From Chitinophaga pinensis (GTDB lineage: Bacteria; Bacteroidota; Bacteroidia; Chitinophagales; Chitinophagaceae): a DNA stretch of 64,000 nt. A model generated the notes under the pieces. It was not told where the DNA came from. It did no database searches and saw nothing but the letters and a program-made list of their open reading frames with translations. Made by a program: the position numbers and the translations under genes. The DNA is taken from the NCBI GenBank assembly GCA_902167325.1, contig LR632930.1, forward strand, positions 3,906,001 to 3,970,000. Direction: 5' to 3'. Below are positions 1 through 64,000 of this stretch, piece after piece (position 1 is the first letter of the stretch; every line of letters starts with the position of its first letter).

Positions 1-202
1 ATCCCGCTCCGAGTACCACGCAACAAATGGATACGAGGGCAAGGCCAATGCGCACGAAGTTATTGGGGGAGTAAAGCGTAAAAGGATGCGCAGTTTTGAT
101 CTTTCCCGCAGTTTCCGGGGAGATCATGCCTTCAGCGGCTGCCTCGTCTGCATCCATGCCCATAAGGCGGTTATCGAGTTCCTGCGTATTATAGATCAGC
201 AT
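1..202 (-). CDS. Membrane protein, N-terminal part (cut by window edge)
   Basis: Reading on the minus strand from an ATG at 202, an open frame runs off the window edge. The first 67 residues have a hydrophilic, helical start (MLIYNTQELDNRL) and a first membrane segment at about residues 49-67 (IGLALVSICCVVLGAG). The ATG lies inside the last codons of the upstream DUF2157-like gene (14-base overlap), so the two are translationally coupled. Its architecture, a cytosolic helix followed by membrane helices, resembles that neighbour. In other bacteria DUF2157 genes often sit next to DUF4401/GDYXXLXY membrane genes, so this may be that partner. This is inference, as the diagnostic part is outside the window. 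Confidence 0.7.
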   Translation of the reverse strand, partial: MLIYNTQELDNRLMGMDADEAAAEGMISPETAGKIKTAHPFTLYSPNNFVRIGLALVSICCVVLGAG

Positions 203-1184
203 GGGCTTTCAGTTTGCGGTTCAGTCTGATGAGTATCCGTGCCATGAGAATGGAGGAACCGATGAGGTAAATTATAGAGAGGTAGAGTACGCCAGTTTCC
301 AGCGAATCCCATGCCTGAATGAGCGTGTAGATGACGAGGTAACCTGCGCCGATATAGCCGTACAGTACCGTCATCAGCAGGAAGTAAAACGACCGGATGC
401 GGACGCCCAGCAGGTAGTAGAATACCAGTCCGGCGATGAGGGCAGGCGTGTAGAGCAGCAGCAGTCCATCTTCGATGATCATGCCCGCCAGCGCGGCGAT
501 GCAGAACACATGCAGGGCGAAGTTGTAGTAGGTAAATGCGAAGTGCGGCTTCTTCTTTTTGTATTCACTGAAAGCACCGGCAGCAGTGAGCACGAGGCCA
601 ACGAGCAGGCCGGTATCGATCAGTCTTCTCTCCAGTCCGAAATAATTATCGGAAAGGATGTGCATGGGCGTGATGGAGATACCCAGCCATGCCGCAAAAG
701 CGGTGATGGCGAGGCTAAGGATGCCAATATGGTCGAAATAATAGGCACAGATAAACAGCACCAACATGGGAATGAAAGCAGCCATGCCATACCGCATGCC
801 GAACACATTGTATTGTGCCTGCAGGTACCCGATGAAGGAAATGAAGAGCAGGCAGCCCAGCAGAACTACATAATCCCACCAGGGGTTGGGCGATTCAGTT
901 TTCTGCCAGGAGAAAGGGGGCTTGTGTTTATTGGCGTACCAGAAGCAACCGGCGCAGAGGGCGCCGATGGCAGCAAGGATAGCCTGGTGGCCGATGGTAT
1001 CGATGTTCTTGTATATTAGGGTGCCGAGTCCTCCGCTTAGGAGGAGCACGCCAAGGTAGAGCATCGTTTTCAGCTCCCAGTGGAGGGAAAAGAGCTTACT
1101 GGAAGATTGCGCTTCCAGCCGGAGGCGCTCCGTTTCGCTCAGTATGCCTTCATCGGAAAGCTGCCGGATGAATATTGACCGCAT
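189..1184 (-). CDS. DUF2157-like multi-pass membrane protein
   Basis: 331 residues. A short N-terminal cytosolic segment (about 1-40, rich in charged residues, ending near HWELKTM) is followed by about nine or ten hydrophobic helices to residue 320 and a basic tail (RLNRKLKAHADL). This fits the DUF2157 family of membrane proteins, whose function is not known. The stop overlaps the start of the next minus-strand membrane gene by 14 bases. The pirin gene upstream ends 28 bases before this ATG, so a shared transcript is possible. No catalytic motif is visible. Confidence 0.8.
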   Translation of the reverse strand: MRSIFIRQLSDEGILSETERLRLEAQSSSKLFSLHWELKTMLYLGVLLLSGGLGTLIYKNIDTIGHQAILAAIGALCAGCFWYANKHKPPFSWQKTESPNPWWDYVVLLGCLLFISFIGYLQAQYNVFGMRYGMAAFIPMLVLFICAYYFDHIGILSLAITAFAAWLGISITPMHILSDNYFGLERRLIDTGLLVGLVLTAAGAFSEYKKKKPHFAFTYYNFALHVFCIAALAGMIIEDGLLLLYTPALIAGLVFYYLLGVRIRSFYFLLMTVLYGYIGAGYLVIYTLIQAWDSLETGVLYLSIIYLIGSSILMARILIRLNRKLKAHADL

Positions 1185-1211
1185 AGGTGGGGTTTGGGTG
1201 GATGATCAGGT

Positions 1212-2066
1212 TTAATATTGCAGGGTGCCGAACACCCCGTTTTTATAGTCTTCCAAAGCCTGCTCTACTTCTTCGGCAGTATTCATGACGAAGTTGTCTT
1301 TCGCGGCAATGGGTTCATGGATAGGTTCACCGGTGAGGAACAGGATGCCGGCATCAGTGTTAGCCGTTACTGTTATTTCATCACCTGTGGCATCGAATAC
1401 ATACAGCTGATGCATGGCGGCAGGGGTGCCGTTCACATTTACTGCTCCGCGGAACACATAGAGCAGTGCGGGGTTGCCGGGTATGGCGGTGAGCGGTACC
1501 GTTTTTCCGGCGGCGATGGTACCTATGATGGCGGTAACGGGTGTGAAGCTTTTCATGGGGCTGTGCTTCCCTTCCAGTTCGCCACTGGCCAGCCGGAGTT
1601 GTACGCCTTCCTGTTCCAGTACGAAGGGGAGCTGTTCAGCGGTAGCGGCCTGGTAGTAGGGAGCATCCCACTTATGGGCTTTGGGCACGTTCAGCCAGAT
1701 CTGGATCAGTTCCCAGGTACCGCCGCGTTCCAGCATGTCTTTGGTGGGGCCTTCACTGTGCAGGAGCCCTTTACCGGCAAACATCCACTGGATGCCGCCG
1801 TCAGAGATGGTACCGGAATGACCGGCATTATCCATATGATACCCTTCGCCTGAGATCATGAAAGTAACGGGAGAAAAGCCTCTGTGCGGATGCGGGTGAA
1901 TGCGCATGGCAGAACCTGCTTCGATGGTTTCGGGTCCTATATGGTGAATAACGATGAACGGATTGGCAAACCGGAAATCCTTATGGGGGAGCGGCTGCAT
2001 CACCGTTTCTTCCGGGGTGATCTGTTTGGCCCTGCCTGTCAGCACATGGGCAATGTTCTTCTTCAT
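1212..2066 (-). CDS. Pirin family protein
   Basis: 284 residues, the normal length for a bicupin pirin. The N-terminal cupin carries the family's metal-site pattern: HPHPHRGFSPVTFMI with the following HMDNAGHSGTISDG and the WMFAGKGLLHSE strand. The C-terminal half (about 170-284) is the usual pirin C-domain. Pirins are Fe-binding cupins; some have quercetin 2,3-dioxygenase activity and others act as redox-sensing regulators. Which applies here cannot be told. The gene is divergent from a membrane-anchored AraC regulator 111 bases away, which may control it (inference). A TACATTTG -7 element lies upstream on the minus strand. Confidence 0.9.
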   Translation of the reverse strand: MKKNIAHVLTGRAKQITPEETVMQPLPHKDFRFANPFIVIHHIGPETIEAGSAMRIHPHPHRGFSPVTFMISGEGYHMDNAGHSGTISDGGIQWMFAGKGLLHSEGPTKDMLERGGTWELIQIWLNVPKAHKWDAPYYQAATAEQLPFVLEQEGVQLRLASGELEGKHSPMKSFTPVTAIIGTIAAGKTVPLTAIPGNPALLYVFRGAVNVNGTPAAMHQLYVFDATGDEITVTANTDAGILFLTGEPIHEPIAAKDNFVMNTAEEVEQALEDYKNGVFGTLQY

Positions 2067-2089
2067 GGGTTTCAGTTTTACGGAGCTAA

Positions 2090-2097
2090 CAAATGTA
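2090..2097 (-). promoter_or_regulatory. -7 element of the pirin gene
   Basis: The minus strand reads TACATTTG, an exact match to the Bacteroidota -7 consensus TAnnTTTG, 23 bases upstream of the pirin ATG. Nineteen bases further upstream there is only a T-run rather than the TTG of the -33 element, so this rests on the -7 match alone. Confidence 0.45.
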
Positions 2098-2177
2098 GGC
2101 GTTTGACGGAGGTTAAAAAAATTGTTCCCCTGGCAGGATGTCCGGAAAGCTTTTATCTTTATAAGCGTTAACGTACC

Positions 2178-3284
2178 ATGAATATAGATCTGTTTTCCCT
2201 TTTAGTTTTACTGGGTGCCCTGCAGGCGCTGTTTTTCGGGATCTTCCTTCTTATTACCCGTACTGAGAACCCGTTTCAGAACCGTATGCTGGCAGGGCTG
2301 ATGATCATCCTCAGCTATAACGGATTTGAAACCCTCAACTGGTCATCCGGACTGTACCCCGGCATCTGGTTCTTCGATGCCTTCGGTTTCGTGCTCATAT
2401 TCGGTTTCGGCCCTTGTCTTTACCTGTATATCCGTTCATTCAGGAAAGAAGGGGCGCCACCGGCACCCTGGAGGCATTTTATCATGATTTGGGTGGCACT
2501 GGCCATTAAACTGGGATTGCTGATCTGCTGGAAACTGGATCAGTATGGCTATGCCTGGCCGGAAGCGGTGGTGTGGGTGTACCAGGTATTCGACCGGGTG
2601 GCGGAACGGTTGTCCGTAGCATGGGCATGCGTTTATTTTCTGCTGGCTTTAACCGAATGGCTGCGGCAGCGGAAAGCAGGAGGATTATTGCCGGAAGAAG
2701 GGCGCTGGCTGAAGAATTTAATGGTGGTAATGGCCGTGTTTCACAGTGTATGGCTGGTAACAGTGGCTATTCCTTATTTCTGGCATGTAACGGGTGCGCA
2801 GCAGTATTCGGTGATTGAAATTATGCTGGTGGTGTTCATCTACTGGATCGGGTTTGCAGGGTACCACCGCACCCGTGTGATATATGCCGCACAGCAACAG
2901 CAGGCACGCTCTTATTTCGACCAGCTGGATGAGGGGGAGATTGCGCGGTGTGCCGAAGGGTTGCATAAAGCCATGGCGGCAGACAGGTTGTACCTGAACC
3001 CTGAGATGACTGCTGCTGCACTGGCGGAGCGGATAGGGGTGCCGGTTAAAACCCTGTCGGCCGTACTCAACCGGCAAATGGGCAAAGGCTTTAACGAATA
3101 TATCAACAGCTGGCGGGTAGAGGCGGTGAAGAACCGGATGAAAGACCCTTCCAGCAAACACCTGACCCTTTCCGGGATCGCATATGAGTGCGGCTTTAAT
3201 TCCCAGCCTACTTTCCAGCGGGCGTTCCGTGCGGTAACGGGCTGTTCTCCCCGGGAGTTCCTGCGGCAGCAGGATGGGGCGTAA
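2178..3284 (+). CDS. Membrane-anchored AraC family transcriptional regulator
   Basis: 368 residues. The N-terminal two thirds (about 1-230) holds seven hydrophobic segments, starting with LLVLLGALQALFFGIFLLI, so the protein sits in the inner membrane. The C-terminal 110 residues are an AraC-type double helix-turn-helix: DRLYLNPEMTAAALAERIGV for the first HTH and the signature LSGIAYECGFNSQPTFQRAF followed by GCSPREFLRQ. This 7TM-AraC layout is common in Bacteroidota, where it is taken to pass an envelope or ligand signal straight to DNA. It is divergent from the pirin gene; targets are unknown. Just after the stop is a GCCCGG/CCGGGC hairpin without a good U-run. Confidence 0.9.
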   Translation: MNIDLFSLLVLLGALQALFFGIFLLITRTENPFQNRMLAGLMIILSYNGFETLNWSSGLYPGIWFFDAFGFVLIFGFGPCLYLYIRSFRKEGAPPAPWRHFIMIWVALAIKLGLLICWKLDQYGYAWPEAVVWVYQVFDRVAERLSVAWACVYFLLALTEWLRQRKAGGLLPEEGRWLKNLMVVMAVFHSVWLVTVAIPYFWHVTGAQQYSVIEIMLVVFIYWIGFAGYHRTRVIYAAQQQQARSYFDQLDEGEIARCAEGLHKAMAADRLYLNPEMTAAALAERIGVPVKTLSAVLNRQMGKGFNEYINSWRVEAVKNRMKDPSSKHLTLSGIAYECGFNSQPTFQRAFRAVTGCSPREFLRQQDGA

Positions 3285-3292
3285 CATGGAAA

Positions 3293-3312
3293 AGCCCGGA
3301 AAACCGGGCCTT
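3293..3312 (+). terminator. Hairpin after the AraC regulator gene
   Basis: GCCCGG, loop AAAA, CCGGGC, nine bases after the stop codon. The following sequence (CTTATGCTT) lacks a real T-run, so this is a weak terminator at best. Confidence 0.35.
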
Positions 3313-3421
3313 ATGCTTACTTCAATCTAATAATGCTACTAACAATAACGGTTCACGCATGAGTGTTTACGTGTGTACAGTGCAAAGTACCCCCCTTCCT
3401 GCCGCAACTACCCGAGAGCAA

Positions 3422-3449
3422 ATACGCGATTACCTGCGTATAAATACGC
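3422..3449 (+). repeat. ATACGC/GCGTAT inverted and direct repeat upstream of MarR-GNAT
   Basis: ATACGC at 3422-3427 is followed by its reverse complement GCGTAT at 3436-3441 and another ATACGC at 3444-3449. The pair forms a 20-base palindrome about 43 bases upstream of the -33 element. It could be an operator for the MarR half of the downstream protein. Alternatively it is a short patch of the 11-bp repeat family seen at 33223-33365, because the words CGCGATTA and ACGCAATT occur in both. Confidence 0.4.
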
Positions 3450-3483
3450 AATTCAATTAAGTTGCCTGCGTCAAATAAAATGC

Positions 3484-3513
3484 TTGACTTAAGCAAGGAA
3501 ATAGGTAGTTTTG
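3484..3513 (+). promoter_or_regulatory. Complete Bacteroidota promoter for the MarR-GNAT gene
   Basis: TTG at 3484-3486, a spacer of exactly 19 bases, then TAGTTTTG at 3506-3513: a full match to the TTG-N19-TAnnTTTG pattern. It lies inside the longest open frame of the gene. It therefore rules out the upstream TTG (3462) and ATG (3480) as starts for this transcript and points to ATG 3519 or 3528. Confidence 0.7.
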
Positions 3514-3518
3514 TGAAA

Positions 3519-4457
3519 ATGCTTCCGATGTCAGACCAGCGTGTAATTAACGATATCCGTAGTTTCAACCGCTTTTATACGGCCCAGCTGGGCCTATTGC
3601 AGCAGCATATCTTCGACAGTGAATATTCCCTCACGGAGGTGCGTGTGTTGTATGAAATCAACTTCAACCGGCAGACCACCGCTACCGGCATCCGCGATAT
3701 CCTTCAGATAGATGCGGGTTACCTCAGCCGCATCCTCCGTAAACTGGAGAAAGGCGGCCTCATCCTCAAACATCCCCTGCCGGAAGACGGGCGCTCTTCC
3801 TACCTCACACTTTCTGAACGCGGCAGGCGGCTCATGACTAAAATGGGTACGCTGTCAGACGATCAGTTACGGGTAATGATGGCCCACCTTTCGCCCGCTG
3901 CACAGGAAAGGGTAGCAGGTGCCATGAACGATCTGCGCAGGCTGCTCAGCGCCCCCGACGGTGCCGCATCAATGGACCAGCTTACCATCCGCACGGAACT
4001 GCTCCCCGGTGATCTGGGAGATATTATCAGTCTGCACGGTAAATTATACATGCAGGAATACAAGTACGATACCCGTTTCGAGCGGTATGTCATGGAAACG
4101 ATACAGGACTTCATGGTGCATTATCATCCTGCGCGGGATCGTGTTTGGCTGGCAACCATGTCGGGCCGTCTTGCAGGGGTAGTGGCTATCCAGCACCGCC
4201 CGGCAAAGCAGGCGCAATTGCGCTGGTTCCTCATCAGTCCGGATTATCGCGGGATAGGGCTGGGTAAGGCACTTATGCAGCAGGCGATGGACTTCTGCCG
4301 GGAGCAGAAATTTAAGAAAGTGTATTTACTCACTACAGACCAGCAGGATACCGCCGCTGCGTTGTACAAACGCTGGGGATTCATTAAAAAATCGTCTACT
4401 CCTGCCACGCTGTGGGGGCACGATCTGCTGGAAGAACGCTATGAGCGGGAGATGTAA
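3519..4457 (+). CDS. MarR family regulator fused to a GNAT acetyltransferase
   Basis: About 312 residues. The N-terminal half (to about 150) is a MarR-type winged helix: FNRFYTAQLGLLQQH dimer helix, LTEVRVLYEI, recognition helix around ATGIRDILQIDAGYLSRILRKLEKGG, and the wing PLPEDGRSSYLTLSERGR. The C-terminal half is a GNAT domain with the acetyl-CoA loop YRGIGLGKALMQQAM and a typical C-terminal YKRWGF. This two-domain form is a known bacterial family. The start is set at ATG 3519 because a perfect promoter occupies 3484-3513, which gives a 5-base or shorter leader; ATG 3528 (MSDQRV) is an equally good alternative. It converges with the DUF1624 gene, 3 bases apart. Substrate and regulon are unknown; self-regulation is plausible. 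Confidence 0.88.
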   Translation: MLPMSDQRVINDIRSFNRFYTAQLGLLQQHIFDSEYSLTEVRVLYEINFNRQTTATGIRDILQIDAGYLSRILRKLEKGGLILKHPLPEDGRSSYLTLSERGRRLMTKMGTLSDDQLRVMMAHLSPAAQERVAGAMNDLRRLLSAPDGAASMDQLTIRTELLPGDLGDIISLHGKLYMQEYKYDTRFERYVMETIQDFMVHYHPARDRVWLATMSGRLAGVVAIQHRPAKQAQLRWFLISPDYRGIGLGKALMQQAMDFCREQKFKKVYLLTTDQQDTAAALYKRWGFIKKSSTPATLWGHDLLEERYEREM

Positions 4458-4460
4458 CCT

Positions 4461-5651
4461 CTATACATAACTCAACCACCACTTCCGCTGTGTGCGCTTA
4501 TACTCCGCAAACCATTTACATGGGCGGTATAGCGCCGCTACTACGGCTATCCATATCAGGTACACCACCGGCAATGAAAATCCGAAGCTGACCGGCCGGA
4601 AGAGGAAAGGAGATTGCGGGTCCACCACCTGGTCCATTCCATAGCCACTGGCGAAGAACGCCACTACGGTGAGTCCGTGAATGAGATAGAAGTGCACTAC
4701 ATAGTAGAAGAAAGGTACACTGCCATACACTTTGCAGACAGCGGCAAAGCGGTTGCGCACATTTTCCAGCGCGGCCAGCATAAGCAGGCCCGGTCCGATG
4801 GTGCCGCAGGTATATAAAAGTGACGGGGGATATTTCTGTACGTTGAAGAAGGAGAAAACCGTTTGCTGCAGCGAGGGCCATGCATCCCAGTGCAAAGGAT
4901 CGCCATATACATTCAGTGCGCGCAGGAGGAAGAACAGGCCTATCATACCAAAACCAACTGAAACCAGTATGGACCGCCTTTTCTGAGACGATACATCCTG
5001 CATAAACAATCTCCCGCAGCCATACCCCAGCATCATTATACCCGTCCATGGCAGGAAGGGATAGATCACCAGGGCACTGTGCCCCGGCAATATTTCACGG
5101 GGTACAAAGGTTTGCTTATGCAAAAACTCCCACAGCAGGCCCGGCTGGAACCCTGGTTGTGTTTCGTAGAAATCGAGTATGTTATGTGATACGGTAATGG
5201 CTATCCCAATGGCCAGGATGGCTCCCCATGGCAGGAATACGAACAGCGAGAGCAATACAAAGCTTATCCCGATGGCCCAGATCACCTGCAGGAAGAATAT
5301 GGAGAACAGGGGGTTGAAGGACAGGCCGAGAGAAACAACCGTTACTTCTATAAGTATCAGCCATAAACCGCGTGTAAGGAGGAACTTACTGATCTCTGCC
5401 TTGCTTTTCCGGGTGTTCATGAGAAATACGGATAGTCCGGATAAGAATACGAAGATGGGAGCGCAGAAGTGGGTCACCCAGCGGGTAATGTATAGGGCGG
5501 GAAAGGTGGTTTCCGGATTCAGGGGATCGGAACTCATGGCGCCTGTCATAAAGTAATCACGGACATGGTCCAGCGCCATCAGGATCATCACAATGCCTCT
5601 TAATACATCAATGGAATAGACCCTTTCACGGGCGGGGTTTTGGAGTTCCAT
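4461..5651 (-). CDS. DUF1624 (heparan-alpha-glucosaminide N-acetyltransferase-like) membrane protein
   Basis: 396 residues with about ten membrane helices. The opening RVYSIDVLRGIVMILMALDHVRDYF is the family signature: R-G, and a D-H pair near the first helix, as in HGSNAT-type transmembrane acyltransferases. FCAPIFVFLSGLS follows as expected. HGSNAT relatives move acetyl groups from acetyl-CoA across the membrane to an amino sugar. The acceptor here is unknown. The gene stands alone, convergent with MarR-GNAT. On the minus strand TATATTCG at 5675-5668 is a near match to a -7 element. Confidence 0.85.
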   Translation of the reverse strand: MELQNPARERVYSIDVLRGIVMILMALDHVRDYFMTGAMSSDPLNPETTFPALYITRWVTHFCAPIFVFLSGLSVFLMNTRKSKAEISKFLLTRGLWLILIEVTVVSLGLSFNPLFSIFFLQVIWAIGISFVLLSLFVFLPWGAILAIGIAITVSHNILDFYETQPGFQPGLLWEFLHKQTFVPREILPGHSALVIYPFLPWTGIMMLGYGCGRLFMQDVSSQKRRSILVSVGFGMIGLFFLLRALNVYGDPLHWDAWPSLQQTVFSFFNVQKYPPSLLYTCGTIGPGLLMLAALENVRNRFAAVCKVYGSVPFFYYVVHFYLIHGLTVVAFFASGYGMDQVVDPQSPFLFRPVSFGFSLPVVYLIWIAVVAALYRPCKWFAEYKRTQRKWWLSYV

Positions 5652-5667
5652 GGCATAGTTTTATACC

Positions 5668-5675
5668 CGAATATA
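5668..5675 (-). promoter_or_regulatory. Probable -7 element of the DUF1624 gene
   Basis: The minus strand reads TATATTCG, 7 of 8 bases to TAnnTTTG, 16 bases before the ATG. A TTT sits at the -33 spacing of 19. Weak on its own. Confidence 0.3.
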
Positions 5676-5775
5676 GCCAATTCCGCCCACGTTGAAATAA
5701 TGCTATGTATTTTATATTAAATATATATATTGTGCCAGATACCGGAAACGGTACTTTTAACCATTTCCTATGTAC

Positions 5776-5805
5776 AAACGCCGCTTTTTAGCGGCGTTTT
5801 CTTTT
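5776..5805 (+). terminator. Intrinsic terminator with U-run on the plus strand
   Basis: AACGCCGC, loop TTTTTA, GCGGCGTT, followed by TTCTTTT on the plus strand. No plus-strand gene is seen upstream. It sits right at the stop of the minus-strand DinB gene and may serve that gene, although on the minus strand only TTTGT follows the stem. Confidence 0.5.
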
Positions 5806-6268
5806 ATGTATCAGCGTATTTCCGGATCAGTACGATCTGCCCGAGATGATACGCGGCATGTTGCAGCACTCCCTGGATGTAGTAGTAGGCGTTATGCTGT
5901 GTATTAGCAATGTTGGAGTACAGTTTCTCTTCCGGGAAGTTGCGGATGGTTTCCACCATATAAGTGATGGAGTGGTCCAGCCGTTGCAGGGTAGCCTGCC
6001 AGTTGTTTTCCCCATGGTTCTCCGGGAAATAGAAATCGGGGAGGTCGCCCTCCTGTTCTGGTTTTTCGCCTTTCAGCTTACGGTCTACGTTTTGATGCCA
6101 GAAAATGATATGGTTCACCAGTTCCCAGATATTGTGCGAGGTATCGAACCGGCGGGAGGCTTTCTCTGCATCCAGTTCCTGCAGGTGCTCCATAAGGGTC
6201 ACGTCCAGCCAGGGCTGCCCCTGGTAAATGTGCTGTAATGCTTCGGATAGTACAACGGGTAACGACAT
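5804..6268 (-). CDS. DinB family protein
   Basis: 154 residues, the usual length for DinB/YfiT four-helix bundles. The metal-site histidines are recognisable in VNHIIFWHQNVD and in the C-terminal HAAYHLGQIVLIRKY. Members are putative metal-dependent enzymes, including bacillithiol and mycothiol transferases, and are common as orphan genes in Bacteroidota. No neighbour suggests a substrate. Confidence 0.88.
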   Translation of the reverse strand: MSLPVVLSEALQHIYQGQPWLDVTLMEHLQELDAEKASRRFDTSHNIWELVNHIIFWHQNVDRKLKGEKPEQEGDLPDFYFPENHGENNWQATLQRLDHSITYMVETIRNFPEEKLYSNIANTQHNAYYYIQGVLQHAAYHLGQIVLIRKYADT

Positions 6269-6326
6269 ATAGTTAGTATTTAGGGTTATACGTACAATTA
6301 ACGTTCCATTCCTATGGACGTATTTC

Positions 6327-6334
6327 CAAATTTA
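6327..6334 (-). promoter_or_regulatory. -7 element of the DinB gene
   Basis: The minus strand reads TAAATTTG, an exact TAnnTTTG match, about 58 bases upstream of the DinB ATG. A TTG lies upstream with a 22-base spacer instead of 19, so the -33 half is uncertain. Confidence 0.4.
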
Positions 6335-6484
6335 ACACTACTTTAGATATGAAAATCAACTCCTATACCGGTTGATGTTGAATGTACCACCCATGCGCAA
6401 AGAATTAAGTGTAATATTCGCGCTGATTGGCTTAAATATCTCCCCGGCAACGCCGCAAACTTAGCAGACAAAAGCGCTTTTAAG

Positions 6485-6868
6485 ATGTATTTCAATTACG
6501 TTCTCTATCTTATCGCTTTAGCCATATTTGCCGTAATCATGTCGTACATATGGCCGGCAACGTATGTGAAGTGGTACGGTATACAACAGGATGCAGTCAT
6601 TACCGAATTGCCCCGGCGCTGTGGAAGCAGATCCAGCATGAACGTACTGTCTGAAGGTAAAAGTTACCGGGTAGATATGCTTACTTCAGAATGTGGGAAC
6701 GGGTTAAAGATCGGGGATCATGTGACCATCCGTACACATCCCTCTTATAAAACTGCGCTCCGTACATACGAAAATCCTGTGCCCGCTTTTTATGCAGCCA
6801 TCGGTATTGCATTACTGATCGCAGGGTTACAATGGAATTACATCCAAAAACAACGCAGGAATACCTGA
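6485..6868 (+). CDS. Small membrane protein, DUF3592-like
   Basis: 127 residues with one hydrophobic segment at the start (YVLYLIALAIFAVIMSYIW) and one near the end (AFYAAIGIALLIAGLQW) around a soluble middle part. The middle has a beta-rich look, with two cysteines (C47 and C70 region) and GLKIGDHVTIRTHPS. This TM-beta-TM plan is like DUF3592 proteins, whose role is not known. The intergenic region upstream shows no clear promoter. Confidence 0.65.
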   Translation: MYFNYVLYLIALAIFAVIMSYIWPATYVKWYGIQQDAVITELPRRCGSRSSMNVLSEGKSYRVDMLTSECGNGLKIGDHVTIRTHPSYKTALRTYENPVPAFYAAIGIALLIAGLQWNYIQKQRRNT

Positions 6869-6957
6869 GCTGCTTTTTCGCTGTATCCTTTTTACATATC
6901 AGTTTGCCGAAAGCCCATGCACAGGTAAACTATCACACGCTTGCAGGGTACGGTTGG

Positions 6958-6987
6958 TTTTCGTTCCCTCAATTTCCCTTACATTTA
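6958..6987 (+). promoter_or_regulatory. Possible promoter of the acyl-CoA carboxylase gene
   Basis: TTT at 6958-6960, 19 bases, then TACATTTA at 6980-6987 (7 of 8 to TAnnTTTG), 20 bases before ATG 7007. Its position also supports choosing 7007 over an earlier in-frame start at 6941. Confidence 0.35.
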
Positions 6988-7006
6988 TCCAAATTATAGC
7001 CACATT

Positions 7007-8644
7007 ATGGATTTACAGCAACTGGAATTCAACCGGAACGAAGATCAACTGAAAATGCTGGTCAGCGCCATGAAGCAAAAACTGGCCGTGATAGAACAGG
7101 GGGGCGGAAAGAAGGCCCTCGAGAAAGTCCGCCAGCGCGGCAAACTCACTCCCCGCGAACGTATCGCTAAACTCATTGATAAAGACAGTACTTTCCTCGA
7201 ACTCGGCGCTTTCACTGCTTACGAAATGTATGCGGAACATGGTGGTTGTCCTGCCGGTGGCACCGTTGCTGGTCTCGCCCATGTCAGCGGCCGCCTCTGC
7301 ATGATCGTGGCTAACGATATGACCGTGAAAGCCGGCGCCTGGTTCCCGCTTACCGGCAAAAAGAATCTCCGCATGCAGGAGATCGCCATGGAAAACAAAC
7401 TGCCTGTAATTTACCTTGTAGACTCCGCAGGCGTGTACCTTCCGCTGCAGGACGAGATATTCCCCGATAAAGAACACTTCGGCCGCATCTTCCGCAACAA
7501 TGCCAAAATGAGCGCCATGGGCATCACCCAGATCGCCGCCGTGATGGGCAGCTGCGTGGCTGGCGGAGCTTACCTCCCCATTATGAGCGATGAAGTTCTG
7601 ATGGTGGAAGGAAACGGTTCCATATTCCTCGCAGGGCCTTACCTCGTGAAGGCCGCCATAGGAGAGGAAGTGGATGCGGAAACCCTCGGCGGCGCCGTTA
7701 CCCATACCGAAATATCGGGCATCGCGGATTACAAGTTCAAAACCGACGAAGAATGTCTGGAACGCATCCGCCACATCGTGTCCATGATCGGGAAGCCCGC
7801 CACTGCAGGGTTCGACCGTATCGCTGCCACAGAACCCGCAAAAAGCGATGAAGAAATATATGGCATCATCCCGATAGACAGCTCCAAATCCTACGATGTC
7901 CGTGAAGTGATCCACCGGATGGTGGACGGATCGGTGTTCGAAGAATATAAAGAAGACTACGGCAAAACCATCCTCTGCGGCTACGCCCGCATCGAAGGCT
8001 GGGCGGTAGGCATTGTGGCCAACCAGCGTAAAATGGTGAAAACGAAGAAAGGCGAAGTACAAATGGGCGGAGTGATTTACAACGACTCGGCCGACAAAGC
8101 CGCCCGCTTCATCATGAACTGCAACCAGAAAAAGATCCCCCTCGTTTTCCTGCAGGATGTAACGGGCTTTATGGTGGGGAGCCGCTCCGAGCATGCCGGT
8201 ATCATTAAAGACGGCGCCAAGCTCGTGAATGCCGTGAGCAACAGCATAGTGCCCAAGATCACGGTGATCATCGGCAACTCTTACGGCGCTGGTAACTACG
8301 CCATGTGCGGCAAAGCTTACGATCCCCGGTTCATCTTCGCCTGGCCCAATGCCAAAATTGCGGTAATGGGAGGCGAACAGGCGGCTAAAACGCTGCTGCA
8401 GATACAGGTGGCCTCCCTCAAGGCAAAAGGCGAAGAAATCACCCCGGAAGCCGAAGCAAAGCTGTTAAAGGATATCACGGACCGGTATAACAGTCAGACC
8501 ACCCCTTACTACGCCGCGGCGCGCCTCTGGGTGGATGAAATCATAGATCCCCGTCATACCCGGCAAACCATCGCCCGCTGCCTCGAAGCGGCGAACCATG
8601 CCCCGGTGGAAGAAACCTTTAAAACCGGGGTTATCCAGGTATAA
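7007..8644 (+). CDS. Acyl-CoA carboxylase, carboxyltransferase (beta) subunit, methylcrotonyl-CoA type
   Basis: 545 residues. This is the carboxyltransferase half of a biotin-dependent acyl-CoA carboxylase. The N-domain shows GKLTPRERIAKLIDKDSTFLELG and, most tellingly, QDEIFPDKEHFGRIFRNNA, a pattern typical of 3-methylcrotonyl-CoA carboxylase beta subunits (leucine breakdown). The oxyanion regions GSCVAGGAYLP and GNSYGAGNYAMCG are intact. It moves CO2 from carboxybiotin to the acyl-CoA in the cytoplasm. The start at 7007 (MDLQQLEFN) fits homologues; an in-frame start 66 bases upstream would place the likely promoter inside the gene. No biotin carboxylase or biotin carrier gene is next to it. 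Propionyl-CoA specificity cannot be fully excluded. Confidence 0.92.
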   Translation: MDLQQLEFNRNEDQLKMLVSAMKQKLAVIEQGGGKKALEKVRQRGKLTPRERIAKLIDKDSTFLELGAFTAYEMYAEHGGCPAGGTVAGLAHVSGRLCMIVANDMTVKAGAWFPLTGKKNLRMQEIAMENKLPVIYLVDSAGVYLPLQDEIFPDKEHFGRIFRNNAKMSAMGITQIAAVMGSCVAGGAYLPIMSDEVLMVEGNGSIFLAGPYLVKAAIGEEVDAETLGGAVTHTEISGIADYKFKTDEECLERIRHIVSMIGKPATAGFDRIAATEPAKSDEEIYGIIPIDSSKSYDVREVIHRMVDGSVFEEYKEDYGKTILCGYARIEGWAVGIVANQRKMVKTKKGEVQMGGVIYNDSADKAARFIMNCNQKKIPLVFLQDVTGFMVGSRSEHAGIIKDGAKLVNAVSNSIVPKITVIIGNSYGAGNYAMCGKAYDPRFIFAWPNAKIAVMGGEQAAKTLLQIQVASLKAKGEEITPEAEAKLLKDITDRYNSQTTPYYAAARLWVDEIIDPRHTRQTIARCLEAANHAPVEETFKTGVIQV

Positions 8645-8663
8645 ATATCAGATATCAATCGTC

Positions 8664-8712
8664 CACCTGCGGATACTGTTCCTTACAAAAATGGTATCCG
8701 CAGGTGTTTTTG
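8664..8712 (+). terminator. Terminator of the carboxyltransferase gene
   Basis: A perfect 13-bp stem (CACCTGCGGATAC with GTATCCGCAGGTG), loop of 17 bases, followed by TTTTTG. It starts 20 bases after the stop codon. Confidence 0.8.
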
Positions 8713-8724
8713 TGCCATGGCCAG

Positions 8725-8867
8725 CCGGGGTAATGCCACGTTTACTGCCACGTAACCCCGGTGTTACTGTACCTTAACCTCACCTTTGCGCCGCAGATAC
8801 TTCACGTTTACTCCACGGTTACAGTACTGATAGTGTACAGGTAATGTACCTTTTCCACGTTTGTAAG
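8725..8867 (+). repeat. Degenerate 11-bp tandem array, tract 1
   Basis: From 8736 the sequence divides without gaps into twelve 11-base units, for example CCACGTTTACT (8736), TCACGTTTACT (8802), CCACGGTTACA (8813), GTACAGGTAAT (8835). Column 9 is A in 10 of 12 units and column 8 is T in 10 of 12. A possible extra unit precedes at 8725. Eleven is not a multiple of three, so this is not a coding repeat. It lies in the 640-base gap between two plus-strand genes. Confidence 0.7.
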
Positions 8868-9043
8868 CTGAAAAACACCCTCAAACCCGCCACTGTGGCG
8901 AGGCACTAAAAAAATGATGCGGAAAATGGTGCACCCCCAACAAAAAACCGGCAGAAACCGGTACCGGTATACCCGGAATTTCCGCAGATGCCGCAATTTT
9001 CAGCTACATGACCTTGTATAACCGGCAACCGGATATGTTGAAC

Positions 9044-9175
9044 TGCCTTACCGCGGATGTAACCTTAGCTTACTGTATGCTTAATGGATACTTAATGGGT
9101 ACTTACCCTATATAAAACCCGTGGAAACCGCTCCTGTATTGGGGTAAGTACCAGTACATATACATAAAAGTACCC
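9044..9175 (+). repeat. Degenerate 11-bp tandem array, tract 1b
   Basis: Twelve consecutive 11-base units, for example TAGCTTACTGT (9066), ATGCTTAATGG (9077), ATACTTAATGG (9088), GTACTTACCCT (9099). Columns 6-7 read TA in 8 of 12 units. Weaker than tract 1 and about 180 bases from it. The stretch between them (8868-9043) shows only hints of the same period, such as repeated CCGG words 11 apart. Confidence 0.5.
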
Positions 9176-9311
9176 TTTCTTTAAATTCGGTTTACCCCTT
9201 CATTAAACAGGTATTTCCTTTTAACCGGAACATAATCAATCATTTAGCAGACGGGGAAGCTCCCGGCACCAGAAAACTTCGGGGCATATGGCATACGGCC
9301 ATAAATTCCTG

Positions 9312-9319
9312 TATTTTTG
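9312..9319 (+). promoter_or_regulatory. -7 element of rnhA
   Basis: TATTTTTG, an exact TAnnTTTG match, 19 bases before the proposed TTG start. There is no TTG at the -33 spacing. It argues against translation from the earlier in-frame ATG at 9288. Confidence 0.5.
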
Positions 9320-9338
9320 CCACCTTAAAAAACAGGCA

Positions 9339-9812
9339 TTGACGAACCAGACGAACCAGCAACTGATCATTTATACGGATGGCGCCGCCCGGGGTAACCC
9401 GGGAAGGGGAGGATACGGTATTGTATTGATTTGGGGTAATAACCGCCGCGAAATGTCGGGCGGCTACCGGATGACCACCAACAACCGCATGGAACTGCTG
9501 GCCGTTATAGTAGCCCTCGAAGCCCTCACGCGGGAAGGACTGGCCATTCAGATCTATACCGACAGCCAGTATATCGTTAACTCCGTTGAAAAGGGCTGGT
9601 TATGGAACTGGGTCAAAACCGGGTTTAAAGACAAAAAGAACCGCGACCTCTGGGAACGCTTCGTTCCCCTCTACCGCAAACACCGCGTTAAATTCATCTG
9701 GGTAAAAGGCCATGCCTCCAATCCGGAGAACAACCGCTGCGACGAACTGGCCACCGCCGCCGCCGATGGCGGCAATCTCCTTGTGGATGTGGGTTATGAA
9801 CGCGGCGATTAA
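9339..9812 (+). CDS. rnhA: Ribonuclease HI
   Basis: About 157 residues from a TTG start. RNase HI cuts the RNA strand of RNA-DNA hybrids, such as R-loops and Okazaki primers. All active-site residues are present: Asp14 in YTDGAARGNPG, Glu52 in TNNRMELL, Asp75 in YTDSQY, His125 in WVKGHASNPENN, and Asp135 in RCDELA. The basic protrusion with a W-rich helix (KGWLWNWVKTGFKDKKNRDLWE) is the classical type-1 handle. An ATG at 9288 would add 17 residues, but a -7 element lies between, so the TTG at 9339 is preferred; homologues begin close to this point. Confidence 0.93.
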   Translation: MTNQTNQQLIIYTDGAARGNPGRGGYGIVLIWGNNRREMSGGYRMTTNNRMELLAVIVALEALTREGLAIQIYTDSQYIVNSVEKGWLWNWVKTGFKDKKNRDLWERFVPLYRKHRVKFIWVKGHASNPENNRCDELATAAADGGNLLVDVGYERGD

Positions 9813-9899
9813 TTCAGGAAAATATAGTAAATTAGTAACGTCTTACAGCAATTAACTATTTGAACCGTCGGGCTTCAACTTGAACCTTGAATCCTGACC

Positions 9900-11045
9900 A
9901 TGCCTCAGATTTTTCCCGTTGCCGTCATCGAGCACTCCGCCATGTCGTGGTTACCACGCGTGCAGGTACGTACCCAGATGATCTACACCTCCGTGTTGTT
10001 AGCAGTACTCCTCTGTCTGCTTGCCCTTCCTTTTATTTATGTCGATGTATCCGTTAAGTCGGCCGGTATCGTTCGCCCCGTCGCGGAAAAGAACGAACTG
10101 CGCAGTCTTGTTTCCGGCACCATCGCCGATGTGCTGGTCCGGGAAGGACAGCACGTCGAAAAAGGACAGCTCATCCTCCGCCTGCAGGAAGATATCTCCA
10201 ACAGCAAGATCTCCCAGGCATCCTTTGAACTGCAGCAGCGCGAAGCTTTCATTTCCGACCTCTCCCGCCTCGCCACCGGTGGCGGCGCTCCCCGTACCGC
10301 CCTTTACCAGCAACAATACAGCCGCTTTATGGCAGTAATGAGCGAGCAGCAAGCTACGGTAGACAAACTGGGGCGCGACCTCGAAATGTATAAAAAGCTG
10401 TTTGCCGATAAAGTAGTGGCCGAAAAGGAACTGCGCGATAAACAATATGAATACGACCGCTCTGTTACCCTCTACCGCTCAGCCGTACAGCAGCAACGCA
10501 GCGCCTGGGCCGAAGAGCTGAGCCGCTACCGCCTTGAAAGCAACCGCTTGCAGGCCGATGCGGTGCAATTGGAGAAACAAAAGGAATGGAACCTCATCAA
10601 AGCACCCGTTAGCGGCACCATCCAGCAGTTCAACGGCAAATACCCCGGCGGCTATCTGCAAACAGGTGAGATGATCGGGATTATTTCGCCAGACAGTAAC
10701 CTCGTGGCCGAATGCCTCGTTAGCCCGAAAGATATCGGTTATCTCAAAGCCGGTATGCCCGTCCGCTTCCAGGTAGATGCATTTAATTACAATGAATGGG
10801 GCTCGGTGGAAGGTACCGTGCAAAGCGTCGATAATGATTTCACCCTCGTGGATAACCAGCCCGTCTTTAAAGTACGCTGTAAGTTCGCCGCTACGGATGT
10901 GGCCACGGCTAAAGGCGTAAAAGGTCAGCTGAAGAAAGGGATGACCCTTCAGGCCCGCTTCCTCCTCACCCGCAGAAGTCTTTTCCAGCTCCTTTATGAT
11001 AAAACAGACGACTGGATGAATCCCAACGTGCTCGCCCGCAATTGA
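9900..11045 (+). CDS. HlyD family periplasmic adaptor of an ABC exporter
   Basis: 381 residues. One N-terminal membrane helix (MIYTSVLLAVLLCLLALPFIYV, about 30-51) is followed by the split lipoyl-type beta domain (VSGTIADVLVREGQHVEKGQLILRL), a long coiled coil (about 100-210) and the second beta half (KAPVSGTIQQFNGKYPGGYLQTGE). This is the membrane-fusion subunit of a type I secretion or peptide export system. It precedes the C39 ABC transporter by 47 bases and is surely its partner. No outer-membrane TolC gene is adjacent. Confidence 0.92.
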   Translation: MPQIFPVAVIEHSAMSWLPRVQVRTQMIYTSVLLAVLLCLLALPFIYVDVSVKSAGIVRPVAEKNELRSLVSGTIADVLVREGQHVEKGQLILRLQEDISNSKISQASFELQQREAFISDLSRLATGGGAPRTALYQQQYSRFMAVMSEQQATVDKLGRDLEMYKKLFADKVVAEKELRDKQYEYDRSVTLYRSAVQQQRSAWAEELSRYRLESNRLQADAVQLEKQKEWNLIKAPVSGTIQQFNGKYPGGYLQTGEMIGIISPDSNLVAECLVSPKDIGYLKAGMPVRFQVDAFNYNEWGSVEGTVQSVDNDFTLVDNQPVFKVRCKFAATDVATAKGVKGQLKKGMTLQARFLLTRRSLFQLLYDKTDDWMNPNVLARN

Positions 11046-11092
11046 TGTAAACCGACTGGTATTATTCAACAGACCGGAAAACAATCCCGACC

Positions 11093-13270
11093 ATGTCCAA
11101 CAACACCCGACTCAAAAAAAGCACCCGCGTACGCCAGCGCGACCTCAGCGATTGCGGGGCCGCCTGCCTTGCCTCCGTTGCATCGTTCTACAATTTAGAA
11201 ATCCCCGTGGCCCGCATCCGGCAGATGGCGGCTACCGACAGTAAAGGCACCAATGTGCTCGGTATGGTGGAAGCCGCCACACGCCTCGGCTTTCAGGCCA
11301 AAGGCGTAAAAGGGCCTTATGAGGCGCTATACAATATCCCCAAACCCGCCATTGCCCATGTGGTCGTGAAAGGCGTACTCCATCACTATGTAGTGATCTT
11401 CCGGGTTACGCAAACGGAAGTAACGGTGATGGACCCGGCAGACGGACAGTTCCATAAAATACCCGCAGACGCATTCAAAGCCATGTGGTCCGGCATCCTG
11501 GTAATCCTCCTGCCGGGCGATGATTTCATAGCGGGCGACGAGCGTACATCCCACCTGTCGCGCTTCTGGTTCCTGCTGCGGCCGCATAAGACGGTTGTTT
11601 TGCAGGCATTATTCGGTGCTATTATTTATACCATACTGGGCCTGTCTACCTCCATATACGTACAAAAGATCGTAGATAATGTGCTGGTGGAAGGCAACCG
11701 CAACCTGCTGAACCTGCTGGGCATCATCATGCTCCTCATCCTCGCCCTGCAGCTTTTTATCGGGCACCTCAAAAGCATCTTTGCCCTGAAAACCGGACAG
11801 CAGATCGATGCCCGGCTGATATTAGGATACTATAAACACCTGCTGCGCCTGCCGCAGCAATTCTTCGACACCATGCGCGTAGGGGAGATCACTTCCCGTA
11901 TCAATGACGCCGTGAAGATACGTGTGTTCATTAACGATGTGGCCATCGGACTGGTGGTGAATGTCTTCATCGTATTCTTCTCCTTCGCCCTTATGTTCAC
12001 CTATTACTGGAAACTGGCGCTGCTGGTGCTGACCATCCTTCCCGTATACGGACTCATTTACTGGATCAGTAACCAGATCAATAAAAAGATGCAGCGTAAG
12101 CTGATGGAGGATAATGCGGAACTGGGCAGTCAGCTTGTTGAATCCCTGAACTCCGTGGCTACCATCAAACGGTTTGGACTGGAGGAATTCGCCAATATCA
12201 AAACCGAATCCCGCTTTGTACGCTTACTGAAAACCATCTTTTCCGCATCGGTGAGCAATCTTTATCTGGGAAATGCCAGCAGTTTTGTCACCAATGCATT
12301 TGTGGTGATCCTGTTATGGGCAGGGTCTTATTTTGTGATGGACCGGCAGCTGAGTCCGGGTGAGCTTTTATCGTTTTATGCTTTGATTGGTTATTTCACA
12401 GGACCAGCCATGAGCCTGATCGGCGCCAACAGGAGTATGCAGGATGCATTGATTGCGGCCGATCGTTTGTTTGAGATCATGGACCTGGAACAGGAGGAAA
12501 CCGCCAACAAGGTTGCGCTGACACCGGAGATGATCGGTGATATTCATTTTCAGCGGGTGAGCTTCCGGTATGGCACGCGGGTGGAAGTCTTCAAGCATTT
12601 CGATCTGCACATACCGCAAGGGCGCATCACGGCGGTAGTAGGGGAGAGCGGCAGCGGAAAGAGTACGCTGATGGCGCTTTTACAGAATATTTATCCGCTC
12701 ATGGAAGGGAGTATCATGATCGGCCAGCTCGATATCCGTTACATCGATAACGAGAGCTTACGCAGGCAGGTTTCTGCCGTGCCGCAGCAGATCGATCTGT
12801 TTGCGGGTTCCGTACTGGAGAATATTGCAGTGGGAGAATTTGAGCCGGATGTGCAGCGCGTACTGCATGTATGCAAGCTGCTGGGCATTCTGCAGTTCAT
12901 TGAAAAACTGCCCGAAGGTTTCAATACTCCTCTTGGTGAACATGGCGTAAACCTCAGCGGCGGACAGCGCCAGCGCATCGCTATTGCGAGGGCATTATAC
13001 CGTAACCCCGAAGTGATCATTCTGGATGAGGCCACCTCCTCGCTCGACTCGGTGTCTGACCAATATGTGCAGGAAGCCATGCATCAATTACGGGATCAGG
13101 GTAAAACGATCGTGGTGATTGCGCACCGCCTCAGCACCGTGGTAAGTGCAGATAAAATTGTAGTGCTGCAGGAAGGTAAGCTGGTGGAAGAGGGAACGCA
13201 TACGGAGTTACTTTCAAACAATGGAGTGTATGCAAAACTCTGGCAACATCATCAGGCCGTGCTCGTATAA
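11093..13270 (+). CDS. C39-peptidase ABC exporter (PCAT)
   Basis: 725 residues with three parts. Residues 1-150 are a C39 cysteine peptidase: RQRDLSDCGAACLASVASFY with the catalytic Cys21, then HHYVVIF for the His and DPADGQ for the Asp. A six-helix transmembrane domain follows at about 160-440. The nucleotide-binding domain has Walker A GESGSGKSTL, signature LSGGQRQRIAIARAL, Walker B VIILDEATSS and an H-loop VIAHRLST. Such transporters cut double-glycine leaders from bacteriocins or RiPPs and export the mature peptide through the HlyD adaptor. No precursor peptide with a clear GG leader is seen nearby, so the substrate is probably encoded elsewhere. Confidence 0.95.
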   Translation: MSNNTRLKKSTRVRQRDLSDCGAACLASVASFYNLEIPVARIRQMAATDSKGTNVLGMVEAATRLGFQAKGVKGPYEALYNIPKPAIAHVVVKGVLHHYVVIFRVTQTEVTVMDPADGQFHKIPADAFKAMWSGILVILLPGDDFIAGDERTSHLSRFWFLLRPHKTVVLQALFGAIIYTILGLSTSIYVQKIVDNVLVEGNRNLLNLLGIIMLLILALQLFIGHLKSIFALKTGQQIDARLILGYYKHLLRLPQQFFDTMRVGEITSRINDAVKIRVFINDVAIGLVVNVFIVFFSFALMFTYYWKLALLVLTILPVYGLIYWISNQINKKMQRKLMEDNAELGSQLVESLNSVATIKRFGLEEFANIKTESRFVRLLKTIFSASVSNLYLGNASSFVTNAFVVILLWAGSYFVMDRQLSPGELLSFYALIGYFTGPAMSLIGANRSMQDALIAADRLFEIMDLEQEETANKVALTPEMIGDIHFQRVSFRYGTRVEVFKHFDLHIPQGRITAVVGESGSGKSTLMALLQNIYPLMEGSIMIGQLDIRYIDNESLRRQVSAVPQQIDLFAGSVLENIAVGEFEPDVQRVLHVCKLLGILQFIEKLPEGFNTPLGEHGVNLSGGQRQRIAIARALYRNPEVIILDEATSSLDSVSDQYVQEAMHQLRDQGKTIVVIAHRLSTVVSADKIVVLQEGKLVEEGTHTELLSNNGVYAKLWQHHQAVLV

Positions 13271-13610
13271 TATTGTAAACGGCCGTAGTGGGAAATGTAC
13301 TGCTGTTTAATAATCGATGAGAAATTTGATCATTGCTGCAACTATTTTGAATCTCCTGTGTTCATTTGGATGGTTTATGCCAGATGTGCTTCTGAGGAAA
13401 ACCTAAGTTGTGTTTTGTGCCCGACATCGTTAATAAGCCTGATTCCTTTTCATTTTAATGTGTAAACCTTAACAGTACCGGCCTTCCTGAATGAAGTGCC
13501 TGATGTGGAACATATCCCCCGGCATTAGCATTTTATTGTACACATTTCCTTCATGAAGGATGAGTCCGGGTATTATATTTTACCTCCTGCAATTAAGTTT
13601 TTAGGATAAC
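13271..13610. other. Intergenic stretch after the exporter
   Basis: About 340 bases with no convincing gene. A 29-codon open frame starts at 13317 (MRNLIIAATILNLL..., stop at 13406), and a 14-base palindrome TCCTTCATGAAGGA lies at 13547-13560. No ribosome site or promoter supports the short frame, and it does not look like a double-glycine leader. Confidence 0.3.
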
Positions 13611-13661
13611 ATGAAACGGAACAGGATATTGATCCAGCTCCTGCATACTTCGAACAAATAA
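13611..13661 (+). CDS. Possible 16-residue peptide before a terminator
   Basis: ATG preceded by TTAGGATAAC, a plausible AGGA ribosome site, then MKRNRILIQLLHTSNK and TAA. A strong terminator begins one base before the end of the stop codon. The compact unit could be a tiny gene or a regulatory leader, but chance is a fair alternative. Confidence 0.2.
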   Translation: MKRNRILIQLLHTSNK

Positions 13662-13690
13662 GGCGCTCTTCACGGGAAGAGCGCCTTTCA
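13660..13690 (+). terminator. Intrinsic terminator
   Basis: AAGGCGCTCTT, loop CACGGG, AAGAGCGCCTTT. Strong 11-bp stem on the plus strand, 390 bases after the ABC exporter gene. It may end the exporter transcript or a separate short RNA. Confidence 0.65.
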
Positions 13691-13706
13691 TTTATTTATC
13701 TGCAAT

Positions 13707-13738
13707 AAAAAAGACCTGCTGTTGACAGGCCTTTTTTC
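13707..13738 (-). terminator. Bidirectional terminator
   Basis: An A-run, a stem built from GACCTG and CAGGCC with loop CTGTTGA, then a T-run. It works in both directions and lies just past the stop of the minus-strand META gene. Confidence 0.7.
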
Positions 13739-13758
13739 TAATTTCATCAAATCAGGAA

Positions 13759-14202
13759 TTATTGCGCGGCAGTGAGCCTCACAAGCGTTTTACCATCTGC
13801 AGTGCCAAGTGTAAGTACACCATCAGTCACTGACCAGGTTTTAATATTTTCAGATGTTTGCATGAATTTGTCTTCATATTGCATCTTGCCCTGGCACATC
13901 ATCCTGGTGGCAGCCAGCTTGCTGAGGGTGATCTTATTGGGTGCTTCGAGTGTAAAGCCTCCCGTGATCATGTTACAGCCTGCAGATCCTGAGATACGGC
14001 TGTTAGCCTTATCGAAGGTGAACTGCGCCGGGCGCATGAGTCCCGCAGTGTCTACCGGTAAACCGTCCACTTCTACCAGTTGCCAGGTCTTATACAGATC
14101 GGCTTCACTGTTACTGCCTCCTGCGGCTTTATTAGCATTGGAACAGGAAGCCATTAAGGCGGTGGCGGCAAATGCGGCACAAATAGTCAGTAATTTCTTC
14201 AT
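13759..14202 (-). CDS. META domain lipoprotein
   Basis: 147 residues. The signal MKKLLTICAAFAATALMASC ends in a lipobox with Cys20. The META/HslJ-like fold follows: TWQLVEVDGLPV, FTFDKANSRISGSAGCNMITGGFTLEAPNKITLSKLAATRMMC and a C-terminal LTLGTADGKTLVRL. META proteins sit in the envelope and are linked to heat resistance or inhibitor binding in some bacteria. The specific role here is unknown. Confidence 0.88.
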   Translation of the reverse strand: MKKLLTICAAFAATALMASCSNANKAAGGSNSEADLYKTWQLVEVDGLPVDTAGLMRPAQFTFDKANSRISGSAGCNMITGGFTLEAPNKITLSKLAATRMMCQGKMQYEDKFMQTSENIKTWSVTDGVLTLGTADGKTLVRLTAAQ

Positions 14203-14251
14203 TTCATTAACTTTTCTGCCTACTATAACAAAGTAAAGCGCAAAATGTTAC

Positions 14252-15397
14252 TCAATACCTGCTATAAAAAGATTGAAGGTCGCGGGCGAGGCGGTCGTAT
14301 ATAGGCCGGGTAAGCTCGAGGAAGAGGTCCTGCGGCGGAGGAGCGGGTATATCCCTGCCCTGGATCAGGCGTTTATCTTCATCGCTGAGCGCGCGCTCGT
14401 CGCCCCGGAAAGTGCCAAACTGGTTTTGCCAGGTAAACGATCCGGGTACACGGTCCTGCCGGAGGATGCGCTCATTGGTCACATCAATGATCCGGTAATC
14501 GAGCAGTCCGCTGGACTCTACGGTTTTACGGGTCACGAAGATGGTGGCCTTTACGGTGATATCTACCATGGGGAATTTGCCGGTACTGTCGGCTTTATTG
14601 CCTTTCACCTGAATGACTTTGGATACTTCGCGCTGGGAGCGGTCCACATACGTTTGTCCCACCACAAAATCCATGAAGCGCATTTCCATATACTGGTCGG
14701 GCTGAAAATCTTTGGCGCCTCTAACGCGGCGTTCGTCATAGAACCGCACGAAGGTATTAATGCGCCTGTCTTCCAGGTTACGGACGAGTGCGTCGCGGAA
14801 CTGGTCTGCGGAGAACTGGAAGTAGGGGGAGCGTACGTCTATTTCGCTGACTACCACATGCACGATGCCCAGCTGGTAAGCCTGATCTCGCAGGCGGGAG
14901 GCATCCCGGAAGTTGGGGCTGAGGCGGAGGGCGGCACCGAACTCTTCATATGCTTCGCGGGCGGCTTGTTTGGTGCGTTGTTCCATCAGCTCTATCCCTC
15001 TGTCGTAGCGTACCTCTGCAGCATTTTCACCGGAAGCGGCGATGGCTGAGGAATAGTCTTTGGGCTTTACGACGGCATTAGCGGCGGGGGCGCTGCGGAT
15101 GATGGTGTATAAAGACTGCATGGCGCGGTATTCATTCTTCACATCTTCCCACTTCAGGGCATTATTGGAAGAGAGGGCCTGTTTGGCTCTGCCTTCATAA
15201 TAGTCTTGAGCGGCATCGTAAGCGGCGGGGAGGAGGCGGAGGGCGGTAGCGTCAGTAGGGCGGCGCTGGAGTTTCTTTACAAAGGCTTCGACCGCATCAT
15301 AATAACGGCCCTGGTTATACAGTTTTTCACCGGATTTGCAGGCAAAGAGGATAACGGCCAGGAGGCATACGGATAGGTAACGGAGATACTTCAACAT
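14252..15397 (-). CDS. TPR-like lipoprotein of unknown role
   Basis: About 381 residues. MLKYLRYLSVCLLAVILFAC gives a clear signal and lipobox, which is why this start is preferred over an in-frame start 48 bases upstream. TPR-like helical repeats follow: KLYNQGRYYDAVEAFVKKLQRRPTDATAL and AREAYEEFGAALRLSPNFRDASRLRDQAYQLG. The C-terminal half (about 190-380) is a mixed domain with no family I can name. It is probably an outer-membrane-anchored periplasmic protein. It ends upstream of the META gene on the same strand. Confidence 0.8.
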   Translation of the reverse strand: MLKYLRYLSVCLLAVILFACKSGEKLYNQGRYYDAVEAFVKKLQRRPTDATALRLLPAAYDAAQDYYEGRAKQALSSNNALKWEDVKNEYRAMQSLYTIIRSAPAANAVVKPKDYSSAIAASGENAAEVRYDRGIELMEQRTKQAAREAYEEFGAALRLSPNFRDASRLRDQAYQLGIVHVVVSEIDVRSPYFQFSADQFRDALVRNLEDRRINTFVRFYDERRVRGAKDFQPDQYMEMRFMDFVVGQTYVDRSQREVSKVIQVKGNKADSTGKFPMVDITVKATIFVTRKTVESSGLLDYRIIDVTNERILRQDRVPGSFTWQNQFGTFRGDERALSDEDKRLIQGRDIPAPPPQDLFLELTRPIYDRLARDLQSFYSRY

Positions 15398-15450
15398 AAA
15401 GCTGTGTTTACAATCATATATCAGGCAAACGGCACGCCAAATCATTCCGA

Positions 15451-15891
15451 TTATATTTTAAAGTTACGGCGCAGTTCGCGGTCGGCTTCACGTTGTTTGA
15501 TGGAGTCGCGCTTATCGTGCAGTTTCTTTCCTTTACCCACGCCGATTTCCATTTTGGCCAGTCCTTTGTCGGTAATAAACATGCGGAGGGGCACGATGGT
15601 GTATCCACGTTCCTGTATCTTCTTTTCCATCTTGCGGAGTTCTTTTCTCTGGAGGAGCAGCTTGCGTTCGCGCAGGGGATCGTGATTGGCGTAGGTGCCG
15701 TGTGAGTATTCGGCGATGTGCAGGCTTTTGACGAATAATTCGCCCTTGGAGAAATAACAGAAGCTGTCGTTAAAGCTCACTCTACCACCGCGGATGGATT
15801 TGATCTCGGTACCGGTAAGTACCATTCCGGCGATGTATTTATCTTCTATCGCAAATTCGTAATAAGCCGATCTGTTCTTTAATTCTGCCAT
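15451..15891 (-). CDS. smpB: SsrA-binding protein
   Basis: 146 residues, standard length. SmpB binds tmRNA and brings it to stalled ribosomes for trans-translation. The beta-barrel core is clear: YYEFAIEDKYIAGMVLTGTEIKSIRGGRVSFNDSF, HIAEYSHGTYANHDPLRERKLLLQRKEL and GYTIVPLRMFITDKGLAKMEIGVGKGKKLHDKRDSIKQRE. The basic C-terminal tail is present. The gene is followed by the TPR lipoprotein. The tmRNA gene itself is not in the window. Confidence 0.97.
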   Translation of the reverse strand: MAELKNRSAYYEFAIEDKYIAGMVLTGTEIKSIRGGRVSFNDSFCYFSKGELFVKSLHIAEYSHGTYANHDPLRERKLLLQRKELRKMEKKIQERGYTIVPLRMFITDKGLAKMEIGVGKGKKLHDKRDSIKQREADRELRRNFKI

Positions 15892-15909
15892 TGTAAGGGT
15901 TACAAATAT

Positions 15910-15936
15910 GGCCGGCTGCGGGTGAGGCAGCCGGCC
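15910..15936 (-). terminator. GC-rich hairpin between accD and smpB
   Basis: A perfect 10-bp stem GGCCGGCTGC / GCAGCCGGCC, 12 bases after the accD stop. On the minus strand it is followed by ATATTTG rather than a T-run, so it is a weak terminator or an mRNA-stabilising hairpin. CATATTTG (7 of 8 to the -7 consensus) overlaps its edge and could drive smpB. Confidence 0.5.
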
Positions 15937-15947
15937 GGGAAATATCG

Positions 15948-16793
15948 TTAGTTTTTGAACAGCTGGAGCAGGGTACTGAGCCTGTTCTTCAGTTCTTTAC
16001 GGTCGGTGATAAAATCAAGGAACCCGTGGTCGAGCAGGAATTCCGCGCTCTGGAACCCTTCGGGGAGGTCCTTTTTAATGGTTTCCTTGATAACACGCGG
16101 TCCAGCGAAGCCGATGAGGGCACCTGGTTCAGCCGTGTTAATGTCTCCCAGCATAGCGTAAGATGCGGTAACACCACCGGTGGTGGGGTCTGTCATCAGG
16201 GAAATGAAGGGGAGGCGGGCAGCGGCCAGCTGGGTGAGCTTGGCAGAAGTTTTCGCCATTTGCATGAGGGAAAACGCGCTTTCCATCATACGGGCACCGC
16301 CGGATTTGCTGATAACCATCAGCGGCAGCTTGTGCTGGATACAATAATCAATACTACGGGCAATCTTTTCACCTACTACGGAACCCATGGAGCCGCCGAT
16401 GAAGTTGAAATCCATACACGCCACCACGAGTCCGTTCCCGTTTACCTCGCCTACACCGGCACGCATAGCATCGGTAAGGCCTGATTTCTTCTGTGCGTCT
16501 TTCAACCGGTCGCCATAAGGTTTCAGGTCGTTGAAGCCGAGGAAATCTTTAGGGTAGATGTTGGTGAACAGTTCCTCAAAGTTATTATCATCAAAAATGA
16601 TCTCGAAGTATTCGGGCGAATTAATACGGTTGTGATAATTACATTTATCGCAAACGTAAAGGTTCGCTTTCAGATCTTTCATGGTGGTCGTCTTCTTGCA
16701 TTTCGGGCACTTATGCCATAAACCGTCCGGCGCCTCTTTCTTCTCACTGGTAGTGGTGGAAATACCCTGTTTAATACGCTTAAACCAGCTCAT
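15948..16793 (-). CDS. accD: Acetyl-CoA carboxylase carboxyltransferase subunit beta
   Basis: 281 residues. It forms the acetyl-CoA carboxylase carboxyltransferase with AccA and makes malonyl-CoA for fatty acid synthesis. The N-terminal zinc ribbon is complete: Cys29, Cys32, Cys48 and Cys51 (CPKCKKT ... VCDKC). The crotonase-like core has [32 protein letters not shown] and [16 protein letters not shown]. No accA is seen nearby. A TATCTTGC motif upstream on the minus strand may be a variant -7 element. Confidence 0.97.
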
Positions 16794-16868
16794 ACTGAAT
16801 GTGTACTAAATAATTAGATTAAAGATTAGTGGTGCAAGATACGATAAAATTAAAATTTTCCGTAAATC

Positions 16869-16902
16869 AAAAGCCCCCCGTATATATTCGGGGGGCTTTC
16901 GG
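16869..16902 (-). terminator. Terminator of the aldolase gene
   Basis: AAAGCCCCCCG, loop TATATATT, CGGGGGGCTTT. On the minus strand TTTTGATTT follows. It lies 21 bases beyond the aldolase stop. Confidence 0.8.
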
Positions 16903-16922
16903 GCAATCAGGTAACCGGCAAA

Positions 16923-17990
16923 TTATGCGTTGCGGTTAATGCAGTTAAGGTCCTGGAAGGCCTCTTCGAGGCGTTTCACGAAGGTTTCCTCACCCTTGCG
17001 CAGCCATACGCGGGGGTCGTAGTATTTTTTGTTAGGCTTATCTGCCCCGTCGGGGTTGCCGAGCTGGGTCTGGAGGTAGCCTTCTTTAGACTTGTAGTAT
17101 TCCAGCACGCCTTCCCAGAAAGCCCATTGCATATCGGTATCCAGATTCATTTTGATCACGCCGTAGCCGAGGGCTTCTGCGATCTGGTGTTTCGGGGAGC
17201 CGGAACCGCCATGGAATACATAATATACGGGTTTGGGGGCCGTACCAAATTTTTTCTCAATATAATCCTGGCTGTTTTTCAGGATCTCAGGGCGCAGTTC
17301 CACGTTTCCGGGGCTGTAAACGCCATGTACGTTACCGAAGGCGGCTGCCACGGTAAAGCGGGTACCTACTTTCAGCAGTTCTTCGTAGCTGTAAGCCACG
17401 TCTTCAGGCTGGGTATAGAGGAGGGAGTTTTCCACGCCGGAATTGTCCACACCATCTTCTTCACCGCCGGTCACGCCCAGTTCGATTTCGATGGACATGC
17501 CCAGTTTATTCATTCTTTCGAAATATTTGCGGGAGATCTCGATGTTTTCGTGCAGGGGCTCTTCGGAGAGGTCGAGCATGTGGGAGCTGTACAGGGGCTG
17601 TCCGTTCTCTTTCATGAACTTCTCACCTGCGTCCAGCAAACCGTCGATCCAGGGCAGCCATTTCTTGGCGGCATGGTCGGTATGGAGCACTACGGGTACA
17701 CCGTAGTATTTGGCTACTTCATGTACGTGTTTCGCACCGGAGATACCACCGGAGATATTAGCCTGCAGCTTGTCATTCGGCATTCCTTTACCGGCAAAGA
17801 ATTGTGCTCCGCCATTAGAAAACTGAACGATTACCGGAGAATTTACCTTAGCGGCGGTTTCGAGAACGGCGTTTACAGAATCGGTGCCTACCACGTTCAC
17901 TGCGGGCATGGCGTATCCGCTATCCTTGGCATCTTTGTAGAGCGCTTCCAGCTCTTCGCCGAATAATACGCCGGCTTTGTACTTTCCCAT
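16923..17990 (-). CDS. fbaA: Class II fructose-bisphosphate aldolase
   Basis: 355 residues, as for class IIA enzymes of the E. coli FbaA type. It cleaves fructose 1,6-bisphosphate in glycolysis and works in reverse in gluconeogenesis. Metal site and catalytic segments are visible: VVLHTDHAAKKWLPW, MLDLSEEPLHENIEI, IEIELGVTGGEEDGVDN, AAFGNVHGVYSPGNVEL, VFHGGSGSPKHQIAEAL and KMNLDTDMQWAFWEG. It stands alone, with a -7 element and a palindrome upstream and a terminator downstream. Confidence 0.96.
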   Translation of the reverse strand: MGKYKAGVLFGEELEALYKDAKDSGYAMPAVNVVGTDSVNAVLETAAKVNSPVIVQFSNGGAQFFAGKGMPNDKLQANISGGISGAKHVHEVAKYYGVPVVLHTDHAAKKWLPWIDGLLDAGEKFMKENGQPLYSSHMLDLSEEPLHENIEISRKYFERMNKLGMSIEIELGVTGGEEDGVDNSGVENSLLYTQPEDVAYSYEELLKVGTRFTVAAAFGNVHGVYSPGNVELRPEILKNSQDYIEKKFGTAPKPVYYVFHGGSGSPKHQIAEALGYGVIKMNLDTDMQWAFWEGVLEYYKSKEGYLQTQLGNPDGADKPNKKYYDPRVWLRKGEETFVKRLEEAFQDLNCINRNA

Positions 17991-18022
17991 AGACGATGTA
18001 ACTTTTAATTTTTAAAGGAAAG

Positions 18023-18030
18023 CAAATATA
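18023..18030 (-). promoter_or_regulatory. -7 element of the aldolase gene
   Basis: The minus strand reads TATATTTG, an exact TAnnTTTG match, 32 bases before the ATG. No TTG is present at the -33 spacing; that region is occupied by a palindrome instead. Confidence 0.55.
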
Positions 18031-18038
18031 GGCATTTC

Positions 18039-18061
18039 AACTTTTAGATTTCTCTAAAGTT
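18039..18061. promoter_or_regulatory. Palindrome over the -33 region of the aldolase promoter
   Basis: TTTAGA, TTTC, TCTAAA at 18043-18058, extended on both sides to AACTTTTAGA / TCTAAAGTT with one bulged base. It covers about 9-31 bases upstream of the -7 element, where a regulator would compete with or replace RNA polymerase contacts. Candidate operator (inference). Confidence 0.4.
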
Positions 18062-18139
18062 AGGCCCCCAAACGGGCCTTCGGCGTTGATTTCATTCACC
18101 GGAGCACGCAAATTAGTTGGGATTCCAGACCAAAAGAGG

Positions 18140-18160
18140 GGCCGGCGGGCAATGCCGGCC
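18140..18160 (-). terminator. Hairpin after the Rieske gene
   Basis: GGCCGGC, loop of seven, GCCGGCC, nine bases beyond the stop. On the minus strand CCTCTTTTGG follows, a modest T-run. Confidence 0.5.
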
Positions 18161-18168
18161 CAAAGGCA

Positions 18169-18606
18169 TCAGGTTACGGTAAGGGTATTGCCGTTAATGG
18201 CTACGGTGTATTTGGCAAGCGCTGTAGTAGCCGGTCCCTGAGATACGGAACCATCGGTATTGAACTGGCTCCCGTGACCGCAGGTACTGCCGCAAACGAT
18301 TTTTCCGGCAGTAACGGTGGAGAGCGTACAACCCATGTGTGTGCAGGTACTCGTCAGCGCTGCAAATGACGCGGGTACATTCCCGGCTGCCAGCCGGATG
18401 AGCACCACGCCCGAAGAAATGGTAAAACTGCCTACAGTAGTTAGTTCATTAGCCAGGTTAACGGTCAGTTTCGGATTACCTCCGCCACCACCGGGAGGGT
18501 TGGCCGGACCGGGATCATCTCCCTTTCCGCCGCAGGCTGCCAGTCCGCCTACGCAAATAACTGCCAGGGTCGCGCTTACGCCCGACAAGAAATCTCTTCT
18601 TTCCAT
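18169..18606 (-). CDS. Small Rieske-type [2Fe-2S] lipoprotein with a variant cluster motif
   Basis: 145 residues from MERRDFLSG. The start is a Tat-like signal (RRDFL) that ends in a lipobox with Cys25 (GLAAC), followed by a Gly/Pro-rich linker. The Rieske box 1 is normal: Cys88-T-His90-M-G-Cys93. Box 2, usually CPCHGS, reads C105-G-S-T-C109-G-H111-G-S, with extra residues between the expected ligands. The fold continues as expected (FNTDGSVSQGPATTALAKY). Likely an envelope electron carrier facing the periplasm. The partner is unknown. An in-frame start 45 bases upstream is less likely because it would hide the signal. Confidence 0.85.
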   Translation of the reverse strand: MERRDFLSGVSATLAVICVGGLAACGGKGDDPGPANPPGGGGGNPKLTVNLANELTTVGSFTISSGVVLIRLAAGNVPASFAALTSTCTHMGCTLSTVTAGKIVCGSTCGHGSQFNTDGSVSQGPATTALAKYTVAINGNTLTVT

Positions 18607-18687
18607 AATGATATTGGATTGTTCCGGAAAGGTTACGGCGGGCAATGCCATGCGGTTGCCTGTAGGAAAAAAATCTGTGGGGGAATA

Positions 18688-19464
18688 TTAACGGAGCCGG
18701 GTGAGCAGTGTATTAAAGTATGCCGGTGCATGCAGCAGCCTGCTGCCATACCACGAGAACATTTCTCCATCCACCAGCGCAATATCCGCATCCGGGAGGT
18801 ATGCTTTGATCTCAGCAATATGTTTTTCTTTGAAAGGGTAGGGTTCGCTGCTGAGGAGCACCAGCTTTACGCCGCTGGCTGCCAGTTGAGCGAGTGAAAC
18901 GATGGGATAACGGTTCTCATCTGCAAATACATTACGCAGTCCGCAACGGTGCAGCATGTCATTAATAAAAGTATCTCCGCCGGCTACCATCCACGGATCG
19001 CGCCAGATGAAATATGCCGTGGGGATTGCGGGAGTAAGGGGGCTGACGGATGTGAAGCCATCTGCAATGCGCCCCGCCATTGCATCAGCGGCTTCTTTTC
19101 TGCCCAGCACTTCACCCAGCAGTGTAATCATTTCGAGGGATTCCTCCAGTGTGCGGATGTTGCTGGTCCATACGGGATATTCCTGCGCGAGGGCTTCTAT
19201 CTGCTCTTTCTCGTTCTCTTCTTTATTGGCGATGATGAGATCGGGTTGGAGTGCAGCAATCCGGTCCATATGGAGCTGCTTGGTGCCGCCTATACGGGGC
19301 TTTTCGCGGAACCATGCCGGGGGATGAATGCAGAATTTGGTGATGCCTGCCACACCGGCTCCTAAATCATACAGGAGTTCCGTTTGTGATGGCACCACGG
19401 ATATGATGCGCTGTGGTGGTGCATCCAGCGTGATGGTATGCCCTATCTGGTCAGTGAATTGCAT
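18688..19464 (-). CDS. Metal-chelate (BtuF-like) substrate-binding protein
   Basis: 258 residues, helical-backbone metal receptor family (periplasmic-binding, class III). FTDQIGHTITLDAPPQRIISVVPSQTELLYDLG is the family's standard opening, and PDLIIANKEENEKEQIEAL and WRDPWMVAGGDTFINDMLHRCG are conserved. Relatives bind cobalamin or Fe-siderophores for ABC import. No signal peptide is visible and no permease or ATPase gene is next to it, so a non-transport, cytoplasmic or orphan role is possible. The stop of the next gene upstream is 2 bases from its start, so it is probably co-transcribed with the cystathionine beta-synthase-type gene. Confidence 0.85.
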   Translation of the reverse strand: MQFTDQIGHTITLDAPPQRIISVVPSQTELLYDLGAGVAGITKFCIHPPAWFREKPRIGGTKQLHMDRIAALQPDLIIANKEENEKEQIEALAQEYPVWTSNIRTLEESLEMITLLGEVLGRKEAADAMAGRIADGFTSVSPLTPAIPTAYFIWRDPWMVAGGDTFINDMLHRCGLRNVFADENRYPIVSLAQLAASGVKLVLLSSEPYPFKEKHIAEIKAYLPDADIALVDGEMFSWYGSRLLHAPAYFNTLLTRLR

Positions 19465-19466
19465 GA

Positions 19467-20825
19467 TCAGTTACCCAGCGCCTGGATGATGTCGTATTTG
19501 GTGACGATATGGAAATCACCGCTGTCGTCCTGCGTGAGTACGGCGCCGTTTTCCTTATTGATATATACGGTGAGCTTTTCGATGGGCGTATCCATGGCTA
19601 CAACAGGAAATGCTTTCTGCATCACGTTCCGGACAGGCTGCTCTTTCAGTTCGGGCTGGTCGATCAGTTTGTTGAAAAGCCCGCCTTCGGAAATGGCGCC
19701 TATCATTTCGTTCTGTTCAAGAACGGGCAAATGTTCGATATCGAATTTCTTCATTTTACCGATGGCATCGCTCACGCGGTCGTCCGGAGAAATGGTTACC
19801 AGCGGCAGGTTACGGCGGCCGTTCACCACATCGCGCACGGTTTTCACGTCGAGGAAACCACGTTCCATCATCCACTGGTCGTTATATACTTTCCCTACAT
19901 AGCGGGAGCCATGATCGTGGAATATGACTACCACCACATCATCGGCCTTCAGGCGGGATTTGAGCTGGTTAAGCCCTGCCACGGCCGAGCCTGCAGAATA
20001 TCCCACGAATATGCCTTCTTCTTTAGAGATCCTTCTGGCCATTACCGCACCGTCTTTATCGGTCACTTTCTCGAAGTGGTCGATCACGCTCATGTCGTAG
20101 TTCTTCGGAATAAAGTCTTCCCCGATGCCTTCGGTGATATAGGGATATACTTCACCCATATCTATTTCGCCGGTATCGAAGAATTTCTTCAGCAGGGAGC
20201 CGTAGCTGTCTACCGCCCATATCTGTATATCGGGATTTTGTTCTTTCAGGTATTTGCCGGTACCGGTGATGGTGCCTCCGGTGCCGGTGGCTACTACGAG
20301 GTGGGTGATCTTACCGCCGGTTTGTTCCCATATTTCAGGGCCGGTTTGTTCGTAATGTGCATCGCGGTTGGCGAGGTTATCGTATTGGTTCACGTAAAAG
20401 CTGTTGGGGATCTCACGTGCGAGGCGGGCAGATACGGAGTAGTAGGAGCGGGGATCTTCCGGCAGCACATTAGTGGGGCATACGATCACTTCAGCGCCTA
20501 CGGCTTTGAGGATGTCTACCTTTTCTTTAGACTGCTTATCGGTAGTGGTGAAAATACATTTGTAGCCTTTGATAACTGCTGCCAGCGCGAGGCCCATGCC
20601 GGTATTGCCGGAGGTGCCTTCGATAATGGTGCCGCCGGGCTTCAGTAGACCTTTTTGCTCGGCTTCTTCCACCATGCGAACGGCCATACGGTCTTTAATG
20701 GAGTTGCCGGGATTGAAGAATTCGACTTTGGCGAATACGGTGCAAGGCAGTTCGGCGGTTACGCGGTGCAGTTTGACCATGGGGGTATGGCCTATTGTTT
20801 CAAGGATATTTTCGCAGTACTTCAT
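19467..20825 (-). CDS. Cystathionine beta-synthase / cysteine synthase-like PLP enzyme with CBS pair
   Basis: 452 residues. The N-terminal fold-type II PLP domain has Lys44 in FNPGNSIKDRMA as Schiff-base lysine, the substrate loop EGTSGNTGMGLALAA and the phosphate loop TGTGGTITGTGKYL. Residues of about 335-452 are a Bateman module of two CBS domains (DVKTVRDVVNG...VSDAIGKMKKFDIEHLPVLE, VRNVMQKAFPVVAMD). This is the cystathionine beta-synthase plan: it joins serine (or an O-acyl serine) with homocysteine or sulfide. Acceptor choice cannot be read from sequence alone. It heads a two-gene unit with the BtuF-like protein and is divergent from bioD. Confidence 0.9.
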   Translation of the reverse strand: MKYCENILETIGHTPMVKLHRVTAELPCTVFAKVEFFNPGNSIKDRMAVRMVEEAEQKGLLKPGGTIIEGTSGNTGMGLALAAVIKGYKCIFTTTDKQSKEKVDILKAVGAEVIVCPTNVLPEDPRSYYSVSARLAREIPNSFYVNQYDNLANRDAHYEQTGPEIWEQTGGKITHLVVATGTGGTITGTGKYLKEQNPDIQIWAVDSYGSLLKKFFDTGEIDMGEVYPYITEGIGEDFIPKNYDMSVIDHFEKVTDKDGAVMARRISKEEGIFVGYSAGSAVAGLNQLKSRLKADDVVVVIFHDHGSRYVGKVYNDQWMMERGFLDVKTVRDVVNGRRNLPLVTISPDDRVSDAIGKMKKFDIEHLPVLEQNEMIGAISEGGLFNKLIDQPELKEQPVRNVMQKAFPVVAMDTPIEKLTVYINKENGAVLTQDDSGDFHIVTKYDIIQALGN

Positions 20826-20875
20826 AATCTTGGTGCTTGGGGAACGAATTTAAGGTAATTGGTTGAATGATGATT

Positions 20876-20883
20876 TATATTTG
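20876..20883 (+). promoter_or_regulatory. -7 element directly before bioD
   Basis: TATATTTG, an exact TAnnTTTG match, ending 5 bases before the bioD ATG. With initiation a few bases downstream, the mRNA would be leaderless or nearly so. No good -33 TTG is seen. Confidence 0.55.
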
Positions 20884-20888
20884 CTTTC

Positions 20889-21530
20889 ATGAACAACATC
20901 TTCATCACCGGCATTGGTACGGGCGTGGGTAAAACGGTTGCTTCTGCCTGTGTGGCGGAAGCGCTGGGTGCGCAGTACTGGAAACCAGTGCAGGCCGGCT
21001 TTGAGGACGGAACGGATACGGAAACGGTGCGGGAACTCACCTCTCCGGAGGTAACTGTTCACGATGAATTGTACCGCCTTGCCATGCCCGCATCGCCCCA
21101 CCTTGCGGCCCGTGCCGAAGGGATTGTGGTGCAGGAAGAGCGTATTCTGGAGCGTGCGCGCCAGTTGCAGCAGCCTGGCAGACCTTTGGTGATCGAAGGC
21201 GCCGGCGGACTCATGGTACCCCTGAATGGTGATTATTTCTTTCTCGATCTCGCCCGTGCCCTCGGTGCTAAAGTTATTATCGTGGCACAGAACTATCTCG
21301 GCAGCATCAATCACAGCCTCCTCACGGCCATGGCCCTCCGGAATGCGGGTGTGCCCGTTGCAGGCTGGATATTCAGCGGGGCGGATCATTCCAATGAAAC
21401 CGATGTGGTGGAATGGAGCGGTTACCCCCTCATCACGCATATTCCCGCCGCGGGCAGGCTCAATCCTGAATTTGTTGCCCTGCATGCCGGACTCATGAAG
21501 CCCCGGCTCCTAGAACTCCTCAGCCGATGA
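20889..21530 (+). CDS. bioD: Dethiobiotin synthetase
   Basis: 213 residues. It closes the ureido ring of dethiobiotin from 7,8-diaminopelargonate, CO2 and ATP, the penultimate step of biotin synthesis. The P-loop GIGTGVGKT is at residues 8-16; WKPVQAG and the EGAGGLMVPL strand are family hallmarks. No other biotin gene is nearby. The next gene overlaps by 4 bases (ATGA), so bioD leads the operon bioD-cyclo-ligase-lpxK and perhaps onward. Confidence 0.94.
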   Translation: MNNIFITGIGTGVGKTVASACVAEALGAQYWKPVQAGFEDGTDTETVRELTSPEVTVHDELYRLAMPASPHLAARAEGIVVQEERILERARQLQQPGRPLVIEGAGGLMVPLNGDYFFLDLARALGAKVIIVAQNYLGSINHSLLTAMALRNAGVPVAGWIFSGADHSNETDVVEWSGYPLITHIPAAGRLNPEFVALHAGLMKPRLLELLSR

Positions 21531-22120
21531 CCCATAACAAGCAAGACATCCGGAAAGCATACCTTACCAGAAGGAAAGCCCTCAGCCCCGAAGAAGCACT
21601 CCGGCTTAACACCTCCCTGATGGCCCAATGCCAGGCCCTTGAACTGGGTATTCCTACGTATATCCACCTCTTTCTGCCCATTGCAGCCAAAAAGGAAGTG
21701 GATACCTGGCCCTTGGCAGACTGGCTCCGCAAGGCCTTTCCCGTCGCTAAACTGGTGCTTTCACGCTCCTTTATAGCCACGGGCGATATGCAGCACTTTG
21801 TATGGGACGCATCCACCATGCTGATCGAAAACGCCCTCGGCATCCCGGAACCGGAAGGCGGGCAACGCATCCGGCCCGAACAGCTGGATGTGGTATTTGT
21901 TCCCATGCTGGCTTTCGATAACCGTGGCCACCGGGTGGGGTACGGAAAAGGTATGTACGACGGCTTCCTGCGCCAGTGCCGCCCCGGCGTAATGGCTATT
22001 GGACTCAGCCTTTTCGGACCACTGGAAGAACCCATTTCCGACGCCTGGGAGGGGGATATGACCCTCAGTGCTGCCGTTACTCCCGAAAAGGTTTATTACT
22101 TTAACGAATCAAATCAATAG
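21527..22120 (+). CDS. 5-formyltetrahydrofolate cyclo-ligase
   Basis: 197 residues. It turns 5-formyl-THF into 5,10-methenyl-THF with ATP. The N-terminal KQDIRKAYLTRRKAL and the C-terminal ATP-phosphate motif VGYGKGMYDGFL, with DVVFVPMLAFDNRGHRVG just before, are diagnostic. The ATG overlaps the bioD stop by four bases. It ends 4 bases before the GTG of lpxK. Confidence 0.94.
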   Translation: MTHNKQDIRKAYLTRRKALSPEEALRLNTSLMAQCQALELGIPTYIHLFLPIAAKKEVDTWPLADWLRKAFPVAKLVLSRSFIATGDMQHFVWDASTMLIENALGIPEPEGGQRIRPEQLDVVFVPMLAFDNRGHRVGYGKGMYDGFLRQCRPGVMAIGLSLFGPLEEPISDAWEGDMTLSAAVTPEKVYYFNESNQ

Positions 22121-22124
22121 TCCT

Positions 22125-23213
22125 GTGTGGCAATATCTTAGTTATCTCTTATATCCCTTCGCTTTGTTGTACGGACTCGTGCTGTGGATCCGCAACCGCC
22201 TCTATGATGCCGGCATGCTCAGCTCCGTGGAGTTCAACCTGCCCACCATCGCCGTGGGCAACCTTTCTGTTGGCGGCACGGGTAAAACCCCGCATGTGGA
22301 GTACCTCATCCGCCTGCTGAAAGACCGCTACCGTACGGCCACCCTCAGCCGCGGCTACAACCGCCGTACCAAAGGCTACCAGCTGGCAGGAGCAGCCACT
22401 ACCGCTGCCGACATCGGGGACGAGCCTATGCAGTTCCACCGTAAATTCCCGGATATCTACGTATGTGTGGGGGAGGAAAGGATGCTGGCAGTGCCCCAGC
22501 TGATTGGCGACCATCCGGAAACGCAGGTGATCCTGCTGGATGATGCCTTCCAGCACCGGTCTATAAAACCCGGCCTCAACCTGATGGTGACGGATTACAG
22601 CCGCCTTTTCACCCGCGACCATGTAGTACCTGTGGGGCGCCTCCGCGAGGGAAGGAAGGGATATCACCGGGCAGATGGCATCATTGTGTCGAAATGTCCT
22701 GCTGAATTAACAGTTTCAGAAAAAGATAATATCCGCCGGGAAATCAACCCGTTGCCTCATCAGCAATTGTTCTTCACCACGCTGCAGTACGGTGTTCCGG
22801 CCGAAATGCTGACGGGTGTAACGGTCAATATTCCCCCAAATGCAAGGGTGCTGGTGGTGTGTGGCATCGCCCGGCCGGAACCGCTGGTACAACATTTGCG
22901 GCAGAAGCACGGGCATGTAAGCCTCCTGTCTTTCCCCGACCATTATTACTATACCCGGAGCGACCTGGACAAAATCAGGCGGGAAATGGACCAAATGGAC
23001 GGTCAGGGCCCGGCTTACATCGTTACCACAGAGAAAGATGCGGTGAGGCTCCATCTGCTGCGCGACATCATCGCGAACATGCAGCTGCCCTTTACCGTTA
23101 TACCGGTAGAAATCGCTTTCCTCTTCGGGGAAGCCGCCGAATTCGACCGGTTTATTATTAATTATACAGACAACGCATTGTTGGCGGCCTTCGAAGAACT
23201 CCCCGGAGCGTAA
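22125..23213 (+). CDS. lpxK: Tetraacyldisaccharide 4'-kinase
   Basis: About 362 residues from GTG 22125 (VWQYLSYLLYPFALLYG read with Met). It phosphorylates the lipid A disaccharide at the inner membrane. An N-terminal membrane helix, the P-loop region VGNLSVGGTGKTPHVEYL, LSRGYNRRTKG, DIGDEPMQFHRKF and ILLDDAFQHR are all typical. A longer frame from 22068 would overlap the preceding gene by 53 bases; the GTG 4 bases after that gene's stop gives the right N-terminus. Confidence 0.93.
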   Translation: MWQYLSYLLYPFALLYGLVLWIRNRLYDAGMLSSVEFNLPTIAVGNLSVGGTGKTPHVEYLIRLLKDRYRTATLSRGYNRRTKGYQLAGAATTAADIGDEPMQFHRKFPDIYVCVGEERMLAVPQLIGDHPETQVILLDDAFQHRSIKPGLNLMVTDYSRLFTRDHVVPVGRLREGRKGYHRADGIIVSKCPAELTVSEKDNIRREINPLPHQQLFFTTLQYGVPAEMLTGVTVNIPPNARVLVVCGIARPEPLVQHLRQKHGHVSLLSFPDHYYYTRSDLDKIRREMDQMDGQGPAYIVTTEKDAVRLHLLRDIIANMQLPFTVIPVEIAFLFGEAAEFDRFIINYTDNALLAAFEELPGA

Positions 23214-23237
23214 GTGCCGCACCCTAAAATCATGTAA

Positions 23238-25319
23238 ATGACCAAGAAAAAAGAAAAGAAACCGAAAACCAGCAGCCAGAAGAAGACCTATAAAGGTATC
23301 GTAGACGTCACCCGCTCAGGGATGGCATTTGTGGTAGTGGAAGGCCTGGAGAGTGATATAATGGTTAAACAGAAAAACCTCGGCTCTGCCCTCGATGGTG
23401 ATGAAGTACTCGTAGATGTGATCCATCAGGGTAAAAGCATGGGCCGGATGGAAGGGCATGTAACCGATGTACTCAAACGTAAAAAGACCGAATTCACCGG
23501 CACCATCCAGCTCAGTAAAACTTTCGCATTCCTCATCCCGGACAAAAGCACCGGACTTTCTGATATCTATATCCCCGAAAACTCCCTCAAAGGCGCTAAA
23601 GACGGCGACCGTGCCGTGGTAAAGATCGTGGCATGGGGCGAAAAGTCGCGTAAGCCTGTTGGCGAGATCGTAGAGATCCTCGATGCCACCAACACCAACG
23701 ACCTCGCCATGAAGGAGATACTCGTGGAAAGCGGTTTCCCCCTGCAGTGGCCTAAAGATGTGCTCGATGAACTGGCTGCCATGCCGGGAGCCGGTAACCT
23801 CAGCGCAAAAGACCGTGAAGGCCGTAAAGACTTCAGCAAGATCCTCACTTTTACCATTGACCCGGTAGATGCGCGCGACTTTGACGACGCCATTTCCATC
23901 CGCAGACTGAAGAACGGTCAGCTCGAAATAGGCGTCCACATTGCTGACGTAAGCCATTATGTACAGCCCAATACGGCACTGGATAAAGAAGCCGAGCACC
24001 GTGCCACATCAGTGTACCTGCCAGACCGTGTGCTGCCCATGCTGCCGGAAAAGATATCCAATGAGCTTTGCTCCCTGCGCCCGCACGAAGACCACCTGTG
24101 TTTTTCCTGTGTGTTCCAGATGGACGATAAAGCCAAAGTAAAACAATACTGGATGGGGCGTACCATCATCCACTCCCGCCACCGCTTTACTTACGAAGAG
24201 GTACAGGAAATTATCCAGACGGGAGAAGGCCCTTACTTCGAAGAGGTATTGTTGCTCGATAAGCTCTCCCAAACGCTGCGCGCCGCCCGTTTTAAAGACG
24301 GGGCCATCAACTTCTCCAGCCAGGAAGTCCGCTTTCAGCTGGATGAGAATGCCAAACCCGTAGGCGTGAAAATTAATCAGAGCGATGAATCGCACCAGCT
24401 GATCGAAGAGCTGATGCTGCTGGCGAACCGTACTGTGGCCGAATACGTGTCCAAACAAAAGGTAAATACCCATCCCGTTCCGTTCCCTTACCGGGTACAC
24501 GATACACCGGATGAAGAAAAAATGCACGTATTTGCCGTATTTGCAGGTAAATTCGGCTATAAATTCGATGCCACCAGCCCGGAAACCATCGCTACATCCT
24601 TCAACAAGATGCTTACGCTGGTAAAGGGTAAACCGGAACAGCATGTGCTGGAAACCCTTGGCATCCGTACCATGGCAAAGGCTGTGTATACTGCAGATAA
24701 CATCGGGCACTATGGACTGGGTTTCGAACATTATTGCCACTTTACCTCACCCATCCGCCGGTACCCGGACGTGTTGGTGCACCGTATCCTTGCACAGGTG
24801 CTGGCCGGTGAAGTGAAACCCGACAAGCAGCTGGAAAAACGCTGCAAACATTCGTCGGACATGGAGCGTAAAGCCATGGAAGCCGAAAGGGCCGCCAACA
24901 AGTACAAGCAGGTGGAATACATGCAGGACTTCATCGGTGAAACCTTTGAAGGCATCGTTTCCGGCGTTGCGCATTTTGGCTTCTGGGTAGAAACGGTGTT
25001 CGCGAAATGCGAAGGACTGGTTAGTGTTCACGGTCTGCGTGAAGATTATAAGCACTCCGAAACCGATTATGCCCTGGTTGGTCTGCGCACCGGCAAGCGC
25101 ATCCGGATAGGGGATAAGGTCACCATCCGCGTAGCAGCCGCCAGCCTCACCAAGCGGCAGCTGGATTATGATCTTGTGGAAGAAGGCGTAGATTTACCGC
25201 CTTTGAAGAAAGGAGTACGGAGTGACAGGATTGAAAGAGAGGACAGGAGCAAACGAAGCGACAGTAACAGAAAGACAGGCAAGCCGCCGCAACATAAATC
25301 AAGGAAGAAAAAGAAGTAA
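23238..25319 (+). CDS. rnr: Ribonuclease R
   Basis: 693 residues. A processive 3'-5' exoribonuclease able to unwind structured RNA. After a lysine-rich start come cold-shock domains (about 15-150), the RNB catalytic domain with TIDPVDARDFDDAIS carrying the Mg-binding aspartates, FTSPIRRYPDVLVHR near its end, and an S1 domain (GETFEGIVSGVAHFGFWVE). The C-terminus is short and basic. It follows lpxK by 24 bases and runs directly into the polyprenyl synthase gene. Confidence 0.95.
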   Translation: MTKKKEKKPKTSSQKKTYKGIVDVTRSGMAFVVVEGLESDIMVKQKNLGSALDGDEVLVDVIHQGKSMGRMEGHVTDVLKRKKTEFTGTIQLSKTFAFLIPDKSTGLSDIYIPENSLKGAKDGDRAVVKIVAWGEKSRKPVGEIVEILDATNTNDLAMKEILVESGFPLQWPKDVLDELAAMPGAGNLSAKDREGRKDFSKILTFTIDPVDARDFDDAISIRRLKNGQLEIGVHIADVSHYVQPNTALDKEAEHRATSVYLPDRVLPMLPEKISNELCSLRPHEDHLCFSCVFQMDDKAKVKQYWMGRTIIHSRHRFTYEEVQEIIQTGEGPYFEEVLLLDKLSQTLRAARFKDGAINFSSQEVRFQLDENAKPVGVKINQSDESHQLIEELMLLANRTVAEYVSKQKVNTHPVPFPYRVHDTPDEEKMHVFAVFAGKFGYKFDATSPETIATSFNKMLTLVKGKPEQHVLETLGIRTMAKAVYTADNIGHYGLGFEHYCHFTSPIRRYPDVLVHRILAQVLAGEVKPDKQLEKRCKHSSDMERKAMEAERAANKYKQVEYMQDFIGETFEGIVSGVAHFGFWVETVFAKCEGLVSVHGLREDYKHSETDYALVGLRTGKRIRIGDKVTIRVAAASLTKRQLDYDLVEEGVDLPPLKKGVRSDRIEREDRSKRSDSNRKTGKPPQHKSRKKKK

Positions 25320-25320
25320 G

Positions 25321-26292
25321 ATGCAATCATTCAAGGAATTATCAGCGCAATTCGAACAGCAGTTCAGTCAAAGACAGTTTCCCGACAGCCCTGCCAATCT
25401 TTATGATCCGGCCCAGTATATTCTGGGTATCGGCGGCAAGCGCATCCGGCCTGTGCTGTGCCTGCTGGGTAACGAACTTTTCGCCAACCTGGAGCAGGAT
25501 GCTTTCCACGCTGCCAATGCTGTGGAGTTGTTTCACAACTTCACGCTCATTCACGACGATATTATGGACAAGGCACCGCTCCGCAGGGGTATGCCTACCG
25601 TACATACCAAATACAGCGACTCCGCCGCCATCCTTGCCGGCGATGTAATGCTCATCCACAGCTATGACCATCTCAACAAGATCCAGGGCAAGTACCGGAC
25701 GAAGATCATCAACGTCTTTAACCGTGCCGCCCGCGAAGTGTGCGAAGGGCAGCAGCTGGATATGGATATGGAGCAAACCGCTCCCGGGCAGGTGAACTAC
25801 GAAGATTACGTGAACATGATCGCCCTGAAAACATCCGTACTGCTGGCAGCCAGCTTACAGATGGGCGCTATTTGCGGTGGTGGCAGCGATGGCAACCAGC
25901 AGCACCTGTATGAGTTCGGAAAGAACGTAGGCATTGCCTTCCAGATTCAGGACGATTACCTCGATGCTTTTGGCGACCCTGATAAGTTCGGCAAGCAGCA
26001 GGGGGGCGATATCCTTGTCAACAAAAAAACGTTCCTGCTGCTGAAAGCACTGGAAATGTGCAACCCTGCACAACGTGCAAAGCTGCATGAGCTGCTGAAA
26101 AGCAACCCGGATGATAAAGTGGCTTCCGTGCTGCAGATCTTCCGTGACTGTGAGGTGGATGCCTGGGCAGAAAAGGAAAAAGAGCGCTTCTCCCGCATTG
26201 CTTTTGAACATCTGGATGCGATAGCCGTGATATCAGGCCGGAAGCAATCCCTGCGCGATCTGGCTGATTTTCTGCTGGTCCGGCAACATTGA
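25321..26292 (+). CDS. Polyprenyl (trans-isoprenyl) diphosphate synthase
   Basis: 323 residues. Chain-elongating prenyl transferase with both aspartate-rich motifs: D79-D80-I-M-D83 and D211-D212-Y-L-D215. GGKRIRPVLCLLG and the basic LRRG after the first motif bind diphosphate. Product length (farnesyl, geranylgeranyl or the octaprenyl-type quinone tail) is not certain. The ATG is one base after the rnr stop; a longer in-frame start inside rnr is rejected. Confidence 0.92.
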   Translation: MQSFKELSAQFEQQFSQRQFPDSPANLYDPAQYILGIGGKRIRPVLCLLGNELFANLEQDAFHAANAVELFHNFTLIHDDIMDKAPLRRGMPTVHTKYSDSAAILAGDVMLIHSYDHLNKIQGKYRTKIINVFNRAAREVCEGQQLDMDMEQTAPGQVNYEDYVNMIALKTSVLLAASLQMGAICGGGSDGNQQHLYEFGKNVGIAFQIQDDYLDAFGDPDKFGKQQGGDILVNKKTFLLLKALEMCNPAQRAKLHELLKSNPDDKVASVLQIFRDCEVDAWAEKEKERFSRIAFEHLDAIAVISGRKQSLRDLADFLLVRQH

Positions 26293-26306
26293 GTTAGGAT
26301 TATTTT

Positions 26307-26314
26307 TATATTTG
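26307..26314 (+). promoter_or_regulatory. -7 element before the amino acid permease
   Basis: TATATTTG, an exact TAnnTTTG match, 62 bases upstream of the permease ATG and right before a stem-loop. The -33 element is not evident. Confidence 0.4.
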
Positions 26315-26347
26315 GCCGTTATTGACAGGTTTCCTGTCCATAACGGC
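26315..26347 (+). terminator. Long stem-loop between prenyl synthase and permease
   Basis: GCCGTTATTGACAGG, loop TTT, CCTGTCCATAACGGC: a 15-bp stem with one mismatch, followed by TTTCT. It may end the rnr-prenyl synthase transcript. Because a -7 element sits just upstream, it could also be the 5' leader structure of the permease mRNA. Confidence 0.5.
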
Positions 26348-26376
26348 TTTCTAATATCAACCCTTAAACGCAACAA

Positions 26377-28029
26377 ATGTCTAAATCGCTTTTCAGGAAA
26401 AAATCCCTGACCAGCATCCTCCATGAAGCGAAAGCCGGCGACGGCGACGTGCAAGCCTCGGGGCTGAGAAAGGTACTCACTGTTCGTGACCTCACGCTGA
26501 TGGGCGTGGCGGCCGTGATCGGTGCGGGGATCTTTTCCACCATCGGGCAGGCGGCTTTTAACGGAGGTCCTGCTGTTATTTTCCTGTTCCTTCTTACCGC
26601 CGTAACCTGCGGCTTCACCGCCCTGTGCTATGCAGAGTTTGCCTCAAGGGTGCCTGTGGCCGGGAGCGCCTATACCTATTCGTATGTAACTTTCGGAGAA
26701 ATGGCCGCCTGGATCATTGGCTGGGCCCTTATCCTCGAATACTCCATCGGCAACATCGTGGTCGCTATTTCGTGGAGCAGTTACTTCAATAACGTACTCG
26801 AAGGCATGGGCATTCACCTGCCCGACTGGCTGGCCACGGATTATAATACCGCCAAAGCCGCCTTCTTAACCAATCCCGCAACGGCCGAAGCCTGGAACAC
26901 CGCACCCTTCATCGGCAGCTGGCGCGTGATCCTCAACGTGCCCGCTTTCATCATCGTGATCCTCGTTACTATTCTAGCTTACGTTGGTATCCATGAGAGC
27001 AAGCGCAGCGCCAACTTCATGGTGGGCCTCAAAATTGTGGTGCTGCTGGCAGTGATCGCCATCGGTGTATTTCATATCAATACGGAAAACTGGCAACCCT
27101 TCATGCCGAAAGGCTTCGACGGGGTGCTGATGGGTGTTTCCGCCGTGTTCTTCGCCTATATCGGGTTCGATGCCATTTCCACCACGGCGGAGGAAAGCGC
27201 CAATCCACAGCGCGATATGCCACGGGCCATGATCTATTCCCTCATCATCTGTACCATCATTTACGTGATTGTAACGCTGGTGATCACCGGCATGGTGCAT
27301 TACAGTGAGTTCCAGCATGTGAGCGACCCCCTCGCATATGTGTTCGATAAACTGAACATGCGCACCATCGGCTACGTGATCTCCATCAGTGCCGTGATTG
27401 CCGCTACCAGCGTGATCCTCGTGTTCCAGATAGGGCAACCCCGTATCTGGATGAGCATGAGCCGCGACGGACTGCTGCCTAAAAAGTTCGCCAAAGTTCA
27501 CCCGAAGTTCCATACACCCGCTTTCTCCACCATCATCACCGGTGTGATCGTTGCCATCCCTTCCCTGTTCGTGGAAAGCGGTATCGTGACCGACCTTACC
27601 AGCATCGGCACCCTGTTCGCCTTCGTACTCGTTTGCGGTGGCGTACTGCTGCTGCCTAAAGCGGCGAAAGGGGAGAAGAAGTTTAACCTGCCTTACATCA
27701 ATGGCCTGTTTGTAGTGCCGGTGATTTTCGGCCTGTTTACCTGGTTCTTCTGGAGCCGCATCACCGAAAGCTTCAACGGTATCGCAGCACTGGACCACGA
27801 CCGTGTACTGTTCGTTATCTTCTATATCCTCTCAACGGTGATTACGCTCGTGACCATCTGGAAGCGTTTATCGCTGATACCGGTACTGGGAATGCTCTGC
27901 TGCCTCTATCTCATGATCGAGATACCTGTGCGCAGCTGGGTGGTTTTCTTCGGCTGGATGGCCGTGGGACTGGCCATTTATTTCATGTACGGTTACTGGA
28001 AAAGTAAACTGGCGGCTAAAAGCGCTTAA
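26377..28029 (+). CDS. APC superfamily amino acid permease
   Basis: 550 residues and twelve or more membrane helices. The opening LTVRDLTLMGVAAVIGAGIFSTIGQAAFNGGPAVIFLFLL is the cationic/APC family signature with the unwound GAGIF helix 1; FAYIGFDAISTTAEESANPQRDMPRAM is the conserved helix 6-7 region. It imports amino acids by proton symport or exchange at the inner membrane. The substrate is not known; the sequence resembles the CAT/YfnA-type group. The gene stands as its own unit with a terminator downstream. Confidence 0.92.
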   Translation: MSKSLFRKKSLTSILHEAKAGDGDVQASGLRKVLTVRDLTLMGVAAVIGAGIFSTIGQAAFNGGPAVIFLFLLTAVTCGFTALCYAEFASRVPVAGSAYTYSYVTFGEMAAWIIGWALILEYSIGNIVVAISWSSYFNNVLEGMGIHLPDWLATDYNTAKAAFLTNPATAEAWNTAPFIGSWRVILNVPAFIIVILVTILAYVGIHESKRSANFMVGLKIVVLLAVIAIGVFHINTENWQPFMPKGFDGVLMGVSAVFFAYIGFDAISTTAEESANPQRDMPRAMIYSLIICTIIYVIVTLVITGMVHYSEFQHVSDPLAYVFDKLNMRTIGYVISISAVIAATSVILVFQIGQPRIWMSMSRDGLLPKKFAKVHPKFHTPAFSTIITGVIVAIPSLFVESGIVTDLTSIGTLFAFVLVCGGVLLLPKAAKGEKKFNLPYINGLFVVPVIFGLFTWFFWSRITESFNGIAALDHDRVLFVIFYILSTVITLVTIWKRLSLIPVLGMLCCLYLMIEIPVRSWVVFFGWMAVGLAIYFMYGYWKSKLAAKSA

Positions 28030-28051
28030 CACACTGAAAAACAGATACCTG

Positions 28052-28082
28052 AAAAGGGCGGGCCATCGTGTCCGCCTTTTTT
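28052..28082 (+). terminator. Terminator of the permease gene
   Basis: GGCGG and CCGCC flanked by A-rich and T-rich arms, followed by a six-T run, 23 bases past the stop. Confidence 0.65.
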
Positions 28083-28124
28083 CGTAACTTCAGTACAGTT
28101 CTTTTCACCGCTAAAATTTTCGTT

Positions 28125-28574
28125 ATGAACCTCCTGCAACGTATAGAACGCTGGGGTGATACACATCATCCCAAATGGGTGGACGGTTTACGGATACTTT
28201 TAGGACTTTTGCTCATGTGGAAAGGTATTCAGTTCGTTGATAATATCGACTTGCTGAAAGCCCGGATAGCAGAGCAGCCCTTTTTGACCGCGGTATCGTT
28301 CTGGCTGGCTCACTACATTATTTTTGCCCACACCGTAGGCGGATTATTCATAGCACTGGGATTACTTACCCGCGTGGGCGTTATCGCCAACCTCCCTGTG
28401 CTGATCGGCGCGGTTTTCTTCGTAAACCTTACCCCTAATCTTTTCAATGTTTATCCGGAACTCAGCCTGTCTGTTGTAGTGCTGCTGGGCTTGTTGTTCT
28501 TCCTCGTGGAAGGCAGCGGAAGGGTTTCCGTGGATGAATATATGCGTACGCATCCGGAGAAAAGCGCCGCCTGA
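28125..28574 (+). CDS. DoxX family membrane protein
   Basis: 149 residues from ATG 28125 (MNLLQRIERWGD). Four hydrophobic helices: LRILLGLLLMWKGIQF, the middle pair from about 55 to 105, and LSVVVLLGLLFFLVEG. DoxX relatives are small membrane proteins tied to quinone or thiosulfate redox in some organisms, but most have no known role. An earlier in-frame start at 28068 falls within the terminator of the upstream gene and is rejected. Confidence 0.82.
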   Translation: MNLLQRIERWGDTHHPKWVDGLRILLGLLLMWKGIQFVDNIDLLKARIAEQPFLTAVSFWLAHYIIFAHTVGGLFIALGLLTRVGVIANLPVLIGAVFFVNLTPNLFNVYPELSLSVVVLLGLLFFLVEGSGRVSVDEYMRTHPEKSAA

Positions 28575-28604
28575 TTGCAGTTACCGCGTCTTTGCTTAAT
28601 TTTG
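28575..28604 (+). promoter_or_regulatory. Complete promoter before DUF2027-Smr
   Basis: TTG at 28575-28577, exactly 19 bases, then TAATTTTG at 28597-28604: a full match to the Bacteroidota consensus. The ATG is at 28611, 6 bases after the -7 element, so the transcript is leaderless or has a leader of one or two bases. Confidence 0.7.
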
Positions 28605-28610
28605 CCTGCT

Positions 28611-29630
28611 ATGAAATATACAGTAGGCGACAAGATTCTCTTGCTCCACTCTAAGGAAGAAGGCACAGTGCTGGATATCATCAACGATAAAATGGTGCTC
28701 GTTGAGGTAAGCGGCACCAAATTTCCCGTGTACCTCGATCAGATCGATTTCCCCTATTTCCACCGTTTTACCCAGAAACAGGCACCGCCTGCGCCTAAAA
28801 GGACGCCCGGTGAAGAAATAAAGAAGGAAAAGCCCCAGCCCCGCGCCAATAAGGCGGAAAGAGGCGTTTTCCTGACTATGCTGCCGGTATGGTCGCACGA
28901 CGGGTGGGATGATGTGGTGGATACCCTCAAGTTCCACCTCGTAAATGAAACCAACCGCGCTTACACTTACCGCTTCGAAATATGGCTGAAAGACGCACTG
29001 TTCCTCGAACTGAAACAGGAGATCCCCGCGCAGCATCATATTTACCTCGCAGATCTGAACTTCGACCAGCTGAATGATAAAGCCCGTTTCGAGTTCAAAT
29101 TCTCTCCTAAGGAAACGGATCTTACCCTCGCACCCACTTTGGATAAAATGTGGAAGCCGAAGGCTAAGCAAATGTTCCAGCAACTGGAAAAAGTGCGGGA
29201 AGAAGGGAAGGCCACCATCGAGTACGAGCTTTTCATCACTTACCCCAAGCGTCAGGAGACAGATACCTTCGGCTTCACGCCGCAGGAAAAGAAGAACCTC
29301 AACACCCTCACCGACATTCGCCAGCTGAAAAGCCCCGAGCGCCTCGATGCACGGTATGAGATCGATCTTCACATCGAACGGCTGTCAGACAACTGGAAGA
29401 GCCTCACCAACCTCGAGATCCTGGCTATTCAGCTGAATGAGTTCCAGCATTACCTCGATCTGGCCATTTCCCAGCGCCTGCACAGCATGATCATCATCCA
29501 CGGGGTAGGTACCGGCAAGCTGCGCGATGAGCTGCACGATATCCTGAAAACAGTACCGGAAGTGAAATTCTTCGTGAACCAGTACCATCCTTTCTACGGA
29601 TACGGGGCAACAGAGATATTTTTTAAGTAA
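28611..29630 (+). CDS. DUF2027 and Smr domain protein
   Basis: 339 residues. The N-terminal SH3-like part (KYTVGDKILLLHSKEEGTVLDIINDKMVLVEV, DUF2027) is followed by a linker with charged repeats (about 60-85), a beta-rich middle domain (about 85-215) and the C-terminal Smr domain (about 255-339) with the nuclease-like elements DLHIERL and IIHGVGTGKLRDELHDIL. Smr domains act as endonucleases or in ribosome-collision rescue in other lineages; MutS2 carries one. The role in this Bacteroidota family is not established. The ATG at 28611 follows a perfect promoter, so an earlier in-frame start at 28575 is excluded. Confidence 0.9.
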   Translation: MKYTVGDKILLLHSKEEGTVLDIINDKMVLVEVSGTKFPVYLDQIDFPYFHRFTQKQAPPAPKRTPGEEIKKEKPQPRANKAERGVFLTMLPVWSHDGWDDVVDTLKFHLVNETNRAYTYRFEIWLKDALFLELKQEIPAQHHIYLADLNFDQLNDKARFEFKFSPKETDLTLAPTLDKMWKPKAKQMFQQLEKVREEGKATIEYELFITYPKRQETDTFGFTPQEKKNLNTLTDIRQLKSPERLDARYEIDLHIERLSDNWKSLTNLEILAIQLNEFQHYLDLAISQRLHSMIIIHGVGTGKLRDELHDILKTVPEVKFFVNQYHPFYGYGATEIFFK

Positions 29631-29649
29631 TTTCGCGTTTCGTTTTTTA

Positions 29650-30026
29650 CGTCACCCGGCGCAGTGGTGCTGTCGTTCTTGCGAAAGCAGGGAAGGAAAG
29701 TCCGGACAGCGCAGGGCAACGCACCACCTAACGGGTGGGACGCCCAGCAATGGGTGTACAGAAAGTGCCACAGAGAATAACTGCCACGGAGCAATCCGGG
29801 GTAAAGGTGAAAACGTGGGGTAAGAGCCCACGCCGGTGGCGGGTAACCGTGGCCGGGGGTAAACCTTGCGTGCTGAAATGCCATGTATACGGTCGCTTGA
29901 AGGCGGCTCGCCTGATGACCGAGGGTAGGCAGATACAGGCACATAGTAATGTGTGTCGCAGATAAATGACAGCGGCGCCTGTTTACAGGCTGCACAGAAT
30001 CCGGCTTACAAACTCGCCGGGTGACG
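29650..30026 (+). ncRNA. rnpB: RNase P RNA, bacterial type A
   Basis: About 377 bases. The catalytic RNA of RNase P trims tRNA 5' leaders. The 5' and 3' ends pair as CGTCACCCGGC (29650-29660) with GCCGGGTGACG (30016-30026), forming helix P1. The conserved GGAAAGTCCGGAC lies near 29692-29706, and the 3' hallmark ACAGAATCCGGCTTAC is at about 29994-30009. A near -7 match TAATTTCG (29628-29635) lies upstream. Several open frames on both strands here are chance. A terminator follows. Confidence 0.95.
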
Positions 30027-30038
30027 TATTCACGAAAC

Positions 30039-30080
30039 AAAAAAAAGCGGGCGCATCCACAAGGGTGCGCCCGCTTTTCG
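30039..30080. terminator. Bidirectional terminator between rnpB and the S8 protease
   Basis: An A-run, AGCGGGCGCATCC paired with GGGTGCGCCCGCT, then TTTTCGTTT. It ends rnpB on the plus strand and, read the other way with its seven-T arm, the protease transcript. Confidence 0.85.
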
Positions 30081-30097
30081 TTTATGTCTTACCGGGA

Positions 30098-31768
30098 TCA
30101 GTCTTTTTTCAACTTCATCTTCGGGCTGTTCTTCTTATTCTCGCCTTTGGTTTTAGCCGCCAGCCTGAGGGCTTCGTATGCATTCACGATACCGCCTGAT
30201 CTGGAGAGTTCGGAGAATTCCACTTCTTCATCTTTGGAACCGGGTTTATTTACTTTCTCGCCATTGGGAACGGGTGTGGCAGATTTTTCGATGATCTGCT
30301 TCAGCTGCCGCGCGCTCAGGTCGGGGTAGTAGGAGAGGATCATGGCTGCGAGACCGGCCACCACGGGCGATGCCATGGAAGTACCGCTTGCACTGCCGTA
30401 TTTATCGCCGCCGGGTACGGTAGAGTAGATCTGCACACCGGGTGCGAACACGTCTACTTCCTTTTTGCCATAGTTGCTGAAACCTGCAATCTTGCTGCCG
30501 GTACGCCCGTTGCCGGATGCACCTACGGTGATCATGTTGTCTGCCTCTTTGCCGTCTTCAAATGTATCTTTCGGGTAGTTCTCGGTCTGGTCGTTATTGG
30601 CACCGTCGTTACCTGCGGCATGTACGAGCAGCACGCCTTTTTCCTGTGCGTAGCGGATGGCGTCATCTACCCACGCTTTCTGGGGTGAGAAGCCTTTGCC
30701 GAAGCTCATGTTGATGATCTGCGCGCCATTGTCTACCGCATAACGGATGCCCAGTGCCACGTCTTTATCACGCTCATCACCTTCCGGTACTACCTTAACG
30801 GTCATGATGCGAACGTTGTCGGCTACACCATCCATACCGGTGGAGTTGCCGCGTACGGCACCGATGATGCCGGATACGTGCGTACCGTGGAAGGCGAACT
30901 GACCCATCACGTCTGAGTTGCCGTAATAGCGGTCGTTGATATCGTTGAGGTTATCGCCCACAATGGTGCTGCGCTTATCGGTGGGTTCCGCGCCGGTTAC
31001 TTCTGCTTTCTTTTTCAGTTCTTTGACATACTCTGCCAGGTCGTTTTTCAGTCCCTGGTAGGTGGCGCCATCTTCGCCGGTGCTGCCGAGGAGGCGCAGG
31101 GCAAAGCCGCGAGCGAACATTACGTCGGAATCACCATTGCGCAGCGTATCGAGCTGTGCTTTGGAGAAATCGTTCGTTTTCAGGTATTCAGTAAGGACGC
31201 TCTCGCATTTCAGGAGGTTCTCCTGCACTTTGAGCATCATTTTGTAATCGGTTTTGGCCTGTGTGGAAGGCTTCTGGCTGCGGTCTTTCAGACGTGCCCA
31301 GTAAGCGTATTCCTTAGTACCGGGCTGCAGGGCAGAGTCCGGGTTGCCATAGAGGCGTTTGTAACGGTAGAACTCACGGGTGGCCTCATCGGAGTCTTCT
31401 TTGACGGAAGATCCGTCTTTGGCGCCGAGGAAGTTCCAGCCATAGATATCATCTACATACCCGTTGCCATCGTCGTCGATGTTATTACCGGGGATTTCTT
31501 TCGGATTTTTCCAGAGAATAGACCGGAGATCTTCATGCGTGGTGTCTACACCGGAGTCTATTACGGCAACGATGACGGTTTTACCGGATTTGCCTGCTAA
31601 GAGTTCGCGGTATGCTTTTTCTACACCGATACCATACAGGCTGTCGGCTCCGTAACTCAGCAACTGCCAGTTTTGGGGAACGGAGGATTTGGATTGTCCG
31701 TACCCGGGGGAAGAAATCAACATGGCTACACTTGCTCCAACGGCCAGGGCTCTGCAGATGCTTTTCAT
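30098..31768 (-). CDS. Secreted subtilisin-like (S8) serine protease with a long insertion
   Basis: About 557 residues from MKSICRALAV. Signal peptide to about residue 25 (SSPGYGQ). The catalytic triad is complete: Asp71 (AVIDSGVD), His294 (FHGTHVSG) and Ser464 (GTSMASP), with oxyanion Asn in AAGNDG. About 220 residues separate Asp71 and His294, against about 30 in subtilisin; the insert (about 90-285) is charged and helical and includes acidic NIDDDGNGYVDD, likely calcium-binding. No T9SS tail is seen; the C-terminus is Lys-rich. A TTG-started extension of 11 residues upstream is less likely. Probably periplasmic or secreted. Confidence 0.92.
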   Translation of the reverse strand: MKSICRALAVGASVAMLISSPGYGQSKSSVPQNWQLLSYGADSLYGIGVEKAYRELLAGKSGKTVIVAVIDSGVDTTHEDLRSILWKNPKEIPGNNIDDDGNGYVDDIYGWNFLGAKDGSSVKEDSDEATREFYRYKRLYGNPDSALQPGTKEYAYWARLKDRSQKPSTQAKTDYKMMLKVQENLLKCESVLTEYLKTNDFSKAQLDTLRNGDSDVMFARGFALRLLGSTGEDGATYQGLKNDLAEYVKELKKKAEVTGAEPTDKRSTIVGDNLNDINDRYYGNSDVMGQFAFHGTHVSGIIGAVRGNSTGMDGVADNVRIMTVKVVPEGDERDKDVALGIRYAVDNGAQIINMSFGKGFSPQKAWVDDAIRYAQEKGVLLVHAAGNDGANNDQTENYPKDTFEDGKEADNMITVGASGNGRTGSKIAGFSNYGKKEVDVFAPGVQIYSTVPGGDKYGSASGTSMASPVVAGLAAMILSYYPDLSARQLKQIIEKSATPVPNGEKVNKPGSKDEEVEFSELSRSGGIVNAYEALRLAAKTKGENKKNSPKMKLKKD

Positions 31769-31834
31769 TTTAGTATTCAATTTTTCCAGATTGGTTTGCA
31801 ATTCAAGTACCGCAATTCGTTAAAGATATTGTAA

Positions 31835-32002
31835 ATGCGTTATAACAGCTACCTCGATGTGGTGAGTGGCGCAGCAGGCGGACCATTGGTCGCACTTTTA
31901 CATGGTAATTACAAGCATCCGGCTTATCCAGCCCGGCCAATTCGTCACATGGATTATTCCTTTGGTCACATCTCCGGGAAAGCGGCGGAACAGACGCTGT
32001 AA
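31835..32002 (+). CDS. Possible 55-residue ORF, uncertain
   Basis: ATG at 31835 to TAA at 32002, MRYNSYLDVVSGAAGGP...GKAAEQTL. A stretch reading GGPLVALLHGNY faintly recalls the oxyanion strand of alpha/beta hydrolases, so it could be a gene remnant. No promoter or ribosome site is clear. The rest of the 31769-32135 gap shows nothing else I can name. Confidence 0.2.
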   Translation: MRYNSYLDVVSGAAGGPLVALLHGNYKHPAYPARPIRHMDYSFGHISGKAAEQTL

Positions 32003-32135
32003 TTTCACCCTATGCTTTTGACACAAAGGCGCAAAGATCTCCTTTTCGCTGAAATATGCATCCGTTTTAACATTTTCTTCACTAAAACACAAACGACTTT
32101 ATGTAAGGTCTTTTAATAAACCAAAAACATCCGCC

Positions 32136-32660
32136 ATGTTTAAAACAATTCTGATGATGCTGACCCTTTGGGTTGGTAAGCCCCATGATGGGCAGCCAGG
32201 CAGTGGTCCCACCACGGTCATTTTCGTGAACTGCGCCGAGGAGCAGAACGGGCAGTTAACCTCTGTTGGCCGCGATCAGGCCGCATCGCTGATCCGGTTC
32301 CTTGAAAACGAATCCGTTAATGCAGTGTATTCCCCCTACAAACCCTGCCTTATGCAAACGGTTGAACCGCTGGCAAAGTCGCGCGGACAGCAGGTTACGT
32401 ACTTCCGGGATGCCTGTTTTGATGATGAGGAGGTGATGGACCATATCCTGTGGGTGATGGTTGAGAAAAATCAAGGCAAAACGATAGTGGTATGCGCAGG
32501 TCCGGGTAGTATCGAAAAAATGTCAAAGATGCTCGGAATACGGAAAAAATCGCTGAAACCCAATACAGGCGTGTTTGGGGAGGTGTTGATCGTCAACATT
32601 TTATATAAAGGGGAAGCGGTAGCACAAAAGTTGAATATGAATTTTCAAAAAAAAGTGTAA
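32136..32660 (+). CDS. Histidine-phosphatase-like protein without catalytic residues
   Basis: 174 residues with a short hydrophobic N-terminus. The fold markers of the histidine phosphatase (phosphoglycerate mutase) superfamily are there: TTVIFVNCAEE where active enzymes read VRHAE; LTSVGRDQAASLIRFLENESVNAVYSPYKPCLMQTVEPLAKSRG for the LTxxGxxQA...VYSSxxxRxxQTAEPLA region; and GKTIVVCAGPGSIEKM where active enzymes have a His (GHSNTI). So the R-H pair is N-C, the second arginine is missing, and the second histidine is Ala. It is probably a pseudoenzyme, perhaps a binding protein. It is isolated upstream of the gene desert. Confidence 0.75.
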   Translation: MFKTILMMLTLWVGKPHDGQPGSGPTTVIFVNCAEEQNGQLTSVGRDQAASLIRFLENESVNAVYSPYKPCLMQTVEPLAKSRGQQVTYFRDACFDDEEVMDHILWVMVEKNQGKTIVVCAGPGSIEKMSKMLGIRKKSLKPNTGVFGEVLIVNILYKGEAVAQKLNMNFQKKV

Positions 32661-32731
32661 TATTTGGCTCAGAGAGTGTGAAATCTGCATCTCTGCAGTT
32701 CACGCTTTCTCATAAGCATGGTTTCCGTTTA

Positions 32732-32760
32732 ACGAAAAAGCGGGGTTCTCCAACCCCGCT
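32732..32760 (-). terminator. Intrinsic terminator reading on the minus strand
   Basis: AGCGGGGTT, loop of four, AACCCCGCT. On the minus strand it is followed by TTTTTCG. No minus-strand gene lies directly upstream; the nearest (ALDH, stop 33650) has its own terminator. Confidence 0.6.
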
Positions 32761-32930
32761 ACTTCACTTAGCCTGTCACACTTTTCTTTCCGTGTTTCCC
32801 GCACACCTTTTTCAGAACAACTGTCACATTTTCACCTGATTTTCAAGCTAAAGGGCATTTTGTGCCATTAACTGTAAGGTTTTATCTGCCTGGCTGATGC
32901 TGTCTTCTATGCTGTTTTTAAGACGGCTAA

Positions 32931-33035
32931 AGGGAGTGTAAGGCAGTGTAGAGGCAGTGTAGACGTAGTGTACACCGGGTCTAAAGGTAGTCCAAAGGCA
33001 GTCCGGAGGTAGTAACGAGGGCTTGTAAAGGGAGG
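32931..33035 (+). repeat. Degenerate 11-bp tandem array, tract 2
   Basis: After a 10-base first unit (32931), eight gapless 11-base units run from 32941 to 33028, for example AGGCAGTGTAG twice in a row (32941, 32952), AGGTAGTCCAA (32985), AGGCAGTCCGG (32996), AGGTAGTAACG (33007), then AGGGAGG. All ten begin with A and eight with AGG. It lies in the gene desert between the pseudo-phosphatase and ALDH genes. Confidence 0.75.
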
Positions 33036-33222
33036 AATCTGCCCCACCGGAGCCTGCGGATCTTATCAGGCAGCAGGATGCCGGCGATAAGCAGCCGGTT
33101 GGCAAGAGGGGGTAATTGGGACAAGTCCCCACTGAAAACCGGGATCCGTACGAATGCTGAACCCTGTAAACTTGAATCAGTGTTTCCTCAGAGCAGGTAT
33201 AAATTTATTGCAGGAAAAGAAC
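33036..33222. other. Spacer within the gene desert
   Basis: The rest of the 32661-33649 gap outside the two arrays and the hairpins holds no supported gene. Short open frames on either strand are low-complexity readings of the arrays. At 33378-33388 and onward ACTAAG recurs 11 bases apart, a possible trailing edge of tract 3. Confidence 0.4.
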
Positions 33223-33365
33223 TGATACGGCTACAGTATGTCTGGCGTACAGGTAGCGTACGGTTACAGTATATCTAGCGTATAGCTAGCGTACGGCTAC
33301 AGCGCGATTAGAACGCTATTACAGCGCGATTAGAACGCAATTACAGTGCGATTAGCGTACGATTA
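33223..33365 (+). repeat. Degenerate 11-bp tandem array, tract 3
   Basis: Thirteen gapless 11-base units, for example GCGTACAGGTA (33245), GCGTACGGTTA (33256), GCGTATAGCTA (33278), CAGCGCGATTA (33300 and 33322), GAACGCAATTA (33333), GCGTACGATTA (33355). Column 10 is T in all 13 and column 11 is A in 12. Units alternate in places, giving a 22-base higher-order repeat. The most regular of the arrays. Confidence 0.85.
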
Positions 33366-33594
33366 GAGGAAGGAAAAGTGGTGAACTAAGGCGCACTAAG
33401 AAATCTGAAATCCTTTAGGGTATTTAGTTTTGGTTTTTGTCGATTTATTGAGGTTTCCGGGGCTTAAATTTGGCCTTTGGGTATCGTGCGCTCGTAGGGA
33501 GGGGAGGTGGCGGAAAGGCTGAAAATAAGGCTAAAAATGACCATAAATGGGTATTGAGGTGCGGATGGCCGGGAAACAGGTCTCTGACCGTATT

Positions 33595-33630
33595 TAAAAA
33601 AAGCCCTCCGGAAGTTATTTCCGGAGGGCT
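33595..33630 (-). terminator. Terminator of the ALDH gene
   Basis: AGCCCTCCGGAA paired with TTCCGGAGGGCT, loop GTTAT, followed on the minus strand by seven T. Twenty bases past the stop. Confidence 0.85.
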
Positions 33631-33649
33631 GGTAATATGACAATTGCCC

Positions 33650-35176
33650 TTACAGGTCGAATTTAATCCCCTGTGCCAAAGGCAGCTTTGTACTGTAATT
33701 GATCGTGTTGGTCTGCCGGCGCATATAAGCTTTCCAGGCATCGGACCCGCTTTCGCGACCGCCGCCCGTTTCTTTTTCACCGCCAAATGCCCCGCCGATC
33801 TCCGCACCGCTGGTACCAATGTTTACATTAGCAATCCCACAGTCGGAGCCGGCCTGAGACAGGAACAGTTCTGCCTCCCGGAGGTTCAGCGTCATGATGG
33901 CAGACGAAAGGCCCTGCGGCACGCCGTTCTGCAATGCAATGGCTTCATCCAGTTCGTTGTAACGGATCAGGTAGAGGATAGGCGCAAAGGTTTCGTGCTG
34001 CACGATCTTGTAGTGGTTCTTCACTTCCGCAATGGCCGGCTTCACATAGCAGCCGGATTCATAGCCCGCACCTTCCAGCACGCCGCCTTCCACCACAAAG
34101 GTGCCACCTTCCGCCTTACAGGCTTCGATGGATTGCAGGTAGGCATGCACCGCGTCTTTATCGATCAGGGGACCTACATGGTTGTTCTCATCCAGCGGAT
34201 CGCCGATGCGCAGCTGCTGATAAGCCTTCACCAGTTTGGCTTTGAAGGCATCATACACACTGTCGTGAATAATCAGCCTGCGGGTACTGGTGCAACGCTG
34301 GCCTGCAGTACCCACGGCGCCAAACACGCAGCCGATGAGCGACATATCGAGGTCCGCATCTTTCGAGATAATGATGGCATTATTACCACCCAGCTCCAGC
34401 AATGCCTTGCCTAAACGGGCGCCTACCATGGCACTCACGGCCTTGCCCATACGGGTGCTGCCGGTAGCGGAAACAAGCGGCACATTTACGTCGGAAGACA
34501 TCCATTCGCCCACTTCACGATCGCCCGAAACGAGGCAGGAAACCCCTTCGGGTACCCCGTTAGCCGCAAATACTTCCGCCGCTATCTTCTGACACGCGAT
34601 GGCGGTAAGGGGCGTTTTCTCGGAGGGCTTCCAGATACATACGTCGCCGCACACCCATGCCAGCATGGAGTTCCAGCTCCATACCGCAACCGGGAAGTTG
34701 AAGGCGGAAATGATACCTACAATACCCAGCGGGTGCCATTGCTCATACATCCGGTGGCCGGGGCGCTCGGAGTGCATGGTAAGGCCGTGCAGCTGGCGGC
34801 TGAGTCCTACCGCGAAATCGCAGATATCGATCATTTCCTGTACTTCACCATAACCTTCCTGCAGGCTTTTACCCATTTCATACGAAACAAGGCGGCCGAG
34901 GGCTTCCTTGTTGGCGCGGAGGGCGTCGCCCACCTGGCGCACCACTTCACCCCGGCGGGGTGCCGGCCAGAGGCGCCAGGTCTCGTAAGCGGCCTTTGCT
35001 GTAGCCACCACCTCGTCGTAATTGCTGCGGGATGCGCAGGTTACGGCGGCAATCACCTTCCCGTCTACCGGGGAAACCGATACAATTTCAGCTCCGCCCG
35101 CCGCCAGCCATTTGCTGCCGGTGGAAACGCCGCTGTTAAGACCTTTAATGCTGAATTGTTGCAGAATCTGCTCCAT
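33650..35176 (-). CDS. ALDH7-type aldehyde dehydrogenase (2-aminoadipate semialdehyde dehydrogenase-like)
   Basis: 508 residues. NAD(P)-dependent aldehyde dehydrogenase with catalytic Cys in [13 protein letters not shown], the Glu in [11 protein letters not shown], and cofactor-site segments [20 protein letters not shown] and [12 protein letters not shown]. The [13 protein letters not shown] block and the ending [40 protein letters not shown] are typical of the ALDH7/antiquitin group, which oxidises 2-aminoadipate 6-semialdehyde in lysine breakdown. A DUF1338 (2-oxoadipate-type) gene lies 1 kb away, in line with that role. It is divergent from the YeeE pair. Confidence 0.9.
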
Positions 35177-35193
35177 CTTGCTTGTGTTTTTTG

Positions 35194-35201
35194 TATTTTT
35201 C
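35194..35201 (+). promoter_or_regulatory. Possible -7 element directly before the YeeE gene
   Basis: TATTTTTC, 7 of 8 to TAnnTTTG, ending 4 bases before ATG 35206. Same close spacing as at bioD and DUF2027-Smr. Confidence 0.35.
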
Positions 35202-35205
35202 GTTC

Positions 35206-35775
35206 ATGAACTTTTTAAAGTCTCCCTGGCCTTGGTATGTTGCCGGACCGCTCATCGGCCTTTGCGTGCCTTTGCTGATGCTTATCGGCAATAAGGCACT
35301 GGGCATCTCCTCGTCGCTCCGGCACATTTGTGCGGCCTGTATTCCCGGCAAAATTCCGTTTTTTCAGTATGACTGGAAAAAAGAAAGCTGGAATCTCTGG
35401 TTCGTGGGTGGCATTGCCCTCGGGGCGGCCATTGTTTTACTGTTTTTTCATAATGGCCGGCCGGTGGATCTGAACCCTGACACGATTGCAGCCCTTCGGG
35501 CTAATGGCGTGCAGGAATTCGATGAACTGATGCCCGGTGATATATTCAACTGGGGCAACGTTGCTTCGGGGACCGGCCTGCTCTTCTTCATCACCGGCGG
35601 TTTCCTCGTGGGCTTCGGTACCCGCTATGCAAATGGCTGTACATCGGGGCATTCCATTTACGGGATCGCTACTTTGCAATGGCCTTCACTGGTGGCAACC
35701 ATCTGCTTTATGGCCGGTGGTTTTGCTATGACCAATTACATCCTTCCTCACCTTATGCGCTGGTTACTGTTATGA
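35206..35775 (+). CDS. YeeE/YedE family transporter, first subunit
   Basis: About 189 residues from ATG 35206 ([15 protein letters not shown]). Multi-pass membrane protein with the family's cysteine motif: [21 protein letters not shown], and a second Cys in [10 protein letters not shown]. YeeE/YedE (TsuA) proteins take up thiosulfate or other sulfur species through conserved Cys residues. This is the first half of a split pair; the next gene overlaps by four bases. A TTG-started extension of 8 residues is possible but unlikely. Confidence 0.88.
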
Positions 35776-36182
35776 AAAACCTGAAATTCCTTTTCACCGG
35801 TATGCTTTTCGGCATCATCCTCGTAAAAGCGGAAGTGATCTCCTGGTTCCGTATTCAGGAAATGTTCCGGCTGGAATCTTTTCACATGTACGGCGTAATC
35901 GGCAGCGCTGTATTCACCGCCATGCTGGGCGTACTGCTCATCCGGAAGATGGGCTGGCGCAGCGTGAACGGGGAGGAGATCGTTGTGCAGAAAAAACCAT
36001 TTACCAAAGGCAACATCATCGGCGGACTCATTTTCGGACTGGGCTGGGCTATTACCGGTGCCTGCCCTGGCCCCATATTCGCGCAGATCGGGAGCGGGTT
36101 TACCGTAGTGATCATTACGTTCCTGAGTGCTGTGGCCGGTACATGGGTGTATGGTAAATGTAAAGACCGTCTTCCGCACTAA
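35772..36182 (+). CDS. YeeE/YedE family transporter, second subunit
   Basis: 136 residues from ATG 35772, overlapping the previous stop (ATGA). Four hydrophobic helices and the second half-site of the family, FGLGWAITGACPGPIFAQIG, with its conserved Cys. The two half-size proteins together would make one TsuA-like channel. Sits between two lysine-catabolism-type genes with no obvious link to them. Confidence 0.88.
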   Translation: MKNLKFLFTGMLFGIILVKAEVISWFRIQEMFRLESFHMYGVIGSAVFTAMLGVLLIRKMGWRSVNGEEIVVQKKPFTKGNIIGGLIFGLGWAITGACPGPIFAQIGSGFTVVIITFLSAVAGTWVYGKCKDRLPH

Positions 36183-36187
36183 CGCCG

Positions 36188-37081
36188 CTACTGTTTACCC
36201 GTTTGCGAGGCATAAGTGCTTTCGAAGATCTTATCGGCATTATTGGCTTCAAACCCTTCGCGGCGGTGTTCCCTGCGGATGTCTGCCGGTGCCAGATGTT
36301 CGAACTGTGGCAACACTCTTCTTTCCGCAAACTCCACATACGAGCCGGCAATTTCCTGCTTTTCATCTCCCGCAAAATCCGCTTCTATCATCCTGGCAAC
36401 GGTACTGCTTTGCAGCAGGCCCTGATCAGGACTGGTCTTGATCTTACCACCGGAATCATTGAGGCGGAAGCCCTGTTTCTCCAGAAAAAGGTTGAAGTCC
36501 GCAATGGTATTATAACCTGCAGGCAGGTTGTGTACGCTTACGGTAAAGTGGTTGAGGTAATATCGGTTATAGATCACCCAGGCGGCATATTCGCTTTCTG
36601 CAGCGAGGAGTTTGTAGTCTGTTAAGGTGGGCGTGCGCCAGAGCCCGCTGTGTAGGAAATGATCTACGGCGGCACCGTCATTGAGGTTCAGCTCGTCTAC
36701 CGGATCGGTCGTTACTTCATCGGTATACTTATGAATGGTGAGCTGTGCCTGTGGCGAGAGGTCGTTCACCCGCAGTTCGGAGATGAAGATGCGCGGGAAT
36801 TGATCCGACGGGGGAGCGTACCAGTAAGCATCCAGTTTCTTTGCGGGGAAGTTGTAGAAATCCATTCTACGGTAACCGTAATGGAGGAAGATCTTTTCGA
36901 GGGATTGTATGCCGAGGTGCGGCACACCCAGGGTGCGGAAGGCGATGTGATCGTTTTCAATATCATTCGCCTTAGCAATAATGCCTTCAGCGATCATGGC
37001 CTTGATAATGGCTCCCACATCGGGGACGCGTTCCTGATAACGGCTCATCAGGCCGTTCAAAACTGTTTCCAGCGTTGTCAT
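36188..37081 (-). CDS. DUF1338 protein, 2-oxoadipate dioxygenase/decarboxylase (HglS)-like
   Basis: 297 residues from MTTLETVLNG. DUF1338 enzymes such as HglS are Fe(II) oxygenases that turn 2-oxoadipate into D-2-hydroxyglutarate in D-lysine catabolism. His45 (NDHIAFRT), His178 (YLNHFTVSV) and Glu250 (GSYVEFAER) fit the family's 2-His-1-carboxylate site (assignment by pattern, not alignment). The ALDH7 gene nearby would supply 2-aminoadipate, so the two fit one pathway. It converges with the YeeE pair, 5 bases apart. A 25-residue longer frame upstream is less like homologues. Confidence 0.88.
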   Translation of the reverse strand: MTTLETVLNGLMSRYQERVPDVGAIIKAMIAEGIIAKANDIENDHIAFRTLGVPHLGIQSLEKIFLHYGYRRMDFYNFPAKKLDAYWYAPPSDQFPRIFISELRVNDLSPQAQLTIHKYTDEVTTDPVDELNLNDGAAVDHFLHSGLWRTPTLTDYKLLAAESEYAAWVIYNRYYLNHFTVSVHNLPAGYNTIADFNLFLEKQGFRLNDSGGKIKTSPDQGLLQSSTVARMIEADFAGDEKQEIAGSYVEFAERRVLPQFEHLAPADIRREHRREGFEANNADKIFESTYASQTGKQ

Positions 37082-37252
37082 CAGCAGTAGAGATTTTACG
37101 TAAAAATTGTTGGTGAATAGTGAAATAGAGGGGCAGGGCGTGCGATCATGGCACATGCGAGCAGGTGCTGCGCAGGTAGGATAAGAGTGAAAGTTGTATG
37201 TTGATCATGGCATTCACGGAGGCGAATATAACGAAAGGGGCGGACTGCACAA

Positions 37253-37282
37253 AAAAAGCCCCTCCGCTTAGCTGGAGGGGCC
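37253..37282 (-). terminator. Terminator of panB
   Basis: GCCCCTCC paired with GGAGGGGC, loop of eight, followed on the minus strand by seven T. Twenty-five bases past the panB stop. Confidence 0.85.
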
Positions 37283-37306
37283 TGGTATCCTTTATCCCGG
37301 AGGGAT

Positions 37307-38125
37307 TTAGTATTGTTCGCGGTCGTTCGGGAAATCTTTCGCCTTTACGTCGTTGATATACTGTTTGGTAGCATTCAGGATATCGTCGTAGAGGTTAAGA
37401 TACCGGCGGAGGAAGCGGGGCTTGAATTCTTTGTTGATGCCCAGCATATCGTGCATCACCAGCACCTGCCCGTCTACATACTTACCGGCGCCGATGCCGA
37501 TGGTAGGGATGGTGAGCGCTTCAGCTACCTGTTTACCCAGCAGAGCGGGTATTTTCTCCAGTACAATGGCGAAAGCACCAGCTTCCTGCAGCAGTTTGGC
37601 GTCGCGGATGAGCTTTTCTGCTTCCGCATCGTCTGTTGCGCGAACGGCATAGGTGCCGAATTTATAGATGCTTTGCGGGGTAAGGCCAAGGTGGCCCATA
37701 ACGGGAACACCTGCGCTGATGATCCGCTTCACGGATTCAATGATCTCTTCGCCGCCTTCGATCTTTACACCGTGGGCGCCGGTTTCTTTCATGATCCGGA
37801 TAGTGGAAACAAGCGCTTCCTTGGAATTGCCCTGGTAGGAGCCGAAGGGGAGATCCACCACCACAAAGCTGCGTTTGATGGCACGCACTACGGAAGCGGC
37901 GTGGTAGATCATCTGGTCGAGGGTAATGGGGAGGGTGGTTTCATGACCGGCCATCACGTTGGAGGCGGAATCGCCCACCAGCAGGATGTCTATACCCGCG
38001 TCGTCTAAGATACGGGCCATGGAAAAGTCATAAGCGGTCAGCATGGAAATCTTCTCTCCGTCCGTTTTCATCTTTTGCAGCACATGGGTTGTGATGCGTT
38101 TGATCTCTTTGTTTACAGCAGACAT
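37307..38125 (-). CDS. panB: 3-methyl-2-oxobutanoate hydroxymethyltransferase
   Basis: 272 residues from [10 protein letters not shown]. It adds a hydroxymethyl group from 5,10-methylene-THF to ketoisovalerate, giving ketopantoate, the first step to pantothenate. [32 protein letters not shown]-like [48 protein letters not shown] and [23 protein letters not shown] are all family blocks. panC and panD lie 5 kb away. A 14-residue upstream extension in frame is rejected. Confidence 0.96.
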
Positions 38126-38207
38126 TGCATTACGTTTTAACCGGGCCCATTGCCCGGAGCGGCACAAAGTTTGGAATAAATACCGGATTTGCCTACAATT
38201 ATTTGAT

Positions 38208-39101
38208 CTACGGTTGCGCCAGTGCGGAAATCTCCTTATAGAGCGCCCTTACGAGGCCGTCGGCCAGCCCGATCTTGGGAACGTAGATCTCCTGGATATC
38301 CGTCCACCGCATGACGTTCACGTATATCTGCAGAGCGGGCACGATCACATCGGCCCTGTCTTCCCGTAAATTATAGAGATGGATGCGCTCTTCTACAGAG
38401 AAGCTGCTGAATTCCTTATAGTAATCCTTCAGCAGGTCGAGCGTTAAAGGTTTGCCTTCTTTCTTTTTAGAGAGGGAGAATATTTTGTTGATGTTACCAC
38501 CGGAGCCGATGGCGATCATATTGCTGTAGTTTTTGAGGTGCAGCTTGAGGAAATCCTTCATCTGCTGCCAGTGCTGCTCTTCCACTTTGCCCTGCAGCAG
38601 GCGGATGGTGCCGATGTTGAATGATTCCTTGAACACCATGCGGTTACCGTTGAAGAAGGTGAACTCGGTGCTGCCGCCGCCAACGTCTATGTAGAGATAG
38701 CCCCGTGTTTTGTCGAGGTTTTCTGCTACATGGTTCTCGTAAATGTAATTGGCTTCTTCCTGCCCGGTGATCACTTTTATCTCAATGCCGGTTTCCCGCT
38801 TTACCCTTTCAAGGATCTCCGTGCCATTGGTGGCATCGCGCATGGCAGAGGTAGCGGCGGATTTGAGGTACTTAACATCGTACACATCCAGCAGGAGCTT
38901 GTAGGCTTTGATGGTATTCACCAGACTGTCGGCCCGTTTATCCGAGATCGTTCCTGCCGCAAACACATCAATACCAAGGCGCAGGGGCACCCGCACGAGG
39001 TTAACTTTCGTAAAATCCATTTCGCCGTTGGCCTTGGGCGACGCTTCCGTGATCAGGAGGCGCGCTGCGTTGGACCCAATATCTATTGCTGCAAGCTTCA
39101 T
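38208..39101 (-). CDS. Ppx/GppA family phosphatase
   Basis: 297 residues, the short form of the exopolyphosphatase/guanosine pentaphosphate phosphatase family. The actin-like ATPase fold shows [14 protein letters not shown] (phosphate 1), [14 protein letters not shown] (phosphate 2) and [11 protein letters not shown] near the end; EEANYIYE carries the catalytic Glu. It lies 71 bases downstream of ppk1 on the same strand, so the pair probably balances polyphosphate. It has its own -7 element. Confidence 0.9.
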
Positions 39102-39132
39102 TCCGTCAGTCCGGGTTTGGTGTGTGATGCAT

Positions 39133-39140
39133 CAAAGATA
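39133..39140 (-). promoter_or_regulatory. -7 element before the Ppx/GppA gene
   Basis: The minus strand reads TATCTTTG, an exact TAnnTTTG match, 31 bases before the ATG. The -33 element is not evident. It would allow expression apart from ppk1. Confidence 0.5.
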
Positions 39141-39172
39141 TTAAAACACATGGATTTCCGTGCCTGAGTGGC

Positions 39173-41323
39173 TCAATTATACGACTTGTCGTGCAGGTAT
39201 TTGAATATCTCCAGCTGCGCGCGCACCTTGCGGCCGGGGGCATGCTTGTAAGCATTCTGCTGTTCGTTGTCCAGTATCCGCACTTTCACATTGCTCAGCA
39301 GCTGAATATTGAGGATCTCTATCAGTTCCTGCCGGATAACGGGATCTTCGATGGCTACTGCCGCCTCCACGCGGTGGTCGAGGTTGCGCACCATCCAGTC
39401 GGATGAAGCGATGAACACCTTTTCCTGTCCGCCGTTATGGAACACAAACACCCTGGCATGCTCGAGGTATTCGTCTACGATACTGATCGCCTCAATGTCT
39501 TTCTTCCACTTCTTGCTGGACGTATAGGCGCAGCAGATACCGCGGATGATCAGGCGTACATCCACACCCGCACGGGCGGCTTCGTAGAGTTTATCGATCA
39601 TAATGTCGTCTGACAGGGAGTTCATCTTCAGCGTGATGGCAGCGGGCTTCTTATGGCGGGCGTTGCGGATCTCACGGTCCATATACCGGAGGAACGATTT
39701 GCGCATGTTATGCGGGCTTACCAGCAGCGTTTTGCAGGTTTGGAGGATCTTTTCATCGTGGCGCGGACTTTCGAGGTATCGGAAGATCCGGTTGATGTCG
39801 GCCATGATGCCACGGTCGCTCGTCAGCAGGCAATGATCGCCATACACCTTAGCTGTGCGTTCGTTGAGGTTGCCCGTGCTTACGAAACCGTACTGCACGG
39901 TGGAGTTGCCACTGCGCTTCTTGATCACGCAGATCTTGGCATGCACTTTCATGCCCGGCACGCCATACAGCACTTTCACGCCTTCTTCTTCCAGTCTTTC
40001 CTTCCACTTCAGGTTAGCCTCTTCATCGAACCTGGCCCGCAATTCCAGTACCACCACCACCTGTTTGCCGTTGCGCACGGCGTTGATGAGGGCGTTGATG
40101 ATGCGGCTGTTCTTGGCCAGCCTGTAGGCGGTGATCTTGATGGTAGTCACCTGCGGGTCCATGGCGGCTTCGCGCAGGAGGTCGATGATGGTATCGAAAG
40201 AGTGATACGGCGTATGCAGCATTACGTCCTGCTCACGGAGCACGCTCATTACACTGGGCACGTTCTGGAACAGGGGATGCACGATGGTTTTGCGGCGCTG
40301 GCGCTCGCGGGTGAAAACCTCATCGGGGAAGTCCATAAAGTCTTTGAAGTTATGGATCCTGCCACCGGGAAGGAGGTTGTCTTTCCGGGCGAGGCCGAGG
40401 CGGCGGATGAGGAATTCCAGCAGGTAGGGGTCTATCTGGCTGTCGTATATGAACCGTACCGGCTTGCCTTTGCGGCGTGCCTTGAGGCCCTTTTCCAGCT
40501 GGTGGATGAGGGGAGTGGCAATGTCATTATCGATATCCAGCTCCGCATCGCGGGTAACCTTGATGATGGAGGAGGTGAATTTATCGTATCCAAAGTAGGA
40601 GAAGATGTGCGGGAGGTTGAAGCGGATCACATCTTCCAGCAGCATGATGTCGTGCTCGCCTTCCTTGCTGGGCAGGATGAGGAAGCGGGGCAATACCGTG
40701 GTGGGGATCTCGATCAGCGCATACGTCTGCCGCACGCTGTTATCTTCTTTCGCAAGCACAATGGCGAGGTAGATGGATTTGTCGCGCAGGTAGGGCAGGG
40801 TGGGGATGGATTCCACCATGAGGGGGATGATGTTGGTGCGTACATGGTCCGTGAAATAATTCTGGACAAACTTCTGCTGCTCGCGGTTGAGCTGCTTTTC
40901 TGTATGCAGGTAGATGTGCTCGCGTTTGAGTTCTTCTTCGATTTCCCGGTAGATGCGGTCGAACTCCTGCTGTTGAGCAATCACCATCGTCTGTATCTCT
41001 TCAAGGATGCGCTCGGGATTTTCTTCGAGGTGCATACGGGCCGATTTGCCGAAGCTCACCATCCTTTTAAGCGTGGCTACACGTACGCGGAAGAACTCAT
41101 CGAGGTTGTTGGAGAATATGCCAAGAAAGCGTAGTCTTTCGTATAAAGGAACCGTAGTATCTGCGGCTTCCTGGAGTACTCTGGCATTGAAGGAAAGCCA
41201 GCTGATGTCCCGCACTATCGTTTTTCTTTTAGGAAAAGCGGTCTTTATTTTCGTCGTCTTCTTCACCGGAATGTTTTTAAGCGGCGCCGGTAATATAGCG
41301 GCAGCAGCAGAGTCGGATCTCAT
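39173..41323 (-). CDS. ppk1: Polyphosphate kinase 1
   Basis: 716 residues. It makes inorganic polyphosphate from ATP at the membrane. ISWLSFNARVLQEAADTTVPLYERLRFLGIFSNNLDEFFRVRVATLK is the N-domain signature; the active-site histidine lies in GMKVHAKICVIKK, and FVSTGNLNERTAKVYGDHCLLT and RVFVFHNGG follow in the two phospholipase-D-like domains. It begins with an Ala/Lys-rich tail that may be shorter if a later start is used. It precedes the ppx-like gene. Confidence 0.95.
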   Translation of the reverse strand: MRSDSAAAAILPAPLKNIPVKKTTKIKTAFPKRKTIVRDISWLSFNARVLQEAADTTVPLYERLRFLGIFSNNLDEFFRVRVATLKRMVSFGKSARMHLEENPERILEEIQTMVIAQQQEFDRIYREIEEELKREHIYLHTEKQLNREQQKFVQNYFTDHVRTNIIPLMVESIPTLPYLRDKSIYLAIVLAKEDNSVRQTYALIEIPTTVLPRFLILPSKEGEHDIMLLEDVIRFNLPHIFSYFGYDKFTSSIIKVTRDAELDIDNDIATPLIHQLEKGLKARRKGKPVRFIYDSQIDPYLLEFLIRRLGLARKDNLLPGGRIHNFKDFMDFPDEVFTRERQRRKTIVHPLFQNVPSVMSVLREQDVMLHTPYHSFDTIIDLLREAAMDPQVTTIKITAYRLAKNSRIINALINAVRNGKQVVVVLELRARFDEEANLKWKERLEEEGVKVLYGVPGMKVHAKICVIKKRSGNSTVQYGFVSTGNLNERTAKVYGDHCLLTSDRGIMADINRIFRYLESPRHDEKILQTCKTLLVSPHNMRKSFLRYMDREIRNARHKKPAAITLKMNSLSDDIMIDKLYEAARAGVDVRLIIRGICCAYTSSKKWKKDIEAISIVDEYLEHARVFVFHNGGQEKVFIASSDWMVRNLDHRVEAAVAIEDPVIRQELIEILNIQLLSNVKVRILDNEQQNAYKHAPGRKVRAQLEIFKYLHDKSYN

Positions 41324-41518
41324 AAATGCACATGATTTTGGAGCGTTGGCAAAGCCACATATAATTGCAGGGCAAAAATGAGGAAAAACCCGGGTGCCGT
41401 AATCCGTGCCGTGTTAACTTACTATTAAATTACGCATTTCTGCCCGCAATTGTTGGGCGAATGAACGCCATTTATGGCAAAAAGAGTGCCGCGGCGTGAA
41501 AAGGAGCAACGGAAACCA

Positions 41519-42553
41519 TTATTGTGCGGGAGGATCGTTGTGTGCGGGAGCTGCATCGCGCTGTTTGTTGTAAAGCGGAATGGCGATCATGCTGCCGAAG
41601 CCCAGCACGATCATCAGTGCGGTTTGCGCCAGCCAGATGATCCAGCCAAAGGCGAAACCGATGGTGGCAGAAATACCATACAGTACAAGGATCTGCTGCA
41701 CGATATACTGGTATGCGCCGATGCCGCCCTGTGTGGCGATCATGCCGATGCTGCCGAAGGCGAGGATAGACAATGCGGCTTTAACCCCGAGGCCCACCGT
41801 ATCGTCGAGGCACCAGAAAGCGATGTAGACCTGCGAGAAATACAGGAGCCACATCAGTACGGTGTAAAAGATGAACCAGCCTTTATCTTTCAGTTTACCG
41901 ATGGAAAGGATGCCTTCCACAATACCGCGGAGCAGGTTGCGGAAAGAGATGCCGGCTTTGGTGCTTTTAAAGCGGCGCAGGAGCCAGGCGGTAAGCAACA
42001 CAACCCCAAGTACCACCAGTGCAATGATGATCCAGGAAGTCAGCGGAACGCCGGTGAATTTGGCGGAAAGGGGTACCCAGATATACGTGCTTACGAATGC
42101 GCCCACCACATCCACCTGAATCAGTACGGTGGCGGTGAGGAGGAGCAGGAGGCATACGAGGTCCATACCGCGTTCAGCGATCATGGTACCCACGAGGCGG
42201 TCTACCGGTATGCGTTCATATCTGGAAAGCACGCCGCAACGGGCTACTTCTCCCAGCCGCGGAACGGCGAGGTTCAGCAGGTAGCCGATCATAACGGCGA
42301 AGAAGGTATTGCGTTTGGAAGGGTTGTACCCCAGCGGAGTGAAGAGGAGCCTCCAGCGAACGGCGCGTACCCAGTGGCTGCCGATGCCGAGGATCATGGT
42401 GGGGATCAGGAGCCAGTAATTGGCGTGCCGCATGGCTTCCTTGATCTCCAGGAGCTGCCGGGAGGAGAATCCGCGAACGGTCCACCAGATGATGAGAATG
42501 CCGAGTCCGAGGAAAACTGCAAATTGAATGATGGTTTTGAGCGTTTTCGGCAT
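41519..42553 (-). CDS. Flippase-like (LPG synthase transmembrane, YbhN-type) protein
   Basis: 344 residues with eight or more membrane helices, DUF2156-less form of the lysylphosphatidylglycerol synthase transmembrane family (UPF0104). RLGEVARCGVLSRYERIPVDRLVGTMIAERGMDLVCLL and ATQGGIGAYQYIVQQILVLYGIS are the conserved blocks. Relatives are thought to flip lipids or lipid-linked glycans. It follows panD by 27 bases, which is probably an operon of convenience. Confidence 0.87.
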   Translation of the reverse strand: MPKTLKTIIQFAVFLGLGILIIWWTVRGFSSRQLLEIKEAMRHANYWLLIPTMILGIGSHWVRAVRWRLLFTPLGYNPSKRNTFFAVMIGYLLNLAVPRLGEVARCGVLSRYERIPVDRLVGTMIAERGMDLVCLLLLLTATVLIQVDVVGAFVSTYIWVPLSAKFTGVPLTSWIIIALVVLGVVLLTAWLLRRFKSTKAGISFRNLLRGIVEGILSIGKLKDKGWFIFYTVLMWLLYFSQVYIAFWCLDDTVGLGVKAALSILAFGSIGMIATQGGIGAYQYIVQQILVLYGISATIGFAFGWIIWLAQTALMIVLGFGSMIAIPLYNKQRDAAPAHNDPPAQ

Positions 42554-42580
42554 ATCAGGAGGGTATGTGCTGGGAGCGGA

Positions 42581-42925
42581 CTATAATTTATTGCCTTCTT
42601 TCGGGAATACGGCGATGGGAACGAACTGTTTGGCAGCTTCGAACTCCAGGGTAGCGTAGGAAATAATGATGACGATATCGCCAACTGCCACGAGGCGGGC
42701 TGCGGGGCCGTTCATGCAAACCACGCCGGAGCCGCGCTTGCCTTTAATGATATATGTTTCGAGGCGTTCGCCGTTATTCACGTTCACGACCTGAACTTTC
42801 TCATTGGCAATCAGGTTGGCCGCATCCATCAGATCTTCATCGATAGTGATACTGCCCACGTAGTTGAGATTGGCTTCCGTGATAACCGCTCTGTGAATCT
42901 TAGATTTTAATACTTCGATCAGCAT
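42581..42925 (-). CDS. panD: Aspartate 1-decarboxylase
   Basis: 114 residues. It makes beta-alanine from aspartate for pantothenate. The pyruvoyl self-cleavage site is Gly24-Ser25 in [17 protein letters not shown]; the C-terminal NGPAARL block is intact. It lies 46 bases after panC and completes the pantothenate set with panB and panC in this window (panE not seen). Confidence 0.96.
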
Positions 42926-42971
42926 ATTTCTGGTGTAGTCCGCAAAGGTAGAGGAATTTCCGGTAAATAAC

Positions 42972-43820
42972 CTACAGCCCTGCCGTCATATTGTCAATCA
43001 ATCTGATATCTCCCAGTTTGGCTGCCACGAGGATAGCCATGGGTCCGGCCACGGTGGCCTCCAGCAGCCGGAGGTCTTCCGCAGATGCGAGGGCGAGGTA
43101 ATCCGGTATAAAGCCGGCAGCTGCGAGGCGGGCGAGTCCTTCTTCCTGTAATCCGGGGAAAGGGCGGGAGGAAAGGTTATCTTTGACCCACTGAAGCGTG
43201 CGGCTGATTTCCACGGCCTGCCCCCTTTGTTCAGGTGTGAGGCGCATATTGCGGCTGCTCATGGCCAGCCCGTCGGTTTCCCGGAGGGTGGGGCAGATGT
43301 GCAGATTTACCGGGGAGTTGGTGATTTCCAGTAAACGTTTGATAATCATGCATTGCTGGAAGTCTTTCTGCCCCATATAAAGATCATCGGGCTGTACGGC
43401 ATTGAGTAATTTATCTACAATGATGCCAACGCCCTGAAAATGATTGGGGCGGTAAGCGCCTTCGAGAACGGACTCTATGTAACCGAAATCGTAGTGAATG
43501 TGTTGAGCGCCAGGCCCTTCGGGGTACATTTCTGCCACGGAGGGGAGAAAGAGGTAGTTTACGCCGGCGGCTGTGAGGAGGAGAATGTCTTCCTGAAGGG
43601 TGGAAGGGTATTTTTCGAAGTCTTTCGGGTCGTTAAACTGTGTAGGGTTTACAAAAATGGACGCGACAACGATGTCGCAGTCTTTCCCGGCCGATTCAAT
43701 GAGTGAGATGTGTCCCTGATGAAGGGCGCCCATGGTTGGGGCGAATCCTATCCGTTTTCCTGCCTTTTTTTCCTGTCCCAGCGCCTCTCTGAGATCCGCT
43801 ACCCGCTTGAATAGATACAT
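42972..43820 (-). CDS. panC: Pantothenate synthetase
   Basis: 282 residues. It joins pantoate and beta-alanine with ATP. Nucleotidyl-transferase motifs are clear: [53 protein letters not shown] and the KMSKS-like [14 protein letters not shown]. It is the first gene of panC-panD-flippase and is divergent from the half-length glycogen synthase, an arrangement I know from other Bacteroidota. Confidence 0.97.
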
Positions 43821-43881
43821 AAACCTTTGCTTAAAAGGATGTTAAAAGTGACAAATTGGCCAGTAATACCTAAAAATTTCG

Positions 43882-43889
43882 TAGTTTTG
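43882..43889 (+). promoter_or_regulatory. -7 element of the glycogen synthase-like gene
   Basis: TAGTTTTG, an exact TAnnTTTG match, 41 bases upstream of the ATG. A TTG lies upstream with a 23-base spacer rather than 19. Confidence 0.5.
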
Positions 43890-43930
43890 CATGCCAAATT
43901 AAAAATAACTGCATTAATAATCAGCAATAA

Positions 43931-44752
43931 ATGTCCACAAAGAAAAGAATTCTTTTTATTGCCCAGGAAATGTCCCCGTATCTCGATTTAACGGAGTACG
44001 CGGAAATGGTCAATAAAATGGCGATCAAGTCGAATGAGGCGGGCCTGGAAGTGAGGGTTATCATGCCAAGGTTTGGTAGTATCAACGAACGGAGGCATCG
44101 GTTACATGAAGTGGTAAGACTGTCCGGTATCAACATTGTGATTGACGGGGATGATTACCCGTTGATTATCAAGGTGGCTTCGTTACCGAACGCTCGTCTG
44201 CAGGTTTATTTCCTGGACAACGAAGATTATTTTAAGCGAAAGAACGTTTTCAGCGATGACGACGGTACTTTTTATGACGACAATGCCGCGCGGATGGTAT
44301 TTTTCTGCAAAGGCGCCCTGGAAACCGTGAAGAAGTTCGGCTGGCCGCCGGACATCATTCATTGCTCCGGCTGGATGACGTCTCTGATTCCCGTATATCT
44401 TAAAACGGCGTATAAGAAAGAGCCTGTATTCGCGCAAACGAAGACGGTTTTCTCCATGGAGCCTAACAGCTTCAAGGATAAACTGGGGGCAACTTTCATT
44501 AAGAAAGCAATTATCAGCAACCAGATCAAGGAAAAAGACCTGGAAATTTATAAAGAAGGCACCAACGGAGCTATTAACCGTGGAGCCGCCAAGTATGCCG
44601 ACGCAGTAATCCTGGCAGGAGAGAAGGTGGAAAAGAAGTCTGTGGATGAAGTGAAGGCTGAAAAAGGCAAGATAATTTTGCCTTACAAGAAGGATAACGA
44701 AGACCTGGCGGATTATCTCCAGATATACAACCAGCTTTTAGGCGTAAAATAA
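43931..44752 (+). CDS. Glycogen/starch synthase, N-terminal domain only
   Basis: 273 residues, about half the usual 480 of GlgA. It matches only the N-terminal Rossmann domain of GT5 glycogen synthases: RILFIAQEMSPYLDLTEYAEMVNKM, VRVIMPRFGSINERRHRLHEV, DIIHCSGWMTSLIPVYLKT and ADAVILAG. The C-terminal nucleotide-binding domain is missing, the frame is intact and the stop is clean. The glucan primer motif KxGG is not seen; the start has Y-L-D-L-T-E instead. It may be a regulator or scaffold rather than an enzyme (inference). Divergent from panC. Confidence 0.85.
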   Translation: MSTKKRILFIAQEMSPYLDLTEYAEMVNKMAIKSNEAGLEVRVIMPRFGSINERRHRLHEVVRLSGINIVIDGDDYPLIIKVASLPNARLQVYFLDNEDYFKRKNVFSDDDGTFYDDNAARMVFFCKGALETVKKFGWPPDIIHCSGWMTSLIPVYLKTAYKKEPVFAQTKTVFSMEPNSFKDKLGATFIKKAIISNQIKEKDLEIYKEGTNGAINRGAAKYADAVILAGEKVEKKSVDEVKAEKGKIILPYKKDNEDLADYLQIYNQLLGVK

Positions 44753-44758
44753 GTCCGG

Positions 44759-44835
44759 GAAAAATTAAAAATGAAAAGTTAAAACTGTCGGCGGCATAAC
44801 CGTTGTTAAGTCATTCTTTTTATTTTTAATTTTTC
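44759..44835. repeat. AT-rich inverted repeat between the GT5-like and DUF4270 genes
   Basis: GAAAAATTAAAAATGAAAAG (44759-44778) pairs with the segment 44816-44835 with one mismatch over 20 bases; a 37-base loop lies between. Read as RNA it is an A-U stem that may act as a weak terminator. The sequence also resembles AT-rich remnants found between genes of other Bacteroidota. Confidence 0.5.
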
Positions 44836-44867
44836 TATTTAGTCAACAAACCGAACAAACCAATTAC

Positions 44868-46229
44868 GTGAAGATTCAATTCAGGACACTGGGCTTCGCC
44901 GCCGCCTTCCTCACAGCCCTCTACGCCTTCTCCGGCTGTAACGAGGCTACCGTTCTCGGCAAGGAACTTATTCCAGGCTCAGACAAGGTTGTTGTGAAAG
45001 ACACCACGATCAATAACCTGATCACGAGTAACATCGCCCGCGTGGATTCCAGCATACGTACCGGTAACTCCTATTACCAGGGTGTGCTGGGAAGCATCAC
45101 AAATGATCCCATTTTCGGTAAATCCCATGGCTTCCTTTACACACAGGTGAGCCTCCCCAAAGCAGATTTCACCTTCGAAGGCACCGGCTGGGTCCTCGAT
45201 TCCGTTGTGCTGTATGTTGGTTGCGACACCGTTTGGTATGGCGAAAACGCCCCGCTCAACGTAAAGGTGTACCGGATGAACGAGCCGAACTTCAAGATCG
45301 ATACCGCTTACATGTACAACGCTCCGCGGTCGTACGACCTCTCCAAAGAGATCGGAAACACCACGGTTAACCCGGTATATCCCAAAGACTCCCTGTCTAT
45401 CTACGGTGTTAAATACGCTCCCCAGCTCCGCATTCCCCTGAAAGCTTCTTTCGGGCAGGAACTGCTGCAGCAAAGGGCAGACGGTGCTTTCAAAAACGAC
45501 TCCTCGTTCCGCGACTGGCTGAAAGGCCTCGCCATTGTGCCCGATACCACCAACGGCCGCACCATGCTGTACACCAACCTGAACTCAGGCAGCACCCGCG
45601 TTACGGTTTACTATAAGAACTCAGAGAAAGACTCCCTGATGGCGAATTTCACATTCGACCCTTATAGCTCCGCACATGCCAACTACTTCGCCCGTAATTA
45701 TACCGGTAAAGAAGTGGCAGGTCTTATCAACACAGCAAATCCCCTCGGCGATAACGTAGTGTATATCCAGGAAGCTCCCGGTATCTATACCAACATCACC
45801 ATCCCTAATCTTGAAGACGTTCCCAACGCCGTTATCAATAAAGCGGAAGTGGTGATCACAGAGATCAACAGCGGCTCAGCAGGACTTGATAACATCTTCA
45901 CCGAACCCTCACGCCTCATGCTGCGCCGTTACTTAACGCACGACAGCCTTTCCTTCCTGTTCGACTACGGAAATCCTTCCAGTCCTGATCCTGGATTCGG
46001 AGGTAATAAAATTGTCATTAGTGATCTTGGCCCCTATAAAGTTGTTCAATATAAATTTAATATTGCACGACATTTGCAACTGGCCCAACAGAAGAAGATT
46101 GAGAACTCAGTGCTGAAACTGGAAGGCTGGTCCAGCAGGATGATCGACTTACCACGGCTCAAAGCCGGAGGAGGAAGTGCCACCCCGCCTGCCAACGTCA
46201 AACTCAGGATCATTTATACAGAATTATAA
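44868..46229 (+). CDS. DUF4270 family lipoprotein
   Basis: 453 residues from a GTG start. The signal KIQFRTLGFAAAFLTALYAFSGC ends in a lipobox (FSGC). The mature part opens with NEATVLGKELIPGSDKVVVKDTTI, the typical DUF4270 start, and is a beta-rich envelope protein. Function unknown; the family is near-universal in Bacteroidota and often sits beside glycogen synthase-like and panC genes, as here. It ends 12 bases before metK. Confidence 0.85.
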   Translation: MKIQFRTLGFAAAFLTALYAFSGCNEATVLGKELIPGSDKVVVKDTTINNLITSNIARVDSSIRTGNSYYQGVLGSITNDPIFGKSHGFLYTQVSLPKADFTFEGTGWVLDSVVLYVGCDTVWYGENAPLNVKVYRMNEPNFKIDTAYMYNAPRSYDLSKEIGNTTVNPVYPKDSLSIYGVKYAPQLRIPLKASFGQELLQQRADGAFKNDSSFRDWLKGLAIVPDTTNGRTMLYTNLNSGSTRVTVYYKNSEKDSLMANFTFDPYSSAHANYFARNYTGKEVAGLINTANPLGDNVVYIQEAPGIYTNITIPNLEDVPNAVINKAEVVITEINSGSAGLDNIFTEPSRLMLRRYLTHDSLSFLFDYGNPSSPDPGFGGNKIVISDLGPYKVVQYKFNIARHLQLAQQKKIENSVLKLEGWSSRMIDLPRLKAGGGSATPPANVKLRIIYTEL

Positions 46230-46241
46230 TCTAGCACACTC

Positions 46242-47495
46242 ATGCCTTATTTATTTACATCAGAATCCGTATCGGAAGGGCACCCGGATAAGGTTGCCGA
46301 CCAGATCTCGGATGCACTCATCGATAACTTCCTGGCATATGACCTCAATTCCAAAGTTGCCTGTGAAACGTTAGTAACTACCGGTCAGGTGGTACTGGCG
46401 GGAGAAGTAAAATCAGAAGCTTACCTCGACGTGCAGGATATCGCCCGCGAAGTGATCCGTAAAATCGGATACACCAAGAGCGAGTACATGTTCGAAGCAA
46501 ATTCCTGCGGCATCTTCTCCGCAATTCACGAACAATCTTCCGACATCAATCAGGGTGTGGAGCGCTCTAACCCAGAAGAGCAGGGTGCAGGCGATCAGGG
46601 TATGATGTTCGGTTACGCAACCCGCGAAACCGAGAACTACATGCCGCTGGCACTGGATCTGGCGCACAAGCTCCTCATCGAGCTGGCAGCCCTCCGCCGC
46701 GAAAATAAAGAAGTATCCTACCTCCGCCCTGATGCGAAGAGCCAGGTAACTATCGAATACTCCGACGACAATCAGCCTATCCGTATCGATACGATCGTAA
46801 TCTCTACCCAGCATGACGATTTCGCGAAAGACGCGGAAATGCTGGCAAAGATCAAAGCTGACATGATCAACATCCTCATTCCGCGCGTGAAAGCCCAGCT
46901 GAAGCCGGAACTGCAGGCGCTGTTTAATGATAAGATCACGTATCACATCAACCCTACCGGGAAGTTCGTGATCGGTGGCCCTCACGGCGATACCGGCCTT
47001 ACCGGCCGCAAAATCATCGTAGACACTTATGGTGGTAAAGGTGCGCATGGTGGTGGTGCATTCTCCGGTAAAGATCCTTCCAAAGTGGATCGCTCTGCAG
47101 CATACGCTACCCGCCACATCGCTAAAAACCTCGTAGCCGCCGGTGTGTGCGACGAAGTGCTCGTTCAGGTTTCCTACGCTATCGGTGTAGCTAAGCCCTG
47201 CGGCGTTTTCGTTGACACTTACGGTACTGCCAAAGTTGGTCTCAATGATGGTGAGATCGCCCGCAAAGTAGAAGAGATCTTCGACCTTCGCCCTTACGCT
47301 ATCGAGCAGCGCCTGAAACTGCGCAGCCCGATCTACGGTGAAACCGCTGCTTATGGCCACATGGGCCGCGACAGCCAGGTGGTAACCAAAGTGTTCAACA
47401 AAGGCAAGAAATCCGAGAAGAAAGTAGAAGTAGAACTCTTCACCTGGGAAAAACTCGATTACGTTGAGAAGGTAAAGGCCGCTTTCGGACTCTAA
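46242..47495 (+). CDS. metK: S-adenosylmethionine synthetase
   Basis: 417 residues. It makes SAM from methionine and ATP. All blocks are present: [59 protein letters not shown] and the P-loop-like [22 protein letters not shown]. The metal and K+ sites look intact. No SAM riboswitch is seen: the DUF4270 gene ends just 12 bases upstream. A bidirectional terminator follows. Confidence 0.97.
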
Positions 47496-47511
47496 CCTTT
47501 ACAGCATAAAG

Positions 47512-47545
47512 AAAAAGGCTGCCTGATAACCAGGCAGCCTTTTTT
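47512..47545. terminator. Bidirectional terminator after metK
   Basis: AAAAAGGCTGCCTG paired with CAGGCAGCCTTTTTT. It ends metK on the plus strand and the GMC oxidoreductase gene on the minus strand. Confidence 0.9.
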
Positions 47546-47562
47546 ATGTCATAAAAGCACGT

Positions 47563-49260
47563 TTACAGCGTGCCTTTTTTCAATTCTTTAACGGCATGAT
47601 CACAGGCCCTCGCAGTAAGGGCCATATAAGTGAGCGAAGGGTTCTGATTGGCAGAAGAGGTCATACAGCTGCCATCCGTTACGAATACATTCTGCACATC
47701 GTGCAGCTGGTTCCATTTGTTGAGGACAGACGTTTTAGGATCCAGCCCCATACGGGCGGTACCCATCTCATGGACACATTCACCCCCGATATAATCGTAA
47801 TCAAAGGCCTGTATGTCCTTAAAACCGCCTTTATCGAGCATTTCGGCAGCGCTGTCTCTCATATCCGTACGCATCTTCTTCTCATTATCCTTAATCTCGA
47901 AGTTTACGCGCACCAGCGGCAGGCCCCATTTGTCTTTCTGACTGTCGTGCAGCACGATGCGGTTATCTGCATACGGCAGCGTTTCTCCCCAGGCGCTCAT
48001 CCACATGGCCCATTTACCGGGTGAGGTGAGATGTTTCTTGAAATCAACCCCATACCCGTCGATGGTGGTCTGATCGTTCCAGGCTTCGCGCTCGGCGTAG
48101 CCCTGGTATCCGAAGCCGCGTACATAATCGCTGCGCCGTGTGTGGTCATCCACATTACGGAAGCGGGGGATATAGACCCCCACCGGGCGGCGCCCTTTGT
48201 AATACACATCGTTCCATCCGTCGATACGGCCCATGGCGCCAACTTTGAAATGGTGGTCCATCAGGTGGCGGCCTACGAGGTCGTAGTTATTGCCCATGCC
48301 ATGCTTAAACTCAGGAGAGGCAGATTGAAGGAGGATGGAAGCGGTGCCGATGGTGGAGGCGTTGAGGAAAACGATACGGGCATAGAACTCGGTGGTTTCC
48401 TTCGTTTCAGCATCAATGACAGCTACGCCTTTCGCCCGCTGTTTCTCTTTATCATACAGCACTTCGCTCACCACGCTGAATGGGCGGATGGTGAGGTTAC
48501 CGGTAGCCATGGCAGCCGGCAGGGTAGATGAGTTGCTGCTGAAGTAACCGCCGAACGGGCAGCCGCGGGAGCACAGGTTGCGGAACTGGCAGGGACCACG
48601 TTCTTTAAACCCGCGTGTGAGGTTGGCCACACGCCCGATGGTAAGCAGGCGGTCTTTAAACTTATCGCGTAGTTGTGATTGCAGATGTTCTTCGACACAA
48701 TTCAGGTCCATCGGAGGGAGGAATTCACCGTCGGGGAGGTGATCCAGTCCTTCAGCCTGGCCACTCACCCCGATAAATCGTTCCACGTAGTCATACCAGG
48801 GGGATATGTCTTTGTAACGGATGGGCCAGTCCACCCCATGTCCATCTTTGGCATTGGCTTCAAAATCGAGGTCGCTCAGGCGGTAGCATTGCCTTCCCCA
48901 TGTGAGGGATCGGCCGCCAACATGATATCCTCTGATCCAGCTGAAGGGCTTATCCTGAATGTATGGGTGATCTTTATCCCTTACAAAGAAATGCTTGGTG
49001 CTTTCATCGTAAGCTGCGCTTTGAACAGGGTCTTCAACCCGGTCGGTATTCACGGTGAGGAGGCGGTGCGGAAACTCCCATGGGTGCTTGGTAGCAGTGG
49101 GGTAATCCTTCACGTGTTCCACATTGCGGCCACGTTCCAGTAATAAAACCTTCAGTCCTTTCTCACAAAGTTCTTTTGCTGCCCAACCGCCACTAATACC
49201 TGATCCAACTACGATTGCGTCATAGGATTGCTGCGATGCTGCCTTAATGTTAAGGTTCAT
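47563..49260 (-). CDS. GMC family oxidoreductase
   Basis: 565 residues from MNLNIKAASQQ. FAD-dependent alcohol or sugar dehydrogenase. The dinucleotide motif is VVGSGISGGWAAKELCEKG; GGRSLTWGRQCYRLSDLDFEAN, LCSRGCPFGGYFSSN and the C-terminal HEMGTARMG and DGSCMTSSANQNPSLTYMALTARAC are GMC blocks. This subtype works with a small gluconate 2-dehydrogenase subunit 3 partner; the only such gene in the window lies at 58692-59267 in the polysaccharide operon. An in-frame start 51 bases upstream is unlikely. Confidence 0.92.
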   Translation of the reverse strand: MNLNIKAASQQSYDAIVVGSGISGGWAAKELCEKGLKVLLLERGRNVEHVKDYPTATKHPWEFPHRLLTVNTDRVEDPVQSAAYDESTKHFFVRDKDHPYIQDKPFSWIRGYHVGGRSLTWGRQCYRLSDLDFEANAKDGHGVDWPIRYKDISPWYDYVERFIGVSGQAEGLDHLPDGEFLPPMDLNCVEEHLQSQLRDKFKDRLLTIGRVANLTRGFKERGPCQFRNLCSRGCPFGGYFSSNSSTLPAAMATGNLTIRPFSVVSEVLYDKEKQRAKGVAVIDAETKETTEFYARIVFLNASTIGTASILLQSASPEFKHGMGNNYDLVGRHLMDHHFKVGAMGRIDGWNDVYYKGRRPVGVYIPRFRNVDDHTRRSDYVRGFGYQGYAEREAWNDQTTIDGYGVDFKKHLTSPGKWAMWMSAWGETLPYADNRIVLHDSQKDKWGLPLVRVNFEIKDNEKKMRTDMRDSAAEMLDKGGFKDIQAFDYDYIGGECVHEMGTARMGLDPKTSVLNKWNQLHDVQNVFVTDGSCMTSSANQNPSLTYMALTARACDHAVKELKKGTL

Positions 49261-49294
49261 TATGTTAGTTAATATGCTTTTGCATTCCGAATTT

Positions 49295-49328
49295 AAAAAA
49301 AATCCGGTCATTTCTGACCGGATTTTTT
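49295..49328 (-). terminator. Terminator of the giant T9SS gene
   Basis: AATCCGGTCA paired with TGACCGGATT, loop TTTC, with a T-run on the minus strand, 23 bases past the stop. Confidence 0.85.
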
Positions 49329-49350
49329 ATTTACTGCTGTTAGCTAAGCC

Positions 49351-52300
49351 TTATTGCTTGATCAGTTTAACAGTTTGAACAGGCTTACCGTTGTGCATGA
49401 TCTGCAGGAAGTACATACCCGTTACCGCGTTGTTTACTTCGATGCGTTGCTGGTAGAAGCCGGCAGGCAGATCGCCCAGGTTCTTAGCCATTACGGCGCG
49501 TCCGGAGGCATCCAGCAGAAGGAGGGATACTTTACCGGCTTTCGCCATTTGCAGAGACATGTTGAAGTAAGAAATGAACGGATTCGGGAATACCTTATCA
49601 ACCAGCAGACTTACTTTCAGATCCGCAGCCTGTGTGGAAGCTTTATTGAAACTGCCGCCAGCTGTGGTTCTGTTGTTAGCATTCTGGGTACTGCCGATGG
49701 TGCGTGCCTGCAGCGGAGCTGCTTCTCTCGGGAAGGCATTGATCACCATGGCGTTCAGGTAACCGTAGTTAGTGTGTACATAAACCTTCAGCAGGAGTTC
49801 ACCGTTTTCGTCCGGAACGATCTTGTCGAGCGTAACGGTATTGGTGGTGTTGTCGTAAGCATCCAGTGTTACGGTTCTGCCATTGATGCTGTATGCACCG
49901 ATGCGGGTACCGCCTGCCGCTCTGCTGGCGAAGAAGGTGAAGGAGTATTCCTTCGACTGATCGAGGCCGGAGAACTGCATGCGTGCGGTATCACCAGGTT
50001 CAACGTAGTAAGACTCAGCCATTACCAGGTCAGGATATACACCGGAGTTGTTACCGGTTTGCGCACCTGCCGGGTTGGTTCCCGTAAAGTTCTCGAGGAT
50101 AGTCCATGAGAAGCTGGAGGGACTGCCGGAATTGTCTTTCGGATTTGCCATTGTCTGTCCTTCGTAAGGCAGCGCCGTGGTGTTATTCCAGGGTGACGGT
50201 GCCGGGTTTACGGTATTGAAGTTGATGTTTACGGTATAAGCTACCGTAGCACCGGAAGCAATATTCGAGTAACCGGAGAACAGGGTGTTGGCTTTCGCAC
50301 GCACCTTATAGAAGAACAGGGTGTTTTGAGCCAGGCCTGTATTCGTATATGTGGTTACGTTTGCGGCAGTAGTTGCGATCAGGCTGTAAGTACCTGTTCT
50401 GGTAGCAGAACGGTATACTTCGAAGCCGGTTTCGTTGCTGGATTTATCGGTCCAGTTCAGCTTGATGGAATTAGTAGTGGCACTGCCTGTGGTCAGGTTC
50501 TCAGGAGATAACGGAACACCGTTGTCTACATAAGACTGGATCACGAGGGCGCTGATGTATGCAGCGAACGATCCGCTTGTTTGACGGACAGTGAATTCGA
50601 TGTTACCGCTGGCGTCTGCAGTCAGACCATTGATCTGAACCGTGTTCGCCGTGTTGCTGGCAGCATTGAGGGTTACCGTTTGGCCACCTGCGCCGTAGGT
50701 AGTGTTCCGGTTGTCAGCCACCAGTTCGCGGCCGCCATGGAATACCAGGTTGTATTTGCGCGGAGCAGCAGAGAGGCCGCTGATGCGTATCCTTCTGTCG
50801 GTATTGCTTTGATCGTAGTAGTAAGTACGCATTACCGCGTCAGGGAACACACCGCTGTTGTTACCGGTTACGGCACCGTTGGTGTTGTCTCCTGTCATAG
50901 CGTCCAGCAGGGTGATGCTGATACCGGTGGGTGCACCGCTTGCATCGTTCAGGTTGGCGATGTTAGCACCTGCGAACGGAGCAGCGTTGAAGTTATTCCA
51001 CGGTGCGCTCGACGGGTCGATGCGGTTGAAGTCAACATATACCGATGTCAGGTTTTTATCCGTTACCTGGATCGTGAAGGTGCGGCTGCTTTGAAGGTTG
51101 TTGTTATCCTTAGCAGTAACGGTTACGTTGAAGGTACCGGTGTTGCCGTCTGTCGGCGACAGGGTGATCTTCGCGGAACCATTGCTCAGCGGTTGCAGGG
51201 TAGCAAAAGTGGGCAGTCCGGTAGCGGAGAAGGTGATAATATCAGCCGGATCATCTGTAGCAGTCAGGTTAATAACGGCCACACTGTCTGTCTTCATATT
51301 CACATTCGCGATAGCTGCCAGGTTCGGTGCTCTGTTCGGAACGGAGATGGATACTGTGTCGGAGTTGTTTGTTCCGTAAGTATTTACAGATGCAACATAG
51401 TAGAAGTAATTAGTGCTGCCTGTGATGGTTTCGTCGGTGAACGCCGTATCATTGGCAGGGCGGGTGCTGATCAGCGCATACGGGCCAGCCTGTGCAGTTG
51501 CACGATGAATGGTGTAAGATGATTCGTTAAACGCCCTGTCTGTCCAGTTGAGGCGGATACCTTCGTTGATGATGCGGGCATTGAGGGCACCGGCTTTCGC
51601 AGGCGGGTTACCGTCGTCGAAAGAAGCAGAGATCACCATGCTGTTGATGTAAGCGTATACGGAGCCGGGAGCCACGTCTAAGTCGAACATAATTTCACCA
51701 GCCGCATTGGGACGGATGTTGTTGATAGCAGAAGTTACACCCTGGTTGTTGGTAGCGTTGTTGGTAACTGTAGCAGTATCGTTGATACGGTAGAGTGCGA
51801 TACGGGCATCGCTGATACCATTACGGCTGCCAAACATGGTGAAGTCGTAACGATAGTTAGGATCGAAGCCGGAGAGCTTGATGGTTTGTTTCACCGTCTG
51901 CGTCCACCAGCTGCTAACCATTACAGCATCAGGATAAATACCTGCGTTGTTACCGGGGTTGTAACCCTGGTTGTTAGTATTGGCGCCGCCGTTGATATTC
52001 TGCCAGGGCGTCATGATGGTCATGGTGATGGGGGTGTTGCGTCCCAGATGGTCTTTGATACCGGTGAATACGTCGCCGAGGACGGGTTTCTTATTGGTAT
52101 TGTACCAGGGAGCAGCAGCCTGCCATGAACCTTCCGTGAAGTTGATGGATACTTTATAGTTAGGATCCACGTCGGTAATGGTGATAGTGAAGGATTTCAC
52201 GTCTTCACCGCCACGGCCGTCCGTGATCTTAGCAGTTACATTGTATACACCGTTATCGGTATAACCGGGAGCCAGTGCAATATCTGCAGTGTTACCGTTA

Positions 52301-55300
52301 GGTGTGAAGGTAGCGAAGGCGGGGAGGCCTGTCAGTTCCCAGGTCAGCACATCGGTAGCATTCTGGTCGGTTGCAGTCAGTGAGAAGTTTTGCGTGCCTT
52401 TTTCCGCCAGCGTTACGTTGCTGATCGGGCTAACCACGGGCTGGTAGTTATCGTCTACCACCAGTGTGAAGGAGCGTGCAGCGCTGCCAGTGAAGGCATC
52501 TGCAGCAGTCACCGTGATGTTAGCGAACGTGCCGAGGTCAGAGAGGGCAGGGTTGAAAGTGATGCGGCCGGTACCATTGCCATTGTCCGCGAAGGCGGCA
52601 AAAGCAGGCAGGTTGGTGGCGGTGAGAGTAATGGCATCACCATCAGCATCAGTAGCGGTAATATCTACCTGTATCTGCGTACCGAAGCGCATGTGCTTAT
52701 CGGTAAGCGCTTCCATTACCGGTGCGTTATTAGCGGAGGTAACAGAGATCTCGTTAGAGAATGCGCTGGGGCCACCTGCGTTTTTCGCTCTCAGTTTATA
52801 GAAGTAGGTAGTGTGTGCTGCTACACTGGAATCCCTGAAAGAACCGGTTGCACCTGCATTGGCGCCCAGTGTCTTCAACAGGGTGTAAGCAGTGTTCACA
52901 CCCATGGAACGGTGAATTTCAGTACCGGTTTCCGATGTGGAGTTATCGTTCCAGGTAAGGCCGATCGTATCCGTTGCAATCGCAGAACCGGCGAGGTTAC
53001 TTGGTGCTGCAGGTGCAGGAGGAATAGCCAGCGTGGTACCCTTGATGTAAGGGTTCAGCAGAGCAGAATTCGGGATCAGCTGTTTCGCAACACCAGGACC
53101 CTGATAACGGGCTTGCAGTGCGCGGCTGCCGGAGTTTTCGAAGTAGGTAACAATGATGCGGTGGTAACCTGCAGTCAGGGTTTTAGTACCTGATTTTTCA
53201 ACGGAGCCGGTCAGGTGATCATTACTTACCACCAGTTCATTATCGGTGAAGCCGTCAATGTACAGCTTGCTGCCTGCGTCAGAAGTGGTGAAGAAGGTCC
53301 AGCTGCCTGCTGTGGGGATATATACCCATCCTTCAAACTTCATGGCAAACTGCGTGTTACGATCGCGGGGGGTGATATCTACGTTGGCGATGTTACCCGA
53401 TTTCTTCGGCGTAAGCGCCGGGAAGTTAGGCAGCTGCGTATAGAGCGTAGCTTCGTAGTAATCGTATTTCAGTCCGTCGTACTCTGTGAGCGCATAGCCG
53501 GATGAACCATATTGATTGATAGCCTGTACGCGGTAGTAGTACGTGGTAAGCGGGTTGAGTACACTGTCTCTCAAGCTGGTTACGTTTGCACCAACGGTTT
53601 TCACGATGGAGTAGGGACCAGCGTAAGTGTTTGAACGGTAGATTTCGAAACCGGTTTCTGTAGTTGCATTGTCGGTCCACGTAATGTCGAGCTTATCGTG
53701 GGTAGCGCCCTGTACAGTGATGGCGGAGGGAGCTGCAGGTGCAGTACCCGGAGGTGTGAAGGTTTCAACGAAAGCAGATGCAGGGATGAGCTGGCGGGAA
53801 CCCACGCCGCTGGCGGTGTTCTTCCAGTATACCTGCATGGTTTCACCACCGCCTGCTTCGAAGAAGGTGATAGCAATCGGGTGAACACCTTTGCTGAGGT
53901 TGATGGTACCTTCGCGGTATTGCGCGCCGTGTGCACCATCGTTATTCACGAGTGCGGTAGCGGTATGACTATAGGTTCCGATGTAAAGCTTGCTGCCATC
54001 GTCGGAATAAGTTTCGAAAGTGTAGTTACCAGCTACAGGGATATTAATGTAACCTTCCCAGAGGAAACCGAAGTTATCGTTCTGGTTGCGTACACTGATA
54101 TCGGCAGTAGGCCTATTACCTGTTTTCACCGGCGTAAGCGTGGCGAAGTTGGGCAATGTGCTCCAGGTACCCTGGTAGTATTTATAGTTCAGGCCGGAAG
54201 CCACGGTGGTGGCACTTACCTGGTTGCTGGCGTTGGAAAGGTTGCCTGCGGCATCTTTCGCTTTTACAGTAAAGGTATATACCTGCTGGTAAGCCAGGCC
54301 GCCTACGGTGAAGCTGGTCTGATCACCATTGATGGTGTAAGATTTCAGGCCGTTTACGTAGATCTCATATTTATCAACACCCACATCATCTGTGGAAGCT
54401 GACCATGTAAGCGCTGCTGAATTGCGGCTCACACCGGAAACTACGAGGTTGGCGGGGATGGAAGGAGCGGTAACGTCGGCCTGTGTGGTTGCATTTACAG
54501 CAGCACCAACAGTGGCGGCACCATTATCGTTTACCGGGCGAACCTTGTAATAATAAGTAGTTGCGGGAGCGAGTCCGTTATCGGTAAACGTTTTAATATC
54601 CGCATTCACTTTTCCTACCAGTGCGTAACCGGTAGCAGCGTTAGTGGAACGGTATACTTCAAAAAGTGTTTCGTTAAAAGTAGGACTGGCCTTATCGCTC
54701 CAGTTCAGGGTGATCTGGGTACGGCTGATGGCGCTGGCAGAAAGGCCAAGCAGTGCATCAGGACCATTAGCGCCATTGGCGGGTATCACTTTGAATGGTG
54801 CGGAGAATTCGCTGGAGCAACCAAACTGCTCGGTTACTCTCACTACGAATTCACCGGTCTGGCGAACAGTGAGCTGGTTGGTAGTACCGAGGGTAGGAGC
54901 TTCAGTCGTTTTCTTCCAGAGATAGGAAGTATAACCGGTGGGCACCTGCAGCGTAACGCTGTCGGCACCTGCAGGCGTGGGTAATACATTGCTCATAAGG
55001 CCTGCGATAGCGATGTTGGGGCTAACGGTAGGCGCTTTTACTTTCACTACTATGGGTGCAGGCGACCAGTCGGACCATACGGTACCGTTATAAATGCGGG
55101 CATCGTAAGTACCATAGGTAGTTACATTGAGGGTGTTACCGGTTGCACCGGGGATCACCGCACCGTCTTTCCGCCATTCGTACTGGTTAAAGCCCGGGGT
55201 AAGGCCGAGCGTAATATTAACGGGGTCGCCGGGGCAGAATTCCGTTCTGCCAAACAGCGGCCAAGGGTTGGCTTTATGCACGCGGCTGAGGAAAGGGAAA

Positions 55301-56097
55301 TAATCCGCTTCAGCCCATGTCTGGCCCCATACACCGTGGCCCTGACCGGGATAAATTCTCAATTTAACATTGGCACCAACGGCAATCGCCTGGTCGTAAA
55401 TGCTCTGGGCAACGGCCGGGGGAGGGTTGGGGTCTACACCACCCTGGAACCACCAAATGGGGGTGTACTTCCAGGTGTTTACGGTGTTAATAAGATCGCT
55501 GGTAGCAGCACTGATAGGGAGGAGGCCCGCTACCATTTTGGATTTGTTGCGCATGAAATCCCAGGTGGCGCTACCGCCGGCGGAAAGACCGTCAACGATT
55601 ACACGATAGGGATCCACGTTCAACTGTGGACGGAAGAAGTTGTTGATCAGTTCTTCAATGGCATCGTAGTAAGACTGGCCAAAGTAACCGGTCTGGTTTT
55701 GGGGATATAACAGGAACCCGTCAAACTTGCCCTGGTCAACAGCATTCATATGCGCCTGACCACCGTGGAACATCGAGTATTCGTTATCATATTTTGTTCC
55801 TCTCTCACCTAATCCATGAAAAAATACGAAGATCGGATACTTTTTTGCGGGGTTGTAATTAGCCGGCCATTTCAGGCGGAACTGCATACCCTTGTAGATG
55901 TAACACTTGTAGGAGCTGGTGTTCCAGTTCAGGCGTGTGGTTTTAACCCACTTACCGATCTGGCCCCAGGTAGGCTCTGTCGGCGGTGCCGATGAATTGT
56001 AGACCACAATAGGGTCATTGGGGTTGAGTACCTGGGCTGTTGCCGCGTGGACGCTCAGCAGCAGGAACAATTTGAGGAATAGGTAGAATTGTTTCAT
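49351..56097 (-). CDS. Giant secreted multi-domain esterase with PA14, FN3 and T9SS sorting domain
   Basis: 2248 residues. Signal peptide 1-22. An alpha/beta-hydrolase (PHB depolymerase/LpqC-like) domain at about 60-275 has Ser172 in GLSAGG, Asp222 (GGVDP) and His254 (GQGHGVW). Then come two Ig-like parts (to about 440); FN3 at about 447-540 and 545-632; PA14 at 636-778; FN3 788-875; PA14 875-1015; FN3 1030-1121; two cadherin-like domains 1124-1310; and three copies of an unnamed 170-residue beta module (1314-1492, 1684-1856, 1955-2122) separated by FN3 and one cadherin-like domain. The T9SS type A tail is at 2165-2248 (VFPNPF...QTVKLIKQ). It is likely a cell-surface polysaccharide or polyester esterase with carbohydrate-binding parts. 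Confidence 0.92.
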   Translation of the reverse strand: MKQFYLFLKLFLLLSVHAATAQVLNPNDPIVVYNSSAPPTEPTWGQIGKWVKTTRLNWNTSSYKCYIYKGMQFRLKWPANYNPAKKYPIFVFFHGLGERGTKYDNEYSMFHGGQAHMNAVDQGKFDGFLLYPQNQTGYFGQSYYDAIEELINNFFRPQLNVDPYRVIVDGLSAGGSATWDFMRNKSKMVAGLLPISAATSDLINTVNTWKYTPIWWFQGGVDPNPPPAVAQSIYDQAIAVGANVKLRIYPGQGHGVWGQTWAEADYFPFLSRVHKANPWPLFGRTEFCPGDPVNITLGLTPGFNQYEWRKDGAVIPGATGNTLNVTTYGTYDARIYNGTVWSDWSPAPIVVKVKAPTVSPNIAIAGLMSNVLPTPAGADSVTLQVPTGYTSYLWKKTTEAPTLGTTNQLTVRQTGEFVVRVTEQFGCSSEFSAPFKVIPANGANGPDALLGLSASAISRTQITLNWSDKASPTFNETLFEVYRSTNAATGYALVGKVNADIKTFTDNGLAPATTYYYKVRPVNDNGAATVGAAVNATTQADVTAPSIPANLVVSGVSRNSAALTWSASTDDVGVDKYEIYVNGLKSYTINGDQTSFTVGGLAYQQVYTFTVKAKDAAGNLSNASNQVSATTVASGLNYKYYQGTWSTLPNFATLTPVKTGNRPTADISVRNQNDNFGFLWEGYINIPVAGNYTFETYSDDGSKLYIGTYSHTATALVNNDGAHGAQYREGTINLSKGVHPIAITFFEAGGGETMQVYWKNTASGVGSRQLIPASAFVETFTPPGTAPAAPSAITVQGATHDKLDITWTDNATTETGFEIYRSNTYAGPYSIVKTVGANVTSLRDSVLNPLTTYYYRVQAINQYGSSGYALTEYDGLKYDYYEATLYTQLPNFPALTPKKSGNIANVDITPRDRNTQFAMKFEGWVYIPTAGSWTFFTTSDAGSKLYIDGFTDNELVVSNDHLTGSVEKSGTKTLTAGYHRIIVTYFENSGSRALQARYQGPGVAKQLIPNSALLNPYIKGTTLAIPPAPAAPSNLAGSAIATDTIGLTWNDNSTSETGTEIHRSMGVNTAYTLLKTLGANAGATGSFRDSSVAAHTTYFYKLRAKNAGGPSAFSNEISVTSANNAPVMEALTDKHMRFGTQIQVDITATDADGDAITLTATNLPAFAAFADNGNGTGRITFNPALSDLGTFANITVTAADAFTGSAARSFTLVVDDNYQPVVSPISNVTLAEKGTQNFSLTATDQNATDVLTWELTGLPAFATFTPNGNTADIALAPGYTDNGVYNVTAKITDGRGGEDVKSFTITITDVDPNYKVSINFTEGSWQAAAPWYNTNKKPVLGDVFTGIKDHLGRNTPITMTIMTPWQNINGGANTNNQGYNPGNNAGIYPDAVMVSSWWTQTVKQTIKLSGFDPNYRYDFTMFGSRNGISDARIALYRINDTATVTNNATNNQGVTSAINNIRPNAAGEIMFDLDVAPGSVYAYINSMVISASFDDGNPPAKAGALNARIINEGIRLNWTDRAFNESSYTIHRATAQAGPYALISTRPANDTAFTDETITGSTNYFYYVASVNTYGTNNSDTVSISVPNRAPNLAAIANVNMKTDSVAVINLTATDDPADIITFSATGLPTFATLQPLSNGSAKITLSPTDGNTGTFNVTVTAKDNNNLQSSRTFTIQVTDKNLTSVYVDFNRIDPSSAPWNNFNAAPFAGANIANLNDASGAPTGISITLLDAMTGDNTNGAVTGNNSGVFPDAVMRTYYYDQSNTDRRIRISGLSAAPRKYNLVFHGGRELVADNRNTTYGAGGQTVTLNAASNTANTVQINGLTADASGNIEFTVRQTSGSFAAYISALVIQSYVDNGVPLSPENLTTGSATTNSIKLNWTDKSSNETGFEVYRSATRTGTYSLIATTAANVTTYTNTGLAQNTLFFYKVRAKANTLFSGYSNIASGATVAYTVNINFNTVNPAPSPWNNTTALPYEGQTMANPKDNSGSPSSFSWTILENFTGTNPAGAQTGNNSGVYPDLVMAESYYVEPGDTARMQFSGLDQSKEYSFTFFASRAAGGTRIGAYSINGRTVTLDAYDNTTNTVTLDKIVPDENGELLLKVYVHTNYGYLNAMVINAFPREAAPLQARTIGSTQNANNRTTAGGSFNKASTQAADLKVSLLVDKVFPNPFISYFNMSLQMAKAGKVSLLLLDASGRAVMAKNLGDLPAGFYQQRIEVNNAVTGMYFLQIMHNGKPVQTVKLIKQ

Positions 56098-56431
56098 ATA
56101 GTATGAATAACGAGGTGTTCGGATTCGTTACACTGCCAGACGGTATGTATGTACAAGTTTTTTACCGCAGGGCACTGCGAGTTTAGCTTCGGATGGTGTG
56201 GTTAAAACTATTAGCTGCTTTCGGGGCACTTTTCATTACTGAAAAAGGCAGCAGGGGTCTTTGAGAGGAGATGGTTAGAAGAATAACTCCACAATATTAA
56301 TCAAATCCAGAATGATGCGTACTTAAATTTTTGCAAGTGGCGTCTTTTTCCGGGTGAAATGAGGAAAAACACACATGAACGCAGGCCGCACCCTTTTCAT
56401 ATTATAAATCAAATAGTATTATAAATAATCG
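56098..56431. other. Intergenic stretch upstream of the giant gene
   Basis: 334 bases between two minus-strand genes. It should hold the promoter of the giant T9SS gene and the end of the polysaccharide operon, but I see neither a clean TAnnTTTG element nor a clear terminator. Confidence 0.4.
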
Positions 56432-57496
56432 TCAAACTCCAACAAAGTACTTGCTCTTCTTTCCCAGTACTTTTTGGGCAGCTTTCAGGAAGTAAACGGC
56501 CATCACCATTACCAGCACAAAACTGATCGTCCAGGTCAGTATATTACCCGGAACTTCCTGCTGCAGGACACGGTTAGACAGTGCGCGGAGCAGCAGCACG
56601 AAGAAGTAGTGTACGAAGAAGATGCCGAAGCTAAGCGTGGCCAGCGTATCTACCCAGCGGGGAATATACTTCTCAAGGCGCCAGAGCCAATAGATGAAAA
56701 CGCCGCAGAAGAGTACCTTATGGGTAAAGTCAAACCGGTCGTACAATTCAGGTGTTGCAAAATAGGTGGCCACGAGGACGCCGAAAGCGGCCAGCGTCAT
56801 CGGTACCCAGTACTTCTTCGCCCATTCCAGGAACTCTTCTTTATAGTGGCTCAGGAACATACCGAACACATATACAGAGAGGAAGTGTACCGCCATGATG
56901 AGGGTATCACTCAGTACAGAACGTTGTACCACCAGCGAGAGTATAAAGAGTGGAATAAGGCTGTAATAATATCTCGGATGCCGGTCGATATACAACAACA
57001 CCGGCGCAATGAGGTAATACAGTGATATCATAGGGATGAACCAGAGCGGCTGCAGGTGGGCACCGTGCAGGAGGTAATATCCGGCCTGTTCCCATTTGGG
57101 CCAGCTGCCGAAATCAGGGTGTATGTCCAGCGTAAACCCCGGCAGGTCCTGATTCACCACGCGGTGGAGAATCACCGGTATGGACAGGATCAGGTAAGGG
57201 CAGATTACGTTCTGGAACTTCTTAATGAGATAATCTTTGTATTCGAATTTATCAGAAAGATGCTGAAAAAGATATCCGGCAATGAACAGGAACAGAATTG
57301 TGGAGTTTTGCCAGACAACATCCATGGCACGGCTAACGATCGAGTTCTCGGGCCATTTTACAAGGATATGCGCTGCTACCACATAAATGATGGCCACTCC
57401 CCTGAAATGGTGGATGTAGCGGATAAACTTCCGGTTGGCGGGCTTTACCGCTGCGGCGTCATTGGGGGCGGGCGTATCTTTCATCTGCATGTGCAT
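56432..57496 (-). CDS. Acyltransferase 3 family membrane protein (second of the EPS operon)
   Basis: 354 residues, about ten membrane helices. The opening KFIRYIHHFRGVAIIYVVAAHI has the family's conserved R near the first helix and FRG/H pair, typical of O-acyltransferases that decorate polysaccharides with acetyl or succinyl groups. It follows the glycosyltransferase by 13 bases and is the last gene of the polysaccharide operon. Confidence 0.9.
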   Translation of the reverse strand: MHMQMKDTPAPNDAAAVKPANRKFIRYIHHFRGVAIIYVVAAHILVKWPENSIVSRAMDVVWQNSTILFLFIAGYLFQHLSDKFEYKDYLIKKFQNVICPYLILSIPVILHRVVNQDLPGFTLDIHPDFGSWPKWEQAGYYLLHGAHLQPLWFIPMISLYYLIAPVLLYIDRHPRYYYSLIPLFILSLVVQRSVLSDTLIMAVHFLSVYVFGMFLSHYKEEFLEWAKKYWVPMTLAAFGVLVATYFATPELYDRFDFTHKVLFCGVFIYWLWRLEKYIPRWVDTLATLSFGIFFVHYFFVLLLRALSNRVLQQEVPGNILTWTISFVLVMVMAVYFLKAAQKVLGKKSKYFVGV

Positions 57497-57509
57497 GAGA
57501 ATTCAAATT

Positions 57510-58679
57510 TTAACTGCGTTTGGCTTTCTCCCAAACGGCCGACTGGGTGTTACGGAGGTATCGCGTAAAACCCTGGTAAACGGCTACGTTCATAAAGAGA
57601 AAATAAAACGGGATATATGACAATGTAGATTTTTTCTGACGTAAGGCCTGCCGGTAGCCGATGAAGGCAAGCAGGTAAAAGGCAATCTGTGCAGCCAGCA
57701 GCCATTTAAAGAATGGCTGGGGCGATGCCACGGCCAGTACCGCATTGGTGACAAGCAGGACAGGCAGCGAAAGGGGGCTGAGCGTCCAGCGTAATACCCG
57801 ATGTGAAATATACTGGAACGAAACTACGGGATAGCGGAAGAAGTTCAGCAATCCTTTCAGCATAACAATCGACTGGAAGCCGCCAGCGCTGATGCGCACT
57901 TTACGTTTGTGCTCTTCGGTAATAGAAAAAGAAGGGGCCTCCATCGCATATGCGTCAGGCGCATAGGCAATGCGGTACCCCTTCATGTTAATGCGCAGGG
58001 AGATCACGAAATCATCGAGGATCACGTTTTCTTCCACCGGCTGGTACAGGGATGTACGGATAGAGAATAGTTCTCCGGCCGCACCAACAACGGAATATAA
58101 TTCCGCGTCCAATTTCTTTAGGTAAGATTCATATTTCCAGTAAATGCCTTCCGTTCCGGCAGCATTGGAATTACCATCGGCGATCACTCTTTTCTCCCCG
58201 GCTACGCCGCCCGTGCGGGGATCTTCATAATGTCTTACGATATTGCGTACGGCCTGGCTGTTGAGCAGGGTGTTGGCATCACAGAAGATCACGAAAGGTG
58301 TTTGCACGCATTTCATCGCGCGGTTGATAGCCGCAGTTTTGCCGGAACGCTGCGGTTCGTGCAACAGCCTTACACGCGGCTCCTTTCGTATAATATCCGG
58401 AGTTCCGTCGGAAGAACCATCTGTAACGAAGATGATCGTCAGCTTTTCTTCCGGGTAATCCAGGGCAAGACAGTTCTCTATCTTCTGCTGTATAAAATCC
58501 GCTTCATTGTAGGCGGCTACAAGAAGGGTTACAGGAGGAACAAGATCGAACTGCTCGCGGTTGGGTGAAGTAAAGAACCGTTTGATACGGGTGAACAGGA
58601 TTAACAGCATCCCATACCCCAGATAATTGTAAAAGAGGATAAACAGACTCAAGTAAAAAAGGATGTATAAAACGGTCAT
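57510..58679 (-). CDS. Family 2 glycosyltransferase, membrane type
   Basis: 389 residues. An N-terminal helix (LYILFYLSLFILFYNYLGYGM) is followed by a GT-A domain: VTLLVAAYNEADFIQQKIENCLALDYP, IIFVTDGSSDGTPDII, the DxD-like FVIFCDANTLL, and ENVILDDFVISLRINMKGYRIAY. Two to four C-terminal membrane helices follow. Polymer- or lipid-linked glycan synthase of the BcsA/HAS-like class. It lies 12 bases after the gluconate dehydrogenase subunit 3 gene. Confidence 0.92.
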   Translation of the reverse strand: MTVLYILFYLSLFILFYNYLGYGMLLILFTRIKRFFTSPNREQFDLVPPVTLLVAAYNEADFIQQKIENCLALDYPEEKLTIIFVTDGSSDGTPDIIRKEPRVRLLHEPQRSGKTAAINRAMKCVQTPFVIFCDANTLLNSQAVRNIVRHYEDPRTGGVAGEKRVIADGNSNAAGTEGIYWKYESYLKKLDAELYSVVGAAGELFSIRTSLYQPVEENVILDDFVISLRINMKGYRIAYAPDAYAMEAPSFSITEEHKRKVRISAGGFQSIVMLKGLLNFFRYPVVSFQYISHRVLRWTLSPLSLPVLLVTNAVLAVASPQPFFKWLLAAQIAFYLLAFIGYRQALRQKKSTLSYIPFYFLFMNVAVYQGFTRYLRNTQSAVWEKAKRS

Positions 58680-58691
58680 ATCTGTTTCGTT

Positions 58692-59267
58692 TTAGCTTGT
58701 GGCCCAGCATTTCTGTCCGGCAGAAAGCGGGATTATGCCGCGGTATATGCCGGGCAGGTAATCGTATTGAAGGCCTTTGGTAGCCCCCTGCATGGAAGTA
58801 CAGTAGCTGATGACCGTGTACTTTTTCAATGTCTGGAAGAAAGCAGGGCCAATGAGCTTGTTCATCGCTTTATCGCGCAGTCCTTTGCCAGAGCGGTCGC
58901 GCACTTCGAAGTGTGCGGTGATGGCATCCTTCTGCTGATCGTTGCAGCTGAGGTATGGCTGTCCAAAGCGGGAGCGGGCATAGTCTTCCACGTCTGCCAG
59001 TCCGGTCAGGAACCTGTTCTGGGCATTACGGGGTGCGCATTCCCGGATGAGGCGGATGATCATTTCACCTGCTCCGGCGCTTTTGGCACCGGGAGTATCG
59101 GTTTCAGGGATGATCGTTTCCGCCAGCTCATCGATCATTGGGCGGAGGGCATCGAGACTTGCCAGGTCCGGCTTCCTGTAATACCTGAACCAGGTAAAAC
59201 CACCGCCAGCCATTAATCCGGCGCCGCCAATCATTAGCAGGCGCCCGATGGCTTTACGTCTGTTCAT
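58692..59267 (-). CDS. Gluconate 2-dehydrogenase subunit 3 family protein
   Basis: 191 residues. Signal-like start with twin arginine (MNRRKAIGRLLMIGGAGLMAGGG). LRPMIDELAETIIPETDTPGAKSAGAGEMIIRLI is the family signature, followed by SCNDQQKDAITAHFE and the C-terminal YLPGIYRGIIPLSAG. These are small periplasmic partners of GMC oxidoreductases. Here the ATG overlaps the esterase stop by four bases, so it is inside the polysaccharide operon, while the only GMC gene is 9.4 kb away. Confidence 0.88.
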   Translation of the reverse strand: MNRRKAIGRLLMIGGAGLMAGGGFTWFRYYRKPDLASLDALRPMIDELAETIIPETDTPGAKSAGAGEMIIRLIRECAPRNAQNRFLTGLADVEDYARSRFGQPYLSCNDQQKDAITAHFEVRDRSGKGLRDKAMNKLIGPAFFQTLKKYTVISYCTSMQGATKGLQYDYLPGIYRGIIPLSAGQKCWATS

Positions 59268-60064
59268 CGCTTTTTCGGTTTGATAGCGTACGTTTTCTTA
59301 TACTGCAAAAGCCATTCGTAAATATTCATCCCGTTCTCGCGGTACTTAGGGGTGTAAAACGAACTCCAGCAACAGTGGGCGCCAGGGTACAGCGTGAGCT
59401 TAGTTAGCCCTTTGGCATACCGTGCAGTACTGTCCATGTTACGTTTAATGTTATCCCTGAAGTAATCGTCGTTTGTACCTACGAAGTACCAGGTATGAAT
59501 ATTGTGTGCGGCTACCAGTCTGAAACGCTTCTGATAGGGCGTGTCGAGGCTGGCGGGTGACATTGTCACACATGCGGCGATCCTGGAAGACAGGGCATCA
59601 TCATGGGTCTTGGCCGACTCTACAGACCATCCTCCGGCACTGTAGCCGGTGAGATAAATCCTCGTAGTGTCTATCGGATACCGCTTGATGATATCGCTTA
59701 GCATGGCGTTTACGTTCTGAGGAGGGGTCGACCAGCTTTCTTCCAGCGGTGCAACCACGATGAATTTATACAGCTTTCCGTCTGTTTTGCTGACGCCTTC
59801 AATTTTTCTCCCTTCTTTGATCTGCTTAGCAACGCCTTCTTTGAAGATCTTCGCGGGATCTGTACCGGCGATGCTTCTGCCGTGGAAAGCCAGGAGGAGA
59901 GGGTATCTTTCTCCCGGCACCATTCCTTCAGGCGTATATACTAATGCCTGCCTTGACTGCCACTGCGTCACCTTAATATCAATCTTTTTCATCGGTGCGT
60001 ACGGCCCATCCTGTAGTGCTGCAGTCAGCGTCATCGCCAACGCCAGCACATTGCCTAACATCAT
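59264..60064 (-). CDS. Secreted alpha/beta-hydrolase, PHB depolymerase/LpqC-like esterase
   Basis: 266 residues. A short hydrophobic start (NVLALAMTLTAALQ) acts as signal. PLLLAFHGRS is the oxyanion strand; the nucleophile is Ser142 in GYSAGG, the acid is Asp199 or 200 (FVGTNDD), and the base is His230 (YPGAHCCW). It resembles the N-terminal catalytic domain of the giant T9SS protein. In a polysaccharide operon it may remove acyl groups. It couples with the next gene by an ATGA overlap. Confidence 0.85.
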   Translation of the reverse strand: MMLGNVLALAMTLTAALQDGPYAPMKKIDIKVTQWQSRQALVYTPEGMVPGERYPLLLAFHGRSIAGTDPAKIFKEGVAKQIKEGRKIEGVSKTDGKLYKFIVVAPLEESWSTPPQNVNAMLSDIIKRYPIDTTRIYLTGYSAGGWSVESAKTHDDALSSRIAACVTMSPASLDTPYQKRFRLVAAHNIHTWYFVGTNDDYFRDNIKRNMDSTARYAKGLTKLTLYPGAHCCWSSFYTPKYRENGMNIYEWLLQYKKTYAIKPKKR

Positions 60065-60104
60065 AATCGGACGATTGTTGTTAAAGAAGAATAACGGAGG
60101 AGCA

Positions 60105-60839
60105 TTACAGCATCAGCATAACCTGCTCCAGCGTTGTACCAACCATTTCTTCCAATTTCAGCTTGGATTGGCGGAGGTCTTTTTCCAACAACACTTTTTT
60201 GCCCATTTCAGCATTGTACAGGCGGTAAGATTCCTTGTACATCTGGAGCGGCATAGTCTCGTCTCCGGCACGGAATTTCTCCTCAGCCTGGGTGAATTGT
60301 TGCAAAACATCTTCCAGAACAGGCAGGTGCAGTTCATACAGTTGCTTGGCGGCAGCGTATTCTTCATATTGTTGCAGCACAAGTGCCTTTGCATTCAATG
60401 CTACGCCCTGTTCCTGTGTTTCAAGGAGCTTCTTTTCAGCGCGGGTGCGTTTTACCTCATTGGGGATCTTGATCAGGTTCCCGATAGGAATCAGTACACC
60501 GAAGTTGTAGCGGGGATAGAAAGTCTGGAAGTTGTTATTGTTGTTATTGTTCCCCTTAATGGTGAATTCGTTCAGGTTACCGGCAGCTGTGAAGTGGTTT
60601 AGCCAGGCAGACCCTGCAATGTTTGTTTCGTACTTGTTTATTTGCTTGCGAACGGCAAATTCCTGCATATCCGGATGCTTCATGGCAAGTTCCACCAGTT
60701 TGGCTTTGAAGCGCGCTACGGTTGAGCGGTCTGCAGGCAGGTTCAACAATACAGATGTATCCTTTCTCTGCACCTGCGCCTGTGTTGATAAGGAGATCGC
60801 CAGCGTAACAACGACCAAGGAAATACATTTCATGTTCAT
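60105..60839 (-). CDS. Half-length TolC family protein
   Basis: 244 residues, where TolC-type outer membrane factors normally have 400-480. Signal peptide 1-21 (LVVVTLAISLSTQA|Q). It shows one TolC structural repeat: a helix (VARFKAKLVELAMKHPD...RKQINKYETNIAG), a strand region with a run of seven Asn (GNNNNNNNFQ, encoded by mixed AAC and AAT) and two long helices (NEVKRTRAEKKLLETQEQGV..., YELHLPVLEDVLQQFTQAEEKFRAGDE). Start and stop are clean and it overlaps the neighbour by four bases. It may assemble as a six-fold rather than three-fold barrel, or serve as a periplasmic coiled-coil part (inference). Confidence 0.85.
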   Translation of the reverse strand: MNMKCISLVVVTLAISLSTQAQVQRKDTSVLLNLPADRSTVARFKAKLVELAMKHPDMQEFAVRKQINKYETNIAGSAWLNHFTAAGNLNEFTIKGNNNNNNNFQTFYPRYNFGVLIPIGNLIKIPNEVKRTRAEKKLLETQEQGVALNAKALVLQQYEEYAAAKQLYELHLPVLEDVLQQFTQAEEKFRAGDETMPLQMYKESYRLYNAEMGKKVLLEKDLRQSKLKLEEMVGTTLEQVMLML

Positions 60840-62275
60840 GGATTTTGAGTGTATAAGTATTTTATTTTCAGTAGTATAGCGGTGAATGCATTAAGCATGA
60901 TGGCAGATTCCACCAGCGTAGATGCATCTTGCGTGTATTGTGCTAATGCCATTTCGAAAACTGCGGCTGCGATGCCGATCATGAGTAGTTTATCAAGCTC
61001 ATTGCTAAGCCTGAAGAAATTAGATACCGCCATCTGGATCAGGAGGTAGAAGTTCGCCACCATCAGAATAAGCCCCAGCCAGCCGGTTTCGAGTACACCC
61101 CGGAGGTAACCATTATCTGTCTGCAGATTAGCCAGTTGATGCCCGCGGTGGAAGATCATGGCGTTACCACCGGTTGTCATTACCCCGCCACCGAAAGGGT
61201 GGGAGTAAATGTAAGGCTGGGCAATTGCCCGGTTACGGTCGCGTACATTCACCGATTCATCCTGCTTACCGAGAAACGCTGTACGTACCCTGATGATGGT
61301 AGGGTTACTGTGGAACGGGCCGAAAAGAATCACCACCGCACAGAAGCCGAATGCCATGGCCACAAGAATCGTGTTGCGTTTCTGCAGGTTGGCAATGAAG
61401 AAGAGCATCAGCCCTACAGGTAACATTACATACCCGGTACGGGTGCCCGAATAACCCAGCGCCAACAGGTGGAATATGATGACGAGCACCATCACAGCCT
61501 TCTTGGGGAGGCTCATCGTTTTATTGCTGGCCGTCAGCAGGATCATGCAGATCACAATGTTGCAGGCCATGATAATCCCGAACGATGCCGCATCCGACAT
61601 GAAAGAGAATATCCGGATGCCCGACATGATGATGGTGGTATTGAACTGCTTGGGATACTTGGCCATAAACGCCTTTTCGTAAGGCATCAGTCCAAACCAT
61701 TGCTGCATACAGGCATACAGTGCCGCTGCCGTACATATTGCGATCCAGAACTTAAAGAAGGTATGTACATCCTTCATATTGTTAAAGACGTTCAGCGCCA
61801 GCAGCAGAAACAACATGTTGCGCATGATCACCCGCATAAAGATCAGCCAGCCTCCGGGATTGAATCCGTATGGATTCGCTATTTGCAATACCAGTACAAG
61901 GATATACAGGTAAGTGGTAACGAGCAGCGGATCCTTCAGGAAATTTACTTTCCGGAATGTAGGATCTCCACGGTGCAGGAGGCAACCCAGCAGGGAGCAA
62001 AACAGCAGTCCGTCCATCACAAACCCGGTACTCATTTCCGACCCTGACATACGTTCCAGCAGGGGAAGTATCAGGGTGATCGTGATATAAATGTAGAACC
62101 CCAGTTTGTAATACATGATACACAACAGGCTGGTTGCCATCCCCAGGATTGCTATCACTACTACCACTGAAATCTTGTAGTCTGTAGCAGCAATGTAAGC
62201 GATTGCCGGGATCAGGAGGAGCCAGAGCAGGACGATCAGCCAGTTGCGTTTTTTATTTTTATCGATTGCGAACAT
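60836..62275 (-). CDS. O-antigen ligase / Wzy-like membrane protein
   Basis: About 479 residues from ATG 62275 (MFAIDKNKKRNWLIVLLWLL). About twelve membrane helices with a large periplasmic loop toward the C-terminus (RVRTAFLGKQDESVNVRDRNRAIAQPYIYSHPFGGGVMTTGG), where Arg and the HPFGGG pattern fit O-antigen ligase/polymerase (Wzy_C) proteins. It would polymerise or transfer the glycan. A TTG 12 bases upstream is an alternative start that overlaps the preceding 37-residue gene. Confidence 0.87.
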   Translation of the reverse strand: MFAIDKNKKRNWLIVLLWLLLIPAIAYIAATDYKISVVVVIAILGMATSLLCIMYYKLGFYIYITITLILPLLERMSGSEMSTGFVMDGLLFCSLLGCLLHRGDPTFRKVNFLKDPLLVTTYLYILVLVLQIANPYGFNPGGWLIFMRVIMRNMLFLLLALNVFNNMKDVHTFFKFWIAICTAAALYACMQQWFGLMPYEKAFMAKYPKQFNTTIIMSGIRIFSFMSDAASFGIIMACNIVICMILLTASNKTMSLPKKAVMVLVIIFHLLALGYSGTRTGYVMLPVGLMLFFIANLQKRNTILVAMAFGFCAVVILFGPFHSNPTIIRVRTAFLGKQDESVNVRDRNRAIAQPYIYSHPFGGGVMTTGGNAMIFHRGHQLANLQTDNGYLRGVLETGWLGLILMVANFYLLIQMAVSNFFRLSNELDKLLMIGIAAAVFEMALAQYTQDASTLVESAIMLNAFTAILLKIKYLYTQNP

Positions 62276-62279
62276 TGGA

Positions 62280-62393
62280 TTATCCAAAAACTGTTTTAAA
62301 TGCCAGGAAGAGTAAAACCGCGCCTACGAACAACATCAGCAGCGCCTGGTGTAGCGATTCACTGATTATCTTCTTTTCTGCTTTCTTCTTCAT
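62280..62393 (-). CDS. 37-residue single-pass membrane peptide of the EPS operon
   Basis: ATG at 62393 overlaps the preceding acyltransferase stop by four bases (ATGA), and the TAA ends 4 bases before the ligase ATG. The product has a basic start (MKKKAEKKIISES) and one hydrophobic helix (ALLMLFVGAVLLFLAF). The strict coupling on both sides argues for a real gene. No family is known to me; it may be a small accessory subunit of the polymerase or Wzc complex. Confidence 0.7.
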   Translation of the reverse strand: MKKKAEKKIISESLHQALLMLFVGAVLLFLAFKTVFG

Positions 62394-63490
62394 AAGGCCA
62401 GCATATTATTGAAAGTCATTTTTTTTTCGCCTTCCTTCCGGGGTATTTCCCGGATCGGACCTTTGAATATAAACTGCATGCCCATGCGTTTCATCAGGCG
62501 GTAGGCTACGAGCGACAGATAAATCCCACCCACAACAAGGAGGAAAGTGGTCAGCGGTACATTCGCAGAAATACCGGTATTGATGAGCAGCATCCTGAGG
62601 AGGAACACAATACCCACATGCAGCAGGTAGATATACAGGGAATAATGGCCAATCGTCTTTAAAAAACCGAGCTTATTGTACTTACTGAGCAGCATGGAAG
62701 CCATGATCACCACAATCCCGCCAACAACTGCCAGAGCGGAGAACAGGTAAATATTCATATCCTGATGCTGCATGCAGTAATACTGAACGGCCAGAAATAC
62801 GGGTAACAGTATCAGCAGGCGGGGCAGGGAAGTCAGGTAGCGTTGCACGTTTTCCTGGAAAAAGAACCGGGCCGCCTGGTGGCCGCAAGCAAAGTAGATA
62901 TAGTATTGCATTACATCAGACAGTGTACTGAACTCACCTGCCAATGGCTTCATGCCCAACAATGCGGCACCAATTATCAGTTGCATCCAGGGGCGGAGTT
63001 TCAGTAAATGGTCCGCAAACAGATAGAGAGCGGATACATTAAACAACGCCAGCAGATACCACAGTTGCAGCATACTTCGGGGGTGAATCAGGATATCTAT
63101 ATAATTGCCAATCCCCCTTTTGGAGTTGGTATATTCGGAAAAAAGGAGCTGCATGGTTAATTGAATGACGGCCCATAGCAGGTAGGGGTACAGTAACGTG
63201 TTAACTTTGGATATCAGAAAGTTATCTGCTCCCTTGCGGTTTACGCTGGAAGCGAAGAACAGGCCTGATAAAAAGAAAAACAATGGCATGCGGAACCCAT
63301 ACAACATCTCATTAGCATCCATCAACGCCGGGGTTATTTCAATACCCCGGTATAACAAGCCATAAATCACATGACGGTACACAACAAATATGATGGCAAT
63401 ACCCTTGGCATAATCCACCCAGGGATACCTGCCCGCCCCCGGTGCAGAGAGCGAAAAGATTGAGTGAGATGTTTCATGTGTCGTTTGCAT
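62390..63490 (-). CDS. Acyltransferase 3 family membrane protein (first of the EPS operon)
   Basis: About 366 residues from ATG 63490 (MQTTHETSHS). RYPWVDYAKGIAIIFVVYRHVIYGL is the family's start (D-x-A-K-G and the H of helix 1), followed by FFFLSGLFF. About ten membrane helices. It decorates glycan intermediates. It starts 19 bases after the kinase gene stop; a 14-residue upstream extension would overlap that gene and is rejected. Confidence 0.88.
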   Translation of the reverse strand: MQTTHETSHSIFSLSAPGAGRYPWVDYAKGIAIIFVVYRHVIYGLLYRGIEITPALMDANEMLYGFRMPLFFFLSGLFFASSVNRKGADNFLISKVNTLLYPYLLWAVIQLTMQLLFSEYTNSKRGIGNYIDILIHPRSMLQLWYLLALFNVSALYLFADHLLKLRPWMQLIIGAALLGMKPLAGEFSTLSDVMQYYIYFACGHQAARFFFQENVQRYLTSLPRLLILLPVFLAVQYYCMQHQDMNIYLFSALAVVGGIVVIMASMLLSKYNKLGFLKTIGHYSLYIYLLHVGIVFLLRMLLINTGISANVPLTTFLLVVGGIYLSLVAYRLMKRMGMQFIFKGPIREIPRKEGEKKMTFNNMLAL

Positions 63491-63509
63491 ATTAAATTGG
63501 GGGGTTAAA

Positions 63510-64000
63510 TCATAATTCCAGGTAATCGTCACTAATATTATTCAACACTGCACCCAGGAATTTATCGTTCAGCGAATGGAGGAATTCAATGGAATCTTTA
63601 TCGATTTGTTTCAAAGTCGCATTTGAGTTGAAAACGGCTACAACGGACTCTGCATACTTCTCCAGCTCTTTACTGTCGGTATAGTCGTTCAGCGGAGCAC
63701 CTTCCATGAGAATGAAATCATAGTGCTCTTTCAGTTCATGCAGGTAGTTAAGGAGGTGATTGGCTGGCAGGATCTCTGTAGGGGTGTAGTCGCCTCCCTT
63801 ACAGCCGATCACACCAATATTCTCAATCGCATAGGTCGTAATCAGCGCTTCCACTTTATCATAAGAGTATTCTTCGCGCGACATGGAGAACGTTTCCAGT
63901 GTTGGCTTCGCGCTCAGGGCAACGGTAAGGTCGTTATTACAGAAGTTGGTGTCGATAACCAGTACTTTTTTATTACTGAGGCTAAGACTGTAAGCCACCG
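63510..64000 (-). CDS. Wzc/CpsD-type tyrosine kinase, C-terminal part (cut by window edge)
   Basis: The frame is open to the window end; 163 residues are visible. KVLVIDTNFCNNDLT is the Walker A'-type strand (VLLIDxDxR in the family, here with Asn in place of Arg) and YDFILMEGAPLNDYTDS is the Walker B-type strand with Glu in place of the usual Asp. The protein is the cytoplasmic ATPase part of a BY-kinase that controls polysaccharide chain length. The tail ends in DDYLEL with only one Tyr, not the usual Tyr cluster. It heads the operon below. Confidence 0.82.
   Translation of the reverse strand, partial: VAYSLSLSNKKVLVIDTNFCNNDLTVALSAKPTLETFSMSREEYSYDKVEALITTYAIENIGVIGCKGGDYTPTEILPANHLLNYLHELKEHYDFILMEGAPLNDYTDSKELEKYAESVVAVFNSNATLKQIDKDSIEFLHSLNDKFLGAVLNNISDDYLEL

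Follow-up and report, generated by a model that had tools for sequence, protein, structure and literature searches.

Introduction

REP-targeting IS elements (IS1397, ISPsy8, ISPpu9/10 and others; Tobes and Pareja 2006, PMC1525189) are highly selective for dispersed intergenic repeats, as is the IS clade described here. Their target is a palindrome of defined sequence, whereas in the present case at least a dozen unrelated sequences are involved that have only an 11-bp spacing in common and, unlike in REP-targeting IS, the repeat array always lies on the orfB side of the element. The targets of IS231A and IS2 (IS3 family; predicted) have been linked to bent or curved DNA, and the authors of the IS2 work described a periodic predicted curvature around its targets (PMC3299598). 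Target choice in these two elements is likewise tied to DNA shape, and IS2 belongs to the same IS family as our clade, but long tandem arrays, a strict 11-bp spacing and an absolute polarity of one end are unreported for them (PMC3299598).

REP/BIME and MITE-like elements are, like these arrays, short, non-coding, intergenic and multi-copy, and some period-11 arrays are also inverted (fold-back). REP/BIME elements have a short palindromic unit with a defined consensus, whereas the units of the array families named E and F below are non-palindromic and the array families have no consensus in common; E and F arrays further differ from REP/BIME and MITE-like elements in their fixed 11-bp internal spacing. 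Rho utilisation (rut) sites are defined by an excess of C over G in which a cytosine recurs every 11-13 nt across ~78 nt (PMC6407284). The arrays resemble them in length (~80 nt), in a spacing within 11-13 nt, in the freedom of their sequence and, for the F element, in lying behind genes, but C does not generally exceed G in their sense orientation, and they are also present in divergent regions. Finally, the genome-wide 10-11 bp A-tract periodicity of prokaryotes is likewise near the helical repeat, but it consists of a weak phasing of short A/T runs (PMC3940949, PMC4060949), whereas here whole units repeat and no A/T phasing rule was found.

Searches of the open-access full-text literature returned nothing relevant on tandem repeats of 11 bp in the intergenic DNA of bacteria or on Chitinophaga together with IS3. 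In the open literature searched, arrays with a strict period of 11 appear to be undescribed as a class, and so does their polar use by a clade of IS3 elements.

Results

An 11-bp tandem array between convergent genes

The window, a 64-kb stretch of DNA analysed as a whole, belongs to a Chitinophaga chromosome of 6.28 Mb (G000:C1:3906001-3970000; hereafter, the source genome). The first-pass annotation of this DNA had described one array, here named E. The following features were found around it and elsewhere in the window:

8786-8857, plus strand: period-11 array with units such as CACGGTTACAG
9048-9132, plus strand: period-11 array with units such as TACTTAATGGG
32136-32660, plus strand: histidine-phosphatase-like ORF, with a weak Pfam His_Phos_1 match below the cut-off
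32865-32888, plus strand: possible second remnant of an IS 3′ end, ACTGTAAGGTTTTATCTG, weak
32917-33042, plus strand: array F, ~10 units with AGGCAGT cores, unit AGGCAGTGTAG, a 112-bp dispersed element ending in ...GGAATC
33131-33222, plus strand: decayed 3′ (orfB-side) end of the IS3 clade
33223-33365, plus strand: array E, 13 gapless 11-bp units with the consensus (C/G)(A/C)GYRCGNTTA
33596-33633, minus strand: hairpin with the inverted repeat CCCTCCGGAAATAACTTCCGGAGGG, followed on that strand by TTTTTTT
33650-35176, minus strand: aldehyde dehydrogenase gene (Pfam Aldedh, E = 4e-132)

The division of array E into 13 units of 11 bp without any indel was borne out; T occupies unit position 10 in 13/13 units and is followed by A in 12/13, CAGTATGTCTG being the odd one out, and the reported alternation of CAGCGCGATTA and GAACGCNATTA among the units was present. 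The self-match at lag 11 peaked at 47/66. When the intergenic region 32661-33649 was subjected to 2000 exact dinucleotide shuffles, the check that the annotation had called for, none rose above 37 and none reached the 47 of array E. Across the window, at periods from 5 to 30, the only period other than 11 to exceed 36 was its double, 22. The annotation had also held that a lack of other period-11 arrays in the genome would speak against its reading; 27 non-coding ones were found in 864 kb. Array E is non-coding, and its period is real and widespread. That it is not a CRISPR array also held, since its units directly abut, with no unique spacers between them. The second array (F), the pair of arrays at 8786-8857 and 9048-9132 and the decayed IS 3′ end are additions to the earlier description. 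Family E has dispersed relatives at 16 other matches in the source genome.

Both neighbouring genes are convergent towards the arrays. Among the named genomes compared, the aldehyde dehydrogenase shows 85% identity with its C. chungangae counterpart. The hairpin at 33596-33633 is likely the intrinsic terminator of this gene, and the arrays lie beyond it. An Rfam search of 32600-33700 gave no match above the gathering score, and the reading of the array region as a non-coding RNA was dropped on this ground. The intergenic region 32661-33649 is array-free in G036 and filled with unrelated period-11 arrays in G058, a sister species; in this comparison, spacer turnover was nearly complete between species with 80-93% gene identity.

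Period-11 arrays form a genome-wide class

Tandem self-similarity was scanned at every period across 864 kb, made up of the window and forty 20-kb stretches distributed over the chromosome, with array-calling thresholds set by eye and gene calls that are longest-ORF approximations. Non-coding arrays were found at period 11 (27), 22 (17), 33 (6) and 44 (4), and none at periods 4-10 or 12-19 at an equal threshold in the same 864 kb. Nearly all coding arrays had a period that was a multiple of three. At a looser cut, 34 period-11 arrays were counted, while first-order Markov-resampled (approximate dinucleotide) shuffles gave 1.8. The arrays fell into at least 24 sequence-unrelated unit families, and the 24 representatives kept had few 7-mers in common. 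These data show that the intergenic arrays form a class in which the exact 11-bp spacing of the repeats, and not their sequence, is conserved. Scaled up from the sample, the genome would hold ~200 of them.

Array density was 34.7 per Mb in the source genome, 10.0 in eight other Chitinophaga and 18.8 in G144, which belongs to another genus. No period-11 array was present in 400 kb from ten other Chitinophagaceae genera, and other Bacteroidota had 2.5 per Mb (798 kb), with period 7 being commoner there. Of the array-bearing regions, 11/24 lay between convergent genes, compared with 17% of intergenic regions. Several arrays were inverted (fold-back), e.g. AGCCGCCNNTA...TATA...TANNGGCGGCT. A near-identical dispersed element that combines an inverted repeat with a period-11 array (GTCTTACCCCTTTATTAGGGTAAGACATGGGTAG...) occurred at L016:1106-1203, L046:16029-16125 and L047:8356-8522 and is a probable non-autonomous mobile element.

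The annotation had proposed that one TpA step is presented per helical turn. This holds in the family of array E but is not general for the class: TA was mildly enriched inside arrays (observed/expected 1.24 vs 0.89 elsewhere) and was locked in at least 50% of the units in only half of the 24 unit families, so that the TA lock was dropped as a class rule and kept as a trait of the array E family. Phasing of A/T against G/C inside the units gave no significant first harmonic among the 24 families (Fisher p = 0.09). Provision of stop codons in every frame was rejected as the purpose of the 11-bp period, as a reading of the units revealed several families without them.

One end of an IS3-family clade abuts the arrays

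Over the source window, the DNA of G058 is ~92% identical, and synteny is lost within array F, where an IS terminates the contigs of G058. The OrfB of the associated IS scored 226.6 bits with NCBIfam transpos_IS3 (cut-off 160) and matched Pfam rve/rve_3, corresponding to a DDE integrase core; by profile, the element is a member of the IS3 family. In one copy (L260), OrfA (1462-1896) overlaps OrfB (1893-2792). For a helix-turn-helix in OrfA, the G012 protein gave weak matches below the cut-off and that of L260 gave none. The ends of the G058 element, TGTCTTAC/TGTCTTAT, are terminal inverted repeats beginning with TG, as is characteristic of IS3, and target duplications of 3 bp (e.g. GAC, CAT, AAC and CTG) were seen at several copies in G144. 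The IS 3′ end carries three TGTAA sites. A spacing of 33 bp (3 x 11) between these transposase sites was considered and rejected; the measured value is 32 bp, and it thus adds nothing to the 11-bp argument. The clade ranges over Chitinophaga and the three other genera that hold the nearest OrfB relatives.

Among the G058 contig ends read, all those with the orfB-side IS terminus (TGTCTTACACTG, read inward) abutted a period-11 array, and these arrays belonged to three families. Single IS copies or remnants in G012, G031, G015, G033 and the source genome likewise had their orfB-side end at a period-11 array. For the nearest OrfB relatives in the three other genera, lag 11 was the strongest or near-strongest lag in the IS 3′ flanks. 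Among more distant IS3 relatives (OrfB below ~51% identity), 26/27 loci lacked the lag-11 association.

As a test set, chosen after the rule had been seen, we used the complete genome G144 from another genus, in which eight near-full IS copies lie on one contig. Lag 11 was the best lag at 8/8 of its IS 3′ flanks, one of them weak and located in the last codons of a gene, and some of the insertions lay within an array or in the middle of an inverted array. Five of the G144 copies (L320, L322, L325, L326 and L327) sit in members of one composite repeat at slightly different points and with different 3-bp duplications; this repeat also carries a TTTTTTGTAAAAAATCGACG hairpin 5′ of the IS insertion.

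When the IS 3′ flanks were pooled, lag 11 was the best lag in 25/25 (with one tie), each with at least 20/33 matches, whereas the background was 2.9% of random non-coding segments in the relatives and 9.3% in the array-rich source genome. At the opposite end, 4/17 IS 5′ flanks reached at least 19/33 at lag 11. The 25 flanks are partly homologous (8 are F copies and 5 come from G144 copies) and represent ~14 independent array families. The signal began within ~11 bp of the IS junction and faded beyond ~80 bp. The A/T phase relative to the junction was marginal (p ~0.03 before correction for seven classes). Altogether, these results provide solid evidence for a polar, orfB-side association of this IS clade with period-11 DNA. 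Because the same IS end always faces arrays that are unrelated in sequence, the IS seems to read the spacing of the DNA rather than its sequence.

The arrays pre-date the IS insertions

In the window, the decayed IS end runs up to the hexamer AAGAAC, the equivalent of AAGACA, which ends at 33222, and array E begins at the next base. A profile built from nine IS 3′ ends matched 33131-33220 without gaps over 90 columns with 15.5 bits, while the best of 2000 shuffles reached 6.4. The possible second remnant is separated from the start of array F by 28 bp and scored 7.6 bits, with E = 0.0037 for a 1.1-kb search space. In the sampled part of the source genome, 3/3 clear remnants of IS ends had an array on their outer side. 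Conversely, a recognisable IS end adjoined only 3-5 of 79 arrays, which argues that the IS uses the arrays but does not explain their existence. Searches with the IS ends and with OrfA detected no intact IS of this clade in the source genome. For at least seven IS sites of G058, the ortholog in the source genome is an array without an IS and, by parsimony, this places the arrays before the IS insertions at those sites.

Unit turnover in family E and conservation in family F

Orthologous E arrays in the sister species (L007/L218; G058) differed in unit number and consensus; at one locus, the units were CAGCGCGATTA in one species and CAGGCCGATTA in the other. Family E thus undergoes minisatellite-like gain, loss and homogenisation of units while the spacing is kept. 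Family F behaves otherwise: it is a fixed, dispersed 112-bp element of ten ordered, distinct units, with 18 copies in the source genome, and it is conserved above its flanks. Its G058 orthologs were 92.4% identical with 99.5% of positions aligned (almost gapless), against 85.9% for adjacent non-coding DNA, in a comparison whose alignment method favours the flanks. Since orthologs (92%) were closer to each other than paralogs (72-86%), this conservation does not stem from gene conversion. In the F copy of L203 (G058:C21 start), GGGCAGACGAA was locally expanded to four units, which is direct evidence for a recent gain of 11-bp units.

Two further observations concern F. A repeated motif, GGCCAAAACGG / TTTTGGCCG, adjoins the conserved GGAATC end of many F copies and is also present at several IS 5′ flanks (L273, L276, L281, L283, L286 and L288, next to the F element, and L248 and L255 of G058); possibly, it is another dispersed element with its own spacing. 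A replichore polarity of F was perfect by coordinate, but was rejected because it fell to ~13/18 with a GC-skew origin and terminus at ~0.9 and 3.95 Mb. On this chromosome (G000:C1), the GC-skew minimum lies at ~0.9 Mb and the maximum at ~3.95 Mb, near the window, and dnaA is located at 1.69 Mb.

The turnover in family E and the four-unit expansion in L203 are what a neutral minisatellite would produce, in which slippage or unequal exchange builds the arrays, chance or mobile DNA spreads them, the period of 11 is inherited from one or a few ancestors, the units drift and the IS merely prefers intergenic repeats. We consider this history unlikely as a full account. Although the sequence drifts fully, arrays at period 10 or 12 are absent from the 864 kb, and the exact 11 bp common to unrelated units goes unexplained. 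Nor does neutrality explain an F element that is almost gapless and more conserved than its flanks, or an IS that always has the same end against the array. The alternatives offered in the first-pass annotation, a phased protein-binding or bent-DNA element or a decayed minisatellite, are supported in part: unit turnover does take place in family E, but a purely neutral minisatellite is insufficient.

The orientation of F and the position of the arrays bear on the main rival for the host function, a Rho-utilisation array. According to this explanation, the arrays would specify C-rich, G-poor RNA on one strand with pyrimidine-C pairs every 11 nt and would act as Rho-dependent terminators, or as backups behind intrinsic ones, while the IS would land at termination sites. 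A rule of spacing with free sequence is natural for an RNA-binding hexamer, and a spacing of 11-13 nt with free sequence matches the published definition of rut (PMC6407284). The gene on the 3′ side of F points into F in 15/18 copies, so that the C-rich strand of F is the sense strand behind that gene in 15/18; moreover, the C-rich arm came first in the inverted arrays inspected, and the arrays are disproportionately found between convergent genes. Nevertheless, the sense strand of arrays in co-directional regions was C-rich about as often as that of regions without arrays (12/17 vs 64%), and C>G in sense was rejected as a general array rule, being no better than background. Several arrays lie between divergent genes, array E has about equal C and G, and the arrays often come after an intrinsic terminator. 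Taken together, a Rho-utilisation role appears quite improbable.

A further reading, which we regard as very unlikely, is that the IS itself makes the arrays: at its 3′ end, events that are imprecise or involve one end only would create or amplify 11-bp repeats, and IS-free arrays would be their scars. In favour of this reading, the association is absolutely one-sided, arrays are dense in genomes that hold IS copies or remnants and absent in 400 kb of ten other Chitinophagaceae genera, and array E begins exactly at an IS end. Against it, the insertion point varies among many of the G058 copies within members of a single old, dispersed F family, IS-free F orthologs exist in the source genome, where no intact copy was found, any IS end is present at only 3-5/79 arrays, and no IS3 step is known that gives 11-bp repeats.

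Discussion

The explanation that we favour, and regard as fairly probable, is that intergenic arrays whose units turn over fast while their spacing is conserved act as polar landing pads for an IS3 clade, array E being one such site. Going further, we tentatively suggest that this transposon clade picks its target by spacing (one unit per 11-bp turn over ~8 turns), independently of sequence and with a fixed polarity, and that its hosts maintain a whole class of intergenic elements in which the spacing, and not the sequence, is conserved. Targeting of intergenic repeats is already known for other IS elements; the sensing of spacing would be the new part.

Mechanistically, the OrfA/OrfB elements of this clade would take ~80 bp of period-11 DNA as their target, with the orfB-side end against the array, and at target capture would sense a helix-phased structure with one repeat per turn in negatively supercoiled DNA. 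Recognition of one motif by a protein cannot account for the dozen unrelated units at the IS sites, whereas a once-per-turn structure can: it would fit any unit, as small bends would accumulate with a common orientation or a wrapping protein would find an identical face at every turn, and any unit sequence at one repeat per turn might therefore sum to a coherent curve or to a regularly wrapped nucleoprotein. Helix-phased DNA, curved or wrapped, is thus probably the physical basis. The asymmetry of target capture may stem from the IS 3′ end with its three TGTAA sites. For the IS, intergenic arrays would offer a safe, non-disruptive landing place.

If the target is the spacing alone, the transposase would capture either the shape of the DNA or a nucleoprotein in which it is wrapped, and the dozens of unit sequences in natural arrays would form a ready-made test set. 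In practical terms, the arrays tend to mark assembly breaks, as contigs end at IS copies. The persistence of the 11-bp spacing while the unit sequence drifts past recognition between families poses a clean evolutionary question. If this spacing mirrors the helical repeat in vivo, the latter would be recorded directly in these genomes.
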